DNA of 64,000 nucleotides from Candidatus Zixiibacteriota bacterium (lineage in GTDB: Bacteria > Zixibacteria > MSB-5A5 > GN15 > JAAZOE01): the NCBI GenBank assembly GCA_036480375.1, contig JAZGGI010000028.1, forward strand, positions 186,001-250,000. Direction: 5' to 3'. Positions within the stretch are counted from its first letter, which is position 1. Every line of letters starts with the position of its first letter. The translations under genes were made by a program, and so were the position numbers. The notes below the pieces were generated by a model. That model had not been told where the DNA came from and did no database searches. It saw only the letters and a program-made list of their open reading frames with translations. Shown here in pieces: positions 1 through 64,000 of this stretch.

Positions 1-336
1 GACCAGCGCAAGATTACAATCATAGCATTCATCCTGATTGGGCTCAGTATAATTATAACTCGGAAATCGCGCAAAAGGATAGATGGAAACAGCATCTATT
101 TAACCGTAACATCAACCGGTGAGAAGAAACTGGAATTGAAACAGATCATTGATATATTATCAAAATACTGCAAAGGAATAGATCTCAAACGTTCCGACGA
201 AAACAAGGAATTAACCGAAGCCTCATTTGTAGTTGAATCTGAAGGTTATGATCAGCTTGGAAAAGCCCGCGATGAGCTTTATGGGCTAAACGATAAAATC
301 CAGATTACTCTTATGGATAACAAAGGTCTGGCATAA
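1..336 (+). CDS. DUF4956 family membrane protein, C-terminal part
   Basis: The reading frame is open from the left edge and ends at a TAA at 334-336, so only the last 111 residues are present. A hydrophobic helix (about residues 5-20 of the fragment, ending IGLSIIIT) is followed by a basic stretch and a compact soluble domain of about 80 residues. DUF4956 proteins have several membrane helices and then a small alpha/beta domain, and they are often encoded beside CotH and VTC genes, as here. The next gene starts at the base after this stop, so the two are co-translated. The family assignment rests on this fragment plus context. The function is unknown; a membrane role in polyphosphate or cell-surface assembly is inference. 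Confidence 0.6.
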   Translation, partial: DQRKITIIAFILIGLSIIITRKSRKRIDGNSIYLTVTSTGEKKLELKQIIDILSKYCKGIDLKRSDENKELTEASFVVESEGYDQLGKARDELYGLNDKIQITLMDNKGLA

Positions 337-2979
337 ATGAAACTCAAAGAACCGCATCCACGAGGCGGCTGGGTTTCCTCTCTATTTGGATATGCAAAAA
401 CATTTCCACGTTCTCTGAAACTTCTAATTCTAATAGGTATCCATATAGTAGTTCTATTGGGCGTCGGTTTGTCAGGCGCATACTACGGTATGATGTTATT
501 TAAGCGAGGTGATGCGCATAATTTAGATCATATTGTCGAAAATATTATGCAAACCCGGATCGGAGTGATTGGCAATTATATCAAGGGCCTGTCGTCGCAT
601 CCCGATTATATTCAGATCGATATAAAGTTTAAGGACTTTCAAAAACTTGTTTATGACAGAGCCGTGGCTCTTGAAAAACAGATATTAATATCAAGCTCCG
701 ATAATTTTGTCCCTGCGGAAATACGTTATGGGGATGATATTTACCGTGCCAAAATCCGACTCAAAGGCGATTGGACCAAGGACAACCTTCAGGGTGATAA
801 ATGGTCGTATCGGGTAAAAATTAGAGGCGATAGCGCCCTTTTTGGAATGAAGCAGTTTTCTCTGCATCATCCCCGCGCACGGGATTATGTCTATGAGTGG
901 CTTTTTCAAAAAGCGCTGGCACGAGAAAAAATCGTCAATCTCAGATATAAATTCGTCAGGGTTTCGCTCAACGGAAAAGATGTCGGCATTTATGCCCTCG
1001 AAGAACATTTTGAAAAAAGATTGATTGAGCATACCGAGAATCGGGAAGGTCCGATAATTAAATTCAATGAAAATCTCTTCTGGCAGGATCTGCAGGCTCA
1101 CTGGCATATCGGAGGGAGCACCGGACTTAGTTCACTCAATGCGGCCAATATTGATATGTTTAAAAGCAATACTATCTTAAATGATCCGATCTTATCCAAA
1201 CAATTTTTCCTGGGGCATTCTCTTTTGGAAAAATTTCGCCATGGAGAACTTCCAGCCAGAGAAGTTTTTGACATACCAAAGACGGCGATGCATCGCGCGT
1301 TGATTGATCTGATGGGTGGAGGGCACGCCCTGTCATGGCATAACCTGAGATTTTATTATAATCCGATTACATCCCGTTTGGAACCGATCGGTTTTGACAA
1401 TGATGCTGGAAATCCGATTTCACATCTGACCTCTACCCATAACTTTCTTGGCGGCCCGTTAAATGATATCGAGCGAAAAATCTTTGCGGATGCCGAAATC
1501 TTCCGTGAATACGTAAAAGTGTTGGAGAAGATTTCGCAAAAAGAATATCTCGATTCGCTTTTGACGGAAGTTGATGATGACCTTCAGGAAAACCTGAGAA
1601 TTATATACAGCGAATTTCCTTATTTTCATTATTCCGAGAGAATACTATATAATAACCAGCAAGTAATTCAAGCGGCTCTACGGCCAACCAAAGCGATCCA
1701 TGCTTATCTAAATTCAAAAAAAGGAACTGAATTGGATCTTGAAATCGGCAATATTCAACTCCTTCCAGTTGAAATTCGTTATTTGTCAAGATTCGGCCAA
1801 AAGATTGCGGAACCTTCCGGCAATACAATCTTCGCCGCAATGGTTAAATCAAAACCGGCGGAATTTCAAAATTTAATATTCAAATTACAGGATAATCTTG
1901 AATGGACCGATTCGACTATCAATGAAATATATCTCAATTATTCAATATTAGGCTCCAGTCGAATCGATTCAATTTCGATTTTTAGCTGGAAACGGATCAA
2001 TAATGGTCTATTAAATAGCAATATCATGCATGAAAAACCAAACCCGAATGGATTTGAATTTCTTGATCTGAATCGCGAGAACAAAACAATTATTGTTCGT
2101 CACGGAAATTGGAAAATAGATCGAAATATGATTATCCCGCCAGATTACAAATTGATTTGTTTGGGCGGGACGACTCTGAATCTTATAAATGACGCCGCTA
2201 TTCTTTCTTATTCGCCTCTCTATTTTACTGGCGAGCCGGGTAATCCTGTAAAGATAATTTCGGCAGACTCTACCGGTCAGGGGCTAATCATAGTCAACGC
2301 GGATTCTGTATCTGTTCTGGAGTATGTAATATTTGATAATCTTTCTAATCCGGCGCAGGGCGGGTGGGCGGTTTCCGGAGCGGTCAATTTCTTTGAGTCT
2401 CCGGTTGAAATGAGAAACTGTATTTTGCAAAATAATCAATGTGAAGATTATCTCAATATTATTCGGACTGAATTTGTACTCGAAAACTTGCTGTTCAAAA
2501 ACAGCTTTAGTGATGCTTTTGACGGTGATTTTGTTAAAGGGACCGCACGATTTCTACATTTTGAAAATTGCGGCAATGATGCTCTTGATGTGTCAGGTTC
2601 TATAATAAAGCTAACTGATATTACTATCGATGGGGCCGGTGATAAGGGGATATCGGCCGGTGAGAACAGCCAGATTGAAGCTTATAAGACAATAATCGAG
2701 AATGCTGAAATTGCTGTTGCGTCAAAGGATATGTCGAGTATCGCAATGAGTGATTTGGATATAATCCAATGCCGAGTCGGATTTGCGGTTTATCAAAAAA
2801 AGCCGGAATTTGGTCCTGGTACGATAACCGTTGATAGGCTGAACTCAGATAGAGTTGTCATTCCATATCTGGTTGAAGATTTATCAAAATTGATTATTGA
2901 TAATACTTCTGTTACATCGGATCAAACGCAGGTTAAAGAAATGTTATATGGCGTTGAATATGGAAAAAGCAGTAAATAA
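337..2979 (+). CDS. CotH kinase family protein with C-terminal beta-helix
   Basis: This 880-residue protein has a short cytoplasmic N-terminus, one membrane helix at about residues 27-53, and a CotH-type atypical kinase domain at about 95-460. Recognisable CotH stretches are RLKGDWTKDN, the region with KFVRVSLNGKDVGIYALEE, and the Asp-rich PIGFDNDAG near residue 354, which matches the metal-binding motif. CotH proteins phosphorylate coat or secreted proteins in spore formers, but in Gram-negative bacteria the substrate is unknown. Residues 620-870 are rich in short repeats of the parallel beta-helix kind (ILQNNQCEDYLNIIRTEFVL, then FENCGNDALDVSGSIIKLTD), which suggests a right-handed beta-helix facing the periplasm. 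The ATG follows the preceding stop directly, and the VTC gene overlaps the 3' end. Confidence 0.82.
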   Translation: MKLKEPHPRGGWVSSLFGYAKTFPRSLKLLILIGIHIVVLLGVGLSGAYYGMMLFKRGDAHNLDHIVENIMQTRIGVIGNYIKGLSSHPDYIQIDIKFKDFQKLVYDRAVALEKQILISSSDNFVPAEIRYGDDIYRAKIRLKGDWTKDNLQGDKWSYRVKIRGDSALFGMKQFSLHHPRARDYVYEWLFQKALAREKIVNLRYKFVRVSLNGKDVGIYALEEHFEKRLIEHTENREGPIIKFNENLFWQDLQAHWHIGGSTGLSSLNAANIDMFKSNTILNDPILSKQFFLGHSLLEKFRHGELPAREVFDIPKTAMHRALIDLMGGGHALSWHNLRFYYNPITSRLEPIGFDNDAGNPISHLTSTHNFLGGPLNDIERKIFADAEIFREYVKVLEKISQKEYLDSLLTEVDDDLQENLRIIYSEFPYFHYSERILYNNQQVIQAALRPTKAIHAYLNSKKGTELDLEIGNIQLLPVEIRYLSRFGQKIAEPSGNTIFAAMVKSKPAEFQNLIFKLQDNLEWTDSTINEIYLNYSILGSSRIDSISIFSWKRINNGLLNSNIMHEKPNPNGFEFLDLNRENKTIIVRHGNWKIDRNMIIPPDYKLICLGGTTLNLINDAAILSYSPLYFTGEPGNPVKIISADSTGQGLIIVNADSVSVLEYVIFDNLSNPAQGGWAVSGAVNFFESPVEMRNCILQNNQCEDYLNIIRTEFVLENLLFKNSFSDAFDGDFVKGTARFLHFENCGNDALDVSGSIIKLTDITIDGAGDKGISAGENSQIEAYKTIIENAEIAVASKDMSSIAMSDLDIIQCRVGFAVYQKKPEFGPGTITVDRLNSDRVVIPYLVEDLSKLIIDNTSVTSDQTQVKEMLYGVEYGKSSK

Positions 2980-3703
2980 GGAAAAACGTACCTTTGTGGG
3001 AAATATCGCTACGGTACATAATTTTCTAAATTTAGACAGTGCTCGATTTGAGAGAAAGTTCTACATCTCTTCATTAACAAAGCATGAAATATGCGCCCTC
3101 GTACGACTTAACTCCGTCATGTTTAAAGAAGTCTTTTATGAGCGCACCGTTAATAATATCTATCTTGATTCTTATAGTCTTCATAACTATCGGGAGAATG
3201 TAATCGGTTCGCAATCGCGCCTGAAGGTTCGCATCCGATGGTATGGCGAGACTTTTGGCTTGGCCGAAAAGCCAACCCTCGAATTAAAAATAAAGGAAGG
3301 ATTAGTGGGGTGGAAAGATTCTTACCGCCTGAAATCTTTCTTAATCGAATCGGGATTTGATTATTGCACAATTATCGACTTGATTAAAAGTTCAGATATC
3401 CCCGATAGATTAAAACTATTTGTCGGGCTGCTCGAACCGGCATTGCTAAATAGTTATCAGAGGAAATATTATCTTTCGACGGACGGCAAATTCCGGATAA
3501 CGATTGACACTGATATGTCCTTCACCAAAATAGGTATATTTAATAATTGTTTTGTAAACCGGTCACAAAATTATACAGATACCATATTGGAGTTGAAATA
3601 TGAACCTGAATATGACAGCATGGCTCATGAAATTACCCGGTTCTTTCCATTCCGCATAACCAAAAGTTCTAAATATGTCAGCGGTATTGACACGCTTAAG
3701 TAA
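2948..3703 (+). CDS. VTC domain protein (polyphosphate polymerase type)
   Basis: The protein carries the bacterial VTC signature: RFERKFYIS near the start, a YLDS/Y segment, RLKVRIRWYG, and an ELKIKEG strand followed by a basic residue cluster. VTC domains form a triphosphate-tunnel fold that in yeast Vtc4 polymerises phosphate from ATP. Bacterial single-domain versions are mostly uncharacterised. ATG codons at 2948 and 2960 both lie within the end of the cotH reading frame. 2948 is taken here; an upstream in-frame start at 2897 would add a basic, unlike segment. The gene overlaps CotH by 32 bases and completes a DUF4956-CotH-VTC set. No membrane helix is visible, so it probably acts with the membrane proteins upstream. 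Confidence 0.75.
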   Translation: MALNMEKAVNKEKRTFVGNIATVHNFLNLDSARFERKFYISSLTKHEICALVRLNSVMFKEVFYERTVNNIYLDSYSLHNYRENVIGSQSRLKVRIRWYGETFGLAEKPTLELKIKEGLVGWKDSYRLKSFLIESGFDYCTIIDLIKSSDIPDRLKLFVGLLEPALLNSYQRKYYLSTDGKFRITIDTDMSFTKIGIFNNCFVNRSQNYTDTILELKYEPEYDSMAHEITRFFPFRITKSSKYVSGIDTLK

Positions 3704-3727
3704 TTGTCCTTATTCATAAATGTCAAA

Positions 3728-4780
3728 TTAATTAAGAAGGATGACGTCGACATAAACATATTTCTCGTTTACATCGACGATTAAAAAATTGTCTCTATAT
3801 CCACCCCCCATTCCTGATGCAAAAAACGAAACATTTTTGTGTTTTGTAAAAAACAGTTCATTTCCTTTCGGGTGTGCACCAACATCCCCGGCAAACATAT
3901 ACACTTTATTATTAAGGCTGGAAAACAGCGGAAAGACTTCATCCCAAAAATTAGTGTTTTGTGACCGTCCATTCAAAGAATTGGGCTTAATACTCGCAAA
4001 ATTCAGCCTTTTAATGTCCCACCATATAAGTTGATGAGAAAATACGAAAATATTTGTCACCTGATTTTGATTTATCTCCAAAGTACTCTTCAAGAAGTCT
4101 AATTGCTTCCCGGAAATATTCCATCCATCAAGGTTTGGGTCAAGGACTATGAAAAGATCCCCGTTATATAAAAACGAAAAATATGTCTTTCCGAATCGTT
4201 GTTGAAACAGGTCGCGCTGCGGATTTGACATACCCAATTTTACATCATGATTTCCCGGAGCTATATATGTCTTGATTCCTAATAGAGCTATATCCTTTTC
4301 CACCAAATCCCATGCGTCATTGTTTGCCGATCTAACAACATCGCCAGTTAAAAAGCCGAAGCTCATTGATTCATGATTCCTGATTAGATCAAATTTTTCA
4401 ACAAAAGGTTCATATAACCCCTTAGCATCGATCCATGATGCCGGGGTTCCGTAAGTATGCCCGGCGACATAAAAAGAATACCGATGATTTCCCATGGTTT
4501 TTGTCTCATCTATTGGTTTACCATAATTACCCGTCAGAGTATTTTTATGAATACGCTCGACTGTGTTTTTAAATTTCCTATTATAGGATGAGCCCAGAAT
4601 GAAATTCTGAGATAAATTCTTTGTATGGATAATGACCTCAAAAGGGAATACCTTAAAATGCCCCACATATACGCCATATGCAAAAACGCAGAAAAGAATA
4701 ATCAAATATAGAAAAGATTTTAACAGTAATCGAATATTCAATAACCTGAATTTATTCAGATATTTAGAAGCGTTAAACAA
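3728..4780 (-). CDS. Membrane-anchored calcineurin-like phosphoesterase
   Basis: This 350-residue protein has one N-terminal membrane helix (about residues 20-41) and a metallophosphatase domain facing outward. Metal-site motifs appear in order: GHTYG, FLTGDVV, APGNHDV, FVFSHQLIWW and MFAGDVGAHPKG. The first motif is AGHTYG rather than the usual DxH, so the first metal ligand may differ or lie nearby. The family hydrolyses phosphomono- or diesters with two metal ions; the substrate here cannot be predicted. The gene runs towards the VTC gene, with 24 bases between the stops and no recognisable terminator. A relation to the polyphosphate-type operon is possible but only positional. Confidence 0.75.
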   Translation of the reverse strand: MFNASKYLNKFRLLNIRLLLKSFLYLIILFCVFAYGVYVGHFKVFPFEVIIHTKNLSQNFILGSSYNRKFKNTVERIHKNTLTGNYGKPIDETKTMGNHRYSFYVAGHTYGTPASWIDAKGLYEPFVEKFDLIRNHESMSFGFLTGDVVRSANNDAWDLVEKDIALLGIKTYIAPGNHDVKLGMSNPQRDLFQQRFGKTYFSFLYNGDLFIVLDPNLDGWNISGKQLDFLKSTLEINQNQVTNIFVFSHQLIWWDIKRLNFASIKPNSLNGRSQNTNFWDEVFPLFSSLNNKVYMFAGDVGAHPKGNELFFTKHKNVSFFASGMGGGYRDNFLIVDVNEKYVYVDVILLN

Positions 4781-5270
4781 TCAAAACCTTTCCATGGTAT
4801 GTTGCCGGACAAACCGAAAACGGTGATACCTTAAATTAAGACGCACTTTATCTAATGGCAATAGTTTTTTATTTTGTATTCTCTTTTCTACTGTTTTATG
4901 GTTCGCCTGCAAATTCGATTTCTTTCATCCAATATTCTCACGACACGACTTGTGAAAATCAGCTTATCTTTATATAGACAGAACACCCTACATCCTCTTT
5001 GAGATTATCCCCAACCCTTCAGCGACAGAAGCCGCTCCTTCGACGTTTTCTGATTGATAAAAGACAAATTATGTCTAACTACTCGTGTCCAAATTGTCTA
5101 ACGACATATAGTCGCTAAATTTGAAATCTATCGCACGAATAAAGATGGATGCTCAATTAACAAAACAGGACATTTGTATTTGGCCTTGACAATAAAATTG
5201 AATACCATTGACAATTGCCCGAGAAATTTTATATTGTTAGGTTATCAAATTTTGGGATGGAAATTAATAT
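4781..5270. other. Intergenic region with divergent promoters
   Basis: These 490 bases separate two divergent genes. I see no coding region, RNA gene or long repeat. The right end holds a good promoter for the DUF4388 gene, listed separately. Two similar words, TGTCTAAC, occur at about 5071 and 5096 and could be a binding-site pair, but this is weak. Confidence 0.4.
5208..5235 (+). promoter_or_regulatory. Sigma70-type promoter of the DUF4388 operon
   Basis: TTGACA at 5208-5213 and TATATT at 5230-5235 are separated by 16 bases, close to the housekeeping consensus. A second TTGACA lies at 5186-5191. Transcription would start near 5242, leaving a leader of about 30 bases with a GGGATGG stretch before the ATG at 5271. 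Confidence 0.6.
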
Positions 5271-6119
5271 ATGGATTTGGATTTACAGGGAAATATTGAA
5301 CGGTTTACTCTTCCTGAGATTTTTCAGTTGGTGTTGACCAGCCGCAAGACCGGTACGCTGGGTATCCAGCGCGATGATGATATCGTCATGGTATATTTCA
5401 AAAATGGTTCGGTAATATACGGTTACGGTCCTCGCAAAACCTATCATGTGGGGCGAATGCTGGTTGAAAACGGTAGATTGACCTCGGGACAACTGGATGA
5501 GGCTATCTCGATTCAGGCTAATGAAAAATCTTCGGGTCGCCGACTTGGCCAGATATTAATTGAAAAAAGCTATATTGATCGGGCTGATCTTGAACATGTG
5601 GTACGAAATCAGGTCGAGGAATTAATCTATTCACTAATGGCCTGGGATCAAGGGTCATTTAAATTTTACGAAAATCAATTCCCTACCGAAGAGGAAATCA
5701 CGGTCAATCTATCCACGGAAAATATCGTTCTGGAAGGAATGCGCCGGCTCGATGAGATAACACGAGTTAAGGAATTTTTACCTGATTTTTCGGTAGTTTT
5801 TGCCCTGTCGCCTTCGGAGCATGATCAGAAGCGGGAAGTCACACTGGAGCCGAACGAGTGGAATATCCTGGCTTTAATTGACGGCCATCGCAATATAAAT
5901 GATATTATCGCGGTTTCTTCGCTGGATTCGTATCATGTGCTAAAAACCGTGGCGACATTGAAACTAGCGGGATTAATATGTCCGGTTCAGAATCCATCTA
6001 AAAGATCAGATCGGCTTGAAGGCATGGTCGATCGCCTCAGTCAATTGATTGAAGATTATCTGACCGATAAAATGGAACGAACATTCGATTCCCGTCTGGG
6101 AACCGGAGAGAAATCTTGA
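5271..6119 (+). CDS. DUF4388 (PATAN-like) domain protein
   Basis: The 282-residue protein opens with the DUF4388 pattern: a short strand and helix (LQGNIERFTLPEIFQLVLTS), then KTGTLGI, a strand ending MVYFKNGSVIYG, and a helical section with GRMLVENGRLTSGQLDEAI and LGQILIEKSYI repeats. Residues 200-245 (NEWNILALIDGHRNINDII, then KTVATLKLAGLI) look like a winged-helix module. DUF4388 proteins are common in gliding and delta-type bacteria, often near two-component or GTPase signalling genes, and probably act as protein-interaction adaptors. No enzyme motif is seen. The gene overlaps the next one by four bases (TTGA), so the two are translationally coupled. Confidence 0.75.
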   Translation: MDLDLQGNIERFTLPEIFQLVLTSRKTGTLGIQRDDDIVMVYFKNGSVIYGYGPRKTYHVGRMLVENGRLTSGQLDEAISIQANEKSSGRRLGQILIEKSYIDRADLEHVVRNQVEELIYSLMAWDQGSFKFYENQFPTEEEITVNLSTENIVLEGMRRLDEITRVKEFLPDFSVVFALSPSEHDQKREVTLEPNEWNILALIDGHRNINDIIAVSSLDSYHVLKTVATLKLAGLICPVQNPSKRSDRLEGMVDRLSQLIEDYLTDKMERTFDSRLGTGEKS

Positions 6120-6742
6120 GCCATATTCAGGCAATAGACAAATTGGAGCGCCAAGTCTCACGGTTATTGGATGATATGATCACCCAAAAATCACCGCAGA
6201 TTGATTTTTTAATTGGGTTGAACCAGCTGGATGATATTTATAGCGAATGTCGCCGGGGAACTTTGAATGAAGAAAAACTAACGAGATTTTTATCCGAGAA
6301 AAAGGGTTGGCTGGAAACGATTCAATCCTTACCCTCTCAACAATCGCAGGCCGCTAGACTTCTGAGCGGACTGTATAACGAACTGATTTATTACGATGAC
6401 GCAAGTTATCAAAAGCTCGCGGAAGAGCTGAAAATCTGGATTAAATCGCTGGGTCAGGGATCATTCAAATTAACGCTTAAAAAAGGCGAGGAGAAAGTTC
6501 CTTTGACTGATCAGTACCAATTAATGCTCCGCCGAGAAGTATTGGAAATGGATAACCTGATTGAAAAGCATGGCCATTTGCTAACCTGTCTTAACGATAT
6601 TATAAAATCAGCAGAATCAAAAACCGATTCGGTTTATCTCCACATGGCCGCCTCGGTTATATATTTCCTTCAAATGGAAGGGTATAAAGTCGATCCTTAC
6701 GTAAAAAAATTGAAAGAAATTAAAACCCGAACGTCGGGATAA
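6116..6742 (+). CDS. Hypothetical helical protein
   Basis: I do not recognise this 208-residue protein. It is soluble, rich in charged residues and predicted to be almost entirely helical, with no signal peptide and no Cys pairs. The TTG start overlaps the DUF4388 stop (TTGA). A shared transcript and coupled start suggest that it partners the DUF4388 protein, perhaps as a scaffold. Confidence 0.55.
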   Translation: MSHIQAIDKLERQVSRLLDDMITQKSPQIDFLIGLNQLDDIYSECRRGTLNEEKLTRFLSEKKGWLETIQSLPSQQSQAARLLSGLYNELIYYDDASYQKLAEELKIWIKSLGQGSFKLTLKKGEEKVPLTDQYQLMLRREVLEMDNLIEKHGHLLTCLNDIIKSAESKTDSVYLHMAASVIYFLQMEGYKVDPYVKKLKEIKTRTSG

Positions 6743-6754
6743 GCGTATAGAATT

Positions 6755-7027
6755 ATGCTGAGTTTTGAGGAAAAAGCTTACTGCCGAGCTCTTGGAGCTT
6801 TGCGCAATAAAGATTATATTTCTGCCGATAAAGAATTTGAGGCCAGCGGAAATAATTTTTCCGGCAGTCAAGGGTTGAAAATTATAAAAGAAGCCACTAA
6901 ATTAATGGCCGTTTTGAGAATTGAGAAATTAAAACTTGAGAAAACTGAAATCGCGATAGAGGAGAATTTGAGTCATGGCGAAAAAGCAGTCATTTGCGGA
7001 CAAAATAAACAAGAAAAAACAGGTTAA
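6755..7027 (+). CDS. Small hypothetical protein
   Basis: This 90-residue frame (MLSFEEKAYCRALGALRNKDY...) starts 12 bases after the previous stop. The first 65 residues look like a TPR-like helical pair: an A/G/L pattern with YISADKEFEASG. The last 18 codons overlap the following gene in another frame, so the natural C-terminus could be a short extension. No function is recognised. It belongs to the DUF4388 operon by spacing and strand. Confidence 0.5.
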   Translation: MLSFEEKAYCRALGALRNKDYISADKEFEASGNNFSGSQGLKIIKEATKLMAVLRIEKLKLEKTEIAIEENLSHGEKAVICGQNKQEKTG

Positions 7028-7160
7028 TGTTTGCCCCATCTGCCAAAACGAAATCAGCTACATAAAGCTGGTGCGCGCGCAGAAGAAAGAAGGCAATTGG
7101 AGATTTTCCAATAAACCTGTCGGGGTTTGCAAATGTAACGAAGCCGAAATTTACGGCTAA
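6975..7160 (+). CDS. Small zinc-ribbon-like protein
   Basis: This 61-residue basic protein has CPIC about 20 residues from the start and a CKC pair near the end, a spacing compatible with one zinc ribbon. The upstream GAGGAG at about 6959-6964 supports the ATG at 6975 even though it lies inside the preceding frame (53-base overlap). The stop is followed within five bases by a strong terminator, which makes this the last gene of the operon. The function is unknown; nucleic-acid or protein binding would be usual for such a ribbon. Confidence 0.6.
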   Translation: MAKKQSFADKINKKKQVNVCPICQNEISYIKLVRAQKKEGNWRFSNKPVGVCKCNEAEIYG

Positions 7161-7164
7161 CTCG

Positions 7165-7189
7165 AACCCCGGCCAAGCCGGGGTTTTTT
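7165..7189 (+). terminator. Intrinsic terminator of the DUF4388 operon
   Basis: A perfect nine-base stem (AACCCCGGC with GCCGGGGTT) with a three-base loop is followed by a T run. It ends only four bases before the start codon at 7193. Confidence 0.85.
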
Positions 7190-7192
7190 CTT

Positions 7193-9718
7193 ATGCTGAG
7201 AGAAGAACTCGAGAGAAAATTCTTCCCCTTTGTGGAAAAACCCGCCCGTTATATTGGCTGTGAAATCGGGCAAATAAAAAAAGATCCATTAGACAAATTT
7301 CAGATTGTCCTGGCCTATCCCGACATGTATGAAGTCGGGATGTCATATCTGGGCGGTCAAATTCTGTATCATCTTTTCAATAGGCGTGACGATGTTCTTT
7401 GCGAACGGGTTTACGCTCCTGCACCAGACGCCAGCGATCTAATGCGCCGGGAAAATATCCCTCTTTTCTCTCTTGAAACTCATCGTCCGATAAGTCAATT
7501 CGATCTGATCGGTTTCAGCCTGTCTTATGAAATGGTCTATACCAATGTATTGGCGATGCTGGATTTGGCTGGAATTCCTTTATTGGCGCGCGACAGGAAT
7601 GACAGTCATCCGTTAATCGCCGCTGGGGGACCGATTTGCTTTAATCCTGAGCCGATGGCAGATTTTTTCGATTTCATTTATATCGGTGAAGTCGAAGAGC
7701 AAATACCTGGGCTTTTAGATATTTCAATATCAAGTATGGGTCAATCTCGACAGGATCGCCTGCGGCAACTAGCCGGATTGAAGTCGATATATGTTCCTTC
7801 ATTTTACGATGCTGAAACTTTACGGCCAACCGTTGACGGAATTCCCGAAAAAATTATTTCAAGTCATGTCAGCGAATTAAAAACCGAATATTATCCCGAA
7901 CTGCCCCTCATGCCGCTGACTGAGACGACTCATGATCGGATCGCGATAGAGATTATGCGGGGTTGTCCTCAGGGTTGCCGTTTTTGTCAGGCAGGCAAAA
8001 TCTATAAGCCGGTTCGGGTTCGCAAATCGTCGAAAATAAAGGAACAGGTGATAAAGAATATCGCTGTTACCGGCTACAATGAAGTCGGATTGTTATCGTT
8101 ATCCAGCACCGATTATCCCGGGATTGAGAATTTGACTGTCTCGTTGTCGGCCGAACTTGAAAAACACAGAGTATCGGTCTCTTTTCCTTCATTAAGGCCC
8201 GCCAGCTTTAATGAGAAAATGGCCGATGCCGCAAGTAAATCTCATAAAACCGGTTTGACGTTTGCTCCCGAAGTCGGAAGCGAAAGGATGCGCCGGGTAA
8301 TCAATAAAAACATCAAGGAAGACGATTTGCTAAACGCCTGCCAGATCGCTTTCGAAAGGGGCTGGCAACTGGTAAAGCTCTATTTTATGATAGGGCTGCC
8401 GATGGAAACCGATGATGATATTTATGGTATCATGGATTTGATAATGAAAGTCGTCCGGCTGGGGCGAAAATTCAAGGGACAAAAAAGAATAAATGTCACA
8501 ATATCCCCATTCTCTCCCAAATCGCATACTCCATATCAATGGGATGAAATTTGTACTCCCGAGGAAATTAAAAGAAAGCAGGAAATGATCGGGCGGGGCA
8601 TTCAGGCAAGAGAGGTAAATCTCAAATTTAGAAATCCGCAACTTTCATATCTTGAGGGAGTTATTGGCCGCGGCGATCGAAAGCTCGGGAAAGTTATTCT
8701 TGAAGCCTATAAGAATGGCGCTCGTTTTGACGGCTGGTCGGAATATTTCAGACCCGAAGTCTGGCATGCCGCCTTTGAAAGCCAAAATTTGAAGATAAGC
8801 GATTATGCTCGAGCTTTGATTTTTTCGGCCAAGCTCCCCTGGGATCATATTGACCGAGGGCAATCGAAAGAGAAACTCCAGAAGGAACGTTCTAAATCAT
8901 CGGCAGATGCCATTAAGGTTCTTGAAGCCGGGGATAATATGGAATCTTTCGCGGTTAAAGAAAACGAGTCCAACATGTTTGGCCGCCGCAAACGCAAGAT
9001 TACGGTGGCGGCGTCCGTAGTCAGTCCCGCCAGGGGCAAACTAAGGATCAAATGGGGTAAAAAAGGTTTAGTCCGGTTTCTTTCGCATCTCGAAAATAAC
9101 AGAGTATTTGAGCGGGCGATTCGAAGGGCCCGGCTCCCGGTTGTATATAGTCAGGGTTTTCATCCTCATCAGAAATTGTCTTTCGGCCCGCCTTTGCCTC
9201 TTGGTTATAGTTCCGATGAGGAGTATCTGGATATTCAAACGGAAGGAAGCTGCCTTAAGGCTCATCTGGATGCGTTATCGCATACTTTACCGGAAGGTTT
9301 TTTTATCCGGGAATATAAACAAATTTTTTCGAAAGCCCCCGCCATCTCGACGCTATTAAATCGAGCTACTTATCAAATAAGCGGGGATTTTGGAGATCCT
9401 GGTCCTTTGGGGTCAGCAATTGAGAAATTGCTGGAACGGGATTCGATTATCGCCTTACGAACAACCAAAGATGGTGGAAAAGAAGTTGAGATAAGACCGG
9501 CAATCTACCGTCTGGAATTAAATGATTTATTGCCGAATGCCGTTATTGAAATGGAATTGGGACTCGGTCAGGGCGGATACACCAAACCCAGCGAAGTGCT
9601 TGAATCGATATTCCTTTTTGACGCGGCTCAAATGTCGTCGTTTCATTTCCACCGGGCGAAGATGGGTTACGTAAATGAAGAAGAAACATACCTTGACCCG
9701 ATTAGCGCATTACTGTAA
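7193..9718 (+). CDS. B12-binding/radical SAM protein fused to DUF2344
   Basis: The first 600 residues match the TIGR03960 type: VEKPARYIG near residue 15, a degenerate cobalamin-like Rossmann domain, then radical SAM with the cluster motif C258-xxx-C262-xx-C265 (GCPQGCRFCQAG). Residues about 615-841 match the TIGR03936/DUF2344 family (RIKWGKKGLVRFLSHLENNRVFERAIRRA...SQGFHPHQKLSFGPPLPLG). This fusion is widespread and often lies beside ribonuclease G, ribosomal or RNA-modification genes. Its reaction is unknown, but a role in RNA or ribosome modification is suspected. The neighbour here is rsmB. The start sits immediately after a terminator hairpin, so the leader is nearly absent. Confidence 0.85.
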   Translation: MLREELERKFFPFVEKPARYIGCEIGQIKKDPLDKFQIVLAYPDMYEVGMSYLGGQILYHLFNRRDDVLCERVYAPAPDASDLMRRENIPLFSLETHRPISQFDLIGFSLSYEMVYTNVLAMLDLAGIPLLARDRNDSHPLIAAGGPICFNPEPMADFFDFIYIGEVEEQIPGLLDISISSMGQSRQDRLRQLAGLKSIYVPSFYDAETLRPTVDGIPEKIISSHVSELKTEYYPELPLMPLTETTHDRIAIEIMRGCPQGCRFCQAGKIYKPVRVRKSSKIKEQVIKNIAVTGYNEVGLLSLSSTDYPGIENLTVSLSAELEKHRVSVSFPSLRPASFNEKMADAASKSHKTGLTFAPEVGSERMRRVINKNIKEDDLLNACQIAFERGWQLVKLYFMIGLPMETDDDIYGIMDLIMKVVRLGRKFKGQKRINVTISPFSPKSHTPYQWDEICTPEEIKRKQEMIGRGIQAREVNLKFRNPQLSYLEGVIGRGDRKLGKVILEAYKNGARFDGWSEYFRPEVWHAAFESQNLKISDYARALIFSAKLPWDHIDRGQSKEKLQKERSKSSADAIKVLEAGDNMESFAVKENESNMFGRRKRKITVAASVVSPARGKLRIKWGKKGLVRFLSHLENNRVFERAIRRARLPVVYSQGFHPHQKLSFGPPLPLGYSSDEEYLDIQTEGSCLKAHLDALSHTLPEGFFIREYKQIFSKAPAISTLLNRATYQISGDFGDPGPLGSAIEKLLERDSIIALRTTKDGGKEVEIRPAIYRLELNDLLPNAVIEMELGLGQGGYTKPSEVLESIFLFDAAQMSSFHFHRAKMGYVNEEETYLDPISALL

Positions 9719-9818
9719 TTTGGCATTAACAAATAAAAGAATAGACCGATAAATTGAAAGAGCACCTTAGTTTAAGCAGCAACTCCGGCCTTTTGAGTCG
9801 GGACAAAATGGAGACATT

Positions 9819-11189
9819 TTGACGAACCCCCAAGGTAAAAAAGGTAAGAAATATGATCCCGTCAGGGCAGCATGTATTCATGCCCTGGCCCTGGTCTTCG
9901 ATAAGGGATGGCACAGCGATAACGCTATCAATAATGTAATCGAAGAATTGGATTTTACCGATCTTGACCGCCGCTTCCTAAAGCAACTCTGTCATGGCGT
10001 AATAAAAATGAAAAGGCGGCTTGATTTTACCTATTCATTTTTCCTTCAACGGCCCAACGCCCGACTCGATAATGTTACCAGAAACATTCTTTGCCTCGGA
10101 TTGTATCAATTGATTTACACCGATCGTATTCCGCCCGGAGCGGCGGTTTCTGAATCGGTAAACCTTGCGAGGGGATTGGTACATCAATCGCGAGGCGCCT
10201 TTGTTAATGCTGTTTTAAGGAATTATCTGCGCTCTCCGGAAAAAGTGGTCTTCCCTGATCGTCGTGAATTTCCGGTCGAGTATCTGGCGAATTTCTACAG
10301 CTATCCCGATTGGTTCGTTGAATATTGTATCAATGAATTTGGGATGACGCGCGCCGAAAAGGTGTTGCACCAGGGTAATCAACCGCCTCGGTTGACCTAT
10401 CGCGTCAACGGGCTCAATTTCAGTTCAGAAAATCTTATCGAGCTATTCGAGAAAAACAATATTCACTATATCCGGGGAACTTACCTTGAGGATTATTTTT
10501 ATATTCATCAGCGGGGCATTCCTCTGGAAAATGAATTAATTGAACAGGGGCGGGTTTATATTCAAGATGAATCGGCCGGATTTCCCGTGAGACTTTTAAA
10601 TCCTCAGCCGGATGATAAGATTATAGATTTTTGCTCGGCTCCGGGCGGGAAAGCGACATATGCCGCGCTCCTGATGAATAATCGGGGTAGAATAACGGCG
10701 GTCGATATTAATTTCAATCGATTAGAGACGCTACTGACTAATGCCAAAAAACTTGGCGTGACCAATATAATTCCGGTTGTGTGCGATGTTTTTGACTTCA
10801 AAGGACCGACCTGCAATAGAGTTCTCATTGATGTCCCTTGCAGCGGCTGGGGCGTCGTGGGCAAGCATAGCGATCTGAGATGGATGAAGGATCGCGGCGA
10901 TTCGTTGAAGCTGGCGGATTTACAGGCGCGGATGCTCAGGCATGCCGCCAATCTTGTCGCTCCGGGTGGAATTCTGGTTTATTCAACCTGCACTATTATA
11001 CGCTATGAAAATGATTCCATCATCGAAGAATTTCTATTGGAAAGGCGCGACTTTACGGTCGATGTTCCCAGTCGAATCATACCGCCTAAATTAGTCAATG
11101 AACGAGGTTTCACGAAAACTTATCCCGCTATCGAAAATTTGGACGGCGCTTTTTGTGTCAGACTCAAGAAAAGACTTGGCACGACTTAA
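9819..11189 (+). CDS. rsmB: 16S rRNA (cytosine-967-C5)-methyltransferase RsmB
   Basis: The 456-residue protein has an N-terminal NusB-like helical domain (about 12-145, with AVSESVNLAR and AFVNAVLRNYLR) and a C-terminal methyltransferase domain. Motif I is DFCSAPGGKATYAA. The two catalytic-site cysteines lie in DVPCSGWGVVGKHSDLRW and YSTCTI. RsmB methylates C967 of 16S rRNA during 30S assembly. The TTG start at 9819 has GGAG six bases upstream; an ATG at 9808 is out of frame. It follows the radical SAM gene by 100 bases and may share its transcript. Confidence 0.93.
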   Translation: MTNPQGKKGKKYDPVRAACIHALALVFDKGWHSDNAINNVIEELDFTDLDRRFLKQLCHGVIKMKRRLDFTYSFFLQRPNARLDNVTRNILCLGLYQLIYTDRIPPGAAVSESVNLARGLVHQSRGAFVNAVLRNYLRSPEKVVFPDRREFPVEYLANFYSYPDWFVEYCINEFGMTRAEKVLHQGNQPPRLTYRVNGLNFSSENLIELFEKNNIHYIRGTYLEDYFYIHQRGIPLENELIEQGRVYIQDESAGFPVRLLNPQPDDKIIDFCSAPGGKATYAALLMNNRGRITAVDINFNRLETLLTNAKKLGVTNIIPVVCDVFDFKGPTCNRVLIDVPCSGWGVVGKHSDLRWMKDRGDSLKLADLQARMLRHAANLVAPGGILVYSTCTIIRYENDSIIEEFLLERRDFTVDVPSRIIPPKLVNERGFTKTYPAIENLDGAFCVRLKKRLGTT

Positions 11190-11214
11190 AAAAATCTCTA
11201 ACATGTTTTTTTGG

Positions 11215-11220
11215 TATAAT
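11215..11220 (+). promoter_or_regulatory. Possible -10 box before the PASTA gene
   Basis: A perfect TATAAT lies 41 bases before the ATG at 11261, but no convincing -35 element is at the right distance. Low confidence. Confidence 0.3.
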
Positions 11221-11260
11221 TAATGTATGACAATTCAATTGTGAGGCATTGTAATCCATT

Positions 11261-12034
11261 ATGTCGATAAAATCACATCTGGAAAGAAAGATACTCTGGA
11301 CAACAACTAAATGGGGAAGAATCACGATAAGGGTGATAGCGACGCTTGTAATTCTTTATATTTTATTTTTAATCGTTAATTCAATTGTTATGCCGATAGT
11401 CACTCGTCACGGCAATGAATTTTCGTTGCCTAACGTCGAAGGAATGACGGTCGTCGAAGCCGAACCGATATTAATGGAAGCTGATATATCTTTGCAAATC
11501 ACATCCGAGGAATATCATCCCGATAAACCAACCGGGACGATACTTTCGCAATTCCCTTCCGGAGGCACCTTGGTGAAGGCGGGACGAATCGTGAAAGTTG
11601 TCGTTTCGTTGGGTCAGAAGGCGGTCGAAGTCCCCGAACTGCGGGGTTTTTCTGTACGGCAGGCTAAACTAAATCTTGAGGCGGAAGGTTTTGTTCTAGG
11701 TGATATTGAATGGACCAGCACCGATTCATTGCCTGAAAAAGTAGTCGTATTCTCGTTTCCAGCTTCGGGCAAAAAGATACCTTATGGCAGCGAAGTTAAT
11801 CTTATGGTCAATCAAGGATCCTATCAACGGACAGTATTCGTACCCCGCCTAATCGGATTATCGCTCGATGAGGCAACTATGCGCCTTGAGGAAAAAGGAT
11901 TGGCGGTGGGATTAATTACTCGGATTGTCAATGAAAACTACTTGCCTGAAACTGTTCTGGAACAATCCGAGGATCCTGGCACCGAACTTTTACCCGGCGA
12001 AGAGGTTGACTTAGTCGTCTCCAGTACCGATTAA
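11261..12034 (+). CDS. Membrane-anchored protein with three PASTA domains
   Basis: After a basic N-terminus and one membrane helix (about residues 22-46), three PASTA repeats of about 66 residues follow. Each begins with a valine/proline strand (SLPNVEGMTVVEAEP, EVPELRGFSVRQAKL, FVPRLIGLSLDEATM) and ends with a P-G-(T/S)-x-V-x-L-x-V strand. PASTA domains bind muropeptides or lipid II in penicillin-binding proteins and Ser/Thr kinases, but no kinase or transpeptidase domain is present. In FCB-type genomes such stand-alone PASTA proteins are common and probably act in cell-wall organisation. It is followed by the LOG-family gene after about 70 bases. Confidence 0.85.
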   Translation: MSIKSHLERKILWTTTKWGRITIRVIATLVILYILFLIVNSIVMPIVTRHGNEFSLPNVEGMTVVEAEPILMEADISLQITSEEYHPDKPTGTILSQFPSGGTLVKAGRIVKVVVSLGQKAVEVPELRGFSVRQAKLNLEAEGFVLGDIEWTSTDSLPEKVVVFSFPASGKKIPYGSEVNLMVNQGSYQRTVFVPRLIGLSLDEATMRLEEKGLAVGLITRIVNENYLPETVLEQSEDPGTELLPGEEVDLVVSSTD

Positions 12035-12103
12035 GAAGATATGGGGCTGGAACGTAAATTCAAGTAAGCTGAAAAATTATCTAATTAAGGAAGCGACCCA
12101 ATA

Positions 12104-12961
12104 ATGACAACCAAAAAGAAAAACGGAAAAAATAAATGGTGGAAGGCAGAACCTTCTTATCGACTGGCATTTGAGGATTCGGATTTTTTAATGCTCGACG
12201 AACTTCGGCCGGTTCGCCTGCAATTGGAATTAGCTAAGACTGAGTTGTCTCTTCGTGAGCATAATATTCGTTCAACAATTGTCGTATTTGGCGGAACACG
12301 GATTGCTGAGCCGAAAGAATGCGATAAATATATCAAAAAGATTGAAGGGCGGCTTAAGAAGAAACCTCGCGATCCACAACTTTTAAAAGAGCTGGCAATC
12401 GCCCGGCGCGTGGAAGCCAAATCAGGATTTTATGATGAAGCCCGCCGGTTTGCCGAGTTGGTTTCGCGCGAATCCCAGAATTCGCATGGGGCTGATTTTG
12501 TGGTCGTAACCGGGGGCGGGCCGGGTATTATGGAAGCCGCCAATCGGGGCGCCCGCGACTGCGGCGCCAAATCAATAGGTTTGAATATTACCCTGCCGAT
12601 GGAGCAAAGACCCAATGAATATATAACTCCCGAATTGTGTTTCCAATTCCGGTATTTTGCCGTCCGGAAAATGCATTTTCTTATGCGGGCAAAAGCCCTT
12701 GTTGCCTTCCCCGGCGGCTATGGAACACTTGATGAATTATTTGAAGCCCTGACACTGGTTCAGACGGATAAGACCAAGCGCATCCCTATTATATTATTCG
12801 GTAAAGATTTTTGGGCGCAACTGATTAATTTTGATTTTCTCGTAAATGAAGGCACTATTGATTCTCATGATCTCGATCTTTTCCGTTATGCGTCAACAGC
12901 GGAAGAGGCCTGGCAGATGATTCAGGATTATCATGAAGAACCAAGGGGCTGGAAGTTATAG
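12104..12961 (+). CDS. LOG family protein (nucleoside 5'-monophosphate phosphoribohydrolase type)
   Basis: The 285-residue protein has both LOG-family signatures: GGGPGIMEAANRGA (about residues 142-155) and PGGYGTLDELFE (about 204-215). In between is the conserved RYFAVRKMHFLMRAKALVAF stretch. Members cleave the N-glycosidic bond of nucleoside monophosphates (LOG, PpnN) or were misnamed lysine decarboxylases. The N-terminal 80-residue extension with charged helices resembles the longer PpnN-like bacterial subgroup. Upstream is the PASTA gene; downstream is a hairpin separating it from a convergent gene. Confidence 0.85.
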   Translation: MTTKKKNGKNKWWKAEPSYRLAFEDSDFLMLDELRPVRLQLELAKTELSLREHNIRSTIVVFGGTRIAEPKECDKYIKKIEGRLKKKPRDPQLLKELAIARRVEAKSGFYDEARRFAELVSRESQNSHGADFVVVTGGGPGIMEAANRGARDCGAKSIGLNITLPMEQRPNEYITPELCFQFRYFAVRKMHFLMRAKALVAFPGGYGTLDELFEALTLVQTDKTKRIPIILFGKDFWAQLINFDFLVNEGTIDSHDLDLFRYASTAEEAWQMIQDYHEEPRGWKL

Positions 12962-12997
12962 TTTTTAATATCCTGAAAACTTAATCGATAGATAAAT

Positions 12998-13021
12998 CCC
13001 TCAGGGCTTTTGCCCTGAGGG
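12998..13021. terminator. Hairpin between convergent genes
   Basis: CCCTCAGGGC and GCCCTGAGGG form a ten-base stem around a TTTT loop. There is no proper T run on either side, so it may be a weak bidirectional terminator or an mRNA end stabiliser. Confidence 0.5.
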
Positions 13022-13049
13022 GATATTGGAGCGAGCATGGTGTTGATTG

Positions 13050-15611
13050 TTATATATTCCACCAATAGGACGCTTTTATAAGAAAGAGATTGTTGTCATT
13101 TCCCTTGAAAAAGCGATTGACGTCGCGGGACATGTCGAATTCTCCTGTCGTATAATCACGCTCTAAACGGGAACGAGTCCAAACCAGATAGAGAGTACTT
13201 CCCGGCCGATATTCCCAGCGCATTATAAGCGTCGAGTTAATGGACGAATGGTTGAATCGATTGTCCCTCCTGTTCATTTCTCGACGACTGATTGGAATGG
13301 ATTCTCCATTAATGACTTCATAATCAACGGTATCGCTTAGAACGGAATGGTCATAATTGTAATCCTGTCCTCCGCCGTACACCGAAAAATCATTATGGTT
13401 TAATGCTGATATCAGAGTTTGTGCCGAGAATTGAATTGATAATGAAGGACTGGGAACATAAGTAAAAGTAACTCTGGGTCTGAAAGAGGTTTGATCCATC
13501 TTGCCAAATACGGGAACCAAAATGGTATCGGTATCTCTTTTATATTCCGCATTTTCCACCCATCTCAATTGACTAGTAGTCTTACTATAATTCGCACCGA
13601 CAGATATTTGAATGTTACTGGCAGCTCTATATACAACACCTAAATAATTAGACCACCAATTTCCACTGCGACGGGATCCGCCTTCCGGATGTATTGAAAA
13701 TGATAATTTTTTCCTCGAATCGGAATTCAGGCCAGCCCACCAATTGTAAGTTTTATTATCGGGCAATTCCCAGTTGCCGTTACCTCTCGTTTCCCACGGA
13801 TCATAATCAATCGCGTCCAAACTTATTCCGCCGTCCATCGACCAGAAATTCAAAAATTGCATATAAAAATTGTAATTCGTATTACGGCTGTAATTATAAT
13901 CATCGTAAGTCCACCCGACATGGGTGTTGAAATTATGACTCATTCTTCGAATAATCCATTGGGGATTATCTTCCCTGTATCCAATCCAAACTGAGCCGCT
14001 TCGGGTGCCGTTAGTGTTTAATCTACCCAGATGGTTAAGATCTAAATAGGGATCTTTAACATTAAGATATATTCCTCCCCGCCAGTGTTCGCCTGATGCT
14101 TTTTCGATTTCTCCACCAAATCCAAATCCGGTTTTTTGACCGTGAACTCGACTATATACAATCTGTCCGGTGGTATGCCAGGCATTATTGTTGGTATTAA
14201 GCCTCCAATCGAATCCCCCGGTATTGACTGGATAGCGGGTATCCTGCGCGGTATTGGTAAACATAATACCAACATAGGAATTGTTGAATATATCTTGTTT
14301 CAATCTCATTACCGAATAATTCGCAGATGGCTCAATGACTTCGGTCGGGCGGCCGGTTTCGATATATTCGGGAATTGGATCTCCATTTGCATCATAACCG
14401 ACAGTGTCCGTATAACCGATGGCATATTCTTCTGTTTCTTCCGCCGTTTGTGCAGTCAAAAACGCTAATGATGTACCATTGGCCAATTTCCCCGTCAGTT
14501 TGGCGGCCCCTATTATGGAAGTCGCGTCAGGTCTGTTAGTTTCATAAATTTTTAAAGTATCAGAAATCCAACCGCGAGGCTGGCGACCGATGCGACGGGA
14601 ATAGAATAATTGAAAGTCCGTTCGAAACAGATCCATGCCCTCAATAAAAAATGGCCTCCGTTCCGGGTACCATGTCTCAAATGCGGATAAATTAAGAACC
14701 GGCGCATCGAGTTCTACCTGACCGAAATCGGGATTTATGGTAGCGTCCAGGGTAAGATTGGAAGTCACTCCGTATTTAATATCAACTCCGGTATTGCCAT
14801 AATAATCTTTTCCGTCATTTCCCGGCGTAGAAGGTTTTAATTCTGAACTGGAAACCGCGAAAGGCATTATTTCCAAATGCTTAGACGGCGTTATCTCGGT
14901 TAGTCCCGTCAAATGACCACTATGAGATATAAATCCGGTTTCACTCAGCGGCCAGTGCGACCAATAGACATCTTCCATTTTACGATAGATCCACCTCGAG
15001 AAATTGATTCCCCAGGTATGAACATCTTTCTCCGTAAACCTCAGGCAATGATAGGGGATTTTTATTTCCGCCGACCAGCCCCAGGGTTGAATCTGTACGG
15101 CACTTTCCCAAACACCATTCCAGGAATGATCTGACCAGGAGTCATTATAATAAATCCGATCTACCTGGACGTTTACAGAACTTATGCAAAATTCGACACC
15201 GGTTTGATGATCATGATAGGGATCCATAATGATGCTGATATTATCAGCTAAGCCGATCCGGTCACGGCGCACCATCTGCTTTACGATATTATCCGGTTCC
15301 GAATCAAAATTCCATAAAGCGAAATATATCGCGTCATCATCATAGACCACTGCGACACTGGTTGATTCCGTCGCCGCCACTCCGTCGTCGGGCAGCCGCT
15401 GTAAAAATCCGCTGGTTATTTCGATCTCATCGGTATTCCATACATTATCATCTAAAAATCCATCTATCTTAGGCGGGTGAGGGTTTACTCGATAAGCCTT
15501 TACCTCCCGAACTTCGTCGGCATTATCAGCGCTTTCCTGTCCAGCTACGATTGAAAAGGTTAGAAAAACGAGAATGGAGCTTAATCCAATTCGACACGGT
15601 TGAAATAACAT
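13050..15611 (-). CDS. CBM9-like/DUF5916 outer-membrane protein, copy A
   Basis: This 853-residue protein starts with a signal peptide (about 24 residues, ending IVAGQ). A family 9 carbohydrate-binding-like domain follows (about 35-230: NPHPPKIDGFLDDNVW, then YDDDAIYFALWNFDSEP and WSAEIKIPYHCLRF). The rest is a DUF5916 region rich in aromatic-alternating strands that ends in a tryptophan-rich strand (FLIKASYWWNI), as expected for an outer-membrane beta barrel. Motifs such as DATINPDFGQVELD and FFIEGMDLF are characteristic of this family. The start has AAGGAGG seven bases upstream. The natural ligand is unknown; saccharide or peptide handling at the surface is inference. It is a close paralogue of the next gene. 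Confidence 0.85.
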   Translation of the reverse strand: MLFQPCRIGLSSILVFLTFSIVAGQESADNADEVREVKAYRVNPHPPKIDGFLDDNVWNTDEIEITSGFLQRLPDDGVAATESTSVAVVYDDDAIYFALWNFDSEPDNIVKQMVRRDRIGLADNISIIMDPYHDHQTGVEFCISSVNVQVDRIYYNDSWSDHSWNGVWESAVQIQPWGWSAEIKIPYHCLRFTEKDVHTWGINFSRWIYRKMEDVYWSHWPLSETGFISHSGHLTGLTEITPSKHLEIMPFAVSSSELKPSTPGNDGKDYYGNTGVDIKYGVTSNLTLDATINPDFGQVELDAPVLNLSAFETWYPERRPFFIEGMDLFRTDFQLFYSRRIGRQPRGWISDTLKIYETNRPDATSIIGAAKLTGKLANGTSLAFLTAQTAEETEEYAIGYTDTVGYDANGDPIPEYIETGRPTEVIEPSANYSVMRLKQDIFNNSYVGIMFTNTAQDTRYPVNTGGFDWRLNTNNNAWHTTGQIVYSRVHGQKTGFGFGGEIEKASGEHWRGGIYLNVKDPYLDLNHLGRLNTNGTRSGSVWIGYREDNPQWIIRRMSHNFNTHVGWTYDDYNYSRNTNYNFYMQFLNFWSMDGGISLDAIDYDPWETRGNGNWELPDNKTYNWWAGLNSDSRKKLSFSIHPEGGSRRSGNWWSNYLGVVYRAASNIQISVGANYSKTTSQLRWVENAEYKRDTDTILVPVFGKMDQTSFRPRVTFTYVPSPSLSIQFSAQTLISALNHNDFSVYGGGQDYNYDHSVLSDTVDYEVINGESIPISRREMNRRDNRFNHSSINSTLIMRWEYRPGSTLYLVWTRSRLERDYTTGEFDMSRDVNRFFKGNDNNLFLIKASYWWNI

Positions 15612-15722
15612 TTATTCCTCCTTAACCTGGTGACCAGCCCCTAAGCCACTATTTTTATCAATATCAAATCAATTAAGAAAACCTTTCAATATTTTTTAAT
15701 GCCATGATCGCGTTATTTTATT

Positions 15723-15747
15723 GCCCCCAGGATATAAACCTGGGGGC
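15723..15747. terminator. Hairpin downstream of CBM9/DUF5916 copy B
   Basis: GCCCCCAGG and CCTGGGGGC pair across a seven-base AT loop. Like the hairpin after copy A, it lacks a T run and lies just before a conserved block (GGAGCGAGCATGGTGTT) that precedes the stop region of both paralogues. Confidence 0.5.
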
Positions 15748-15774
15748 GGGTTGGAGCGAGCATGGTGTTAATAG

Positions 15775-18315
15775 TTATATATTCCACCAGTAAGATGCCT
15801 TTATGAGAAAGAGATTGTTGTCATTTCCGGAAAATAGTTTTTTCAAATCGCGAGAAACATCCAAGTTATTGACATTCATATCAACTTCTGGTCGCGACCG
15901 AGTCCACACCAGATACAGAGTGCTTCCCGGTAGATATTCCCAGCGCAGAAGCAGGGTCGAATTGATTGCTGAGTAATTATAGTTATTGCCAGCGTTCAAT
16001 GATTCATACAAGACCGCTTCGGTTGAATCAACATCCGGATCATCAGTCAAAGCTTCATAATTTTTCCCGTCTCGATAATATCTAAAATCAGAATGGGAAA
16101 CCGACGTAATTAATGTTTGCGCCGAAAACTGAATCGATATTTTCGGGCTGGGAACGTAACTAAACGTAAAACCGGGAGTGAATCGATCCTGGAATCTGGT
16201 ACCGAATATCGATGTAGTAATTGTTTCGCCTGAAGCATTCGTCTCGTCGACGTTTTCAACCCAATGAGTTGTTCCAACAGTTTTGTGAACATTCGCGCCA
16301 AGCGACACTTCCATATTGCTGGCAGGGCGATAATTAAACCCTATATAATTGGCCCACCAATGACCCTCGCGATCACCACCGCTGCCGGGGTTAATATTGA
16401 AATTCAGCTTTTTGCGTGAATCGGTATTAAGGCTGGCCCACCAACTATAAATTGGATTATTAGGCCATTCCCAGATACCATTGCCACGTAATTCCCATGG
16501 GGCATATTCGTCGGCTTGAATGTTAAAACCTCCTCCGAGTGACCAGTAATTAGTGAATTCGGCCTGGAAATTGTAATTGCTGCCTTTTTTGTAATTGTAC
16601 CCATCATAGGTCCAGCCCATATACATATTGAAATTATTCCAGGTTCTTCTGAAAATCCACCAGGGATCATCGGTGCGATATTGTATCCACATAGCGCCTT
16701 CTCTCAAACCGTTGACTGTCGTTCTCCCGAGATGGTTGAGATTTAGATGTGGATTGATAATTTTAATATATGCCGCGCCGAGCCAGTGCTTCCCGGATAG
16801 TTTTTTAATTTCTCCATAGAAACCAAAACCTGTTTTCTGTCCATCAATCTTACTATAAACGAGCTGGCCATTAGTACCCCAGGAATTATTGTTAGCGTTC
16901 AGGCGCCAGTCAACTCCGCCAGCATTGGCAGGATCACGTGACTTCTGGCTGGCATTGGTAAACATTACACCAACATATGAATTATTAAAAATATCCTGTT
17001 TCAGCCTGAGAACGGAATAGTTGGCAGTTGGTTCGATGGTTTGTTTTTGACGACCGGTTTCAACATACTTTTCAATTGGTTCACCGTTGTCATCATACCT
17101 GATAGTATCAATGTAACCAACCGCAAATTCCTCCTGTTCTTCGGCCGTCTGAGCGGTGAGAAATGCCAGCGACGTGCCGTTGGATAATTTACCGGTTATT
17201 TTGGCCGCGCCAATTATTGATGAGGCGTCCGGTCGATCGGTTGAGTAAAGGAGTGAATCATGTTCTGCATAACCTCGAGGCTGACGACCAATTCGGCGGG
17301 AATAGAACAGCCCGAATTGAGTGTCAAAGAGGCTGGAACCTTCAATAAAAAACGGTCGGCGTTCGGGGAAATAGGTTTCAAATGCCGAAAGATTCAAAAC
17401 CGGACGATCGAGTTCAACCTGCCCGAAATCGGGATTGATGGTCGCGTCCAGAGTCAAATTGGAAGTTAAACCGTACTTAATATCGATCCCGGTATTGCCA
17501 AAAAAATCTTTGCCGTTGGGATTGCCGAGAGTGGACGGTTTGAACTCTGTACTGGAAACAACATAAGGCATAATTTCCAGATGCCGGACCGGTTTTATAT
17601 TGGTCAGGCCGCTGAGATGCCCGAATTTTGAAACATATCCACCTTCGCTGACAGGAGTGAATGCCCAGCGAGCGCCTTCATTGTTGCGATTGATCCATCG
17701 GGTAAAATCAATGCCCCAGGTATGTTCTTCCTTTTCGGGAAACCTCAGGCAATGATACGGAATCTTGACCTCCGCCGACCATCCCCAGGGCTGCATCTGA
17801 ACGGAGCTTTCCCAGACCGAATTCCAGGAATTATCTGTCCAGGAATCATTATATATACTAATATCTCTTTGGACTCCGGCCGAGGTGACGGTAAAATCGT
17901 ATCCTGTTTGATGATCATGATAAGGATCTATTCTGACGGCGACCCAATCGGTTTCGGCGTACCTATCCCTTCTTACCAATTGCTTTTGAATTTTGTCCGG
18001 TTCGCTGTCATAATTCCAGAAAGCGAAATAAATCGCTTCATCGTCATAAACGACGGCCACCAGAGTCGATTCGCTGGCCAGCTCTCCTTCGTCAGGAATG
18101 CGCTGAATAAAATCCCGGGCAAACTCGACACCCCTGGATTGCCAGACAGCATCATCAAGCAGACCATCGATTTTGGGAGGATGAGGATTGATCCGGTACG
18201 CTTTTAGTTCCGGTACGATTCTTTCTTCATTCTCAGCATCACCGGCTGAGATAGTACCAATTAGTAGAAGGGTTGACAGAGCGAGAATTCCAATAACTTG
18301 CCTGCTTACCCGCAT
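15775..18315 (-). CDS. CBM9-like/DUF5916 outer-membrane protein, copy B
   Basis: Taken from the ATG at 18315 the protein has 846 residues. That start is preceded by AAGGAGG at a seven-base spacing and gives a clean signal peptide (RVSRQVIGILALSTLLLIGT...SAG). An upstream ATG at 18414 would add 33 unlike residues. Domains are as in copy A: a CBM9-like module (HPPKIDGLLDDAVWQ...IPYHCLRF), the DATINPDFGQVELDRPVLNLSAFETYFPERRPFFIEG core, then barrel strands ending in ASYWWNI. The two copies are alignable end to end and arose by tandem duplication. Copy B transcribes first and may share a message with copy A, although about 160 bases lie between them. It is divergent from ubiE. Confidence 0.85.
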   Translation of the reverse strand: MRVSRQVIGILALSTLLLIGTISAGDAENEERIVPELKAYRINPHPPKIDGLLDDAVWQSRGVEFARDFIQRIPDEGELASESTLVAVVYDDEAIYFAFWNYDSEPDKIQKQLVRRDRYAETDWVAVRIDPYHDHQTGYDFTVTSAGVQRDISIYNDSWTDNSWNSVWESSVQMQPWGWSAEVKIPYHCLRFPEKEEHTWGIDFTRWINRNNEGARWAFTPVSEGGYVSKFGHLSGLTNIKPVRHLEIMPYVVSSTEFKPSTLGNPNGKDFFGNTGIDIKYGLTSNLTLDATINPDFGQVELDRPVLNLSAFETYFPERRPFFIEGSSLFDTQFGLFYSRRIGRQPRGYAEHDSLLYSTDRPDASSIIGAAKITGKLSNGTSLAFLTAQTAEEQEEFAVGYIDTIRYDDNGEPIEKYVETGRQKQTIEPTANYSVLRLKQDIFNNSYVGVMFTNASQKSRDPANAGGVDWRLNANNNSWGTNGQLVYSKIDGQKTGFGFYGEIKKLSGKHWLGAAYIKIINPHLNLNHLGRTTVNGLREGAMWIQYRTDDPWWIFRRTWNNFNMYMGWTYDGYNYKKGSNYNFQAEFTNYWSLGGGFNIQADEYAPWELRGNGIWEWPNNPIYSWWASLNTDSRKKLNFNINPGSGGDREGHWWANYIGFNYRPASNMEVSLGANVHKTVGTTHWVENVDETNASGETITTSIFGTRFQDRFTPGFTFSYVPSPKISIQFSAQTLITSVSHSDFRYYRDGKNYEALTDDPDVDSTEAVLYESLNAGNNYNYSAINSTLLLRWEYLPGSTLYLVWTRSRPEVDMNVNNLDVSRDLKKLFSGNDNNLFLIKASYWWNI

Positions 18316-18465
18316 ACTTTGCCTCCTTATGGATAACAAACTCGTTCTATCTTTTATGTACTTTAAAGACGATATTTCAATTGAGAAGGTTGTCTTAAAA
18401 TTTTGAATTCTCAAATTATTTTGAAGAGCTTGCTCTCTTCAATACTAATTGTTACTTTCTTTTCT

Positions 18466-19167
18466 ATGGCTGAAAGTCATGGACAAAAAATCAGGACGAT
18501 GTTCGACCGGATTAGTCCCCGATATGATCTATTGAACAGGCTGCTGTCCGGATTCAATGATATGCGTTGGAGGCGCAAGGCCGTGGGGCTCCTGGGAGAC
18601 TTGTCCGGTAAGAATGCTCTTGATCTATGTTGCGGGACGGGTGATTTTTTGAAAATTTTGGAAGATAAATATCACGAAAATATAAATCTAATCGGGATTG
18701 ATTTCGCCGGAGGGATGCTTCGAATTGCGGGGCACAGATTGAATCTGTCCGGATCGGGAAATCTTGTCTTGTGCCAGGGGGATGCTCTCAAATTGCCCTG
18801 TTCTGATAAATCCGTTCATGCCGTGACCATCGGTTTCGGCATCAGAAATATTATCGAGAAAAAAGAGGCACTGGAAGATATTATTCGGGCCCTGGCTCCG
18901 GGAGGACGGCTGGTCATAATCGAACCGGCGATTCCCGGCAATAAAATTATCGCGGGACTTTTCAAATTCTATTTTCGCAAAATCATGCCGATTATCGGCG
19001 GGATTTTGTCGGGAGATTATAAGGCGTATAAATATCTCGATAAATCGGTTGAGTCGTTTCCGGAGCCGAAAGAATTTTGCATTCTGATGGAAGAATGCGG
19101 ATTTGTCAATGTCCATGCTTACCGGCAGACTCCAGGGACGGCGATGATATATTATGGTGAGAAATAG
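18466..19167 (+). CDS. ubiE: UbiE/MenG-like C-methyltransferase
   Basis: From the ATG at 18466 the protein has 233 residues and starts as the family does (MAESHGQKIRTMFDRISPRYDLLNRLLS). Motifs include WRRKAVGLL, ALDLCCGTGDFLKIL (SAM motif I), GIDFAGGMLRIA, and VTIGFGIRNI with EALEDIIRALAPGGRLVIIE. UbiE/MenG methylates demethylmenaquinone or the ubiquinone precursor. In an FCB-type organism menaquinone is the likely product. A longer frame from 18403 adds a hydrophobic stretch that is not typical of this cytosolic enzyme. No clear Shine-Dalgarno is present at 18466. No other quinone gene is nearby. Confidence 0.88.
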   Translation: MAESHGQKIRTMFDRISPRYDLLNRLLSGFNDMRWRRKAVGLLGDLSGKNALDLCCGTGDFLKILEDKYHENINLIGIDFAGGMLRIAGHRLNLSGSGNLVLCQGDALKLPCSDKSVHAVTIGFGIRNIIEKKEALEDIIRALAPGGRLVIIEPAIPGNKIIAGLFKFYFRKIMPIIGGILSGDYKAYKYLDKSVESFPEPKEFCILMEECGFVNVHAYRQTPGTAMIYYGEK

Positions 19168-19253
19168 TTATCCACATTCGCATTTTTGAGAATTCCCTGT
19201 AATATATTGTTGTGGTTTGGATTGCGGGGAATTGGGTTCGTTTTGTCCTTTTC

Positions 19254-19660
19254 GCAGGCGGGGGCCTGTTTTCTGCTGTCGGGGTGGCGACGCCACTTTT
19301 TTTGCTGTCGCGTAGATGGCCTGGGTTTTGGTCAAAGATTTGGTGTTTGGCATTTGTCTACATTTGCCGGGGAAATGGGTTTGTTTCCTCAAATTAACGT
19401 TTTGGGTCATATCAATTCGGTGGTGATTCAGGGCAGGCGAAGGCCTGTTTTTGGCTTTCGGGGATGTCATCCCTTTTTGGCTGTCGCGTAGATGACCCGG
19501 ATTTTTGGCCAAAGATTTGATGCCCTGTATGTGTCCACATTTGCTGGAAAAATGGGTTTGTTTCCTCAGATTAACGTTTTTGGTCATATCAACTCGGTGG
19601 TGATTCGGGCAGGCAAAGGCCTGTTTTTTGGCTGTCGCGCGGTGTCCCCCCCTTGCGAAA
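19254..19660. repeat. Tandem imperfect repeat of about 178 bases
   Basis: Two full units and the start of a third are visible. Each begins with a short GC-rich inverted repeat (GCAGGC - GAA/AAA/GGG - GCCTG at 19254, 19433 and 19609), so the period is 179 then 176 bases. The units share CTGTCGCGTAGATG, ATGGGTTTGTTTCCTCA and CGGTGGTGATTC. Open frames across it on both strands are artefacts of the repetition. Related fragments recur at 22343-22440, on the other side of the island. Confidence 0.8.
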
Positions 19661-19901
19661 AATATAGATTGGTGATACGGGCTCGTCGCGACAAGCCCCT
19701 ATGGGCGATTGCATATTTACAATATGTTCCATCTTACATATAAGGATGAATTCTGAAAATACGTCAGATTGGTTGGATAAATGTAAATGCTCTTTGCGGG
19801 AACCCACCGTCCGGCAAAAGCGGGATAATGGGCCACCGATCAATATATTATTTAGGGTTCCCCGTTTATAGAGAACAGAAAACCCCTTAATACACGCCTA
19901 C

Positions 19902-20216
19902 TTACCTATTACAGGGCGGATTATACTTGGCGATAAGCTCGCCTTCAACCGCTGTTCTTTGCTGCTTAGTCGAGCCTGGCATAAAATGCACTGCAATATA
20001 AACATTCGACTTTGAGCCGGCACTGTTTACCCAACAATTAGAGCGATGATGACTCCATGGGAAACCTCTGTCAGCAAGGTTTTCGCTTTTGCCCACGTAA
20101 TCCACATTGTAAGTTGAGCCATTGTTGTGAAGTATACTGTAAGCGCCAGCTTTCTGTGGGGCATTCCAACTCTGTAATTGAAAAGGCCCCTCAAAATCAT
20201 AATTTCCAATTTTCAT
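19902..20216 (-). CDS. GIY-YIG-like nuclease domain protein
   Basis: The 104-residue protein is little more than one GIY-YIG-like domain: AGAYSIL for the first motif, DYVGKSENLADRG for the second with its arginine, and a late glutamate in RTAVEGELIAKYNPPCN. GIY-YIG domains cut DNA in UvrC, homing endonucleases and some restriction enzymes. Stand-alone small versions are common in mobile DNA. AGGAATCAGA precedes the ATG. The AT-rich surroundings and flanking repeats suggest that it was acquired. Confidence 0.65.
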   Translation of the reverse strand: MKIGNYDFEGPFQLQSWNAPQKAGAYSILHNNGSTYNVDYVGKSENLADRGFPWSHHRSNCWVNSAGSKSNVYIAVHFMPGSTKQQRTAVEGELIAKYNPPCNR

Positions 20217-20466
20217 TCTGATTCCTTTTTTTTAAGTTATTGACAATATGGGTAATCTTTAGCAATACCCGTTTTCTAAAATAAACATTATCTTTATCTT
20301 CCTGCATTCACCTCCCTTAATACTTTGAGGTTTAAATTATCTGTTTCCATACTATTAAGCCGAGTAAATCATTTTTTTTGCCATTTGATGGCAAAATTTC
20401 CTATTTTATGGGCATATATTATTGGAGGCAGGTATATCTCCGATTTCTCGGATATAAAGGATTACA
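20217..20466. other. AT-rich divergent intergenic region of the island
   Basis: About 250 bases between the GIY-YIG gene and the sigma-like gene, more AT-rich than the chromosome around it. No gene is seen. It should carry promoters for both directions. Confidence 0.35.
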
Positions 20467-21021
20467 TTGTTGGATAACGATATTAAAGAAAAACTATATA
20501 ATCTTGATTGGGAGTCGATTTTACCAAAATTATATGCCTATGCATATGCGTATTGCAACTATCCTGGTATGCAGGCTTCAACATCCCCAGAGGATTTGGT
20601 AAATGAAGCGGTATTAAGAGTATTATCTGGTAAGCGGAAATGGGACCCCCATAGTGATCCTGACATTTTAATTTTTATGAAATTTTCTGTTATAAAAAGT
20701 ATGACAAATCAAGCATGGAATTCTGTTAAAAAGAGAAAGGAGTGCTACAATAAAATTACTGAAAAAGAATCTGAAAACACTGCTCAACGGAAAATGGATG
20801 AGCATGATAGAGAAGAGCTTTATAAGGGTTATATGGATGAAATTGAAGATAGACTTAAAGATAATGATGACCTTTTGCTATTATTTTACGCCACGCAGGA
20901 AGGAAATTACAGCAATATAGATTTGGCAAAGGCTTTAGGAAAAGACGTTAAAGATGTATGCAATATGAAGAAAAGGATGGGAAGAAAAATCGCAGACTTA
21001 AAAAAAATAATGGAAAAATAA
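20467..21021 (+). CDS. Sigma-70-family-like (ECF type) factor
   Basis: The 184-residue protein has a region-2-like part (SPEDLVNEAVLRVLSGKRKWDP...FMKFSVIKSMTNQAW) and a C-terminal helix-turn-helix-like part (NYSNIDLAKALGKDVKDVCNMKKRMGRKI), the order expected of a small sigma factor. The linker is lysine-rich. The start is TTG at 20467 (or TTG at 20470), with AAAGG just upstream. Factors of this type occur in mobile islands and may drive only island promoters. It shares a one-base overlap (TAATG) with the next gene. Confidence 0.6.
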   Translation: MLDNDIKEKLYNLDWESILPKLYAYAYAYCNYPGMQASTSPEDLVNEAVLRVLSGKRKWDPHSDPDILIFMKFSVIKSMTNQAWNSVKKRKECYNKITEKESENTAQRKMDEHDREELYKGYMDEIEDRLKDNDDLLLLFYATQEGNYSNIDLAKALGKDVKDVCNMKKRMGRKIADLKKIMEK

Positions 21022-21458
21022 TGCGAGAGAAACCAAAAAAAATGAAAAGTGAGGAACTCTATAACAAGATTATAGATTCCCTAATTGAAAACGAATTAAA
21101 CGAACACTCTACTCCAGAAGAATATCTGGAATCACAAGGAGTTGACGCCAACAAGTTATTGAAGGATGGACTAAGTATTGTAAATCAGTGGAAAAATAAA
21201 GTCCGTCTGGAAAAAAGGCGATCACAGTTCGAGACAATTAAGAAAAGGCTCCAAGATGTATGGCCACAATTAGCTTTAACACCTAAGGAAAATCTAAAAA
21301 AGAAATTGGTTGATATTGTTGCAGGAGACAACGAACAACTGGCAATGGTTTATTGGCACAAATTTGAGGACATTACCGACTCGGATTTAGAAAACATGGT
21401 TAAAGAGCAAAGCATTCTTGATAGTTTTATTGAAATATTTAATGAGGTTGAGGAATAA
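21021..21458 (+). CDS. Small hypothetical protein between sigma and protease genes
   Basis: This is a 145-residue highly charged helical protein. Its ATG at 21021 overlaps the sigma stop by one base. The middle (STPEEYLESQGVDANKLLKDGLSIVNQWKNK) is the only patterned segment. No family is recognised. Position suggests that it is a regulator of the sigma factor or the protease, for example an anti-sigma factor or an antitoxin-like substrate. Confidence 0.55.
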   Translation: MREKPKKMKSEELYNKIIDSLIENELNEHSTPEEYLESQGVDANKLLKDGLSIVNQWKNKVRLEKRRSQFETIKKRLQDVWPQLALTPKENLKKKLVDIVAGDNEQLAMVYWHKFEDITDSDLENMVKEQSILDSFIEIFNEVEE

Positions 21459-21472
21459 TCAAAGGATTTAAA

Positions 21473-22240
21473 ATGGGCCATAGAATTGCAGAAAGAGTAG
21501 CCCAGGAAATTATTAAATATTACGGAATAACAACTCCGTCGGAAATTGATATTGAGGCAATTGCACTAGATCGAAGGGTTTTTGTGAATGATATCGTCAT
21601 AGAGGGTTCGGTAGCAAGGCTTCAGGTCAAAAATAAGTTTGGGATAATCTCGGTAAACAGATGTATTAAAGAATCTGGTAAAAGAAGATTTGCTATTGCT
21701 CATGAATTGGGACATTTTGAACTACATATAGATAAATCCAAGACATATATCTGTAACGATAGAGATTTCCTCAATTGGTATCGAGAAAAAATTGACGAAA
21801 CTGAGGCGAATATTTTTGCTGCAGAATTACTAATGCCAGTTGATATGTTTAGGGAGTTTTGTCCAAGAGATGAACCTGATTTCAATATAATAAGCACTTT
21901 GGCTGCTAAATTCAATACTAGCCTGACCGCTACAGCATTCCGGTATGTTGAAAAAGGATACTTCCCTTGTGCATTAGTAGCATCTTTGAATGGCCGTATA
22001 AAATGGCGGTCTTGGAGTCATGATTTTTCTCACATAATTAAAGGTGTAGACACACCGCTCCATGAATTTTCAATAGCTGGTGCGAGTCTTGGTGGTGAGT
22101 CTATTCCTAATCAACCAAAAATTGTCAATGAAGAATGTTGGTTAGATGAAACTATTAAGGATAAAGAACTGAAACTTCATGAACATTCAATTCATCTGCC
22201 TTCTTATAACACGATCTTAAGTCTTTTATTTTTCAACTGA
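21473..22240 (+). CDS. ImmA/IrrE family metallopeptidase
   Basis: The 255-residue protein has the zinc site HELGH at residues 77-81 (RRFAIAHELGHFELH) and the downstream glutamate region DETEANIFAAELLMP (about 108-122), both diagnostic for ImmA/IrrE. Residues 150-255 form an extra C-terminal domain. In ICEBs1, ImmA cleaves the repressor ImmR; in Deinococcus, IrrE cleaves DdrO after DNA damage. Here no XRE repressor is adjacent; a sigma-like factor and an unknown protein take its place. It starts 14 bases after the preceding stop, so the three genes form one operon. Confidence 0.85.
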   Translation: MGHRIAERVAQEIIKYYGITTPSEIDIEAIALDRRVFVNDIVIEGSVARLQVKNKFGIISVNRCIKESGKRRFAIAHELGHFELHIDKSKTYICNDRDFLNWYREKIDETEANIFAAELLMPVDMFREFCPRDEPDFNIISTLAAKFNTSLTATAFRYVEKGYFPCALVASLNGRIKWRSWSHDFSHIIKGVDTPLHEFSIAGASLGGESIPNQPKIVNEECWLDETIKDKELKLHEHSIHLPSYNTILSLLFFN

Positions 22241-22342
22241 ATTCGATTGACGCCTAGCACACAGCTTAGCTATGGGGAATATAATTTACAGGAATGACTG
22301 AGAACACACCCCGTCTCCGCTGCGCGGAGCCACCCCTCTCGA

Positions 22343-22440
22343 GAGGCAAAGGCCTGGTTGGGGAACAGGCGAAGGCCTGTTTTTGGCTATTGGGGATGTC
22401 ACAGGCGAAAGCCTGTTTTCAGCTGTCGCGTAGTGTATCA
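22343..22440. repeat. Dispersed hairpin repeat fragments, right side of island
   Basis: Three versions of the AGGC-GAA/AAA-GCCT inverted repeat occur at 22343, 22365 and 22401, followed by CAGCTGTCGCGTAGTG. These match the units at 19254-19660. No gene is present. Confidence 0.7.
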
Positions 22441-22491
22441 AATGGCAGGGAAAATTCAAGGTCAATTTGAATAAAGTTGGATTTTGCATGG

Positions 22492-22511
22492 ATTCCAGCG
22501 TTCGCTGGAAT
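22492..22511. repeat. Short palindromic repeat (ATTCCAGCG type)
   Basis: ATTCCAGCG and CGCTGGAAT pair around a two-base loop. Translations reading WIPAFAGMT are the usual false protein from this repeat class, which is scattered through many bacterial genomes. Confidence 0.65.
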
Positions 22512-22588
22512 GACACCGGGGATTAATCTGGGAAACTGTCAGGTCACAATTTTGTTTTCACAAAATCAGGACTCGACAGCACGGGAAG

Positions 22589-22610
22589 ACGACAACTCGA
22601 GAGTTGTCGT
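22589..22610. repeat. Nine-base inverted repeat
   Basis: ACGACAACT and AGTTGTCGT pair around CGAG. It lies nine bases before the first copy of the 31-base repeat. Confidence 0.6.
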
Positions 22611-22618
22611 TACAGAGG

Positions 22619-22812
22619 TTTTGGCAGGAGCCCTGCGGGCTCCTTCCCTACGGCTTGCTGTCGACATTCCAAGGGATAAAAGGCGATTCCGGATTATTCG
22701 GGGGAAGCATCCCGGACAGAATCCTGTCTTATTACGATAAAATAATATCATATAAGTAGTTCATCCATAAGATAGCCCATCTTTTGGCAGGAGCCCTGCG
22801 GGCTCCTTCCCT
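22619..22812. repeat. Pair of identical 31-base REP-like elements
   Basis: The same 31 bases occur at 22619-22649 and 22782-22812. Each contains the inverted repeat AGGAGCCC-TGC-GGGCTCCT. The 132 bases between them show no gene. They resemble REP-like intergenic elements and could be substrates for a REP-associated transposase elsewhere. Confidence 0.7.
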
Positions 22813-22903
22813 TGTATCTTAAATCCGGATAGTTATTATATTAGAGCGGATCGGGATGTAACTGATGCACGGGGACGTACACCAGCCACGAACAGCGTTA
22901 TAA

Positions 22904-23344
22904 CTACGTAACTATCGGAGTCAGGTTCATTTTGTCTCCGTAAAACTCAAGGGCGAAGAGCATGCTGTCAACGGTGCGGGTTTCGCACAGGTGAGGCGGG
23001 TTTTCCGGGACGAATCCTTCGGGGCGGATTTCCCGGCACAAGAGAGATTTGAATTTCTTTTCGAAACAACCGGAGAATTCAGCGCAAAGCTCGTTTATTT
23101 GCTCCTGAGTATAGTCTCTTTCTTTTCCAAGCAGGGCGATAAACATCAAATTTGCTTCCAGAAGTCCGCATTGGGCGCCGTATTGGCCGCCTCCGTTCAA
23201 TCCGCGTGAGGCGGCGATAACGTCATCGTTGATATCTGCCTTGAATATTTCTTTATAGATAGTTAATACCGCGGGGACGCAGGGCCAGTCTTTATCCCAG
23301 AATAAATGATGAACTCTTTCGGCAATAATATTTTTAACCGTCAC
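22904..23344 (-). CDS. C_GCAxxG_C_C family redox-type protein
   Basis: The 146-residue helical protein has the spaced cysteines of the family: PCVPAV, then GAQCGLLEA, then ELCAEFSGC, LLCREI and HLCETR. The central GGQYGAQCGL is the variant of the GCAxxG signature. Members occur in anaerobes and are thought to bind metal or take part in electron transfer. Their reaction is unknown. The gene stands alone, with a short promoter region shared with the divergent cation transporter. Confidence 0.75.
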   Translation of the reverse strand: MTVKNIIAERVHHLFWDKDWPCVPAVLTIYKEIFKADINDDVIAASRGLNGGGQYGAQCGLLEANLMFIALLGKERDYTQEQINELCAEFSGCFEKKFKSLLCREIRPEGFVPENPPHLCETRTVDSMLFALEFYGDKMNLTPIVT

Positions 23345-23527
23345 TATCGGCTCCTTTCAAGCATACAAGACGTGGGATCATTTATACTTTTATTTGACGA
23401 AAAAATCATATAAACGTCAAATTTATTTTGAAAAATTTTACGCGGGCATATTTATGAATATAGCTATTGTGTCCGGCGCCGTAATCGTATAGATTTGGCG
23501 GATTGAAAAAAGGCCGATAATATTTTT

Positions 23528-24445
23528 ATGAGCGGAAATCATTCAGATAGCCAAAAGATCAGTTCGAAAAAGATCGGGTGGACGATCTTATTGAATCTGG
23601 TCATCACGGCGGCGGAATTCATTGGTGGGATACTCTCGGGTTCTCTGGCTCTATTATCCGATGCCGGACATAATCTGTCGGATGTAATCGCCCTGGTGCT
23701 GGCCTGGCTGGGAGCCAAAGGCGCCGCGATGAAACCGACCAAACGGTCAACTTACGGTTTCAAACGACTCGAAGTGGTTACGGCCTTTATCAACGCCGTG
23801 TCATTGGCGGCAATCGCGGTGTATATCATTTATGAGGCGTTTGAGCGGTATAATGATCCTCGGCCAATCAACAGCGCCATTATGCTTTCGGTGGCGGCGA
23901 TTGGGCTTCTCGGAAACCTGTTTTCGGTTTGGATTTTGCATCGCGACAGGAACAGGACAATAAATAATCGAGCCGCTTTTATCCATATGCTTTATGACGC
24001 AGTGTCATCCGTGGCGGTAATAATTGGCGGTATAATAATCATGTTCTCGGGCTGGTATCTCCTTGATTTAATTCTTTCGGTTTTTATCGCTTTTATGATT
24101 TTGTGGTCCAACATCGATATTCTCAAAGAGGCTTCCGGGATTTTCATGGAAGCCGTACCCAGAGGTATCGATATCGATGAAGTAGAAAAATCCATATCGA
24201 ATTTGCCCGGAATAAGAGGCGTGCATCATACTCATATCTGGTCGATATCCAGTTCGCAGATTGCGTTGTCTTGCCATATTGTTCTGAATCAGTCGGATTG
24301 CCGGGGTTGTACGGAGATAATCGGGAAGATACATAATCTTTTGGGCGACAGATTCGGTATTGATCATGCGACGATTCAACCGGAGGGAGATTTTTGTCCC
24401 GAGTCGTCGCGGCCGATAAATCTCGATAAAGCGGATCGCAAATAA
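23528..24445 (+). CDS. Cation diffusion facilitator, CzcD/ZitB type
   Basis: The 305-residue protein has six membrane helices and a C-terminal cytoplasmic domain. Metal-site motifs are SLALLSDAGHNLSD (HxxxD) in helix 2 and HMLYDAVSS (HxxxD) in helix 5, which point to zinc. The C-terminal domain carries RGVHHTHIWSISS, typical of the family. It exports Zn2+ or related divalent metals by proton exchange. Two bases separate its stop from rlmD, so the two form an operon. Confidence 0.9.
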   Translation: MSGNHSDSQKISSKKIGWTILLNLVITAAEFIGGILSGSLALLSDAGHNLSDVIALVLAWLGAKGAAMKPTKRSTYGFKRLEVVTAFINAVSLAAIAVYIIYEAFERYNDPRPINSAIMLSVAAIGLLGNLFSVWILHRDRNRTINNRAAFIHMLYDAVSSVAVIIGGIIIMFSGWYLLDLILSVFIAFMILWSNIDILKEASGIFMEAVPRGIDIDEVEKSISNLPGIRGVHHTHIWSISSSQIALSCHIVLNQSDCRGCTEIIGKIHNLLGDRFGIDHATIQPEGDFCPESSRPINLDKADRK

Positions 24446-24447
24446 AT

Positions 24448-25812
24448 ATGGGACGGATAATTGAAATAGACATTGAGGATTTGGCTTATAACGGCAAATC
24501 GATTGGGTACGATAACGGCAAAGTGACTTTTGTCAAGGGGGGCTTGCCGGGGGAACGGGTCGAAGCGCTGATTATTAAATCCAGGAGAAATTATAATCAG
24601 GCGAAACTTTTAAAAATTATTACCAAAGCGCCGGAGCGAATCGAAGCGGTCTGTAAGCATTATGATATATGCGGCGGTTGTATCTGGCAGGACTTAGAGT
24701 ATACGCGGCAGCTTTATTATAAGCGTCGCCAGGTTATAGCCTGCCTTGAGCATGTCGGAGGTTTGAAGGATATTAATGTTGAGGAGATAACTCCTTCTCC
24801 GGATGTTTTCTTTTATCGCAATAAAATGGAATATTCATTTCATGTTCTGGCGACTCGGGACGGGCGGGAGCAGTTCGTATTGGGACTGCATGAGCGAGGG
24901 CGGTTTGACCACATTTTTGATATCGAGGAATGTCACCTGCAATCGCAATTATCCAACCGCATCGTGCGAAAATTGCGGGAAATAATCGGGGAATTATCAA
25001 TACCGGTTTATGATTTGATTACACATCGGGGATTTATGAGGTTTGTGATTATTCGGGAGGGAAAAAATACGGGACAGGTGATGGTGAATATCGTCACCGG
25101 TGAAGGGGATTTCAAAAATAAAGATGAGTTTACGTCTCGACTTATTGCCGCCTTTCCTGAAATTACGACTATAGCGTGGACGGTCAATCCGGAAAAGTCG
25201 AATATTGCCAGGGGCGAGGTCAGGGAGATATTGCGTGGTCCCGGGTATATTTATGAAGAGATACTCGGGTATAAATTTCGTATAAATCCGGGAGCGTTTT
25301 TTCAAACTAACAGCCGTCAGACTGAAGCTTTATATCGTTGTGCGATTGAGCTGGCCGATATTAAAACCGGTGATACGGTTCTTGATTTGTATTGCGGGGC
25401 GGGAACGATTGGAATTTGCGCGTCGGAAAACGCGGATGAAATTGTGGGGATTGAAATTGAGGAAGAATCGGTCACGGCGGCTGTTGAAAATGCGAAAATA
25501 AATAATCTGGGAAATTGCTCGTTTTATTGCGGACCGGTTCGCAAAGTTATGCTCGATAATAATCTGAAGAATAAATCATTTTCTGCGATATTTTTAGATC
25601 CGCCTCGAGCCGGTATGCACCCTAAAGCGTTAAAACGTTTGCTTGAGATTGGGGCTCAACGGATTATCTATATTTCCTGCAACCCGGCTACTTTTTCAAG
25701 AGACGCGGCGGAAATCGTCAATAGCGGGTATAATCTCGAAAAAATAGTCCCTTTTGATATGTTTCCACATACGATGCATATTGAGCTTATTTCTCTCTTT
25801 ACAACTTCGTAA
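24448..25812 (+). CDS. rlmD: 23S rRNA (uracil-C5)-methyltransferase, RlmD family
   Basis: The 454-residue protein has an N-terminal TRAM domain (residues 1-58), then cysteines C69, C75 and C78 (CKHYDICGGC) plus a later cysteine near residue 158 (EECHLQ) for a 4Fe-4S cluster. The SAM domain carries VLDLYCGAGTIG, LDPPRAGMHPKAL and the catalytic cysteine in YISCNPATFSRD. RlmD methylates U1939; the related RlmCD also methylates U747, so the exact target is uncertain. Confidence 0.87.
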   Translation: MGRIIEIDIEDLAYNGKSIGYDNGKVTFVKGGLPGERVEALIIKSRRNYNQAKLLKIITKAPERIEAVCKHYDICGGCIWQDLEYTRQLYYKRRQVIACLEHVGGLKDINVEEITPSPDVFFYRNKMEYSFHVLATRDGREQFVLGLHERGRFDHIFDIEECHLQSQLSNRIVRKLREIIGELSIPVYDLITHRGFMRFVIIREGKNTGQVMVNIVTGEGDFKNKDEFTSRLIAAFPEITTIAWTVNPEKSNIARGEVREILRGPGYIYEEILGYKFRINPGAFFQTNSRQTEALYRCAIELADIKTGDTVLDLYCGAGTIGICASENADEIVGIEIEEESVTAAVENAKINNLGNCSFYCGPVRKVMLDNNLKNKSFSAIFLDPPRAGMHPKALKRLLEIGAQRIIYISCNPATFSRDAAEIVNSGYNLEKIVPFDMFPHTMHIELISLFTTS

Positions 25813-25927
25813 GCCGTTATCTTCCCCAAAATTATATTATACGCCCCGAAGTATTTAAGAACTGAATTGAAAGACCCGATAATCTTTAATAGGAAACTAT
25901 AATATCCTGTAAGAGGTTAGCGGTTTT

Positions 25928-26116
25928 ATGAATGACTGTAACGAAGAAAATTATAATTTTTCATCTGAGTCCGGGACGTTGGAATTTCAGAAGCGATTGG
26001 TTGAGGTCTTTTGCGATGAATTGAACATTCTTCGCGAAGCGGATAGCGAGGCACGTTCCCGATTATACGATCAGGCAGAATTTATCGGAGGTCAAATTAT
26101 TAGGGGCGAAAGATAA
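25928..26116 (+). CDS. Small hypothetical protein upstream of YhaN-like gene
   Basis: This 62-residue acidic protein (MNDCNEENYNFSSESGTLEFQ...) is helical in its second half. Its stop abuts the ATG of the AAA gene at 26117, so it is translationally linked and may be a partner of that protein. I know no family for it. Confidence 0.5.
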   Translation: MNDCNEENYNFSSESGTLEFQKRLVEVFCDELNILREADSEARSRLYDQAEFIGGQIIRGER

Positions 26117-28222
26117 ATGCTTTCAGAGCTTTATATAAAATCAATCAGGTTTGAGAATTTTGGGCCGTTTAATGATTTGGACATAACTTTTGAACCCGGA
26201 ATCAATCAGATTATCGGGCCAAATGAAAGCGGCAAAACGGTTATGATGAAGGGGCTTATGACGGCTATATCAGTACCGGCTGATAGCTTTGATAGTACAA
26301 ATTCTCCAAATAGTATGATTTCCTCAAGTACCTGTCTGAGCGTTGTGATTTCAAATTGTCAGCTTAACTATTTGCTTATCAGGAACTATGCGCAGAAAAC
26401 AGATAAACTGCTAATGGAAAACGGGGAAGAATTTACCAGTAAATCGGTGGAGGAAGAGCTATGCCGGATATTCGGGAAGGGATATTTATCCAGACTTTCG
26501 GAATTAATTTATTTTTCATCCTACTCTTCTCATCCGATTGAAGGTGTTGGTGAATTATTGCGGTTCGTTCTGGAGGAACCGGTATTTGAAAGTTATGACC
26601 CGGCGGGAGCAGATAAAGCAATTCAAGATGAAGTTGAAAATCTTGAAAACGGCACCGGTGACGATTTAAATAGTCTGCAATATATATCTAATAAGATAAG
26701 TGAACGCTTAAAGAAAGAATCGTCAATTGAGACAAGTCTCGATCACCTAAAGAAGAAAAATGCAGAATTGGAATCGATCCGTGATCAGGCAAAAGAACTC
26801 GATTCGGAAATTTCACAATTAAAATGCGAGATTGAAGGGGCGGTTGAATACGGTCAAATCAATAATCGGATGGATGATTTGCAGCTGAGATTGGAAAATC
26901 ATTTATCAATATATTCTCGCGCTTCACAGATTTCTGATGATCTGGATCGCATTGAAAAAGAACTCGATAGGCTCAATGTCCCCGAAGCGGATGAGATGGA
27001 AGGCTTTTGCAGGCAGAAGGAAGCTCTTACAGAAGTTATAGACGCGGCCAAAGACAAGATGGACGATTTAATCATTTTGAGGAATAATTCCGGGCGAGGG
27101 TTTGCCCTGACATCGCTACTTTTGGTGTTAATGTGTTTCGTGTATGTATTTCAGAATAACGGTTATTTGGAGACCGGTTTTATATCGCAATATATTCCTG
27201 TGGCAATTATGCTGGTTCTGGGGTTCTGGTTTTTCAGATTGGGAATGTACTCATTCCGTCAGTCAAGGAAAACCAGAGCAACCAAAGAATTCAGGGCGGA
27301 AGTCGCGCGTCTCGATGGACTCTATGGGGCCATAAACAGCAAGTATGGGTTGGGCGCGGCCGATCCGGTAGAAGCTTTGCAGGGAGAGATACGACGAAGG
27401 CAAATTTTGGAAATGGGTTTTGAAAATTTATCAGGGACGATTGGCCATCTATCGGAAGACAAGGGTATGGAATATCTCAGCGAGCTAAAAGGAAAAATGG
27501 AGGCGGAACTGGCCGAACTGAATAAGAAGCTGTCATCGGTTAAGAAATATGCCGGAGCGTCTAATAGAATTCCGGAATTGGAAGAGGAATTGACGGCCCG
27601 GAGAGTTAGATTGAACCCCCTAAATGAGCGGATTACCGTTCTTGCCGGAGAATGTCAGGATATTGCTCGACTCGAATCAGAGCTTAAAGAGCTGGATAAG
27701 GAAATTGAAGAGTTTAAAGGAAATTTTAAGGACATCAATGAGAAGATAGAGGTGTTGAAGATAACTCGGTTGGCGTTGAATCGAGCGGCCAATCGCATTA
27801 TTGAGAATACATATGAAGAATATAACAATCATGCCTCGGGATATATCAGGCGGTTGACTTCGGGCCGACATGACGGCGTCCGTTTCAGAAGAGATATACA
27901 AACGTTAGAAGCAAGATCGAATAATTCTCAACCATGGCTGGAGGTATCGCAATTCGAGTCATCTTCGCTTAAGGATGTGACTGAATTGAGTATATTCCTG
28001 TCAATGGTATCGTCAAATCAACGAATTAGCTCATTGCCGTTATTTTTCTATCAGGCTGATTCTCGATTTGATATGGAAAGACGAAATAATTTGTATAAAA
28101 TTCTTAATCAGATGTCTTCTTCACGGCAAATAATTTATTTGGGAACGGAAAAAATAAATGCTTTGGGAAACTCGCATTCGATTAATTTGGAATCCTTACA
28201 TGTCCAATATGCATTAGTTTAA
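26117..28222 (+). CDS. YhaN/SbcC-like coiled-coil ATPase with degenerate C-terminal site
   Basis: The 701-residue protein starts with an SMC/RecF-like head (IRFENFGPF, Walker A GPNESGKT at residues 34-41). Long coiled coils at about 190-310 and 410-580 flank two hydrophobic helices (about 328-378), the layout of YhaN. The C-terminal head would normally show LSxGT and hhhhDDP. Here those places read SSLKDVTELSIFLSM and LPLFFYQADSRFD, so the signature and Walker B acids look altered. YhaN partners a YhaO-type nuclease in B. subtilis, but none is adjacent. The function is uncertain; membrane-linked DNA maintenance is a guess. Confidence 0.7.
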   Translation: MLSELYIKSIRFENFGPFNDLDITFEPGINQIIGPNESGKTVMMKGLMTAISVPADSFDSTNSPNSMISSSTCLSVVISNCQLNYLLIRNYAQKTDKLLMENGEEFTSKSVEEELCRIFGKGYLSRLSELIYFSSYSSHPIEGVGELLRFVLEEPVFESYDPAGADKAIQDEVENLENGTGDDLNSLQYISNKISERLKKESSIETSLDHLKKKNAELESIRDQAKELDSEISQLKCEIEGAVEYGQINNRMDDLQLRLENHLSIYSRASQISDDLDRIEKELDRLNVPEADEMEGFCRQKEALTEVIDAAKDKMDDLIILRNNSGRGFALTSLLLVLMCFVYVFQNNGYLETGFISQYIPVAIMLVLGFWFFRLGMYSFRQSRKTRATKEFRAEVARLDGLYGAINSKYGLGAADPVEALQGEIRRRQILEMGFENLSGTIGHLSEDKGMEYLSELKGKMEAELAELNKKLSSVKKYAGASNRIPELEEELTARRVRLNPLNERITVLAGECQDIARLESELKELDKEIEEFKGNFKDINEKIEVLKITRLALNRAANRIIENTYEEYNNHASGYIRRLTSGRHDGVRFRRDIQTLEARSNNSQPWLEVSQFESSSLKDVTELSIFLSMVSSNQRISSLPLFFYQADSRFDMERRNNLYKILNQMSSSRQIIYLGTEKINALGNSHSINLESLHVQYALV

Positions 28223-28267
28223 AAAATTCACTTTATTTCCTCTGGTCATGTATTATATTTAATCTCT

Positions 28268-28759
28268 ATGGCAAAAAAGAGTATTCAGGCTCCCTGGCGT
28301 TCAGAATTTATTTTGGGCGAAAAGGAGAAGGGTTGTCCTTTTTGTACTTTGGCAAGGATAAAAAGGCCGAGCATTAAGAACCTTTTATTGTACCAGACCG
28401 AAAAAAGCTATATCGTGATGAATAAGTTTCCCTATACGGGGGGGCATCTGCTTATTGTTCCCCGGCGACACGTGGGAGTTCTTGAACGATTGACTGATTT
28501 TGAGTCAGGGGAAATGATGCGACTCTGTCAATTATCGCTGAAAGTGATGAAGATAAATCTGCGCCCGAACGCGTTTAATCTCGGTATGAACCTGGGGCAA
28601 GCGGCGGGGGCGGGGATACCGCGACATTTACACATGCATATCGTTCCTCGTTGGATTGGCGATTCTAATTTCATGCCGACCGTTGGGGATACACGCGTTC
28701 ATTCGATACCGATGAAATTAATATATGAAACTTTGCTCAAGGGATTTTCTAAATTATGA
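28268..28759 (+). CDS. HIT family hydrolase/phosphorylase
   Basis: The 163-residue protein has the histidine triad HLHMHIVPRW (about residues 121-130), a CPFC pair near the start, and the strand MNKFPYTGGHLLIVPRRHV. It matches the Ap4A phosphorylase-like HIT branch, which acts on nucleotide diphosphate or tetraphosphate bonds. It overlaps the next gene by four bases (ATGA), an unusual partnership. Confidence 0.88.
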   Translation: MAKKSIQAPWRSEFILGEKEKGCPFCTLARIKRPSIKNLLLYQTEKSYIVMNKFPYTGGHLLIVPRRHVGVLERLTDFESGEMMRLCQLSLKVMKINLRPNAFNLGMNLGQAAGAGIPRHLHMHIVPRWIGDSNFMPTVGDTRVHSIPMKLIYETLLKGFSKL

Positions 28760-30372
28760 GTCCTCGCCGGATGCCCAATAAGGCAGAACTTTTGCGTTTA
28801 CAGAAACTGTATCGTACCGACAAGCGTATCGCTGAGATTTTGGGCGGTGGCGTGACTGAACATCTGGTTGCCTACTGGCGGCGCAAGAAAGGCATATCCA
28901 ATTATAGTTTTCCCAAGTTTTCCGAAAAGGAAATTTGCGAGGTTTGGGATCGGTTTGGAGACGATTTTCACGCCGGGCTGGAACTGGGGATTTCCAAGGC
29001 CGCGTTTTATAACTGGCGGCGGCGATATAAGATAGACAAAAAACCCGAGGCCCTGAAACTGGAACAGCTATCGCTTGAATTATATACTCGGGATAATCGG
29101 AGTCGTTTCCGATTGGGAAAAGGACGGCAAACGATTATACAAAAAATGGTATCTCAAAAGATCGGCGAAAAGGATATCCAATACGGGCAGGAGTATGAAA
29201 TTGAGCCGGATTTGATCGCCTTCGATAGAGAAGGGTGGAGTATCGTTCAGAAATTTCATAAACTGGGGACCACTTACGTTTGGAATTCCAACCGGGTCGC
29301 AGTCGGGCTTGACGGTATGACGGAGCATCAGAATCAGGTTGAAACGGCTTCAACGGGAAAAATCATCAGGGAATTCGTTCGGTTTCAGAATATAACAGGA
29401 TTTTTCGATATCGGTGAGGGTGATTTGTGCCTGGCGGTTCTGGAAAAGGGACTGGTTTTACCGGGGCAATTGGCGCTGGGGAATTGTAATCCATTGGCGG
29501 CAATGGGAGCTATCGGAGCGCTTTCTATAAGAATGGACGGTAACGAATTATCCGGAGTAATGTCAACGGGCAAGTATGAATTTAACGTACCCGAAACGCT
29601 CAAGGTGAATTTATCGGGCCGCTTACCCAGATCCGTATTTTCTCGCGACGTGATTCATCATGTTATTTCAAGTTTGGAGAACGGCGTCGCCGAGAATAAA
29701 ATTATTGAATTTTATGGCAGTGCAGTTGATCGCATGTCTGTTTCTGAGCGATTTACTCTGTGTGCCTTGAGTTCGGTGACCGGAGCGATAGGCGCAATAT
29801 GCCCTTATGACGCAACCATCCGGCGTTATATAAATTCAAGGGTTCAAAAGGCTTTCACACCAATACTGGCCGATCGAAATGCCGTATATTCGGCCGAATA
29901 CACATTTGACGTGAATTCAATCAAGCCCTGTTCTGCCGGCAACAAATCGATTAGAGAAATTAGGCCGATCGAGGAATTAAACGGGATTCCCATCCAATCG
30001 ATTTTTATCGGAGGCGCGGTTAACGGCAAGTTCGATGATTTGAAAATTTCGGCGGAAATTTTGAAGGGTAAAAAAATCGCCCCTGATGTCAGACTCTTTA
30101 TTCAGCCGGGTTCGCGTGCCGTTTATCTGGAGTCAGTTAAAAAAGGAATAATACGGGCATTTATTGAAGCGGGAGCCGTAATCGTTCCTCCGGGATGGAA
30201 TAATTCGATGAGCCAATCCAATTTTCTGGCTGATAACGAGAAGGGTCTTTCGACCGATTTTATTGATATTTCAGATTTGGATAAACAAATATATTTTGTG
30301 TCACCCGCTACCGCTTCGGCTTCGGCTTTGACGGGAAGAATTACCAGTCCCGCCGGATATGTTAAATTATAA
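28756..30372 (+). CDS. HTH-fused aconitase-superfamily protein lacking iron-sulphur ligands
   Basis: Residues 1-95 contain two helix-turn-helix-like segments (TDKRIAEILGGGVTEHLVAYWRRK and LELGISKAAFYNWRRR). Residues 150-538 align along their length with LeuC/aconitase large subunits: GLVLPG, MGAIGALSIRMDGNEL, IIEFYGSAVDRMSVSERFTL, ICPYDATIRRYI, KGKKIAPDVRLFIQPGS and FIEAGAVIVPPG. All three cluster cysteines are gone: FIGSCTN is FIGGAVN (418-423) and PGCSMC is PGWNNS (479-484). The catalytic SHT motif reads NPLAAMG. Catalysis is therefore unlikely, and a DNA- or ligand-binding regulator is inferred. It is translationally coupled to the HIT gene. Confidence 0.8.
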   Translation: MSPRRMPNKAELLRLQKLYRTDKRIAEILGGGVTEHLVAYWRRKKGISNYSFPKFSEKEICEVWDRFGDDFHAGLELGISKAAFYNWRRRYKIDKKPEALKLEQLSLELYTRDNRSRFRLGKGRQTIIQKMVSQKIGEKDIQYGQEYEIEPDLIAFDREGWSIVQKFHKLGTTYVWNSNRVAVGLDGMTEHQNQVETASTGKIIREFVRFQNITGFFDIGEGDLCLAVLEKGLVLPGQLALGNCNPLAAMGAIGALSIRMDGNELSGVMSTGKYEFNVPETLKVNLSGRLPRSVFSRDVIHHVISSLENGVAENKIIEFYGSAVDRMSVSERFTLCALSSVTGAIGAICPYDATIRRYINSRVQKAFTPILADRNAVYSAEYTFDVNSIKPCSAGNKSIREIRPIEELNGIPIQSIFIGGAVNGKFDDLKISAEILKGKKIAPDVRLFIQPGSRAVYLESVKKGIIRAFIEAGAVIVPPGWNNSMSQSNFLADNEKGLSTDFIDISDLDKQIYFVSPATASASALTGRITSPAGYVKL

Positions 30373-30417
30373 TATCCGTTGATTCAAACTCACCCGTAAA
30401 ATAACAATCGATTAATC

Positions 30418-30879
30418 TCAAAAGAAATATCGAATGCCGATAGCTCCTTCGATGTCAACGTCTGTCTTAGGATTCAAATCAAGAACCGGAACTAATTCGA
30501 AGAAGATTCCGAGAGGTGTATTAACCGGTAGATATTCCAGACCGACCGGAATGCGCACGCCGATAATATCATCATCCGGGCCTTCACCAAATTTCATTCT
30601 ACCGCCAATTCCGAAATAAACCGGCAATTCACCCTTTTGTACTTTTATGGCGGTAAAGTTGTGAACCAGGTAATCAAGGTGGAGGTGGAAGGAATTTTTT
30701 TCATCAAGGGACCAGGCCGCGGCCCCGGCAAGGGCTGTTTTTCCACCGGTCCAGAGTTTGAATGAGGGTCCGGTCGGTTCTCCGATGATGATGCCTAAGC
30801 CAAAATCTCCGTCTTTTGATATCGCGGACCCGGAGAATATTAAGACTACTAAAAAGAGAGTCGGTATTACTTTTTTCAT
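30418..30879 (-). CDS. Small outer-membrane-like protein
   Basis: This 153-residue protein has a signal peptide (MKKVIPTLFLVVLIFSGSAISK) and alternating strands with aromatic ends, finishing in IRYFF, a typical outer-membrane barrel terminus. GGAG precedes the ATG by about eight bases. It lies 79 bases after panC on the same strand and converges with the pseudo-aconitase gene. The function is unknown. Confidence 0.65.
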   Translation of the reverse strand: MKKVIPTLFLVVLIFSGSAISKDGDFGLGIIIGEPTGPSFKLWTGGKTALAGAAAWSLDEKNSFHLHLDYLVHNFTAIKVQKGELPVYFGIGGRMKFGEGPDDDIIGVRIPVGLEYLPVNTPLGIFFELVPVLDLNPKTDVDIEGAIGIRYFF

Positions 30880-30958
30880 TTTTGGTACTCCGTTTTTGCC
30901 TTGTTATTCAATAAAATCGATACTCATGCACAAATGTAGCTTATTGATGGATATGAAA

Positions 30959-31813
30959 TCAACTAATTTTCATGTTATCGATTAGACGCACCGGACCGAT
31001 TTTGACGGCCAACGATACAACGGTATTTTTATCGATCTTTTTTACCGGTCGGAGAGAATTCATTTCTGTAAACTCAATGTATTCAATATTTGCTGAAGGA
31101 GCTATCGTTGAAATAATACTCTTCATTTGATTTCTGATTGTATTGACATTTTTTTTTCCCGAAAGATATGTTTTTCTGGCATAAGTTAATGAGAGATATA
31201 AAGCGCGGGCTTCCCGTCGCTGGGTAGAATCCAAATAGTTGTTTCTTGACGACATGGCCAAACCGTCTTTTTCCCTGACAGTTGGACAAATAACGATTTT
31301 TATGGGCCAATTGAGGTCGGCGATCATTTTCCTTATGACCATAGCCTGCTGATAATCTTTCATACCGAACATGGCAAAATCGGGCTGAGTGATATTAAAT
31401 AATTTGGTCACGATTGTGGTCACACCTCGAAAATGATCGGAGCGTTGTTTGCTCTCTAATAAGGTTGTCAGGTTTTCAACGTTTACGAAGGTTTCAAAAT
31501 CATCCGGGTATATGTCTTTCATTTTGGGAATGAAGACGATCTGCCCTCCGGCGTTTTTAATTTTTTGAATATCTCCTTTTTCATCTCGAGGATAAATGTC
31601 AAAATCCTCATTCGGTGAGAATTGTGTGGGGTTGACAAATATTGTGGTAACGACAATATCAGCTTTTTTCAAACCTTGTTTTAACAGGGACATATGGCCG
31701 TCATGGAGATAACCCATTGTCGGTACTACGGCGATTGTTTTTCCGGCGCGAATTAATTTTCTTGAAAGAGCGCTCTGGGATTTGATACTGCGGATTATTT
31801 TGAAATTTTTCAT
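30959..31813 (-). CDS. panC: Pantothenate synthetase PanC
   Basis: The 284-residue protein has VPTMGYLHDGHMSLL (ATP-binding HxGH-type motif), TIFVNPTQFSPNEDFDIYPR, the pantoate-site region HFRGVTTIVTKLFN, and REKDGLAMSSRNNYL. It joins pantoate and beta-alanine with ATP. The ATG overlaps the panB stop by four bases (ATGA). It is the last enzyme gene of the folate/pantothenate operon; no panD is in the window. Confidence 0.95.
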   Translation of the reverse strand: MKNFKIIRSIKSQSALSRKLIRAGKTIAVVPTMGYLHDGHMSLLKQGLKKADIVVTTIFVNPTQFSPNEDFDIYPRDEKGDIQKIKNAGGQIVFIPKMKDIYPDDFETFVNVENLTTLLESKQRSDHFRGVTTIVTKLFNITQPDFAMFGMKDYQQAMVIRKMIADLNWPIKIVICPTVREKDGLAMSSRNNYLDSTQRREARALYLSLTYARKTYLSGKKNVNTIRNQMKSIISTIAPSANIEYIEFTEMNSLRPVKKIDKNTVVSLAVKIGPVRLIDNMKIS

Positions 31814-32631
31814 TCCATGAAGGATTCTTCTTCGTTGGGATAATTTCCGGATTTAACGTCATCCACGAACTGCCGAGCGGATTTGGCAATTTCTTCGGCG
31901 ACATTCGCATAACGTCGGACAAAGCGGGGCTTGAATTCTTCATATAATCCAATAATATCATTAATGACGAGGACCTGACCGTCGCAATAAGGCCCGGCTC
32001 CGATTCCGATGGTAGCCATTTTTACCTGTTTGGTAATTTCTGCGGCCAGCGGGGCGGTCATGAGTTCCAGCACACACGAGAAGCAACCGGCTTCATTGAG
32101 AGCCTGGGCTGATTCTATAAAGTAATTTCGGCCTTTTTCGCTGCGTCCCTGAACGCGGGCTCCTCCGATGCGATTTATAGATTGGGGCGTTAATCCGATA
32201 TGACCCATAACGGGGATACCGAGTTCGATAAGTCTTTTAACCGTGGGTACGATTTCGATCCCCCCCTCTAATTTGACGGCTTCGGCTCCAGCTTCTTTGA
32301 GGAATCGTCCGGCATTGACAATTGCGGTTTCCCGAGAAGATTGATATGACATAAACGGCATATCGGCTATGACGAGAGTTCTCTGGGAAGCGTCGGCCAC
32401 GGCGCGGGTGTGGTAGAGCATTTGCTCCATTTCGGCGGAAAGGGTAGTGTTTTTGCCGTAAATAACCATATTCAATGAATCGCCGACTAAGATGGAATCA
32501 ACTCCGTTTTCCTCAAGGATTCGTGCGGTGTAATAATCATAGGCGGTTAAAACTACAAGTTTTTCGCCTTTGCGTTTCTTTCGGAAAAAGGTTCGAGTCG
32601 TGACTTTATTATTTTTTTTAGTTACTGACAT
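31810..32631 (-). CDS. panB: Ketopantoate hydroxymethyltransferase PanB
   Basis: The 273-residue protein has LTAYDYYTARILEENGVDSILVGDSLNMVIYG, ADMPFMSYQSS, EAVKLEGG, PVMGHIGLTPQS and IGIGAGPYCDGQVLVINDIIG, all diagnostic for PanB. It adds a hydroxymethyl group from methylene-tetrahydrofolate to ketoisovalerate, which ties it to the folate genes upstream. It is coupled to panC downstream and lies 17 bases after the deoxynucleoside kinase gene. Confidence 0.95.
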   Translation of the reverse strand: MSVTKKNNKVTTRTFFRKKRKGEKLVVLTAYDYYTARILEENGVDSILVGDSLNMVIYGKNTTLSAEMEQMLYHTRAVADASQRTLVIADMPFMSYQSSRETAIVNAGRFLKEAGAEAVKLEGGIEIVPTVKRLIELGIPVMGHIGLTPQSINRIGGARVQGRSEKGRNYFIESAQALNEAGCFSCVLELMTAPLAAEITKQVKMATIGIGAGPYCDGQVLVINDIIGLYEEFKPRFVRRYANVAEEIAKSARQFVDDVKSGNYPNEEESFME

Positions 32632-32648
32632 CTTTGCGCCTGTTAATC

Positions 32649-33311
32649 CTATAGAACCCGGTTATCGATATCCCCTGCGGGGGCGTAATACATCGTTTGG
32701 GGTTGGGGCTTTTTGATTTGTTCAATTAAGTCATCCAGATGATGGGGATTTTTGATGAAATCGATGCTATCGGTTTTAACGACGAGAAGCGGAATATTGG
32801 TATAGTGAAAGAAGAAGGAGTTATAAGCATCGTTGAGTTCGTCGATATATTCGGCATTAATCGGTTTTTCGACAGATAGGTTTCTTTTACGAATCCGTTT
32901 AAGTATGACAGGAGTTGAAGCCTGCAGATAAATGACTAAATCCGGCCGTGCAATATCTCGCTTTAGAATCGAGGCCATTTTTTCATAGAGAGCGAATTCC
33001 CGTTCTGATAGAGTGACGGAAGCGAAGAGAGCGTCTTTCTCGAAAATATAATCGGCAATTATATGCTCGACGAATAAATCACGTTCAATCAGGGATTGAA
33101 GTTGCTGAAAGCGAGACAGGAGAAAAAATATTTGGGTGGGGAAAGCATATCGCTTGCGATGTTTATAGAAATCGGCGAGAAAAGGATTATTGAAAGTCTC
33201 TTCAAGCATAAGATCGGCGTTGATTTTTTCCGCCAGTAATTTGGCGAGGCTGGATTTCCCAACGCCGATTACTCCTTCAACGGCAATGTAACGAGGAATA
33301 TCGTCAGGCAC
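32649..33311 (-). CDS. Deoxynucleoside kinase
   Basis: From the GTG at 33311 the protein has 220 residues, starting VPDDIPRYIAVEGVIGVGKSS (P-loop at about residues 14-21). The GTG is preceded by GAGGAGG at six bases, which decides the start over an upstream ATG at 33359 inside folK. LEETFNNPF, a DRS-like region replaced by ADYIFEKDALFA, and LVIYLQASTPVILKRIRKRN are typical of the dAK/dGK/dCK family that salvages deoxynucleosides. It overlaps folK by eight bases, a common neighbour in FCB genomes. Confidence 0.88.
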   Translation of the reverse strand: MPDDIPRYIAVEGVIGVGKSSLAKLLAEKINADLMLEETFNNPFLADFYKHRKRYAFPTQIFFLLSRFQQLQSLIERDLFVEHIIADYIFEKDALFASVTLSEREFALYEKMASILKRDIARPDLVIYLQASTPVILKRIRKRNLSVEKPINAEYIDELNDAYNSFFFHYTNIPLLVVKTDSIDFIKNPHHLDDLIEQIKKPQPQTMYYAPAGDIDNRVL

Positions 33312-33807
33312 CGGTCGCCTCCTCAAAAGGCACGACACTTTGTTCTCCAAGATTTTCAATTAAATTCGCCAGGGGCCGGTGATCAATCGGATCAATAATA
33401 TCGGGTTCAATTTCTTTCAAGGGAATCAGGACAAATGCTCTTTGTTTCATGCGCGGGTGTGGAATTTCGAGGCGTTCGTTCTTAAAGATTCTATCACCAA
33501 AGAGGATAATGTCAATATCAATAACACGATTAACAAAAAAGCCTTTTCTTCTTCTTCCCAGCGATATTTCGAGCCGTTCGGCAACATCAAGAAGTTGTAC
33601 GGGTTTAAGGGCGCATTCGAGCTTGATGAGTTTATTTAGAAATTCGGGACAGCCTTCAGGGCAATCGAGGGGAACGGAACGATAAATCGACGATTCCGCC
33701 AAAAGTTTCAATCCCATAGATTCGGCCAGTTTTGCGGTGGCTTTTTTTAGGTAGCCGGCGCGGTCTCCGAGGTTTGAGCCGAGCGATAAAAAGACAATTT
33801 CATTCAT
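33304..33807 (-). CDS. folK: 2-amino-4-hydroxy-6-hydroxymethyldihydropteridine pyrophosphokinase FolK
   Basis: The 167-residue protein has FLSLGSNLGDR at the start, then SSIYRSVPLDCPEGCPEFLN, RRRKGFFVNRVIDIDIILFGD and LEIPHPRMKQRAFVLIPL. These are the substrate- and ATP-site motifs of FolK, which transfers pyrophosphate to the pterin before dihydropteroate synthesis. It overlaps folB (eight bases) and the kinase gene (eight bases). Confidence 0.93.
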   Translation of the reverse strand: MNEIVFLSLGSNLGDRAGYLKKATAKLAESMGLKLLAESSIYRSVPLDCPEGCPEFLNKLIKLECALKPVQLLDVAERLEISLGRRRKGFFVNRVIDIDIILFGDRIFKNERLEIPHPRMKQRAFVLIPLKEIEPDIIDPIDHRPLANLIENLGEQSVVPFEEATGA

Positions 33808-34198
33808 TATTTTCCTCCGGGGGAAGGAGTTTTTCCGGAGTCGGCTGGCGACGCGTTACTTCCACTTCAATATAGTCAATATTCCCGTTTATGGGAGGCA
33901 TAATTTTCCGCGTTTTAATGGTTACCTCAATGACATCAAAGGCATTCAAAATCTCATCGGCCAGATATCCGGCTAATCCTTCCAGGAGGGAGAAAGATTT
34001 GTTCTGGACGATTTCCGCGATGAGCCGGTAAACCGCGGAATAGTCAATAGTATCTCCCAATTCATCGGTTTTTCCCGGTTGAACCAGGTCAACCAATAGT
34101 TCACAGTCAACTTCAAATCGCCGCCCGGTTTCTTTTTCCGAGGCGGAAACCCCATGATAACCATAAAACGACATATTGACAAGCCGTATTCTATCCAT
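33800..34198 (-). CDS. folB: Dihydroneopterin aldolase FolB
   Basis: From the ATG at 34198 the protein has 132 residues, beginning MDRIRLVNMSFYGYHGVSASEKETGRRFEVD, the usual FolB start. AAGGAA lies about nine bases upstream, which supports this over an ATG at 34255. IDYSAVY and the lysine of TIKTRKIMPPI fit the active site. It cleaves dihydroneopterin to the FolK substrate. It overlaps the aminotransferase gene by eight bases. Confidence 0.92.
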   Translation of the reverse strand: MDRIRLVNMSFYGYHGVSASEKETGRRFEVDCELLVDLVQPGKTDELGDTIDYSAVYRLIAEIVQNKSFSLLEGLAGYLADEILNAFDVIEVTIKTRKIMPPINGNIDYIEVEVTRRQPTPEKLLPPEENNE

Positions 34199-35360
34199 CA
34201 ACAGATTTCCTTGTTTTTTGGAAAAATCCTCCCGCGACTGAAATCGCTTTTTCATAGACTTCCGGCCGCGGAGTCAATGAAAAGCGAATAAATCCTTCGC
34301 CGTTTTCGCCAAAGGCTATCCCGGGCAGGACTAAAATGCCGCATCTAAGATATAAGAGGCGACAAAATCGGCGTGATTGCTTACGTCCCGGTAATTTGGC
34401 CCAATAAAAAGGTCCCTGTCGAATCCGGGCCGGCATAATACGAAGTTTGTCGCAGAGCTGATCGGCCAGCTCCCGATTATGCGCAAAATGCGCTTTTAAC
34501 TCGTTCAATCGCTTTAAGTAATTGTCAAAAACCCCAATTGCGTCATTAATTTGCAGTGATATTGGAAGTATTCCAAGTCGGGAGGCGATATGCTTTAGTG
34601 AAGAAATCAGGGCAGGTTGGCCAATGGCAAAACCTAACGACGGAAGAGATTTTCCGAAATTGTAAGAATATGAATACAATTCAAGCCCAACTTTACGCCC
34701 GCCGGGAACTGAAAAGAGAGATGCCGAATGATCGTTCTCCTTGAATCCCTCAAAGGCTTGATCGAGGATTAATATTAAATTTTCTTTCCTCGCAGTACGC
34801 ACCATCTTGGTCAGGTCTTCTTTATTAAGAGATTGTCCGGTGGGATTGTGCGTTGAATTTAATACCATACCACGGGCAACTCGAATCAAGCTTTCCGAAA
34901 ATCCGGATAGAGCGGGTTTACAGTCATTTCTTTCGAGGAGATGATAAGGAACCGCTTCGGCGGAGGCTAATGCCGCGGCAGCACGGTAGTGCCAGATGCC
35001 GGGATCGGGGATGAGGAGCAGATCGCCCGGATTTAAATAGGCCAGTGAAAATAAAACAAGAATTTGCCGGATGCTGCCCCCAATATAAATTTCCTTAGCA
35101 GGAATGATTTTTGCTCCAAACCTTTCCAGATACCAATCAGCTGTTTTTTGAGACAAGTTTTGTAAATCAATTTCCGAGGCGGCAGTAAGGCTGTTTGAAT
35201 TGTGCTGAGGATCAGGCTCATTGCGCCATTTGAATCGAGCCAGATCCAAAATTTCATGCCGGATAACCTTCCTTTTTGTTTTGCGTGGCAGGAAATCATC
35301 CACGATAGAAGGAAGATGATAAAGCCGGTCGGCCTTTTCGAGTACAAGTTTTCTAATCAT
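34191..35360 (-). CDS. PLP-dependent aminotransferase, fold type I
   Basis: The 389-residue protein has the class I/II pattern: IYIGGSIRQIL, PDPGIWHYRAAAAL, LNSTHNPTGQSL, LILDQAFEGF and the PLP lysine in SYSYNFGKSLPSLGFA. The late GEGFIRFSLTPRPE carries the substrate-carboxylate arginine. The substrate is not predictable. Because it sits inside a folate/pantothenate operon, a role in amino-acid supply to those cofactors (for example ketoisovalerate or aminobenzoate chemistry) is possible but unproven. It overlaps the aldolase gene by eight bases. Confidence 0.82.
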   Translation of the reverse strand: MIRKLVLEKADRLYHLPSIVDDFLPRKTKRKVIRHEILDLARFKWRNEPDPQHNSNSLTAASEIDLQNLSQKTADWYLERFGAKIIPAKEIYIGGSIRQILVLFSLAYLNPGDLLLIPDPGIWHYRAAAALASAEAVPYHLLERNDCKPALSGFSESLIRVARGMVLNSTHNPTGQSLNKEDLTKMVRTARKENLILILDQAFEGFKENDHSASLFSVPGGRKVGLELYSYSYNFGKSLPSLGFAIGQPALISSLKHIASRLGILPISLQINDAIGVFDNYLKRLNELKAHFAHNRELADQLCDKLRIMPARIRQGPFYWAKLPGRKQSRRFCRLLYLRCGILVLPGIAFGENGEGFIRFSLTPRPEVYEKAISVAGGFFQKTRKSVDG

Positions 35361-36066
35361 TATTGTTCTTTCCGCCTTTTGTTTTTCCTGAAATGCCTGA
35401 CCCCGCGGCCGGTTTTTTGGATTCTTTGATAGTCAAGAGCTTTTCCACTTCAGATTCGGATAAATAGTCGATATTTCCCAGCTGACGGGAAAGATATAGT
35501 ATTTTTGAATTGTGTTCTACTATTTCGAGTAGATTTAACGCCGAATCCAAATCTTTCCCAAAACATACAAGCCCATGATTTTTTATAATTATGGCGTCAC
35601 ATTCTTCAATAAATGGGGAAATAGATAAAGTAAGTTCATCGGTTCCGGGAGTAGCGTATTGGGTCACTGGGATCCTACCTGCCGAAATAACGGTTTCAGG
35701 CAAAATGGCATTGTTATCCGAGATTCCGGCAACTGAGAGAGCGGTAGTAAATGGCGGATGGGCATGAATACAGGCGGAGATGTCATCGCGGTTATTATAT
35801 GCAAAAAGATGCATTCGGAATTCTGATGATGGTTTTTGCTTTCCTGAAACTTGAATTCCGGCCAGGTCAATAGTGACCATATCTTCGAAAATGAGAAATC
35901 CCTTATTTTTTCCCGAGGGAGTAATCATTATATTTCCCGATTCCAATCGCAGAGAGATGTTTCCTTCGCTTGCCACAATTAACCCTTTATCATATAGAAT
36001 ACGTCCTACATTGGCGATTTTTTCGAATGCGAGCGAGAATTTTGATATAGGATTCCCAGATTTCAC
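35353..36066 (-). CDS. Class II aldolase/adducin family protein
   Basis: This 237-residue protein has GLIVASEGNISLRL, ITPSGKNKGFL, PSSEFRMHLFAYNNRDDISACIHAHPPFTTAL (catalytic Glu and zinc HxH) and IIKNHGLVCFGKDL (third zinc His). The family includes fuculose- and ribulose-phosphate aldolases and epimerases, and methylthioribulose dehydratase. The C-terminus is a basic tail (KKPAAGSGISGKTKGGKNNND). It is the first gene of the seven-gene cofactor operon. A dihydroneopterin-related or salvage aldol reaction would fit but is not shown. Confidence 0.8.
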   Translation of the reverse strand: MKSGNPISKFSLAFEKIANVGRILYDKGLIVASEGNISLRLESGNIMITPSGKNKGFLIFEDMVTIDLAGIQVSGKQKPSSEFRMHLFAYNNRDDISACIHAHPPFTTALSVAGISDNNAILPETVISAGRIPVTQYATPGTDELTLSISPFIEECDAIIIKNHGLVCFGKDLDSALNLLEIVEHNSKILYLSRQLGNIDYLSESEVEKLLTIKESKKPAAGSGISGKTKGGKNNND

Positions 36067-36205
36067 ACATCAAAATAACCTATTATGCCACTGAAAGTCA
36101 AGCGATTATATGAATTTGCGATTTTGTAATATTTTTTTCCCGTAAGATCAGTAACTGGTTGGGGAGAAATATTGTTAATAATTAACAGCAGAAACTGCGT
36201 CGCAT

Positions 36206-36281
36206 AATCTGCGAATTTATAAAAAATACTTGACAAGCCATTTGTAAAATAGTAAGTTACGGGTGAGCAAAATCTGCGAAT
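36206..36281. promoter_or_regulatory. Direct repeat flanking the 36.23 kb promoter
   Basis: AATCTGCGAAT occurs exactly at 36206-36216 and 36271-36281, 65 bases apart. One lies upstream of the -35 and one just after the expected start site. This placement is typical of a pair of operators. Confidence 0.4.
36230..36258 (+). promoter_or_regulatory. Sigma70-type promoter of the peptide/TPR regulator genes
   Basis: TTGACA at 36230-36235 and TAAGTT at 36253-36258 are 17 bases apart. Transcription would begin near 36265 and leave an 85-base leader that ends in AGGAGG before the ATG at 36350. Confidence 0.5.
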
Positions 36282-36349
36282 ATCTACTTTGAGAGTTGCC
36301 ACTGTTCTTTATTTTGATAATTTAATAATTTCTATAGGAGGTAGGTACC

Positions 36350-36661
36350 ATGAAGGTATCAAAGATGACTCGGATGCTGTCTTTTGTATTCTTGTTGTTT
36401 GCATTCTTTGTGTTTTATCCCGGTGTCACCAAGGGTGAACATCCCTGGGATGAAAATAACCTGAATCCCGGGAACCCATTAGTTGAGCCACCGCCGGTTA
36501 TTGAAGACCCGACGGTGACAGATGATCCAGACGTAGATGATCCCGATCCGGGCGATGAACCGCCTGAACCGGATGGAACATCAATCAACAGCAATTGGTG
36601 GGAAAGTCTTTGGGATTGGATGACAGGTAATTCGGCTGGCACGAATGCGTCAGCAGGTTGA
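36350..36661 (+). CDS. Small exported Asp/Pro-rich protein
   Basis: The 103-residue precursor has a signal peptide (residues 1-29, KMTRMLSFVFLLFAFFVF...KGE), then a proline/aspartate-rich low-complexity stretch (PTVTDDPDVDDPDPGDEPPEPD) and an aromatic amphipathic tail (NSNWWESLWDWM) ending in Gly/Ser/Ala. AGGAGG lies a few bases before the ATG. There are no cysteines and no known domain. It precedes the TPR-sigma54 gene by 67 bases, with a hairpin between them. A signal or sensor-ligand role is inference. Confidence 0.6.
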   Translation: MKVSKMTRMLSFVFLLFAFFVFYPGVTKGEHPWDENNLNPGNPLVEPPPVIEDPTVTDDPDVDDPDPGDEPPEPDGTSINSNWWESLWDWMTGNSAGTNASAG

Positions 36662-36670
36662 TAGGTGTAC

Positions 36671-36691
36671 ACACATTATGATTTAATGTGT
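36671..36691. terminator. Intercistronic hairpin
   Basis: ACACATTA and TAATGTGT pair over a five-base loop, ten bases after the peptide gene stop. No T run follows, so it more likely tunes message stability or partial readthrough into the regulator gene. Confidence 0.4.
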
Positions 36692-36728
36692 CCGTAGTCT
36701 ATTTAAACTAACTTCAGAGGATGCAAAA

Positions 36729-39662
36729 ATGGACAATACCTCACAACATACGGCAAGACTAAGCCCAAGGCTGTTGGAAATAGAAGGTCTATTCAAGCAG
36801 CGGAAAATCAGGCAGGGATTGTCGGCGTTGGATAAGCTGGATCAGGTTGAGTATTCGCCTGAGGGCTTAGATTTGGGGCTATATTCTTTGCTATTGGCCG
36901 AGCGAGGTTATTATGACAATGATTATAAGATGATGCTTGATAATTGTCGCGTGGCTTTGGATGAGTTAGGTACAACCAGTCTCAATTACCGGATTGGCAG
37001 ACTTCAGTATTTGGTTTATCTGGCTTATTCATCTCTTGGTGATTTGAAAGCCGCTGAGCAAGCGGCGCGCGATTCGTTGGCATCGTATCGCCGGGTAAAA
37101 GACGACGCCGGTATTATTGACGCCTATAATGCTCTGGGCAAAATATATTTTATCCGATCTGATTATGGCACTGCCGCAGAATATGTCAACGAAGCCATCC
37201 AATACTCGGCGCAAGATTCTAAGAAAACGGTTCAGTTGTTGGGAAACCTCGGTCGAATTTATCTTTTAACGGGCGATTTGGATAAGGCTCAGGAAAATCT
37301 TGAAAAAGCCCTGAATTTGGGCAAAGAATTGGAACTGGCTTCTTCAATCGTCCTAAATCAGCTTTCTCTTGGTTATCTGTATATTCGGCGGCGGCATTTT
37401 TATCAGGCCGGAATTGAGTTGACCGCCGCGGATAATTTAATTCGCGAGTTTGGTTTTAAGCGAGAGAGAGTGATATCTCTCGAGTACCAGGGCGAGTTAT
37501 GTTACGAGAAGCAGGATTTTGTGGCGGCCAAGAATCATTTGGAAGAAGCGATTTCGTTGGCCAATGAACTGGCTCCTCAATCTACGCTTATGAGTCAATG
37601 TTTGCGACGCTTTGCGGAAACTGAATTGGAACTGGGGCATGATGATGTGGCGATGCGTCATGTACAAAAGGCGTTAAACCTGGCGAAAGAAATAGGCGAG
37701 AAATCAGAGATTGGTATGTCGCATCGGGTAATATCGGCCATATTTTTATCACGCGGAGAAAGCGCGGACGCCCGGCGTCATGGTTCGATGAGTATCGATA
37801 TTTTACGCGAGATCGGAGATAGTTTTGAATTAGGTCGTTCAATAATTCAATACGGCGCTATTCCACCGGCTGGAGTAAGTATCAGCGACCGCAAGGCTAT
37901 TCCGTTATTACGTGAAGCGGAAAAGATATTCACGGTTCTCGGCGATGATTATTATGTATCTCGGTGTCGCTTTGAGCTGGGCAGATTATGCTATCATTTG
38001 GGGAAAAATGGCGAGGCGCTTGAATACCTAAAATTATCTTATGAGGGGTTCCGCAGTATCGGCGATAAGGCCGGGGCAAAAACTGTAAGCGATTTTCTGG
38101 ATTCGTTGTCTCGGAACGCCGTTATAAGGGCGCTTTCAAACAAGAATGAATTTAAATTATTTAGCAATCTTGTTTCCGGCTCAGAAATTGAGAATATAAA
38201 AAGCGGCCGGTTAGAAAATCTGCTTGAAATTCTATGTCGGAAAATTCAAGCCGACCGCGGATTGATTATTGATTTATCTGAAAACGGCCATCCCGAGATA
38301 AACGCCTTATACGGATTCGAGGAACCGGACTTCGAAACGGCGATATCCGGATTTTCAGAACTTATAGAAGAAGGAATCATTTCTGATAGGCCAATATTGG
38401 TATTGGATGGCTCAAATGGAGCCGAGTTTATGGATTTGGTTCCGACGCCGGAAAATGATATAGCCTGTTTGATAGTTTTACCCCTGACTCTTGCCACAGA
38501 AGTAATTGGATATATTTATCTTGACCGCATAAGCCAATCGCCTGGAAAAGGGATAAATCCGTTTAGTCAAAATGATATTGATTTTTCGGTAGGGTTTGCC
38601 GATTTAGTCGCGTTTAAGACGGCAGATTTGCAGAAGGAAAAACTATTGGAAGATAATTTGCGATTGAAGGCTCAGTTATTGGAAACCTGTGCTTTCCCTA
38701 ATATTATCACCCAATCGCGGGCGTTTATGGAGATATTGGCGCGCGTTCGTCAAGTGGCAAATTCCAATATGGCCATTTCCATTACGGGCGCGACCGGAAC
38801 GGGTAAGGATTTATTGGCCAAGGCCATTCATTATAATTCAGCTCGACGCGATAAGAGATTTATTTCCGTTAATTGCGCGGCGTTACCGGAATCTCTTTTG
38901 GAGTCAGAGTTGTTCGGCTACAAGAGGGGAGCTTTCACCGGGGCTGATCGTGATAAACCCGGTTTATTCGAAGAGGCTGACGGCGGGACTTTTTTCCTTG
39001 ATGAAATTGCCGATATGCCTTTATCGCTTCAAGCCAAGGTGCTGCGCCTTTTGGAGAATATGGAAATTACTCGTCTGGGAGATACACATCCACGGAAGGT
39101 GGATGTACGTGTGATTTCGGCGACGAATAAGGATTTGAAAAAGGAAATGGAGCAAAAACGTTTCCGAAGCGATTTGTATTATCGTTTATGCGCTTTGCAT
39201 TTCTCTATTCCGCCTTTGCGGGAACGTAAAGAGGATATTCCACTATTGGTAGAGCATTTCCTTGACGGTAGTAATTGCCAGGTTATGCCGGATGCGATGA
39301 AATATTTAATTGATTATGATTGGCCGGGGAATATTCGGGAACTTGAAAATGAAATCAAGAAAACGGTATTGTTGGCTAACAATGAAGGACCAATAACCTC
39401 CGCTCTGTTATCGCGGAGAATTCTTGGTGAGGATCAGAATAATGTGATGAGAATTCCTAACGAGGAAGCGTATTTTACCGAGGGCAGCTTTTCTCTTTAT
39501 GACTATATCGCTGAATTTGAGAAGCGATTTATTGTTAAGGCTTTAAAAGAACAGCGTGGGGTCAAAAAGCGGGCGGCTGACTCTCTGAAAATACCGGAGT
39601 CAACCCTGCGCTTAAAGCTGAAACAATACGATATCGACCCGAAAAGGCTTGATATAAATTGA
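36729..39662 (+). CDS. TPR-GAF-sigma54 transcriptional activator
   Basis: The 977-residue protein has about ten TPR-like repeats (residues 30-450; for example LGKIYFIRSDYGTAAEYVNEAI, LGNLGRIYLLTGDLDKAQENL), a GAF-like domain (about 470-640) and an AAA+ sigma54-interaction domain. Walker A GATGTGKD starts near 687, GYKRGAFTGA spans about 730-739, FLDEIAD is near 755, and a Fis-type HTH closes the protein (about 945-970, KKRAADSLKIPESTLRLKL). The GAFTGA loop shows true sigma54 contact. No receiver domain is present, so TPR and GAF are the sensors. A SARP-like or peptide-sensing role is inference. A terminator follows. Confidence 0.92.
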   Translation: MDNTSQHTARLSPRLLEIEGLFKQRKIRQGLSALDKLDQVEYSPEGLDLGLYSLLLAERGYYDNDYKMMLDNCRVALDELGTTSLNYRIGRLQYLVYLAYSSLGDLKAAEQAARDSLASYRRVKDDAGIIDAYNALGKIYFIRSDYGTAAEYVNEAIQYSAQDSKKTVQLLGNLGRIYLLTGDLDKAQENLEKALNLGKELELASSIVLNQLSLGYLYIRRRHFYQAGIELTAADNLIREFGFKRERVISLEYQGELCYEKQDFVAAKNHLEEAISLANELAPQSTLMSQCLRRFAETELELGHDDVAMRHVQKALNLAKEIGEKSEIGMSHRVISAIFLSRGESADARRHGSMSIDILREIGDSFELGRSIIQYGAIPPAGVSISDRKAIPLLREAEKIFTVLGDDYYVSRCRFELGRLCYHLGKNGEALEYLKLSYEGFRSIGDKAGAKTVSDFLDSLSRNAVIRALSNKNEFKLFSNLVSGSEIENIKSGRLENLLEILCRKIQADRGLIIDLSENGHPEINALYGFEEPDFETAISGFSELIEEGIISDRPILVLDGSNGAEFMDLVPTPENDIACLIVLPLTLATEVIGYIYLDRISQSPGKGINPFSQNDIDFSVGFADLVAFKTADLQKEKLLEDNLRLKAQLLETCAFPNIITQSRAFMEILARVRQVANSNMAISITGATGTGKDLLAKAIHYNSARRDKRFISVNCAALPESLLESELFGYKRGAFTGADRDKPGLFEEADGGTFFLDEIADMPLSLQAKVLRLLENMEITRLGDTHPRKVDVRVISATNKDLKKEMEQKRFRSDLYYRLCALHFSIPPLRERKEDIPLLVEHFLDGSNCQVMPDAMKYLIDYDWPGNIRELENEIKKTVLLANNEGPITSALLSRRILGEDQNNVMRIPNEEAYFTEGSFSLYDYIAEFEKRFIVKALKEQRGVKKRAADSLKIPESTLRLKLKQYDIDPKRLDIN

Positions 39663-39694
39663 TTGCGATTTGAGAAAGAGATAAATACAAAGAG

Positions 39695-39723
39695 GCCCGT
39701 CATAATACCGGCGGGCTTTTTTT
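39695..39723 (+). terminator. Intrinsic terminator of the sigma54-activator gene
   Basis: GCCCGTC (39695-39701) pairs with GGCGGGC (39710-39716), including one wobble pair, and is followed by seven T. Confidence 0.85.
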
Positions 39724-39768
39724 GAATATATACGCGTAATAAAACCTGTGGATGGCCAGGAGGAATCT

Positions 39769-42600
39769 GTGAGGAATTTATATTGGGTATTATTGATACT
39801 GATTTTTGCGTTTTCGTTATCTCATGGAAACGATTTATATAGAATTAGATTGTCAGAACATGCAGATGCCGAATACTTGAATTCATCGGAAACTTTACCA
39901 ATTGCCGTACTGTCCCAGGGCTATTTAATTATCGCTGATAAATCGCAGGCGGCTTTAATAGAATCTCAGGGTATAGAAATATTTTTAATTGAAAGTGATG
40001 TTGTAATCGACAAGCTGGTTTTTGACATGCGGCATGATGAACAGAGCGAAGGCTTAGATGATGTAGTGTTTGAGGAAGAGGGGATTCGGATATTACGTCT
40101 GGATTTGAGCGAGAAATCGCTACCGGGTAATGAGTTTGATTTTATGCCGGTGTTTCAAATACATGCTAATTTTCAATATTTTGAAGTGGTAGACTTAAAT
40201 ATCGATAAATTATTGTTACCTCCGGGATTGGACGATTTGATTGATTCGGTAAGTAGGTCCAATCTTTTCTCAAATACAAGAAATCTTCAAAACCTGGGAG
40301 ACAGGGTAGCAGGTTCGGCCGTTGGTGAAGAAGCCCAGAATTGGATTTATAATAGACTAAGTTCTTTTGGGTATGATTCGTTATATCTGGATGAATTTAC
40401 GGTTTATATCCAGGGAGCAAATAGAGATTGTCGGAATGTAATAGCGGTTAAACCGGGGCTGGTAACTCCGGAGGCGAAAATTGTAATCGGGGCGCATTTC
40501 GATGCCGTTCCCGGTTCGCCGGGAGCCGATGATAATGGTTCGGGAACGTCAGCGGTCATAGAGCTGGCAAGAGTATTCAAGAATATCGAGACGAATCTAA
40601 CGTTTGTTTTTGCTCTTTTTGATGCCGAGGAATATGGATTACATGGCTCCCGTCATTACGCGAATAATGCTTATTCCAATGGCGAAACAATTATATTTAT
40701 GATTAATCTGGATATGGTTGGCGCCGAGGATAATGATGAAGACATGGTTAGAATTTATCATGGGGATGATTTAAAATATATCAATATTCTCCAGCAATTA
40801 GCGGATTCATTATTGAATTTTGACGCTTCCAAGGCGGGTACTTCATCTCGCTCCGATCATTATAGTTTTCAATCTTTGGGTTATGACGTTTCGTTTTTTC
40901 AAGAATGGGTATTTTCAGATGTATATCATACTTCAGGTGATAATACCAACCGTATGGATTTTGGTTATATGACGGATGTAGTAAAGATAGCAATGGCGAC
41001 GGCCTATTCGGTAGATTGGTTGGCGTCACCGAATCGTTCGGTGTCGGTAACATATCCTAACGGTTTGCCATTGTCTTTTGCGGCGGATGAATTATCATCG
41101 TTTGAGGTTCGTGTTGAAGGGATTCACGGCGGTTCGGTTGTGCCGGGAACAGCCGAATTTAATTGCTCGATCGATGGCGGAGATTACGTTACGGTTCCGT
41201 TGACTGAGAAGAGCGCAGGTCTTTATGAAGTTGAGATGGAGGGTTATCCGGCGGGAACTCCAATATCCTATTATGTCAACGCACAGGAAGCGTCGACGGG
41301 TTTGATTTCAGGCGAAGTAGAGTCGAAGGCTAACGCAGGATCATACTTATATTTTGAGTCATTAGTATTTGAGGATGATTTTTCATTGGACGAGGGTTGG
41401 ACGGTCGAGGGTGATGCGGTTGTCGGTCAATGGGAACGCGGGATACCTTCGGGAGATGGTATTAATGGCGACCCCGTGGAAGATTTCGACGGTAACGGCT
41501 GGTGTTATTTGACGGGTAATTCATCAGGGGATTCTAATGTAGATGGCGGTAAGACTTCACTTATTTCACCTGTATTTGATTTATCGGGCGGTTATGGCGA
41601 GGTTCGTTATTCGGTGTGGTTTAGCAATAGCCTCGATCGCGAGGATTTATTTCATGTATACGTGAGCGGAGATGAAGGTCAAACATGGGTCAAGACAGGA
41701 ACTCTGGGTCCTTTTTCGGATGACGCTGCCGGAGGTTGGCAGAGTCGTTCGTTTATCGTCAATAAGTATATTGATTTCAGTTCGACCGTGCGGGTGAAAT
41801 TTGAAGTATCTGATTACGGCAAAGAATCAATGGTAGAGGCGGGATTGGATGGAATTAAGGTATTGCTTCACAGTTCTGAGTCGTTTGAGATTCCGGAACA
41901 GACATTTTTGGAGTGGACGAAGAAGCAGCCTTTTTCGGCGATCTTAAAGGCAACCGGGGGAGTTGGCGTTCGGAGGTGGAGTGAAATTAATGGCAGTTTT
42001 AGTCTGGTTGGTTTGACGTTAAACCCGGATGGAACGGTAGAAGGTTCTCCGACGAGGACCGGTCAGTTGAGTTTGTTGGCTGAGGCTTACGACGAGGTGC
42101 TTAATACGGCTCAGCGGACATTGTCGTTCATGGTCAATGAGCCGGTGGCGTTGCATACGTTCAGTTTGCCAGGTGGTATGATTCGTGAGAGTTATTCTCA
42201 GCAATTGGATGCTGATGGCGGTACGGGTGAGTTAATATGGATTGATAAGTATGGAGATTTGGAGGAGACGGGATTGAGTTTATCATCGACAGGATTGGTC
42301 TCGGGGGTGGTAGAGGATCCCAGGTTGATTGGTTTCACGGTTTACATATCGGATATAACAGGTAGTGATCAGGAATGGACGTATGAGATGAATTTTGAAT
42401 ATATCGATGGTGACGCCAACGGAGATAATACGGTAAATGTGGGGGATGCGGTATTTATCATCAATCATGTTTTCAAGCAGGGTCCGTCTCCTTATCCTTA
42501 CCTTGCGGCGGATACGAATTGTGATGGAGATGTAAACGTCGGTGACGCTGTTTATTTGGTGAATCATATCTTCAAGGGTTGGCCGGCACCGGGTTGTTGA
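39769..42600 (+). CDS. Secreted M28 peptidase with dockerin, copy 1
   Basis: The GTG at 39769 has CCAGGAGGA just upstream, which decides it over 39748. The 943-residue protein has a signal peptide, a prodomain-like region, and an M28 catalytic domain with GAHFDAVPGSPGADDNGSGT (H243 first zinc ligand, Asp of ADDN bridging), FDAEEYG, INLDMVG and VYHTSGDN. A Fn3-like domain, a jellyroll region (WYxxSPVFDLSGGYGEV type), an Ig-like domain and two dockerin EF repeats (GDANGDNTVNVGDAVF and TNCDGDVNVGDAVY) follow. It should act outside the cell as an aminopeptidase-like enzyme attached by dockerin. First of four tandem copies. Confidence 0.9.
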   Translation: MRNLYWVLLILIFAFSLSHGNDLYRIRLSEHADAEYLNSSETLPIAVLSQGYLIIADKSQAALIESQGIEIFLIESDVVIDKLVFDMRHDEQSEGLDDVVFEEEGIRILRLDLSEKSLPGNEFDFMPVFQIHANFQYFEVVDLNIDKLLLPPGLDDLIDSVSRSNLFSNTRNLQNLGDRVAGSAVGEEAQNWIYNRLSSFGYDSLYLDEFTVYIQGANRDCRNVIAVKPGLVTPEAKIVIGAHFDAVPGSPGADDNGSGTSAVIELARVFKNIETNLTFVFALFDAEEYGLHGSRHYANNAYSNGETIIFMINLDMVGAEDNDEDMVRIYHGDDLKYINILQQLADSLLNFDASKAGTSSRSDHYSFQSLGYDVSFFQEWVFSDVYHTSGDNTNRMDFGYMTDVVKIAMATAYSVDWLASPNRSVSVTYPNGLPLSFAADELSSFEVRVEGIHGGSVVPGTAEFNCSIDGGDYVTVPLTEKSAGLYEVEMEGYPAGTPISYYVNAQEASTGLISGEVESKANAGSYLYFESLVFEDDFSLDEGWTVEGDAVVGQWERGIPSGDGINGDPVEDFDGNGWCYLTGNSSGDSNVDGGKTSLISPVFDLSGGYGEVRYSVWFSNSLDREDLFHVYVSGDEGQTWVKTGTLGPFSDDAAGGWQSRSFIVNKYIDFSSTVRVKFEVSDYGKESMVEAGLDGIKVLLHSSESFEIPEQTFLEWTKKQPFSAILKATGGVGVRRWSEINGSFSLVGLTLNPDGTVEGSPTRTGQLSLLAEAYDEVLNTAQRTLSFMVNEPVALHTFSLPGGMIRESYSQQLDADGGTGELIWIDKYGDLEETGLSLSSTGLVSGVVEDPRLIGFTVYISDITGSDQEWTYEMNFEYIDGDANGDNTVNVGDAVFIINHVFKQGPSPYPYLAADTNCDGDVNVGDAVYLVNHIFKGWPAPGC

Positions 42601-42634
42601 GGTTTAGATGTGGGGCTAAGAAAGTTGATGAGAT

Positions 42635-45475
42635 ATGAAGAATACATTACTATTGGTTTTGATAGTACTAATTCTCAGATCATTATCTATTAGCGCTGAT
42701 TTATATAGGATTAAATTATCGAGTCATGCCGACGCGGAGTATTTGAATTCGACAGGTGTAGAGCCGGTGGCGATGCTGTTTCGTGGATATTTAGTAATGG
42801 CGGATAAATCTCAAGCGTATGAGATGGAATCCCGCGGGATTGAGTTAAGGTTAATAGAAGCGGGCGTAGACAAATCGTTCCTTGGTATTGATATGCGTCG
42901 CGATCGTAAGAATGTAGACAGGTTTGATTTGATATATGAAGAGGGGGCATTTCGTTTATTTCGCCTTGAACCAATGGAGAAGTCCAGGATACTGACTGGT
43001 ACTGAGATCATGCCGGTAGCAGATAGGAATATTATCTTTACTTATGTTGAGAGTGTTGAGTATGACGAAAGTTCGTATGTGCTGCCTGGCGGATTGGAAG
43101 AATTGATAGGGCAAATAAGCATAGATTCTCTAGTTGCTTTTTCCGAACATCTGGAATCTTATATGGGACGCGTTACGGGTACCATTGTCAATTTCCAGGT
43201 TCAGGAATGGCTTTCAAACAAATTTATAGAGATGGGTTATACGGATGTATATTACGACCGGTTTACATTTAATTTTGATGGCTCAACGAAGAATTGCCGC
43301 AATGTTATTGCGGTCAAGGAAGGGACAAAGTATCCGGATCATCAAATAATCATTGGGGCTCATTATGATACATATAGCGGATGGGTTTTTGATACGGGAG
43401 TTTCTCCCGGGGCAGATGATAATGGTTCAGGAATGGCCGCTGTTTTGGAAATTGCAAGAGTTCTAAAAGATATTGAAACAGATGTGACTATCCTCTTTAT
43501 TTTATTTGATGGCGAGGAATTTCTTTGTAAGGGATCTGGCCATTACGCAAATGAGGCTTATGCACGAGGTGATGATATTATCTTTATGTTGAATTTGGAT
43601 ATGATAGGAGCCCGGCGTAATGGAAGCTCGGTCTATATTAACCATGGCAATGATATGAAATACGCCTATTTATGCGAGTTACTGGGAGATACATTACTAA
43701 ATATTAATGGACATTTTATTACTGAATACGCCTCGGATCAAAGAAAATTCTGGGAAGTTGGCTACAATGCTCTCATGATTCATGAGTATGAATTTTCTGA
43801 AGTTTGGCATACTGTTGATGACCTTGTGCAATTCTTAACGTATGACTATATGACATCTATGACCAAATTGGCATTGGCGACCGTTTATTCAATTGATAAT
43901 ATTGCCTCACCCAATCCCTCGCTTCTGATAAGTTACCCGTTGGGATTGCCTTCTTCATTGCCTGCGGGCGAAACATCGTTTTTAGAGGTTCAATTGGAGG
44001 GTTTGTATGGCGGTGAGGTTATGCCGGGGACTATCAACTGGCATTATTCAATTTCCGGTGAGAATTACGTTACGGTACCGATGACAGAGAAGAGTTCAGG
44101 AATTTATGAAGTCGAAATTCCAGGAATGCTATCCGGTACACAAATATCCTATTATGCCGATGCTGAAGAGATCAACACAGGTGTTGTTTCAGGGGGAAAT
44201 ATAGCATCGGCTGACAATGCATATTATTTATATCCTGAACAATCTTTGTTTGAGGACGGTTTTGCCCAGGATTTTGGCTGGCAGGTAGAGGGTAATGCTT
44301 CTGAGGGGATCTGGGAGCGTGGCATACCTGAAGGCGACGGATTAAATGGTGATCCATTGGAAGATTTTGACGGCGATGGTTGGTGTTATTTAACCGGTAA
44401 TAATATCGGAAATTCTGAGAGAGTAAATGGAGTGACATCTCTAATTTCTCCTATGTTTGATTTATCGGATAAATATGGCGAGGTCAGATACGCGATATGG
44501 TTTGAAAACGGACCTTATCGGGAAGATATAATGTCTGTCTATTTGAGTGGAAATGGGGGGATTGATTGGATAAAGGTTGATTCTATCGGCCCGGTTTCAG
44601 GGTGCGGGGGGAGTTGGCAAACTCGATCGTTCCTGATGAATTTCCATATCGGCAATAGTTCACAAGTCCGAGTGAAATTTGTTGTCTCCGACTATAATCA
44701 ATCAGGCATTGAAGCCGGTTTGGATGCATTCAGAGTTTTGCTACATAGTTCAGATCCATTAGAAATACCCGATCAAGCTTTTTCGGAATGGACGAAAGGG
44801 GAGCCATATACAGCGCAGGTGTATGCCATTGGGGGGTTAGGTGATATTGCATTTAACGATATAGACGACAGTTTTAGTTTGGCCGGATTGGTATTGCATA
44901 GTGACGGATTGATTGAGGGGCAACTGACAAAAAGCGGTCAATTGAATTTGTTGGTTGAAGCCCTCAATGAAGTTGGTAATAGCGCAATGGGTATGATATC
45001 CTTTTTGGTCAATGAGCCGGTGGCGTTGCATACGTTCAGTCTTCCGGGAGGGATGATTCGTGAGAGTTATTCTCAGCAGTTGAATGCTGATGGCGGTACG
45101 GGTGAGTTGATATGGATTGATAAGTATGGAGATTTGGAGGGGACGGGATTGAGTTTATCGTCGACGGGATTGGTCTCGGGGGTGGTTGAGGATCCCAGGT
45201 TGATTGGTTTCACGGTTTACATATCGGATATAACAGGTAGTGATCAGGAATGGACGTATGAGATGAATTTTGAATATATCGATGGTGACGCTAATGGTGA
45301 TAATGTAGTCAATGTTGGTGATGCGGTATTTATTATCAATCATGTTTTCAAGCATGGTCCGTCTCCTTATCCTTACCTTGCGGCCGATACTAATTGTGAT
45401 GGTGATGTAAACATCGGTGATGCGGTTTATTTAGTGAATCATATCTTCAAGGATTGGCCGGCACCGGGCTGTTAA
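42635..45475 (+). CDS. Secreted M28 peptidase with dockerin, copy 2
   Basis: The 946-residue paralogue has the same architecture. Its catalytic core reads GAHYDTYSG with GADDNGSGM, FDGEEF, LNLDMIGA and EVWHTVDD, so the zinc ligands are kept. The motif after them, SDHYSF in copy 1, is SDQRKF here. The C-terminal 155 residues (Ig module plus dockerin) are nearly identical to copy 1 at the DNA level, while the catalytic half is much more diverged. It starts 34 bases after copy 1 and is probably co-transcribed. Confidence 0.88.
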   Translation: MKNTLLLVLIVLILRSLSISADLYRIKLSSHADAEYLNSTGVEPVAMLFRGYLVMADKSQAYEMESRGIELRLIEAGVDKSFLGIDMRRDRKNVDRFDLIYEEGAFRLFRLEPMEKSRILTGTEIMPVADRNIIFTYVESVEYDESSYVLPGGLEELIGQISIDSLVAFSEHLESYMGRVTGTIVNFQVQEWLSNKFIEMGYTDVYYDRFTFNFDGSTKNCRNVIAVKEGTKYPDHQIIIGAHYDTYSGWVFDTGVSPGADDNGSGMAAVLEIARVLKDIETDVTILFILFDGEEFLCKGSGHYANEAYARGDDIIFMLNLDMIGARRNGSSVYINHGNDMKYAYLCELLGDTLLNINGHFITEYASDQRKFWEVGYNALMIHEYEFSEVWHTVDDLVQFLTYDYMTSMTKLALATVYSIDNIASPNPSLLISYPLGLPSSLPAGETSFLEVQLEGLYGGEVMPGTINWHYSISGENYVTVPMTEKSSGIYEVEIPGMLSGTQISYYADAEEINTGVVSGGNIASADNAYYLYPEQSLFEDGFAQDFGWQVEGNASEGIWERGIPEGDGLNGDPLEDFDGDGWCYLTGNNIGNSERVNGVTSLISPMFDLSDKYGEVRYAIWFENGPYREDIMSVYLSGNGGIDWIKVDSIGPVSGCGGSWQTRSFLMNFHIGNSSQVRVKFVVSDYNQSGIEAGLDAFRVLLHSSDPLEIPDQAFSEWTKGEPYTAQVYAIGGLGDIAFNDIDDSFSLAGLVLHSDGLIEGQLTKSGQLNLLVEALNEVGNSAMGMISFLVNEPVALHTFSLPGGMIRESYSQQLNADGGTGELIWIDKYGDLEGTGLSLSSTGLVSGVVEDPRLIGFTVYISDITGSDQEWTYEMNFEYIDGDANGDNVVNVGDAVFIINHVFKHGPSPYPYLAADTNCDGDVNIGDAVYLVNHIFKDWPAPGC

Positions 45476-45503
45476 ATTAAATCTTAGAGAAGGACTGTGT
45501 ATT

Positions 45504-48332
45504 TTGGTTAAGATTACATCGTCGTTCCTCATACTCCTGGTATTTGGTTCGATTTCATTAGCAGATGATCTTTATCGGGTCAGTTTATCGAGTCATGCCG
45601 ACGCGGAGTTTTTGAATTCGACAGGAATACATCCCGTCGCAAAAATATTCCAGGGATATTTGATAGTCGCCAGCGATGATGAGGCTATGGCTATTGAAAA
45701 AGCGGGTATAGAGATTGAATTGCAGGCAGATGATATTGAACTTGATAATCTGTATATAGATGCCCGGCGGGATGGTAAATTTATTGATGAGTTTCCGACT
45801 GTTTATGAAAAGGATGAATTGCGATTGGTATCGGTGGCAGGTTTAGATAAGTCTGCGGTGGATTTACCCCATGAATTATGGCCTGCATATGATACGAATT
45901 TGAGCTTTCAATATTTTGAATCGAAGGGCTATAATGCGCATGCCCTTTATAATGCTCCGGACCTTGAATATATAATGTCTCGTGTGAACACTGATTCTTT
46001 AATTTCTTATGCGGAAAGATTGCAGGCATTTAATGGCCGAGTTGTTGATACAGATTCCAATTATGCGTCAAGTCAGTGGATTTATGACAAGCTGGGAGAA
46101 TTTGGATATGTTTCTCAGTTCGATGATTTTACATTCACAAGATATAACGGTACCGTAAACGCGCGAAATGTTGTTGCGATAAAAACGGGACTTGCCTCGC
46201 CTGAAAATCAGATAATTTTATGCGCCCATTTTGATGCTGTGCCAGGTTCTCCGGGTGCCGATGATAATGGCTCCGGTACGGCCGGAGTATTAGAACTTGC
46301 GAGGATATTGAAAGATATTGAAACCGATTTATCATTTGTTTTTATATTGTTTGATGCCGAAGAAGTAGGGCTTTACGGTTCATATCATTACGCCGGGGAG
46401 GCATTTACCCTAGGGGATAATATCGAATATATTCTCAACCTGGATATGATAGCTCATTATCCGAATTCGGATAGCGCCAACCTGTTTCACAGTGATTTTC
46501 TGGAATACGCCTATCTATGTTCTCATTTAGGTGATTCGTTGCTGGATTTGACAGTTGAATTTGGCGGAACGTCAGGTGGTTCGGATCACTATCCTTTTTC
46601 GACTTATGGCTGGGAAGTCGGTTTTCTGGCGGAACGCATATTCTCCGATGTTTATCATAGTAGTCACGATAGTACAACTTATATGAATTTCGAATATATG
46701 ACCAGGATGGTGAAGCTGGCAGCCGCGACTACTTATTCAATAGATTATGCCTTTATTCCCGAGCCGTCTCTGACAATAGAGTTTCCGGACGGAGTCCCTC
46801 TCACAATTCCGGCTGATGAGCAATATTTGTTGCGAGTTGATATAAACGAGTTATATGGCGGTCAGCATATGGCTAATAGCTGCCAGTTGCATTATTGGGC
46901 AGAGGATGGAACATTAATAACAGAATATATGACTGAGGTTGAATATGGTCGGTATGAGGAGGATTTCCCTGCATTGGAAAGCGGTTGTTATTTTGATTTT
47001 TATATTACGGTTCAGGATACAGATGGTTTTTCGTTTGCTGCCGGATCGCCTGATAATCCTTATCGCGCGATATCACTTTATTTTGAAGGAGTATTGTTTT
47101 CTGATGATTTTGAGAGTGATTTGGGGTGGTCGGTTGGAGGTAACGCGTCGGATGGAAATTGGGAAAGAGGAATCCCGGGAGGTAGTGGCAATGATGGAGA
47201 ACCGACATCGGATTATGACGGAAGCGGTTCATGTTTTTTAACGGGCCCAACTGAGGGTTCGGATGTAGATAATGGCACGGTGTCGCTTTATTCCCCTTCG
47301 TTTGATTTACTTGACGGTTATGGACTGGTGAATTTTTCTTTTTGGTTCAACAACGGTTCGCCCAAGTCAGAGACACTAAACATCTATTTGAAAAAACAGG
47401 GTGTTGATCAATGGGTTTTGGTAAAATCGTTTGGACCGGTCGAGAACGCTTCCGGCGGTTGGAACGAATATTCTTTCTGGGTAAACCATATTTATCCTGC
47501 GGGAGGAATATTCGATCTCAGGATTGACGCCGCCGATGAGGGATTTGATTCCCGGGTAGAAGCCGCGGTTGACGCTTTTTCGGTTACCAAATATTTGCCG
47601 GATCCGTTGACCATTTTAGATAATGTTCCGGTTGACTGGACGATGGGACAGCCATATTCCTTCCAACTAAACGCCGAAGGCGGCGTTGGCGAATATCTCT
47701 GGGCTGATTACAGCCAAGGACTATTGCCGTTTGGGTTGTCGATTTCTCTGGAAGATGGATTAATATCCGGTATTCCGACCTCTGCAGGTACGGTAGATTT
47801 CACCGCGTGGATAGGTGACGAAATGTATAATAATTACGAAAAGTCTTTTACGTTTACCATAAATGAATCGGTGAGTATTGATACGGAAACATTGCCTGAC
47901 GGCGAGGTGGATATCGCCTACAATGAATTGCTCGAAGCCGATGGAGGTACCGAGACAAATACATGGACAGAAGTAGGTAACGGTCTTGAATCAACCGGAC
48001 TAACCTTATCCGATAATGGGATATTATCAGGTATTGTATTGTCATCTCTGGAGATTAATTTTACCGCTCGTGTTGAGGATGTTACCGGAAGTTATGATGA
48101 ACGGGAATTTTCGATTGAATTTGTATATATTTATATTCCCGGTGACGCCAATGGTGATAATGCAGTCAATGTTGGCGACGCCGTATTTTTAATTAACCAT
48201 GTATTTAAACAGGGACCGGCTCCATATCCGCTGGTTTCCGGGGACGCAAATTGCGATAATGACGTTAATGTCGGCGATGCCGTCTATATCATCAACCACG
48301 TGTTTAAAGGCGGTCCCGAACCCGGGTGTTAG
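45504..48332 (+). CDS. Secreted M28 peptidase with dockerin, copy 3
   Basis: The 942-residue paralogue starts with TTG at 45504 (AAGGACTG upstream). Catalytic motifs are CAHFDAVPGSPGADDNGSGT, FDAEEVG, LNLDMIAH and VYHSSHDS, with SDHYPF retained. Its Fn3/jellyroll and Ig regions are the most diverged of the four. It ends in two dockerin repeats and GGPEPGC. It lies 28 bases after copy 2. Confidence 0.88.
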   Translation: MVKITSSFLILLVFGSISLADDLYRVSLSSHADAEFLNSTGIHPVAKIFQGYLIVASDDEAMAIEKAGIEIELQADDIELDNLYIDARRDGKFIDEFPTVYEKDELRLVSVAGLDKSAVDLPHELWPAYDTNLSFQYFESKGYNAHALYNAPDLEYIMSRVNTDSLISYAERLQAFNGRVVDTDSNYASSQWIYDKLGEFGYVSQFDDFTFTRYNGTVNARNVVAIKTGLASPENQIILCAHFDAVPGSPGADDNGSGTAGVLELARILKDIETDLSFVFILFDAEEVGLYGSYHYAGEAFTLGDNIEYILNLDMIAHYPNSDSANLFHSDFLEYAYLCSHLGDSLLDLTVEFGGTSGGSDHYPFSTYGWEVGFLAERIFSDVYHSSHDSTTYMNFEYMTRMVKLAAATTYSIDYAFIPEPSLTIEFPDGVPLTIPADEQYLLRVDINELYGGQHMANSCQLHYWAEDGTLITEYMTEVEYGRYEEDFPALESGCYFDFYITVQDTDGFSFAAGSPDNPYRAISLYFEGVLFSDDFESDLGWSVGGNASDGNWERGIPGGSGNDGEPTSDYDGSGSCFLTGPTEGSDVDNGTVSLYSPSFDLLDGYGLVNFSFWFNNGSPKSETLNIYLKKQGVDQWVLVKSFGPVENASGGWNEYSFWVNHIYPAGGIFDLRIDAADEGFDSRVEAAVDAFSVTKYLPDPLTILDNVPVDWTMGQPYSFQLNAEGGVGEYLWADYSQGLLPFGLSISLEDGLISGIPTSAGTVDFTAWIGDEMYNNYEKSFTFTINESVSIDTETLPDGEVDIAYNELLEADGGTETNTWTEVGNGLESTGLTLSDNGILSGIVLSSLEINFTARVEDVTGSYDEREFSIEFVYIYIPGDANGDNAVNVGDAVFLINHVFKQGPAPYPLVSGDANCDNDVNVGDAVYIINHVFKGGPEPGC

Positions 48333-48366
48333 ATAAAATAAATAGGTGCATGAAAGAAGGTGTGGT

Positions 48367-51222
48367 ATGAAGAACAGGGTGCTTCTGTTATTGATACTAC
48401 TGTTTCTTAATTCTTTATCATTTAGTGATGATTTGTATCGGATAAGATTAACCAGTTCACAGAGCGCTGCATATTTGAATTCATCGGGGATTGAAGCAAT
48501 AGCAATGCTTCTTCGCGGTTATTTGATATTGGCGGATGGGAATCAGGCGGAAGCGATGGTGTCGCATGGAATAGAATTGGAGTTAATCGAGTCAGGCGTG
48601 TTTAAGAGTCAACTTGGCATTGACCTTCGTCGCGATCGCAAGAATGTTGAAAGGTATGAGTTGCTTTATGAGGAGGGGGAGTTTCGATTATATCGGATTG
48701 CTTCTGATGCGAAGTTGGAAATATTACTTGGTGATGAGGTGATGCCCGTACGGGGAGATAATATAGTATTTTCATATATCGAGAATATTGAATACGATAC
48801 TGATTCTTATGTCCTGCCGGTCGGATTGGACGAGTTAATTGGACAGATAGATGAGGCCGCATTATTTTCAAATACAAGTAGGCTGGAAAGTTTTAGTAAC
48901 CGATTTGCAGGCTCATTGGCAATGGATACTGTTCAGGAATGGTTAATGGATAAATTTTATTCATTTGGATACGATTCAGTTTATTTAGATCCTTTTGAAT
49001 GCATTCACGCTGGTTACGGGAATACTTTGTATTGTAACAATGTTATCGCAGTTAAGCCTGGTATAAAACATCCAAATTGTCATATTATTGTTGGCGCCCA
49101 TTTTGACGCCGCTGACTTATGGTATACTGGTGGTGAAGGTTCTCCGGGTGCGGATGATAATGGATCGGGGACGTCTGCGGTTTTGGAGATTGCCAAAGTA
49201 TTAAGGGATGTGGAAACAAATATCACTTTTGTCTTTATCTTATTTGATGGCGAGGAATTTGGGATGAGTGGTTCCTACCATTATGCCAACGAGGCATATG
49301 CCAGAGGTGATACGATTGTGTATATGCTTAATATAGATATGATTGCGGCCGTAGGCAATGAGAGTGAGGCAAATCTCTATCACGGCGATGATATGAAATT
49401 TGCAGAATTGTGTAAGTACCTGGCCGATACCCTATTTAACTTTAACGCCTATTTGCTGGGTCCTTACTTTTCAGATCAGAGGCCCTTCAGGGAGCTTGGT
49501 TATACTGTTACATTTCTGCGGGAGTACTATTTATCAGATTACATTCATACACCAGAAGATTTAACGATTCATATGGATTTTGACTACATGACCAAGATGA
49601 CAAAGATAGCATTGGCGACGGCATATTCGGCTGATTTTTTAGTTATTCCGATTCGTTCGATATCGGTGACCTATCCTGAGGGTTTGCCATTGTCGTTTCC
49701 GGCCAATGAGTTATCATCTTTTGTAGTTCAGGTTGAAGGTATTCATGGTGGCTCAGTTGTGGCAGGGACAGTCGAATTGCATTGGTCGATTGATGGCGGG
49801 GATTACGTTACGATTCCATTGACTGAGAAAAGCGCCGGTCTTTATGGGGTTGAGATGGATGGTTATCCAGCGGGGACCCGGATTTCATATTATGTGACAG
49901 CCCAGGAGTCAGCGACGGGTCTCATAAGTGGCGAAACGGAGCCAAGTGCGAACGCGGGATCATATTTGTATTTTGAATCATTATTATTTTCAGATGATTT
50001 TTCGTCAGATCAAGGGTGGATAGTCGAGGGTAATGCTACGGCCGGTGATTGGGAGCGTGGGATACCTGTGGGAGATGGCAGCTATGGTGATCCGATTGAG
50101 GATTTTGACGGGAATGGTTGGTGTTATATAACGGGGAATGCTATTGGTGATTCGGATGTAGATAATGGTGCCACATCCTTGATATCACCTTCGTTTGATA
50201 TGTCAAGTTATTATAGCGAGGTAAGATATGCGGTTTGGTATAGTAATAGTATAATCCGTGATGATTTATTTGATGTATATGTGAGCGGTGATGACGGGCA
50301 GACATGGATTCAGGTTGATACTCTGGGTCCTTTTCCCTATGACGCAGCCGGAGGTTGGCAAAGTCGTTCGTTTATAGTTAATGAATTTATGGATTTCAGT
50401 TCGACCGTGCGGGTGAAGTTTGAGGCCACTGATTATGGCATGGAGTCGACGGTTGAAGCGGGATTGGATGGATTTAAGGTATTGCTTCATAGTTCTGAAC
50501 CGTTTGAGATACCGGATCAAACACTACCTGAATGGACGAAGAACCGGCCTTTTTCTGCCCGACTATACGCTACCGGGGGTTTGGGTAACCGGATATGGGT
50601 TGAGCGTGAAAGTAGTTTTAGTATGGCCGGCTTGACGTTAAATTCGGATGGGACGGTTGAGGGTCAGCCGACGACTACCGGTCAGTTGAGATTATTGGCG
50701 GATGCGATTACCGAGATATTTAATACTGCATCAGGCACAATATATTTTACAGTCAATGAGCCGGTTGCATTGCATACCTTCAGTCTTCCCGGGGGATTGA
50801 TTCGAGAGAGTTATTCACAGCAGTTGAATGCCGATGGTGGTACGGGTGAGTTGACGTGGATAGACAAGTATGGAGATTTAACCGGAACGGGATTAACCTT
50901 ATCTTCGATGGGTTTAGTCTCGGGAGCGGTTGAGGATCCAAGATTGATAAGTTTTACAGTTTATGTATCTGATATTACAGGCAGTTGGCAGGAGCGGACG
51001 TATGAGATGAATTTTGAATATATCGATGGTGATGCCAATGGTGATGATAATGTCAATGTCGGCGATGCCGTATTTTTAATTAACCATGTATTTAAACAGG
51101 GACCGGCTCCATATCCTCTGATATCCGGGGACGCGAATTGTGATGATGACGTTAATGTCGGCGATGCCGTCTATATCATCAACCATGTGTTTAAAGGCGG
51201 TCCCGAACCCGGGTGCGACTGA
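48367..51222 (+). CDS. Secreted M28 peptidase with dockerin, copy 4
   Basis: The ATG at 48367 gives the signal peptide MKNRVLLLLILLFLNSLSFSD; an upstream in-frame ATG adds seven residues. Catalytic motifs are GAHFDAAD with GADDNGSGT, FDGEEFG, LNIDMIAA and YIHTPEDL, with SDQRPF in place of SDHxxF. The Ig module resembles copies 1 and 2, whereas the dockerin is almost identical to copy 3, so the gene is a mosaic. The end is GGPEPGCD. The run of four copies stops here. Confidence 0.88.
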   Translation: MKNRVLLLLILLFLNSLSFSDDLYRIRLTSSQSAAYLNSSGIEAIAMLLRGYLILADGNQAEAMVSHGIELELIESGVFKSQLGIDLRRDRKNVERYELLYEEGEFRLYRIASDAKLEILLGDEVMPVRGDNIVFSYIENIEYDTDSYVLPVGLDELIGQIDEAALFSNTSRLESFSNRFAGSLAMDTVQEWLMDKFYSFGYDSVYLDPFECIHAGYGNTLYCNNVIAVKPGIKHPNCHIIVGAHFDAADLWYTGGEGSPGADDNGSGTSAVLEIAKVLRDVETNITFVFILFDGEEFGMSGSYHYANEAYARGDTIVYMLNIDMIAAVGNESEANLYHGDDMKFAELCKYLADTLFNFNAYLLGPYFSDQRPFRELGYTVTFLREYYLSDYIHTPEDLTIHMDFDYMTKMTKIALATAYSADFLVIPIRSISVTYPEGLPLSFPANELSSFVVQVEGIHGGSVVAGTVELHWSIDGGDYVTIPLTEKSAGLYGVEMDGYPAGTRISYYVTAQESATGLISGETEPSANAGSYLYFESLLFSDDFSSDQGWIVEGNATAGDWERGIPVGDGSYGDPIEDFDGNGWCYITGNAIGDSDVDNGATSLISPSFDMSSYYSEVRYAVWYSNSIIRDDLFDVYVSGDDGQTWIQVDTLGPFPYDAAGGWQSRSFIVNEFMDFSSTVRVKFEATDYGMESTVEAGLDGFKVLLHSSEPFEIPDQTLPEWTKNRPFSARLYATGGLGNRIWVERESSFSMAGLTLNSDGTVEGQPTTTGQLRLLADAITEIFNTASGTIYFTVNEPVALHTFSLPGGLIRESYSQQLNADGGTGELTWIDKYGDLTGTGLTLSSMGLVSGAVEDPRLISFTVYVSDITGSWQERTYEMNFEYIDGDANGDDNVNVGDAVFLINHVFKQGPAPYPLISGDANCDDDVNVGDAVYIINHVFKGGPEPGCD

Positions 51223-51274
51223 TTGTCAGATAATTGGAATTACTTAATAAGCAGCGAAACAACTATTTAATAAT

Positions 51275-51634
51275 TTATTTGTCTTCGATTACTTCATAAA
51301 CCGTATCGCGAGTAAAGAAATAGGGTAGGCCTTGAAGGCAACCGCGACTTTCCGTACAAACGCAAAATAACTTCGTCTCAAAAATCGCGATGACCTGCTC
51401 GCTGGGGGAGCCTGGTTCCAGATCGGAATAATATTTACCGACTTCGATGAGCCGTTTTGGCTGGTCATGATATAGGGGATTGACGCCCAAAGCCGCGATT
51501 TTTTTATCTCGAATGGGGTAGCCCAGGGTTTTTTCGAGGTAAGATTTTATTTCCCGACGCTTTTGTTCGTCTATTGTTGATTTTTCTCGCATTTTCTTAA
51601 AGATTTCATGATGGTCTGATTTTGTCAAGGCCAA
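51275..51634 (-). CDS. Hypothetical protein with Cys-rich segment
   Basis: The 119-residue protein is basic and helical at its N-terminus. Its C-terminal half contains FCVCTESRGCLQG, a possible metal-binding loop. No family is recognised. Two minor points support it as real: in-frame use across 360 bases, and a gene-like spacing on both sides. Confidence 0.5.
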   Translation of the reverse strand: MALTKSDHHEIFKKMREKSTIDEQKRREIKSYLEKTLGYPIRDKKIAALGVNPLYHDQPKRLIEVGKYYSDLEPGSPSEQVIAIFETKLFCVCTESRGCLQGLPYFFTRDTVYEVIEDK

Positions 51635-51799
51635 TGGCTTTTTTTCTTTTACCGTTAGCTTTAATTATCTAATTTTCGGGAACATTTTAATAACTGGACT
51701 GTTATAATCCATAAAATAACTGTAGAAACCGTAAATAACTTAATTGCCTAATACAGGGGTTACCTGGCAGGCTTAATTGGGAGAAATTGGAGGTTTAAC

Positions 51800-52423
51800 A
51801 TGGCTTATAAATTACCGGAATTACAGTACTCATACGATGCGCTGGAACCGCATATTGACGCGCGGACAATGGAGATTCACCATAGCAAGCATCACCAGAC
51901 TTACGTTAATAATCTCAATGCGATCGTTGAGAATCATGCCGATCTGGCGAAACAATCTCCGGAAGAATTGCTGGTTAATTTGAATAACATTCCGGAGAAA
52001 GTTCGGACCGGGATTCGCAATAATGGCGGCGGAGTTGCCAATCATTCGTTTTTCTGGAGTATTTTGAAAAAGGACGCAGAATTTAGAGGCGAAGTCGCTG
52101 AGGCGATCAACGCCAAGTTTGGCAGTTTTGAACATTTCAGGGAACAGTTTACTCAAGCCGCTCTGGGACAGTTTGGCAGCGGCTGGGCGTGGTTGGTGGT
52201 CTCGGATGGCGATCTGGAAATTATGGCGACGGCTAATCAGGATACTCCTTTGAGTTATGGCAAGACACCGATCTTAGCCGTAGATGTTTGGGAACATGCC
52301 TATTACCTGAACTACCAAAACAGGCGCCCGGATTACCTGAAAGGGTTTTTCAATGTCATCAACTGGGATAAAGTTAACGAGTATTATCGCGAATCTGTCA
52401 AGAAAAGCGCAGTTACTCCCTAA
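51800..52423 (+). CDS. sodA: Superoxide dismutase, Mn/Fe family
   Basis: The 207-residue enzyme has metal ligands H27 ([12 protein letters not shown]), H82 ([11 protein letters not shown]), D162 and H166 (DVWEHAYYL). Gln147 (TANQDTPL) and Gly at the GGxANH site point to the manganese or cambialistic type rather than classical iron SOD. The usual His in GGHANH is replaced by Val. No signal peptide is present, so it is cytosolic. A GAGAAATTGGAGG region precedes the ATG. Confidence 0.93.
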
Positions 52424-52432
52424 CCTTCGATC

Positions 52433-52465
52433 ATAGCCGTACCCAATTTAATTGGATACGGCTAT
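52433..52465. terminator. Strong hairpin between sod and a convergent gene
   Basis: ATAGCCGTA pairs with TACGGCTAT, and inside it CCAAT pairs with ATTGG over a TTA loop, with one mismatch between the two helices. It lies nine bases after the sod stop and can serve both directions. Confidence 0.7.
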
Positions 52466-52485
52466 ATTTATGCCTGGAAATAAAG

Positions 52486-52977
52486 CTAAGTGGTCAAAGA
52501 TTCTTCGGTAAACCGCAATCTATTTTCCGCTTCAAACCAGTCATCGATATCGCGGCCATTGTCAGCGCCGCGATTTTGGTATAGCGAGTAGGCGACTTTT
52601 TCGACTACCCCTCCCGCCTTGCTTCTGTCCTGATCTCCGGATATCTCAAGCATCAGTTCGGAACCGTTTTTAGATTTTACATGAAGCGACAAACTCAAGC
52701 CGTTTTTTTGTTTTTCGATTTGAATAGTATCCGGGTCGGGTAATGTTACTTCCGGAATGGCCAGATTATTGGGGTCCCAGCTTGCCGTATAAAGCTGAAG
52801 GCCATTGATAAATCTACCCTTTTTGCTTGGTTTGATGCCTAAGAACGGTTCTAAAGGGATAGTTTCGCGATTTTGGTGCATATCCCGAAGTGTTATCCTG
52901 GCATGGCGGTATTGATTTTCAAGGTTGAATCGTCGGCAAAATCGCTTCCAATCGGAGCGCTTAATTTCCTTTACCAT
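52486..52977 (-). CDS. DUF5335-like and DUF2934-like fusion protein
   Basis: The 163-residue protein opens with an EIKRSDWKRFCRRFNLENQYRHARITL stretch of the DUF5335 type. Its C-terminal YSLYQNRGADNGRDIDDWFEAENRL matches the DUF2934 motif (helix, Gly-Asp-x-x-x-Asp-W, Ala-Glu). Both families are unexplained and usually occur alone. Cytosolic. The assignments come from motif memory and are tentative. Confidence 0.5.
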   Translation of the reverse strand: MVKEIKRSDWKRFCRRFNLENQYRHARITLRDMHQNRETIPLEPFLGIKPSKKGRFINGLQLYTASWDPNNLAIPEVTLPDPDTIQIEKQKNGLSLSLHVKSKNGSELMLEISGDQDRSKAGGVVEKVAYSLYQNRGADNGRDIDDWFEAENRLRFTEESLTT

Positions 52978-53242
52978 ACGTACCTCTTAATGATATTGTT
53001 ATAAAGAGCCTATTTTTAATATCGGATTATCCTGCAGCGAAATTAATCTCTGATGAATAGATAATTGTGAAATCCGCATACGTTTTACGATTGTCAGAAA
53101 TCACTATTTGATCAGCAATACCGCTGAAATTGCTATTTTTATTGTTATGGCGGTTAAGGAATAATTGATTTTTATTTATCTATGGTTACCATATCAGTTA
53201 ATGAATGCATAAAATGACAGCCCAAGCCATAAAGAGCAGAAT

Positions 53243-54019
53243 ATGAAGAATGATAAGAAAAATCTGAAAAAGAAAGAACATAGCTGGTTTCGTGAGTCAT
53301 TTTCGGATGATTATTTATGGCTCTACGCCCATCGTAATGACACGGAGGCCTTCCGGCAGGTCAAGGCAGCGGTGAAATTACTGCCCTTTGAAAAAGGGCA
53401 GAAGATACTTGATGTGGCCTGCGGAGCCGGCCGGCATGTTTTGGCCTTTGCCCGTCTGGGAGCCCGTATGACCGGAATTGATTTATCGCCGGTGTTAATC
53501 AGAGCCGCTCGCAAAAAGCTTAAGGAAAAAGGCATTCAGGCAAAATTGATAAATCAGGATATGCGCGAGCTTAATTTTCAAGATGAATTTGATGGCATAA
53601 CGATGTGGTTTAGCTCTTTTGGATATTTTCCTACCATGGTTGATGACAGGATTGTATTAAGAGGGGTTCATAGGGCGTTAAAATCCGGAGGCTGGTGGTG
53701 GATTGATTTGCCAAATCCATCCTGGTTAGGGAAAAATCTCATAGATGAATCCAGGCGAATTAAAAACGGGCCGTATGGAAAAGCTCATATCTATGAAAGT
53801 AGAAAAATTTCCAGAGGGAGAGTTATAAAGAATATAATTGTCGAAGACCAGCGGGGAATAAATGAATATGTAGAAAGTGTACGTCTCTACCGCCCGGAAC
53901 AGTTTGGATCATTAATAAAATCGGCAAAACTGAAAGCGATTGGAGTGCTTGGTGACTATTCAGGAGGAGCTTTAACGGCCGAAAAACCTCGTCAGATATG
54001 GTATGGCCTCAAAGAATAA
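53243..54019 (+). CDS. Class I SAM-dependent methyltransferase
   Basis: The 258-residue protein has a lysine-rich start, motif I ILDVACGAGRHVLAFARLG (about residues 55-73), GIDLSPVLIRAARKKL and NQDMRELNFQDEFDGITMWFSSFGYF, then HRALKSGGWWWIDLPNPSW. The substrate is unknown. It is preceded by about 260 bases with no gene and has no obvious partner. Confidence 0.8.
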   Translation: MKNDKKNLKKKEHSWFRESFSDDYLWLYAHRNDTEAFRQVKAAVKLLPFEKGQKILDVACGAGRHVLAFARLGARMTGIDLSPVLIRAARKKLKEKGIQAKLINQDMRELNFQDEFDGITMWFSSFGYFPTMVDDRIVLRGVHRALKSGGWWWIDLPNPSWLGKNLIDESRRIKNGPYGKAHIYESRKISRGRVIKNIIVEDQRGINEYVESVRLYRPEQFGSLIKSAKLKAIGVLGDYSGGALTAEKPRQIWYGLKE

Positions 54020-54100
54020 TAATGCTGAATAGAATTATTGATTTCAAATTTTTGCAGATAAAGGTTCAATGATTTCAACCGAAATTAATAAAATGGCACA

Positions 54101-54259
54101 TTAATGCCCATATCTTTGCGTATATATGCCAGATAAAGGAATTGTCTCCGGCTGGATTTCAAGGGCTGGTTTAATCAACCCTTCGAGAAGCGTATGCATT
54201 TGTTCTTTCTTTAGTTTTGCAGCTGGGAAACCGAGAATGATTAAATAGGGGTGGACGAT
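54101..54259 (-). pseudogene. Possible decayed gene remnant
   Basis: In the minus-strand frame ending at TAA 54101-54103 the translation reads like protein (HPYLIILGFPAAKLKKEQ, then LLEGLIKPALEIQPE and IYTQRYGH), but a stop lies only 52 codons upstream and no usual start codon begins it. It may be a truncated gene end or chance. No family is recognised. Confidence 0.25.
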
Positions 54260-54261
54260 TT

Positions 54262-54684
54262 ATGTTTTCAGCGAAAGCTCATTATGGTCTGAAGGCGGTC
54301 ATTTATTTGGCGAAAATGGCCGGCAAGGGTCCCGTACAGGCCAAGGAAATAGCCAGTTCACAGAATGTTCCGGTCAGGTACCTGGAATTATTATTGTCTC
54401 AGTTGAAAAAGGCCAGAATAATTAATTCGAACCGAGGGAAACTGGGAGGTTACTTTTTGGGGGAGCAGGCTTCCAGTATAAAAGTCTATGATATAATTAT
54501 CGCGTTGGAAGGTCAAATTTCTTTTATCTCGTCTCATGAAATAAAGGAAAACGATCCCATAGAGATGGTAGTTGCCGATTACTGGAATTCGGCTCAAGAT
54601 TTGTTGATCCGGAGTTTGCAGCAGACAGGTATTGAGGAATTGCTGCAAAAGGCCGATTCGGACGAACAGATGTATTACATTTAA
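54262..54684 (+). CDS. Rrf2-family regulator without cysteines (CymR-like)
   Basis: The 140-residue protein has the Rrf2 winged-helix pattern ([59 protein letters not shown]). IscR- and NsrR-type members carry three cysteines for an Fe-S cluster; this one has none. CymR of Bacillus also lacks the cluster and is controlled through O-acetylserine thiol-lyase CysK. Here cysK follows by 13 bases, so a CymR-CysK-like circuit is likely. AGGGGTGG lies upstream of the ATG. Confidence 0.82.
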
Positions 54685-54697
54685 GTGGAGATTGGTT

Positions 54698-55633
54698 ATG
54701 TCGAGAATATTAGATAATGTCATAGATTTAATAGGCAAAACGCCTCTGTTGGCGCTTGATAGAGTAGCAGGCGGATTACCGGCCAGGGTGCTGGGCAAAA
54801 TGGAATCACAAAACCCGGCTTCATCGGTAAAGGATAGAATCGGATATGCCATGATAGATGCCGCCGAGGAAGAAGGGCTGCTTAAAAAAGGTTCCGTAAT
54901 TATAGAGCCCACGTCCGGAAATACCGGCATCGCCCTGGCGTTTGTGTGTGCCGTCAGGGATTACAAGCTAATTCTTACGATGCCTGAAACGATGTCGGTC
55001 GAGAGACGGAATTTGCTCAAGGCATACGGAGCGGAAATAGTCCTGACTCCCGGAGCGGAAGGTATGAGCGGGGCGGTATCAGCCGCCGAGGAGTTAGTAG
55101 ATAAGTATCCCGGCGCGGTGATGTTGCAACAGTTTAATAATCCTTCTAATCCATTGATTCATGAGAAGACTACCGGACCTGAAATATGGGAAGACACCGA
55201 AGGTAAGGTTGATTTAATTGTTACCGGTATAGGTACCGGCGGTACCATCATGGGAGTGACCAGATATATTAGAAAACATAACCCGGACTTCAAGGCTATT
55301 GCTGTGGAACCTGCGGCATCGCCGTTTTTATCGAAGGGTGAAAAGGGACCTCATCCTCTGCAGGGTATCGGAGCCGGTTTCAAGCCTGATATTGTTGATC
55401 TTGATCTGATTGATGAAATAGTGACTATTACCAATGACGAAGCGATTGAAACGACTCGGAATATTGTCAGGCAGGAAGGGATTCTGGCAGGAATATCTTC
55501 GGGGGCCAATGTCGCCGCGGCGATAAAAGTCGCGTCAAGGCCGGAAAATAAGGGCAAGACAATTGTGACTTTGATTTGTGATACCGGGGAAAGATATCTG
55601 TCGACCCCAACGTATACCGATTTTGATTTTTGA
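54698..55633 (+). CDS. cysK: Cysteine synthase (O-acetylserine sulfhydrylase) CysK
   Basis: The 311-residue enzyme has the PLP lysine K45 in [11 protein letters not shown], the phosphate-binding SGNTGIALA loop, [11 protein letters not shown], and [11 protein letters not shown]. It makes cysteine from O-acetylserine and sulfide. The ATG at 54698 gives the normal family start ([20 protein letters not shown]); an upstream frame start at 54632 overlaps the regulator and is rejected. The adjacent Rrf2 gene suggests cysteine-responsive control. Confidence 0.95.
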
Positions 55634-55652
55634 TACAGCCGTTTCAATTTAG

Positions 55653-55682
55653 AATGACTGAAACAATTTAATGTTTCATCAT
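55653..55682. other. Imperfect inverted repeat after cysK
   Basis: TGAAAC (55659-55664) and GTTTCA (55673-55678) pair across eight bases, extended outward by AATGA and TCATT. There is no T run, so a terminator role is weak and a protein-binding site is possible. Confidence 0.35.
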
Positions 55683-55804
55683 TAGACACGGGGGGATTCA
55701 TTAAGTCTATTTTCAATGATTAATTAGTTTTTTTCTCGCCACAAGTTGTTGTATGACAGCAAATAAAAAAGCATTTTTCGCACACCCGCTCTTTTTAGTC
55801 ATTC

Positions 55805-55820
55805 TGGCACACTTACTGCT
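55805..55820 (+). promoter_or_regulatory. Sigma54-type promoter
   Basis: CTGGCAC-ACTTA-CTGCT has GG at 55806-55807 and GC at 55818-55819 with exactly ten bases between them, matching the -24/-12 consensus. Transcription should begin near 55831. No other full match with correct spacing was noticed in intergenic DNA. A sigma54 activator is encoded at 36.7 kb, but any link is untested. Confidence 0.7.
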
Positions 55821-55830
55821 TAAGTAATAG

Positions 55831-55995
55831 TAATTCAATTCCTCATAGGGGGCCGTGAGGGGAAGAGAATGACAAGAGTTATTGCCCTCTTGAATTGCAA
55901 AAGGGGGATATCATGGAAGGTTTGAGGGGACCTCAAGGATATTAGAATCAAAAGGGGGATCAGCCTGCAGAATAACTGCAGGCTGATTTTTTTTT
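55831..55995 (+). ncRNA. Candidate sigma54-dependent small RNA rich in GGA
   Basis: A transcript from the sigma54 site to the terminator would be about 165 bases and would fold into four stems: CCTCA/TGAGG (55841-55860), CAAGAG/CTCTTG (55873-55892), TTGAGG/CCTCAA with a GGA triloop (55922-55936), and the terminator. GGA or AGGGGGA words occur at about six places, several in single-stranded parts, as in CsrA-titrating RNAs. CAAAAGGGGGAT-type words occur twice (about 55899 and 55950). Tiny frames with ribosome sites exist, so it could be a mini-message instead. Confidence 0.55.
55959..55995 (+). terminator. Intrinsic terminator of the small transcript
   Basis: A perfect twelve-base stem (ATCAGCCTGCAG with its complement) with an AATAA loop is followed by nine T. 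Confidence 0.93.
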
Positions 55996-56093
55996 GTAAA
56001 TTTATACGCACGATGAACTAATTGCCTCATATCCTTTATTTATTGTATTATAGTTTCAAGAATTATGTATAATTCATGTATGAGGATAACTCA

Positions 56094-57083
56094 ATGATTG
56101 GCGATTTGATTGAAAGATTTGCGGTAGGTGAAACGGGCCGAGTCGACTGTCCGGCGGTTAAAGATCATATTAGAACGTGTATTGTATATCCAGATTATCT
56201 TTTTTATGCCGCTTTCATATCAGTGAGAGGTGAAAATTACGGAAATAATACCGATCATTACCGATTTGAATGCCGGTCGGGGTGGTTTTGGAGAAAATTA
56301 ATATCGTTGTCTTCTCATCTTTATAGGATAATTCGGCTTGCTCGTCAGTCTGACACAATTGAAACGTACAGTTTTTCAAGCAAATTGGATTTTCCTTTCC
56401 TGTTTGTAACTGCTATGATGTGCAGGCTATTTGGAGTCAAAATCATACATCATGATTTTTGCTTTAATCAAAATAATGAAAGCGGAAAGACGCAATGGCT
56501 ATATTGTCTAAGCGATTTAGTAATGATTGGCGATGAGACCAGACGGGTCAAAAGTTATTTATCCTCCACTGCCTTTGCCCATTTTTGTGAATTCAAGAAT
56601 TTGGCGGAATACAGGAAAACGCAGAATGAATCGATTGCCCCCAGAGTTATGATATATGGTGATTTTGAACTGAAGAAGAATATATCCATAGTGAACGGAG
56701 CTTTTGAGATAGTAAAACAAAAATATCCTCGGACAGAATTTATCCTGATATGTCCGACATTCTATGGCGAGGATCGAATGGCGGTTATCGAAAATAAACC
56801 GGCAATAGATATTGCGCGACCTGAAGATGAGAATCATTTAAGAGATATATATGCCGAGGCAGATATATTGGCAGTTTTGTCTTCCGGGGGTTTGAATCGT
56901 TATTTTATCAAACGAGCTTATGCGGCCGGATGCCCGGTAATACTGAATGATATAAATTATTCGAATACTTTTGATAACCGAAAATGTATCACAATATCCC
57001 GGGATAGTTATAGCTCCTTGGCCAGCGAAATTATAAAGCTGGTTGATGACAAAGATTATTATGGCACATTTTCCGAAAGATAA
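56094..57083 (+). CDS. GT-B-like glycosyltransferase (family 4 type)
   Basis: From the ATG at 56094 the protein has 329 residues; GAGG about eight bases upstream favours it over the ATG at 56076. The second half looks like a GT4 Rossmann domain (IAPRVMIYGDFELKKNISIVNGAFEIVKQKYPRTEF, IYAEADILAVLSSGGLNRYFIKRAYAAGCPVILND, ending SLASEIIKLVDD). The N-terminal half is less typical. The usual ExxxxxxxE motif is not obvious, so activity is uncertain. It is alone on its strand and not in a polysaccharide cluster. Confidence 0.6.
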   Translation: MIGDLIERFAVGETGRVDCPAVKDHIRTCIVYPDYLFYAAFISVRGENYGNNTDHYRFECRSGWFWRKLISLSSHLYRIIRLARQSDTIETYSFSSKLDFPFLFVTAMMCRLFGVKIIHHDFCFNQNNESGKTQWLYCLSDLVMIGDETRRVKSYLSSTAFAHFCEFKNLAEYRKTQNESIAPRVMIYGDFELKKNISIVNGAFEIVKQKYPRTEFILICPTFYGEDRMAVIENKPAIDIARPEDENHLRDIYAEADILAVLSSGGLNRYFIKRAYAAGCPVILNDINYSNTFDNRKCITISRDSYSSLASEIIKLVDDKDYYGTFSER

Positions 57084-57172
57084 TTTCTGAAATATCTTAA
57101 ATCTCACACACCATAATTTTTATCCGGTTAATTTCTTTCATGTCTTTCCGATAGACTATAGAGGAGGAAGAT

Positions 57173-57769
57173 ATGAAAACGGGATTGATATTCCTGGCTG
57201 CAGTAATGCTATTACCCACTTTTTGTCTCAGCGACAGTGGAACCGATTTTATAATTAAGGGTGGATTTGTCGATGATTTTCAACATCCAGGACTGCGTCT
57301 TCCAGATCAAAATTTCGATCGCCAGGATCTTGCGGGAGGGCAGTTTTATTTTTCGCAACCCGAGATATTTGATTTAATAGTCGGAGTCGACTTGTTTCAG
57401 CAAAAGAGAGATTATTTATTGGAAGGACATGAAATTAATTTGCGCATGAGGGATATGGCCGTAACGGCTTCGTTAGTTATTCCTATTGAATTTTCATCAT
57501 TAGATTTATTTATCGGCGCGGGATGCGGTTCGCATTCATTGGCATTTGAATATGTCAGGCCTCGGGATTTATCATTGACCGCAAACGGCGTAATTATCCC
57601 GGAAGTATCTACCTATTTTGGCTATCATGCTATCGCCGGGATGAAATATGATTTGCCGGGTTTACCGGTTGGTATATATGCCGAAAGTAAATTTAATCGC
57701 GTAAATTTGCCGGCTGAGGATATTGAATATAAGAGTTTCGCGATGGGAATATTTTTAAGTCTTCCTTAA
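57173..57769 (+). CDS. Small outer-membrane beta-barrel-like protein
   Basis: The 198-residue protein has a signal peptide (MKTGLIFLAAVMLLPTFCLSDS) and about eight amphipathic strands (IIKGGFVDDF, FYFSQPEIFDLIVGVDLF, LDLFIGAGCGSHSLAF, YHAIAGMKYDL, VGIYAESKFNRV) ending FAMGIFLSLP. This is the size and pattern of an OmpW/OmpA-like eight-strand barrel. AGGAGGAAG precedes the ATG. A terminator follows. Confidence 0.7.
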   Translation: MKTGLIFLAAVMLLPTFCLSDSGTDFIIKGGFVDDFQHPGLRLPDQNFDRQDLAGGQFYFSQPEIFDLIVGVDLFQQKRDYLLEGHEINLRMRDMAVTASLVIPIEFSSLDLFIGAGCGSHSLAFEYVRPRDLSLTANGVIIPEVSTYFGYHAIAGMKYDLPGLPVGIYAESKFNRVNLPAEDIEYKSFAMGIFLSLP

Positions 57770-57793
57770 GATCTTTTAAACTAAGAAAATGTC

Positions 57794-57823
57794 CCCGGAA
57801 TCATTGAACGATCCGGGTTTTTT
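57794..57823 (+). terminator. Intrinsic terminator after the barrel gene
   Basis: CCCGG plus ATC pairs with GAT plus CCGGG (one bulged A) and is followed by six T. Confidence 0.75.
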
Positions 57824-57897
57824 ATTGCCCGCGAATTTTCACATTCGTACAATATAATTGAAATTGAAATGGGATAAATCACAATCCGGGAGGTTAC

Positions 57898-59103
57898 GTG
57901 CCTGTATATTCATATTCGAGAATAGGGTGTTTTGAAAATTGCCCCCGCCAGTACAAGTTTAAATATATTGAAAAACCGCCTATTGAAAAAGTGACCGGAA
58001 TCGAGGCGTTCATGGGCACAATGGTTCATGAAACGCTCGAAAAATGTTATCGAATGGTGATGTCTGAAAGGGTTCCTGATGAAGAGGAATTGATCGCGAT
58101 TTATAAGAGAGGATGGTCTGAATCGATTCCGGATAATCTTAGAATCGTCGATTCGGAGTTAACGGGGGATGATTATTGTAGAATGGGAGAGAAAGCATTG
58201 CGGCGGTTTCATCAAAGACATTTTCCTTTTGATGATGAACTTACGATTGGTCTTGAGAAAAACATCATATTTTCGCTCGATGAAGAAGGCCGGTTCAAAA
58301 TGCAAGGCTATATTGATCGATTATCCCGGGATAGCTCGGGGCGTTTGCGGGTTCAGGATTACAAAACCGGGGGGCGATTGCCGACTCAGGAGGAGATTGA
58401 GTCAGATACGCAGCTGGCTTTATATCAGGTTGCGGTCGATGAGATGTGGCCGGATAATAATGGCATCGAGCTGGTCTGGCATTATGTGCGATTTGATACG
58501 AGTTTGGTGTCGCACAGGAGTTCGGAGGAGTTGGATAATTTATGCTTGGAATATATTAAGAAAATAAAGAGGATTGAGAAGGCGGTTGGCCTGGATGATT
58601 TTCCGGTTAATGAAACCCGGTTGTGTGACTGGTGCGAGTATAATTCAATATGTCCGGCAAAGGTTGATATAAATTCTAAAGACGGGGAGATGCAGACTGA
58701 ATTATCATTATCGGGTGCGGAAAATCAGAAAAAGTCGGTCGATCAGTATATCTCTAATGAAGCGAGAATTAAAAGCCTTTCTGAGGACCAAAAACGGTTA
58801 AAGGAGAAATTACTGGAGCTTGGGCATGAAGGCCGCGATATTTATATCGATGGAAGTGGGGATAAGGGGGTATTGATATCGATACGAAAAACTGAAAAGC
58901 TGCCGACCAAATCGGCTGATTCGAGGAAATTTGGAATAATAAATGACGTGATATATGATCGCGGATTGTATGATAAATATTCATTGCTTGATATAAGAAA
59001 AGTACAGAAGGCTTTCGATAATTTTGATTTTCCGGAAGAAGTTCAGGAAAGGTTGGCTGAGTTGACAGAAAAAACAACTAAGGCATCAATAAAAATTAAG
59101 TAG
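57898..59103 (+). CDS. RecB/Cas4-like PD-(D/E)XK nuclease with Fe-S cysteines
   Basis: The 401-residue protein starts with GTG. SYSRIGCFENCPRQYKFKYI and FMGTMVHETLEKC form the start of a RecB-family nuclease domain. GYIDRLSRD and VQDYKTGG supply the catalytic acid and lysine, and DTQLALYQVAV the QxxxY motif. C15 with CDWCEYNSIC (about residues 244-253) matches the four-cysteine Fe-S staple of AddB and Cas4. No helicase domain and no cas genes are nearby, so it is a stand-alone DNA-repair or defence nuclease. Residues 290-401 are an unassigned helical C-terminal domain. Confidence 0.83.
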   Translation: MPVYSYSRIGCFENCPRQYKFKYIEKPPIEKVTGIEAFMGTMVHETLEKCYRMVMSERVPDEEELIAIYKRGWSESIPDNLRIVDSELTGDDYCRMGEKALRRFHQRHFPFDDELTIGLEKNIIFSLDEEGRFKMQGYIDRLSRDSSGRLRVQDYKTGGRLPTQEEIESDTQLALYQVAVDEMWPDNNGIELVWHYVRFDTSLVSHRSSEELDNLCLEYIKKIKRIEKAVGLDDFPVNETRLCDWCEYNSICPAKVDINSKDGEMQTELSLSGAENQKKSVDQYISNEARIKSLSEDQKRLKEKLLELGHEGRDIYIDGSGDKGVLISIRKTEKLPTKSADSRKFGIINDVIYDRGLYDKYSLLDIRKVQKAFDNFDFPEEVQERLAELTEKTTKASIKIK

Positions 59104-59131
59104 CAATTTGCCTTGTAATTGTTCATTAGCA

Positions 59132-59164
59132 AAAAAAGACGCCATTCTGATAGGCGTCTTTTTT
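59132..59164. terminator. Bidirectional terminator
   Basis: GACGCC pairs with GGCGTC and is extended by an A run on the left and a T run on the right, so it terminates both the nuclease gene and the opposing secreted-protein gene. Confidence 0.9.
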
Positions 59165-59184
59165 AGTTTGGCTTTAAAAAGGGA

Positions 59185-59709
59185 CTATTTTTTTGTTTCA
59201 ATTTTCAACGCGGGGATGATTGTCTTGGCTTCGGTGTCAACCAGCATGAGATGATTGTTGGGGGCGTAAAAAGCGGTATCGACCGCGAATGGTCCCGGCT
59301 TTTTTGAGCCAATGACCGAAATATATACTTTCCCTATTTCGCCCTGCCCGGGTTCCAGGGGCGGCTTATCCGGGCCCATATAGGCTATGCCGCCGAAGTG
59401 CATGACCTGACCGATGGAATCGGCCTGCATATATTTTTGGGCGAAATAGTCAATTCTGGTTCCGGCGTAAGAGACACTGTCAACGACGAGTTTGGCGATT
59501 CCGGCCGTATATCCGAGGGGTATATCCAGGGCGGCGAGTTCTTCATCATTCCACAACTGGACGGAGATCATCCATTTGCCGTCTTCAATTTTATTGACAA
59601 CCAGAGTCAGGGTATCAATCGCGCCGACAGGGTCCGATTGAGCCATAGATGTTCCTGATATTAAAATGGAAAGGGCGAGAATCAAAAAGAGCAGTTTATT
59701 GTATTTCAT
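59185..59709 (-). CDS. Secreted protein, possible cohesin-like fold
   Basis: The 174-residue protein has a signal peptide (MKYNKLLFLILALSILISGTSMAQ) followed by a beta-rich domain with the order seen in cohesin-like modules: WMISVQLWNDEELAALDIPLGYT, AKLVVDSVSYAGTR, PGQGEIGKVYISV and GPFAVDTAFYAPNNHLMLVD. Cohesins bind dockerins, and four dockerin proteins are in this window, but the resemblance is by pattern only. It lies 12 bases after the TPR lipoprotein gene on the same strand. Confidence 0.5.
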   Translation of the reverse strand: MKYNKLLFLILALSILISGTSMAQSDPVGAIDTLTLVVNKIEDGKWMISVQLWNDEELAALDIPLGYTAGIAKLVVDSVSYAGTRIDYFAQKYMQADSIGQVMHFGGIAYMGPDKPPLEPGQGEIGKVYISVIGSKKPGPFAVDTAFYAPNNHLMLVDTEAKTIIPALKIETKK

Positions 59710-59721
59710 TTATCCCTCCGT

Positions 59722-61260
59722 TTATTGCAAGGATTCTATATTTATATTTGTTTTTTCGTCCTGGTTAATAATTGTGCTATCGGTGGTTCCGAATTCTTTA
59801 TTTAGCCGGTCGAGGTAGTTTTGGGCCCGTACTGAATCACCCAAGTCTTTATAGGCGATAGCGGCCGCGTTATATAAGGCCTTGGCGCCGATTAATGACT
59901 TTGGGGCCAGGGTATGAATTCTTTCAAGAGTTTCAAAAGCATCTGGAATTCGATTGGTGTACCGATATATATCGGCCATATATGTATAAGCGGCGAGCTC
60001 AGTCGGCTGACCCTGCTTATTTTCCGCGGCCTGCCGGTAAAATTCAAGGGCTTTTTTATACCATATATCTGCCAATTCAATATCGCCGTCCGCCATGAAA
60101 TATTCGGGTATAAAACGGGCGGCCTGGAACGCCGGTTCGGTATAGGGGTAATTGTCAAGCAGCCATTGAAATTCCAGAAGGGCGCGATCCCAGTCATTGT
60201 CGGCTTGAAATGACTGGGCATAAACCAGTTGAGTTTGAGACATGAGGCGTGGGCTATAAGGAAATTTCCTTTTTAAATCGGCAAAGTGCTTTCGTCCTTC
60301 GACATAATCACCCTTGGAACAATATATTTTTCCAATGTCCAGAAGCATTTGTCCTATAATAGCGCTATCCGATTTCCGGTCGATAATAGAATGATACATT
60401 TCCAGGGCGCTATCGAGTTTGTTTAGGGGGCCGTTAAAAATATTGCCAATCAGGATAGCCGAGTTAATATCAAGTTGACCGGTAGTGTCTTTGATATCAT
60501 AAAGCTGGTCAATAGCATCACGCCATTTTTCAGCAAGGGCAAATACTCGAGCAGTATGAATCCTGGCTGAACGATTTAATTCCTGATTACTCGAAAATTC
60601 CGATTTTAATCTGCCATAGTATTCCAGAGCGCTGTTGGTAAAGCTGGCAAACCGCCGATCATCTTTTAATGATTTCGATATTTTAATCATATCCAGCGGT
60701 ATATTCATGATATTTATATTTACTCGCTGCTTGTAATCAAGTGGGGGGAAATAATTTTCAAGGACTCGGTCATATATAGCAAGGGTCGAATCATACTGTC
60801 TGAAGCCCTTATATGCTATGGCGAGATTAAGTTGGGCCGAAACAATATCATCGGGCAGGGCTGGAATTTCATTGCCTATGCGCCTAAACGCGGCGATTAG
60901 CGAATCGACCTGTCTTCCGGTCTGATAATATCTTGCTAAATGCAGTTGTGAGCCGAGGGCAATTCGGGCCATTTGTCGCAAAGTTATTGTATCGGCGACA
61001 ATATTCTCATCGGTTTTATGGCGATGATAATAGGCAATGATATTTTCGTGGGCGGTTTTTAATCTCAAATTATCATCAACTGTTATCAGTTCGGGTTGAA
61101 TGCTAAGTTGCTCCGTCATCTTTTCGGCCTGAAAGGCGATTTTTTCCATTTCATAGCGGATTCTTGCAGGGCTATCCTGAGTACATGCCGCTATGATAAA
61201 TAAACTGGCGATTATGGATAGTATCGTTGCTAAACGAGTCATATTTGAAAATCTTATCAA
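59722..61260 (-). CDS. TPR lipoprotein
   Basis: The 512-residue protein has a lipobox (SLFIIAAC, Cys at about 26) and TPR-like helix pairs from about 120 to 500 (AQLNLAIAYKGFRQYDSTLAIYDRVLENY, YCSKGDYVEGRKHFADLKRKFPYSPRL, YKDLGDSVRAQNYLDRLNKEFG). A TTG start with AAGGAAC seven bases upstream is chosen; an ATG at 61242 is also possible. It resembles the BamD/YbgF-like outer-membrane TPR lipoproteins in style, but no specific role is shown. It forms an operon with the secreted protein downstream. Confidence 0.75.
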   Translation of the reverse strand: MIRFSNMTRLATILSIIASLFIIAACTQDSPARIRYEMEKIAFQAEKMTEQLSIQPELITVDDNLRLKTAHENIIAYYHRHKTDENIVADTITLRQMARIALGSQLHLARYYQTGRQVDSLIAAFRRIGNEIPALPDDIVSAQLNLAIAYKGFRQYDSTLAIYDRVLENYFPPLDYKQRVNINIMNIPLDMIKISKSLKDDRRFASFTNSALEYYGRLKSEFSSNQELNRSARIHTARVFALAEKWRDAIDQLYDIKDTTGQLDINSAILIGNIFNGPLNKLDSALEMYHSIIDRKSDSAIIGQMLLDIGKIYCSKGDYVEGRKHFADLKRKFPYSPRLMSQTQLVYAQSFQADNDWDRALLEFQWLLDNYPYTEPAFQAARFIPEYFMADGDIELADIWYKKALEFYRQAAENKQGQPTELAAYTYMADIYRYTNRIPDAFETLERIHTLAPKSLIGAKALYNAAAIAYKDLGDSVRAQNYLDRLNKEFGTTDSTIINQDEKTNINIESLQ

Positions 61261-61539
61261 TTGTTTGTTCCTTATACCAATATATTGTTCTTAAAGCCCC
61301 AACAAAGTCAATTTTGGATCACTTAATTGAGAATTTACGAAATAATTGTCAAATTAGTGACTCTTTTTTGCGCCTCATCAATTTTCGTTACTAAAATGGC
61401 CTATAAGAATTTAGTTGATTGGGAGTAATATGTCAAGAAAAGCGATTGCATTTGATTTTTCGGTTTTTTCAATTTCAAAGGCAATTTTGTAATATTTCCG
61501 AATGTTCCCCATTAATAAAAAGCAGGCGGAGGTATCTCA
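61261..61539. other. Divergent intergenic region before the phage-type genes
   Basis: About 280 AT-rich bases with no gene seen. Promoters for the lipoprotein operon and the portal gene should lie here. No attachment site or integrase was recognised. Confidence 0.35.
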
Positions 61540-62808
61540 ATGCGCGAAAAACAAGACAAGTATAATGATGTTTCAGAACCGGTTATGGTTAGTTCGATTC
61601 GGGGCGACAGGTCGATAAGAGGCCGGTTAGCCGACAAAAGATTTTTAAAAAACAGTTTAAGCTTTCAATCCGGGGAATACCGGGAAAGTAGATTTCGGAT
61701 TAAATTGTATCGTTTTATGGCGGAATCAATTCCCCTGGTTAGTTCGGTAATCTGGACATGGAGCCGTCTGGCGGCGGCTCCGGGGAAATTTCATTTATTG
61801 AAAGATAATAAGCAGATTGAAAATAGTCAGGCCCAGCGGACTATTGAGGAGTTATTCAAACGGATTATTAAGGAAAATTTCGGCCACAGCGGGTCGGAAA
61901 ACGAAATTTTGCCGGCATTTTTCCAATCGTTGTTTCTGGACGGGAATGTCGCGGGACGGTTTAGATTGCATCAGGATCTATCCGGAATTGAGAGTTTTCG
62001 ATTTTTTGATATGTCCAAAAGCGAAGTTAAAATTTCATCTCAAGGAGATATCAAAATTACGTCAGCGGATGAAAAAGGCGAGAGAACATATTCAGGGAAT
62101 GATTTATTTTTTTACGGTCATAATAGCGATTTATCCAATCCGTATGGTAAGTCGATTTTAAAAGCGGTATCATTCGTTTCATACGTGGAACAGCAATTGG
62201 TAGATGATATGAGGCGAGCGACGCATAATGCCGGTTATCACAGGTTGCATGTCAAGATAAAACCACCGGAAAAGAAAGAGGATGAGAGTGATGAGGCGTA
62301 TGTTCGCAGGGCCAATGGCTATTTTGACGAAACAGTTTCGATGATTCGTGATATCGAGACGGAAGATAATCCGGTAACCTGGGATGACGTCGCGATCGAA
62401 TATATCGGTCCGCGGACGCAGGGTGGCGTTCGCACAAGTAACTGGTATTTGACGCATCGGGCAATGATTGAGGAAATTTGCAGCGGGACGAATTTGGCGC
62501 CGTTTCTTCTGGGATATTCCTATAACACTACGACCAACTGGGCTCAGTTTAAATATGATTTGGTCATGCGCCAAGTCCATTCGGCGCAATATGCGGCCAG
62601 GAATTTTATGAGCTGGCTGGCAAATATTGAATTGGCCTTGAAGGGATTTAATCTGAGGGCGGACTGGGAATTTGATAATAGTTTTTCGGCTCTGGCAAAG
62701 GAGCAAACCGAGACTAAAAGCAAACAGGCGGCCTATATTATCGATTTGTTTAACGCCGGATTGATTGATCGTGACGAGGCCGCGAAAAAAGCGGCAGGGT
62801 TAATTTAA
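61540..62808 (+). CDS. Phage portal protein
   Basis: The 422-residue protein has the portal pattern: IPLVSSVIWTWSRLAA near the start, an acidic mid region, LFFYGHNSDLSNPYGKSILKAVSFV, and IEEICSGTNLAPFLLGYSYNTTTNWAQFKYDLVMRQVHSAQ, typical of SPP1/HK97-like portal proteins. Portal proteins form the twelve-subunit DNA channel of the capsid and bind the terminase. The gene lies immediately before a terminase gene, although terminase first is more usual. Confidence 0.8.
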   Translation: MREKQDKYNDVSEPVMVSSIRGDRSIRGRLADKRFLKNSLSFQSGEYRESRFRIKLYRFMAESIPLVSSVIWTWSRLAAAPGKFHLLKDNKQIENSQAQRTIEELFKRIIKENFGHSGSENEILPAFFQSLFLDGNVAGRFRLHQDLSGIESFRFFDMSKSEVKISSQGDIKITSADEKGERTYSGNDLFFYGHNSDLSNPYGKSILKAVSFVSYVEQQLVDDMRRATHNAGYHRLHVKIKPPEKKEDESDEAYVRRANGYFDETVSMIRDIETEDNPVTWDDVAIEYIGPRTQGGVRTSNWYLTHRAMIEEICSGTNLAPFLLGYSYNTTTNWAQFKYDLVMRQVHSAQYAARNFMSWLANIELALKGFNLRADWEFDNSFSALAKEQTETKSKQAAYIIDLFNAGLIDRDEAAKKAAGLI

Positions 62809-64000
62809 TCGGAAACGGTAAAAAACTCTTTGAACCGGGTCGAATAATTTGGAGAAAGGCTCTGCGCGACCCGGTTTATTTTTCTCAAAAGGTATTGGGG
62901 ATAAATCCTCACCCGGGTCAGGTGGCCTGGTTACTTGGCTCTAATCGTCCGGAGAATCTGTTGGCAACCGGTAATCGCTGGGGTAAATCATACGTTCAGG
63001 CGATAAAGATTCTCCATCGCGCGTTATTTAAAATTCGTTCCCCGGAAAATGACGGCGACGGTCATTATAATATTGTGGCGGCGTCGATAACCCAGGATCA
63101 GGCCAATATAATTTTTAATACCGCAGTGCGAATTGTGCGGTCGAATCAGTTATTTTCGGGATTGGTGAAGTCAATTAAAAGAACGCCGTATCCGATAATG
63201 ATATTTGGCAATGACGCCGTTATAACGGCACGAACGACCCAAAACCGGGGCAATTATTTGCTAGGCAATGATTATGATTTTTTTTCGTTTGATGAAGCCG
63301 CATTTGAGATCGAATCGGAGTATGTGATAAATGATGTTATCATGATGCGGCTGGCTGATAGAAACGGTCGATTGGATTTGATTTCAACACCTAATGGTAA
63401 AAACTGGTTTTATCGGCGGATGTGTGAGTTGCAAAAGGATTCCGAACGAGGGTATGTGCAGTTCGGGGATAGTCGAGATAATCCTTACCTTTCGAGGATG
63501 GCACTGAAAGCGCGATTAAAACAGTTGCCGGCGGATCGCGTGGCTCAGAATATAGCGGGGCAATTTATTGATAACAATCGGACGATATTCTCTTCGGTAG
63601 ATATCGACCGGGCTTTGACGTCAGGAGAACTTGAATCATTTAACTCCGAACGGAAATATATTTCGGGGTGGGATCTTGCTCGCAAGCAGACCCATACGGC
63701 AGGGATGACATTCGATGTTACCGATAAACCGTATAAACTGGTCGCATTTGATCGATTTAACAATCGCGATTGGTCGGATGTGGTAGCAGCCATCAGGCGC
63801 CGGCAGGATGAGTATAAAAGTAAGTTAGTCGTTGACGCGACAGGGTTGGGCGATGTGATTATCTCCGAGTTATCGGATTTAAAACCTGAAGGAGTGGTTT
63901 TTACGCCGAAGACTAAATCGGAGCTATTGGGGAATTTGTTGCTTCTTCATAATCGCAAGGAAATAAGGTATTGTGATATTGTTCAATATGAAGAAAAAGG
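62808..64000 (+). CDS. Phage terminase large subunit, partial
   Basis: The frame is open from 62775 and runs off the right edge without a stop. The ATPase has LLATGNRWGKSYV (Walker A) and YDFFSFDEAAFEIE (Walker B). The nuclease begins ISGWDLARKQTHTAG with SKLVVDATGLGDVI. The family start DPVYFSQKVLGINPHPGQ begins near 62868, yet no ATG, GTG or TTG lies upstream in frame; the first TTG is 62895, too late. ATC at 62808, overlapping the portal stop with AGGG about nine bases upstream, is taken as the best guess. A sequencing error or rare start is possible. Confidence 0.75.
   Translation, partial: MGNGKKLFEPGRIIWRKALRDPVYFSQKVLGINPHPGQVAWLLGSNRPENLLATGNRWGKSYVQAIKILHRALFKIRSPENDGDGHYNIVAASITQDQANIIFNTAVRIVRSNQLFSGLVKSIKRTPYPIMIFGNDAVITARTTQNRGNYLLGNDYDFFSFDEAAFEIESEYVINDVIMMRLADRNGRLDLISTPNGKNWFYRRMCELQKDSERGYVQFGDSRDNPYLSRMALKARLKQLPADRVAQNIAGQFIDNNRTIFSSVDIDRALTSGELESFNSERKYISGWDLARKQTHTAGMTFDVTDKPYKLVAFDRFNNRDWSDVVAAIRRRQDEYKSKLVVDATGLGDVIISELSDLKPEGVVFTPKTKSELLGNLLLLHNRKEIRYCDIVQYEEK
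62833..62876. repeat. Ten-base inverted repeat in the terminase 5' region
   Basis: AACCGGGTCG (62833-62842) and CGACCCGGTT (62867-62876) pair over 24 bases and are followed by a T-rich stretch. It overlaps codons that look like real terminase sequence. Confidence 0.6.

Follow-up and report, generated by a model that had tools for sequence, protein, structure and literature searches.

We identified an intergenic element that very probably represents a conserved small RNA gene under the control of sigma54 and an activator protein, as judged by comparing sequences among related genomes. The element is located at positions 55805 to 55995 of a 64,000-nt stretch of the genome of a Candidatus Zixiibacteriota bacterium (hereafter, the window), 3′ of cysK and 5′ of a glycosyltransferase gene, and the genes flanking it are on the same strand as the RNA.

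Layout and Predicted Fold of the Window Copy

The promoter of the element, on the plus strand at 55805–55820, reads TGGCACACTTACTGCT (TGGCAC-A-CTTA-CTGCT), with TGGCAC as the −24 box and TGCT as the −12 box in GG-N10-GC spacing. This is in agreement with a first-pass annotation of the same DNA, which had reported a perfectly spaced −24/−12 promoter at this place. The annotation had overlooked a cluster of activator (enhancer) sites at 55641–55678, to which no strand was assigned; it consists of GTTTCA (55641–55646), TGAAAC (55659–55664), and again GTTTCA (55673–55678), and lies 132 to 164 nt upstream of the −24 box.

Based on the promoter spacing, transcription is predicted to start at ~55830–55832, and the span from promoter to terminator defines a plus-strand small RNA of ~165 nt (55831–55995). 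A G-rich stretch begins ~12 nt past the promoter and includes five G-runs, each 4 or 5 nt long (55848–55852, 55859–55862, 55903–55907, 55926–55929, and 55954–55958). Sequence and fold place the first G5 run in the loop of a 5′ hairpin, CCTCA-TAGGGGGCCG-TGAGG (55841–55860, plus strand). It is followed on the same strand by the hairpin CAAGAG...CTCTTG (55873–55892), which competes with the pairing of GCCCTCTT to AAAGGGGG, and by the third G-run (55903–55907), located within CAAAAGGGGGAT, a 12-nt exact repeat of 55949–55960. The hairpin TTGAGG-GGA-CCTCAA (55922–55936, plus strand) holds the fourth G-run and is the positional counterpart of a G-loop hairpin of the relatives, termed H3. The perfect twelve-base terminator described earlier was confirmed as an intrinsic terminator on the plus strand (55959–55995) with 12-bp arms (55959–55970 and 55976–55987), a 5-nt loop, and a T-tract.

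The stem-loops of the first-pass annotation (CCTCA...TGAGG, CAAGAG...CTCTTG, and the TTGAGG-GGA-CCTCAA triloop) can all be read from the sequence. In the predicted ensemble they are mixed with alternatives that pair the third and fifth G-runs and that are partly preferred. In the predicted fold of the window copy, the first G-run has an unpaired probability of 0.73, and most of three of the five G-runs is paired. The strong fold z-score of this copy (−4.9) is mostly due to the terminator; with the terminator omitted, it is −1.1, and the family mean is −1.6.

Conservation among Relatives of the Same Order

The intergenic region 3′ of cysK was taken from order relatives with a cysK at least 60% identical (20 genomes). 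The same layout was found at the same place in 16 of these, which belong to two families, f1 and f3. The predicted transcripts of the carriers are 125 to 189 nt in length, rich in G-runs, and end in a terminator, and their promoters are positioned 170 to 185 nt 3′ of cysK in all 16. In contrast to this constant layout, the primary sequence of the RNA diverges fast; a BLAST comparison with the nearest relative (G001) recovered the terminator arm only, with 82% identity over 44 nt.

Covariation was evident in the eight f3 copies, in most of which the loop of H3, the penultimate hairpin, displays AGGGG(G)A. Two-sided changes occurred in 15 of the 25 pairs of H3 and the terminator, and the two-sided cells amounted to 32 versus 11.8 in shuffles (reached in 0 of 500) and 2 to 7 when the partners were slid. 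The covariance model of H3 and the terminator (R1) was built from the f3 family; f1 copies score weakly, and the window copy gave a weak match to the H3 model (17 bits, E 0.045). A search of 241 genomes with R1 was not productive; the inspected matches outside f3 were generic terminators that lacked the layout of a −24/−12 element and G-runs. The stems, the terminator, and the −24/−12 element are conserved in relatives, and rpoN is present in the genome; neither of the two genomic findings that the first-pass annotation had named as refuting it was thus obtained. These comparisons support its description of a sigma54-driven, self-terminated, structured noncoding RNA.

Loss or apparent decay of the locus is seen in several genomes. 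One relative (G017, locus L078) retains the Rrf2-family gene, cysK, and the gene downstream, but lacks the promoter, the activator sites, and the RNA together. Three copies (L075, L080, and L081) are shortened, and their H3 stem appears to have been turned into a terminator. One of these, L080, looks like a decaying copy, as its activator words and part of its −12 element are gone.

The element might instead be a leader or a 3′ part of a neighboring gene, or encode a small peptide; its position between same-strand genes and an 18-codon frame that follows GAGGGGAAGAGA in the window copy are compatible with this explanation. We consider it highly improbable because all full-length copies have a promoter and a terminator of their own, and the downstream gene differs between carriers while the RNA persists. 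The coding alternative was rejected, as no reading frame is common to the homologues. The only constant neighbor is the Rrf2-cysK pair, found upstream in every carrier. Among the stretches compared, a glycosyltransferase gene occupies this place in the window genome only, its product having a Pfam score just below the cut-off; G001 has a weakly similar gene (29% identity) further downstream. In the window, the Rrf2-family regulator is located directly upstream of cysK (54262–55633), resembling CymR-CysK pairs. A connection between cysteine status and the RNA locus is conceivable.

The Sigma54 Promoter and Its Putative Activator

Nine GG-N10-GC sites in the window, including the RNA promoter, score at least 9 of 12, and the match alone is therefore unremarkable; its significance comes from conservation, as 16 genomes have it at the same offset. 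The strict −24/−12 form is found in 13 of the 16 carriers versus 0.01 expected from shuffles, and the GG and the G of the −12 element (GG-N10-G) are each kept in all 16. Similarly, the 16 carriers contain 37 TGAAAC/GTTTCA hexamers within 110 nt of cysK, compared to 1.7 ± 1.3 in shuffles. These words occur in 15 of the 16 carriers and in none of the four non-carriers; most copies have two or three of them no more than ~70 nt from the cysK stop, with one in L076 and none in L080.

The window genome encodes the proteins expected for such a promoter, namely a complete three-domain RpoN and enhancer-binding proteins, for which 19 strong PF00158 matches were obtained. In the ~2.0 Mb scanned of the 3.6-Mb genome, the RNA promoter was the only convincing −24/−12 element with at least two activator words 40 to 300 nt upstream. 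This observation suggests that the activator may be nearly dedicated to the RNA. The same ~2.0 Mb of the 3.6-Mb genome contained no convincing paralogues of the RNA.

Two wider searches yielded no further candidates. Matches to the activator-site palindrome TGAAACNNNGTTTCA elsewhere in the same genome were chance-like and had no promoters, and the combined pattern of activator sites, promoter, and AGGGG, when searched in 213 genomes, returned the f1 and f3 carriers plus scattered single matches at about the control frequency. In a genome of a more distant family, f4 (G068, L329:320-506), three GTTTCA words and a real-looking −24/−12 element precede a gene for a secreted fibronectin-type-III protein, and extracellular proteins may therefore be under the control of a similar activator in that family. 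No cysK-linked RNA was seen in G068.

G-Runs, GGA Words, and CsrA

Motifs were counted in 16 RNAs after removal of the terminators, with expectations obtained from dinucleotide shuffles. GGA occurred 65 times (79.4 ± 5.3 expected) and ANGGA 19 times (21.8 ± 4.3 expected), in contrast to AGGGG (40 versus 15.3 ± 3.3), AAGGGG (21 versus 4.9 ± 2.0), and GGGGC (22 versus 9.1 ± 2.6). Restricting the counts to exposed positions across the family gave the same picture, with GGA depleted (27 versus 38.9 ± 5.2) and AGGGG enriched (25 versus 7.4 ± 2.5). Most copies have two to five AGGGG(G) runs. The base after the motif is often C and not A, and for the first G-run it is C in nearly all copies. With AGGGG(G) enriched and GGA at or below chance, the conserved motif under selection appears to be AGGGG(G), not GGA.

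These counts bear on the proposal of the first-pass annotation that the RNA is of the CsrB/RsmZ type. As a sponge of this kind under sigma54 control, its G-rich loops would bind CsrA and titrate it from Shine-Dalgarno sites. Some features favor such a sponge, namely the presence of multiple stem-loops and a dedicated terminator, the GGGGGA with which several loops end, and the GGA triloop of the window copy. Furthermore, some genes have AGGGG within their Shine-Dalgarno window (11 versus ~3 per bin), and the G-runs may therefore mimic Shine-Dalgarno sites. The GGA words that had been pointed out are indeed present, with five before the terminator, but their frequency in the family is no higher than chance; given also the depletion of exposed GGA and the C after the first G-run, the CsrB/RsmZ-like interpretation of the GGA words is not supported. 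Judged by its sequence, the CsrB/RsmZ label fails its own defining test, although the RNA might conceivably titrate CsrA by way of another sequence. The Rfam models of CsrB, RsmY, and RsmZ gave no gathering-level match in the window or the homologues, RsmY reaching 10.8 bits versus a cut-off of 57.

The csrA gene is present in the window genome, as is rpoN. In surveys of CsrA, Hfq, and synteny, which covered relatives only and included several fragmentary genomes, 73 of 79 order genomes had CsrA, among them every one of the 44 of good quality, with or without the RNA; its presence is therefore non-discriminating. The csrA gene of the window genome (G000, C3) lies in a cluster (L244:6129-14246) with the order flgK, csrA, flgL, a FliW-like gene, a gene for a TPR protein, and flagellin, the FliW-like gene being assigned by sequence resemblance. 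Its product is C-terminally extended, with 104 aa. FliW-CsrA control of flagella is known from Bacillus with this gene arrangement, and CsrA appears to be tied to flagellin control in the window genome as well. The neighborhood counts against the CsrA link drawn earlier, since CsrA probably has a protein antagonist already, encoded beside it.

The RNA resembles CsrB, RsmZ, and RsmY in its multiple stem-loops, its G-rich loops, and the presence of CsrA in the genome. It differs in that GGA and ANGGA are unenriched, a FliW-like gene is present, and the predicted control is by sigma54, whereas CsrB, RsmZ, and RsmY are under BarA/GacA-type control. Taken with the motif counts and the CsrA survey, we regard the CsrA sponge as an unlikely explanation.

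A Possible Mode of Action without Hfq

Hfq (PF17209) was found in none of the 79 order genomes, whereas five control genomes gave a match in the same search. Strong G-C seeds would consequently be required of any RNA that acts by pairing in this lineage. In the mechanism that we propose, an enhancer-binding protein on the TGAAAC/GTTTCA sites just 3′ of cysK would allow sigma54 RNA polymerase to transcribe the RNA, and transcription would end at the RNA's own terminator to give a stand-alone regulatory RNA of ~165 nt. This RNA would most likely act in trans and independently of Hfq. Its AGGGG(G) runs, many of which are predicted to be exposed in hairpin loops or linkers, could serve as redundant seeds of high stability for pairing with target RNAs at C-rich stretches, the targets presumably being either mRNAs or an RNA with C-rich loops.

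Such base pairing by the G-runs is quite possibly how the RNA works, and we adopt it tentatively. A sample of 398 genes from the genome showed no enrichment of C-runs around the gene starts, and the adjacent Rrf2-cysK genes contain no conserved C-run; targets may accordingly be few, located elsewhere, or other RNAs. The pairing proposal is weakened by these target searches, by the small number of G4 runs in several members, and by the pairing of runs in the window fold.

Alternatively, the G-runs could be the binding site of a different RNA-binding protein, or they could fold into a G-quadruplex, and the RNA would then work as a protein sponge or scaffold. A short, exposed, repeated motif with fast-changing flanks would fit this explanation, as would the lack of Hfq and the at least three runs of G4 or longer in most full-length members. 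Six members (L068, L071, L074, L075, L080, and L081) have just one or two G4 runs, however, the runs are rather far apart for a quadruplex, and a candidate protein was not found. We regard this as a fair, though rather unlikely, alternative.

An extension of the pairing proposal is that this Hfq-less lineage evolved a mirror-image class of sRNA, whose G-run loops pair with C-rich RNA and possibly soak up sRNAs with C-rich loops, and whose activator controls little else. This scenario is conceivable and, in our view, somewhat doubtful.

Comparison with Known Small RNAs

CrcZ and CrcY of Pseudomonas are sigma54-dependent sRNAs under a dedicated activator, and Qrr and Crc-type RNAs work with Hfq. 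The Qrr RNAs of Vibrio are likewise sigma54-dependent under a dedicated activator (PMC10162802), and Dv_sRNA2 and three further noncoding RNAs of Desulfovibrio vulgaris are driven by sigma54 (PMC3333781, PMC4641369). The RNA described here shares with Qrr, CrcZ/CrcY, and Dv_sRNA2 a −24/−12 promoter, upstream activator repeats, its own terminator, and the nature of an intergenic stand-alone RNA. As sigma54-dependent sRNAs under dedicated activators are already known, its regulatory layout is of a known kind. In contrast to these RNAs, it has a different activator word and a G-run motif, it belongs to an Hfq-less lineage, and it lacks an Rfam match.

A second group for comparison comprises sX13 of Xanthomonas and other Hfq-independent sRNAs, in which loops of four or five C pair with G-rich motifs (PMC3771888); similar C-rich loops are found in GsrN of Caulobacter (PMC5869019) and in mycobacterial B11 (PMC10470900). 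Like sX13, the present RNA has several stable stem-loops, exposes a repeated homopolymeric motif of 4 to 5 nt in them, and would not need Hfq. It is not a C-rich-loop RNA itself, however, as its loops bear G4-5 where those of sX13, GsrN, and B11 bear C4-5. Due to this exchange, its target would be C-rich rather than a Shine-Dalgarno region.

Rfam gave no gathering-level match for the window or for any of the 16 homologues, and literature searches retrieved no description of an sRNA from this uncultured lineage. As far as these database and literature searches show, the RNA family, its G-run loops, and its Hfq-less setting are new. The family adds to the sRNAs outside Rfam one with a full regulatory anatomy, consisting of activator sites, a sigma54 promoter, G-run loops, and a terminator. 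It also offers a defined locus for asking how sRNAs operate without Hfq and whether G-run loops are a functional counterpart of the widespread sRNAs with C-rich loops.

Other Genes in the Window

Apart from the RNA locus, the window includes at least three paralogous genes of ~950 codons between 39748 and 51222 that resemble secreted M28-type peptidases. Each of the encoded proteins ends in two dockerin-like repeats (GDANGD..NVGDAV), and the paralogues are probably a tandem expansion. Just upstream of these large peptidase-dockerin genes (39748–42600, 42635–45475, and 48346–51222) is a gene for a 977-aa protein (36729–39662) with TPR-like repeats, a GAF-like part, a sigma54 activator domain, and a C-terminal HTH, which is a candidate regulator of the peptidase-dockerin cluster.
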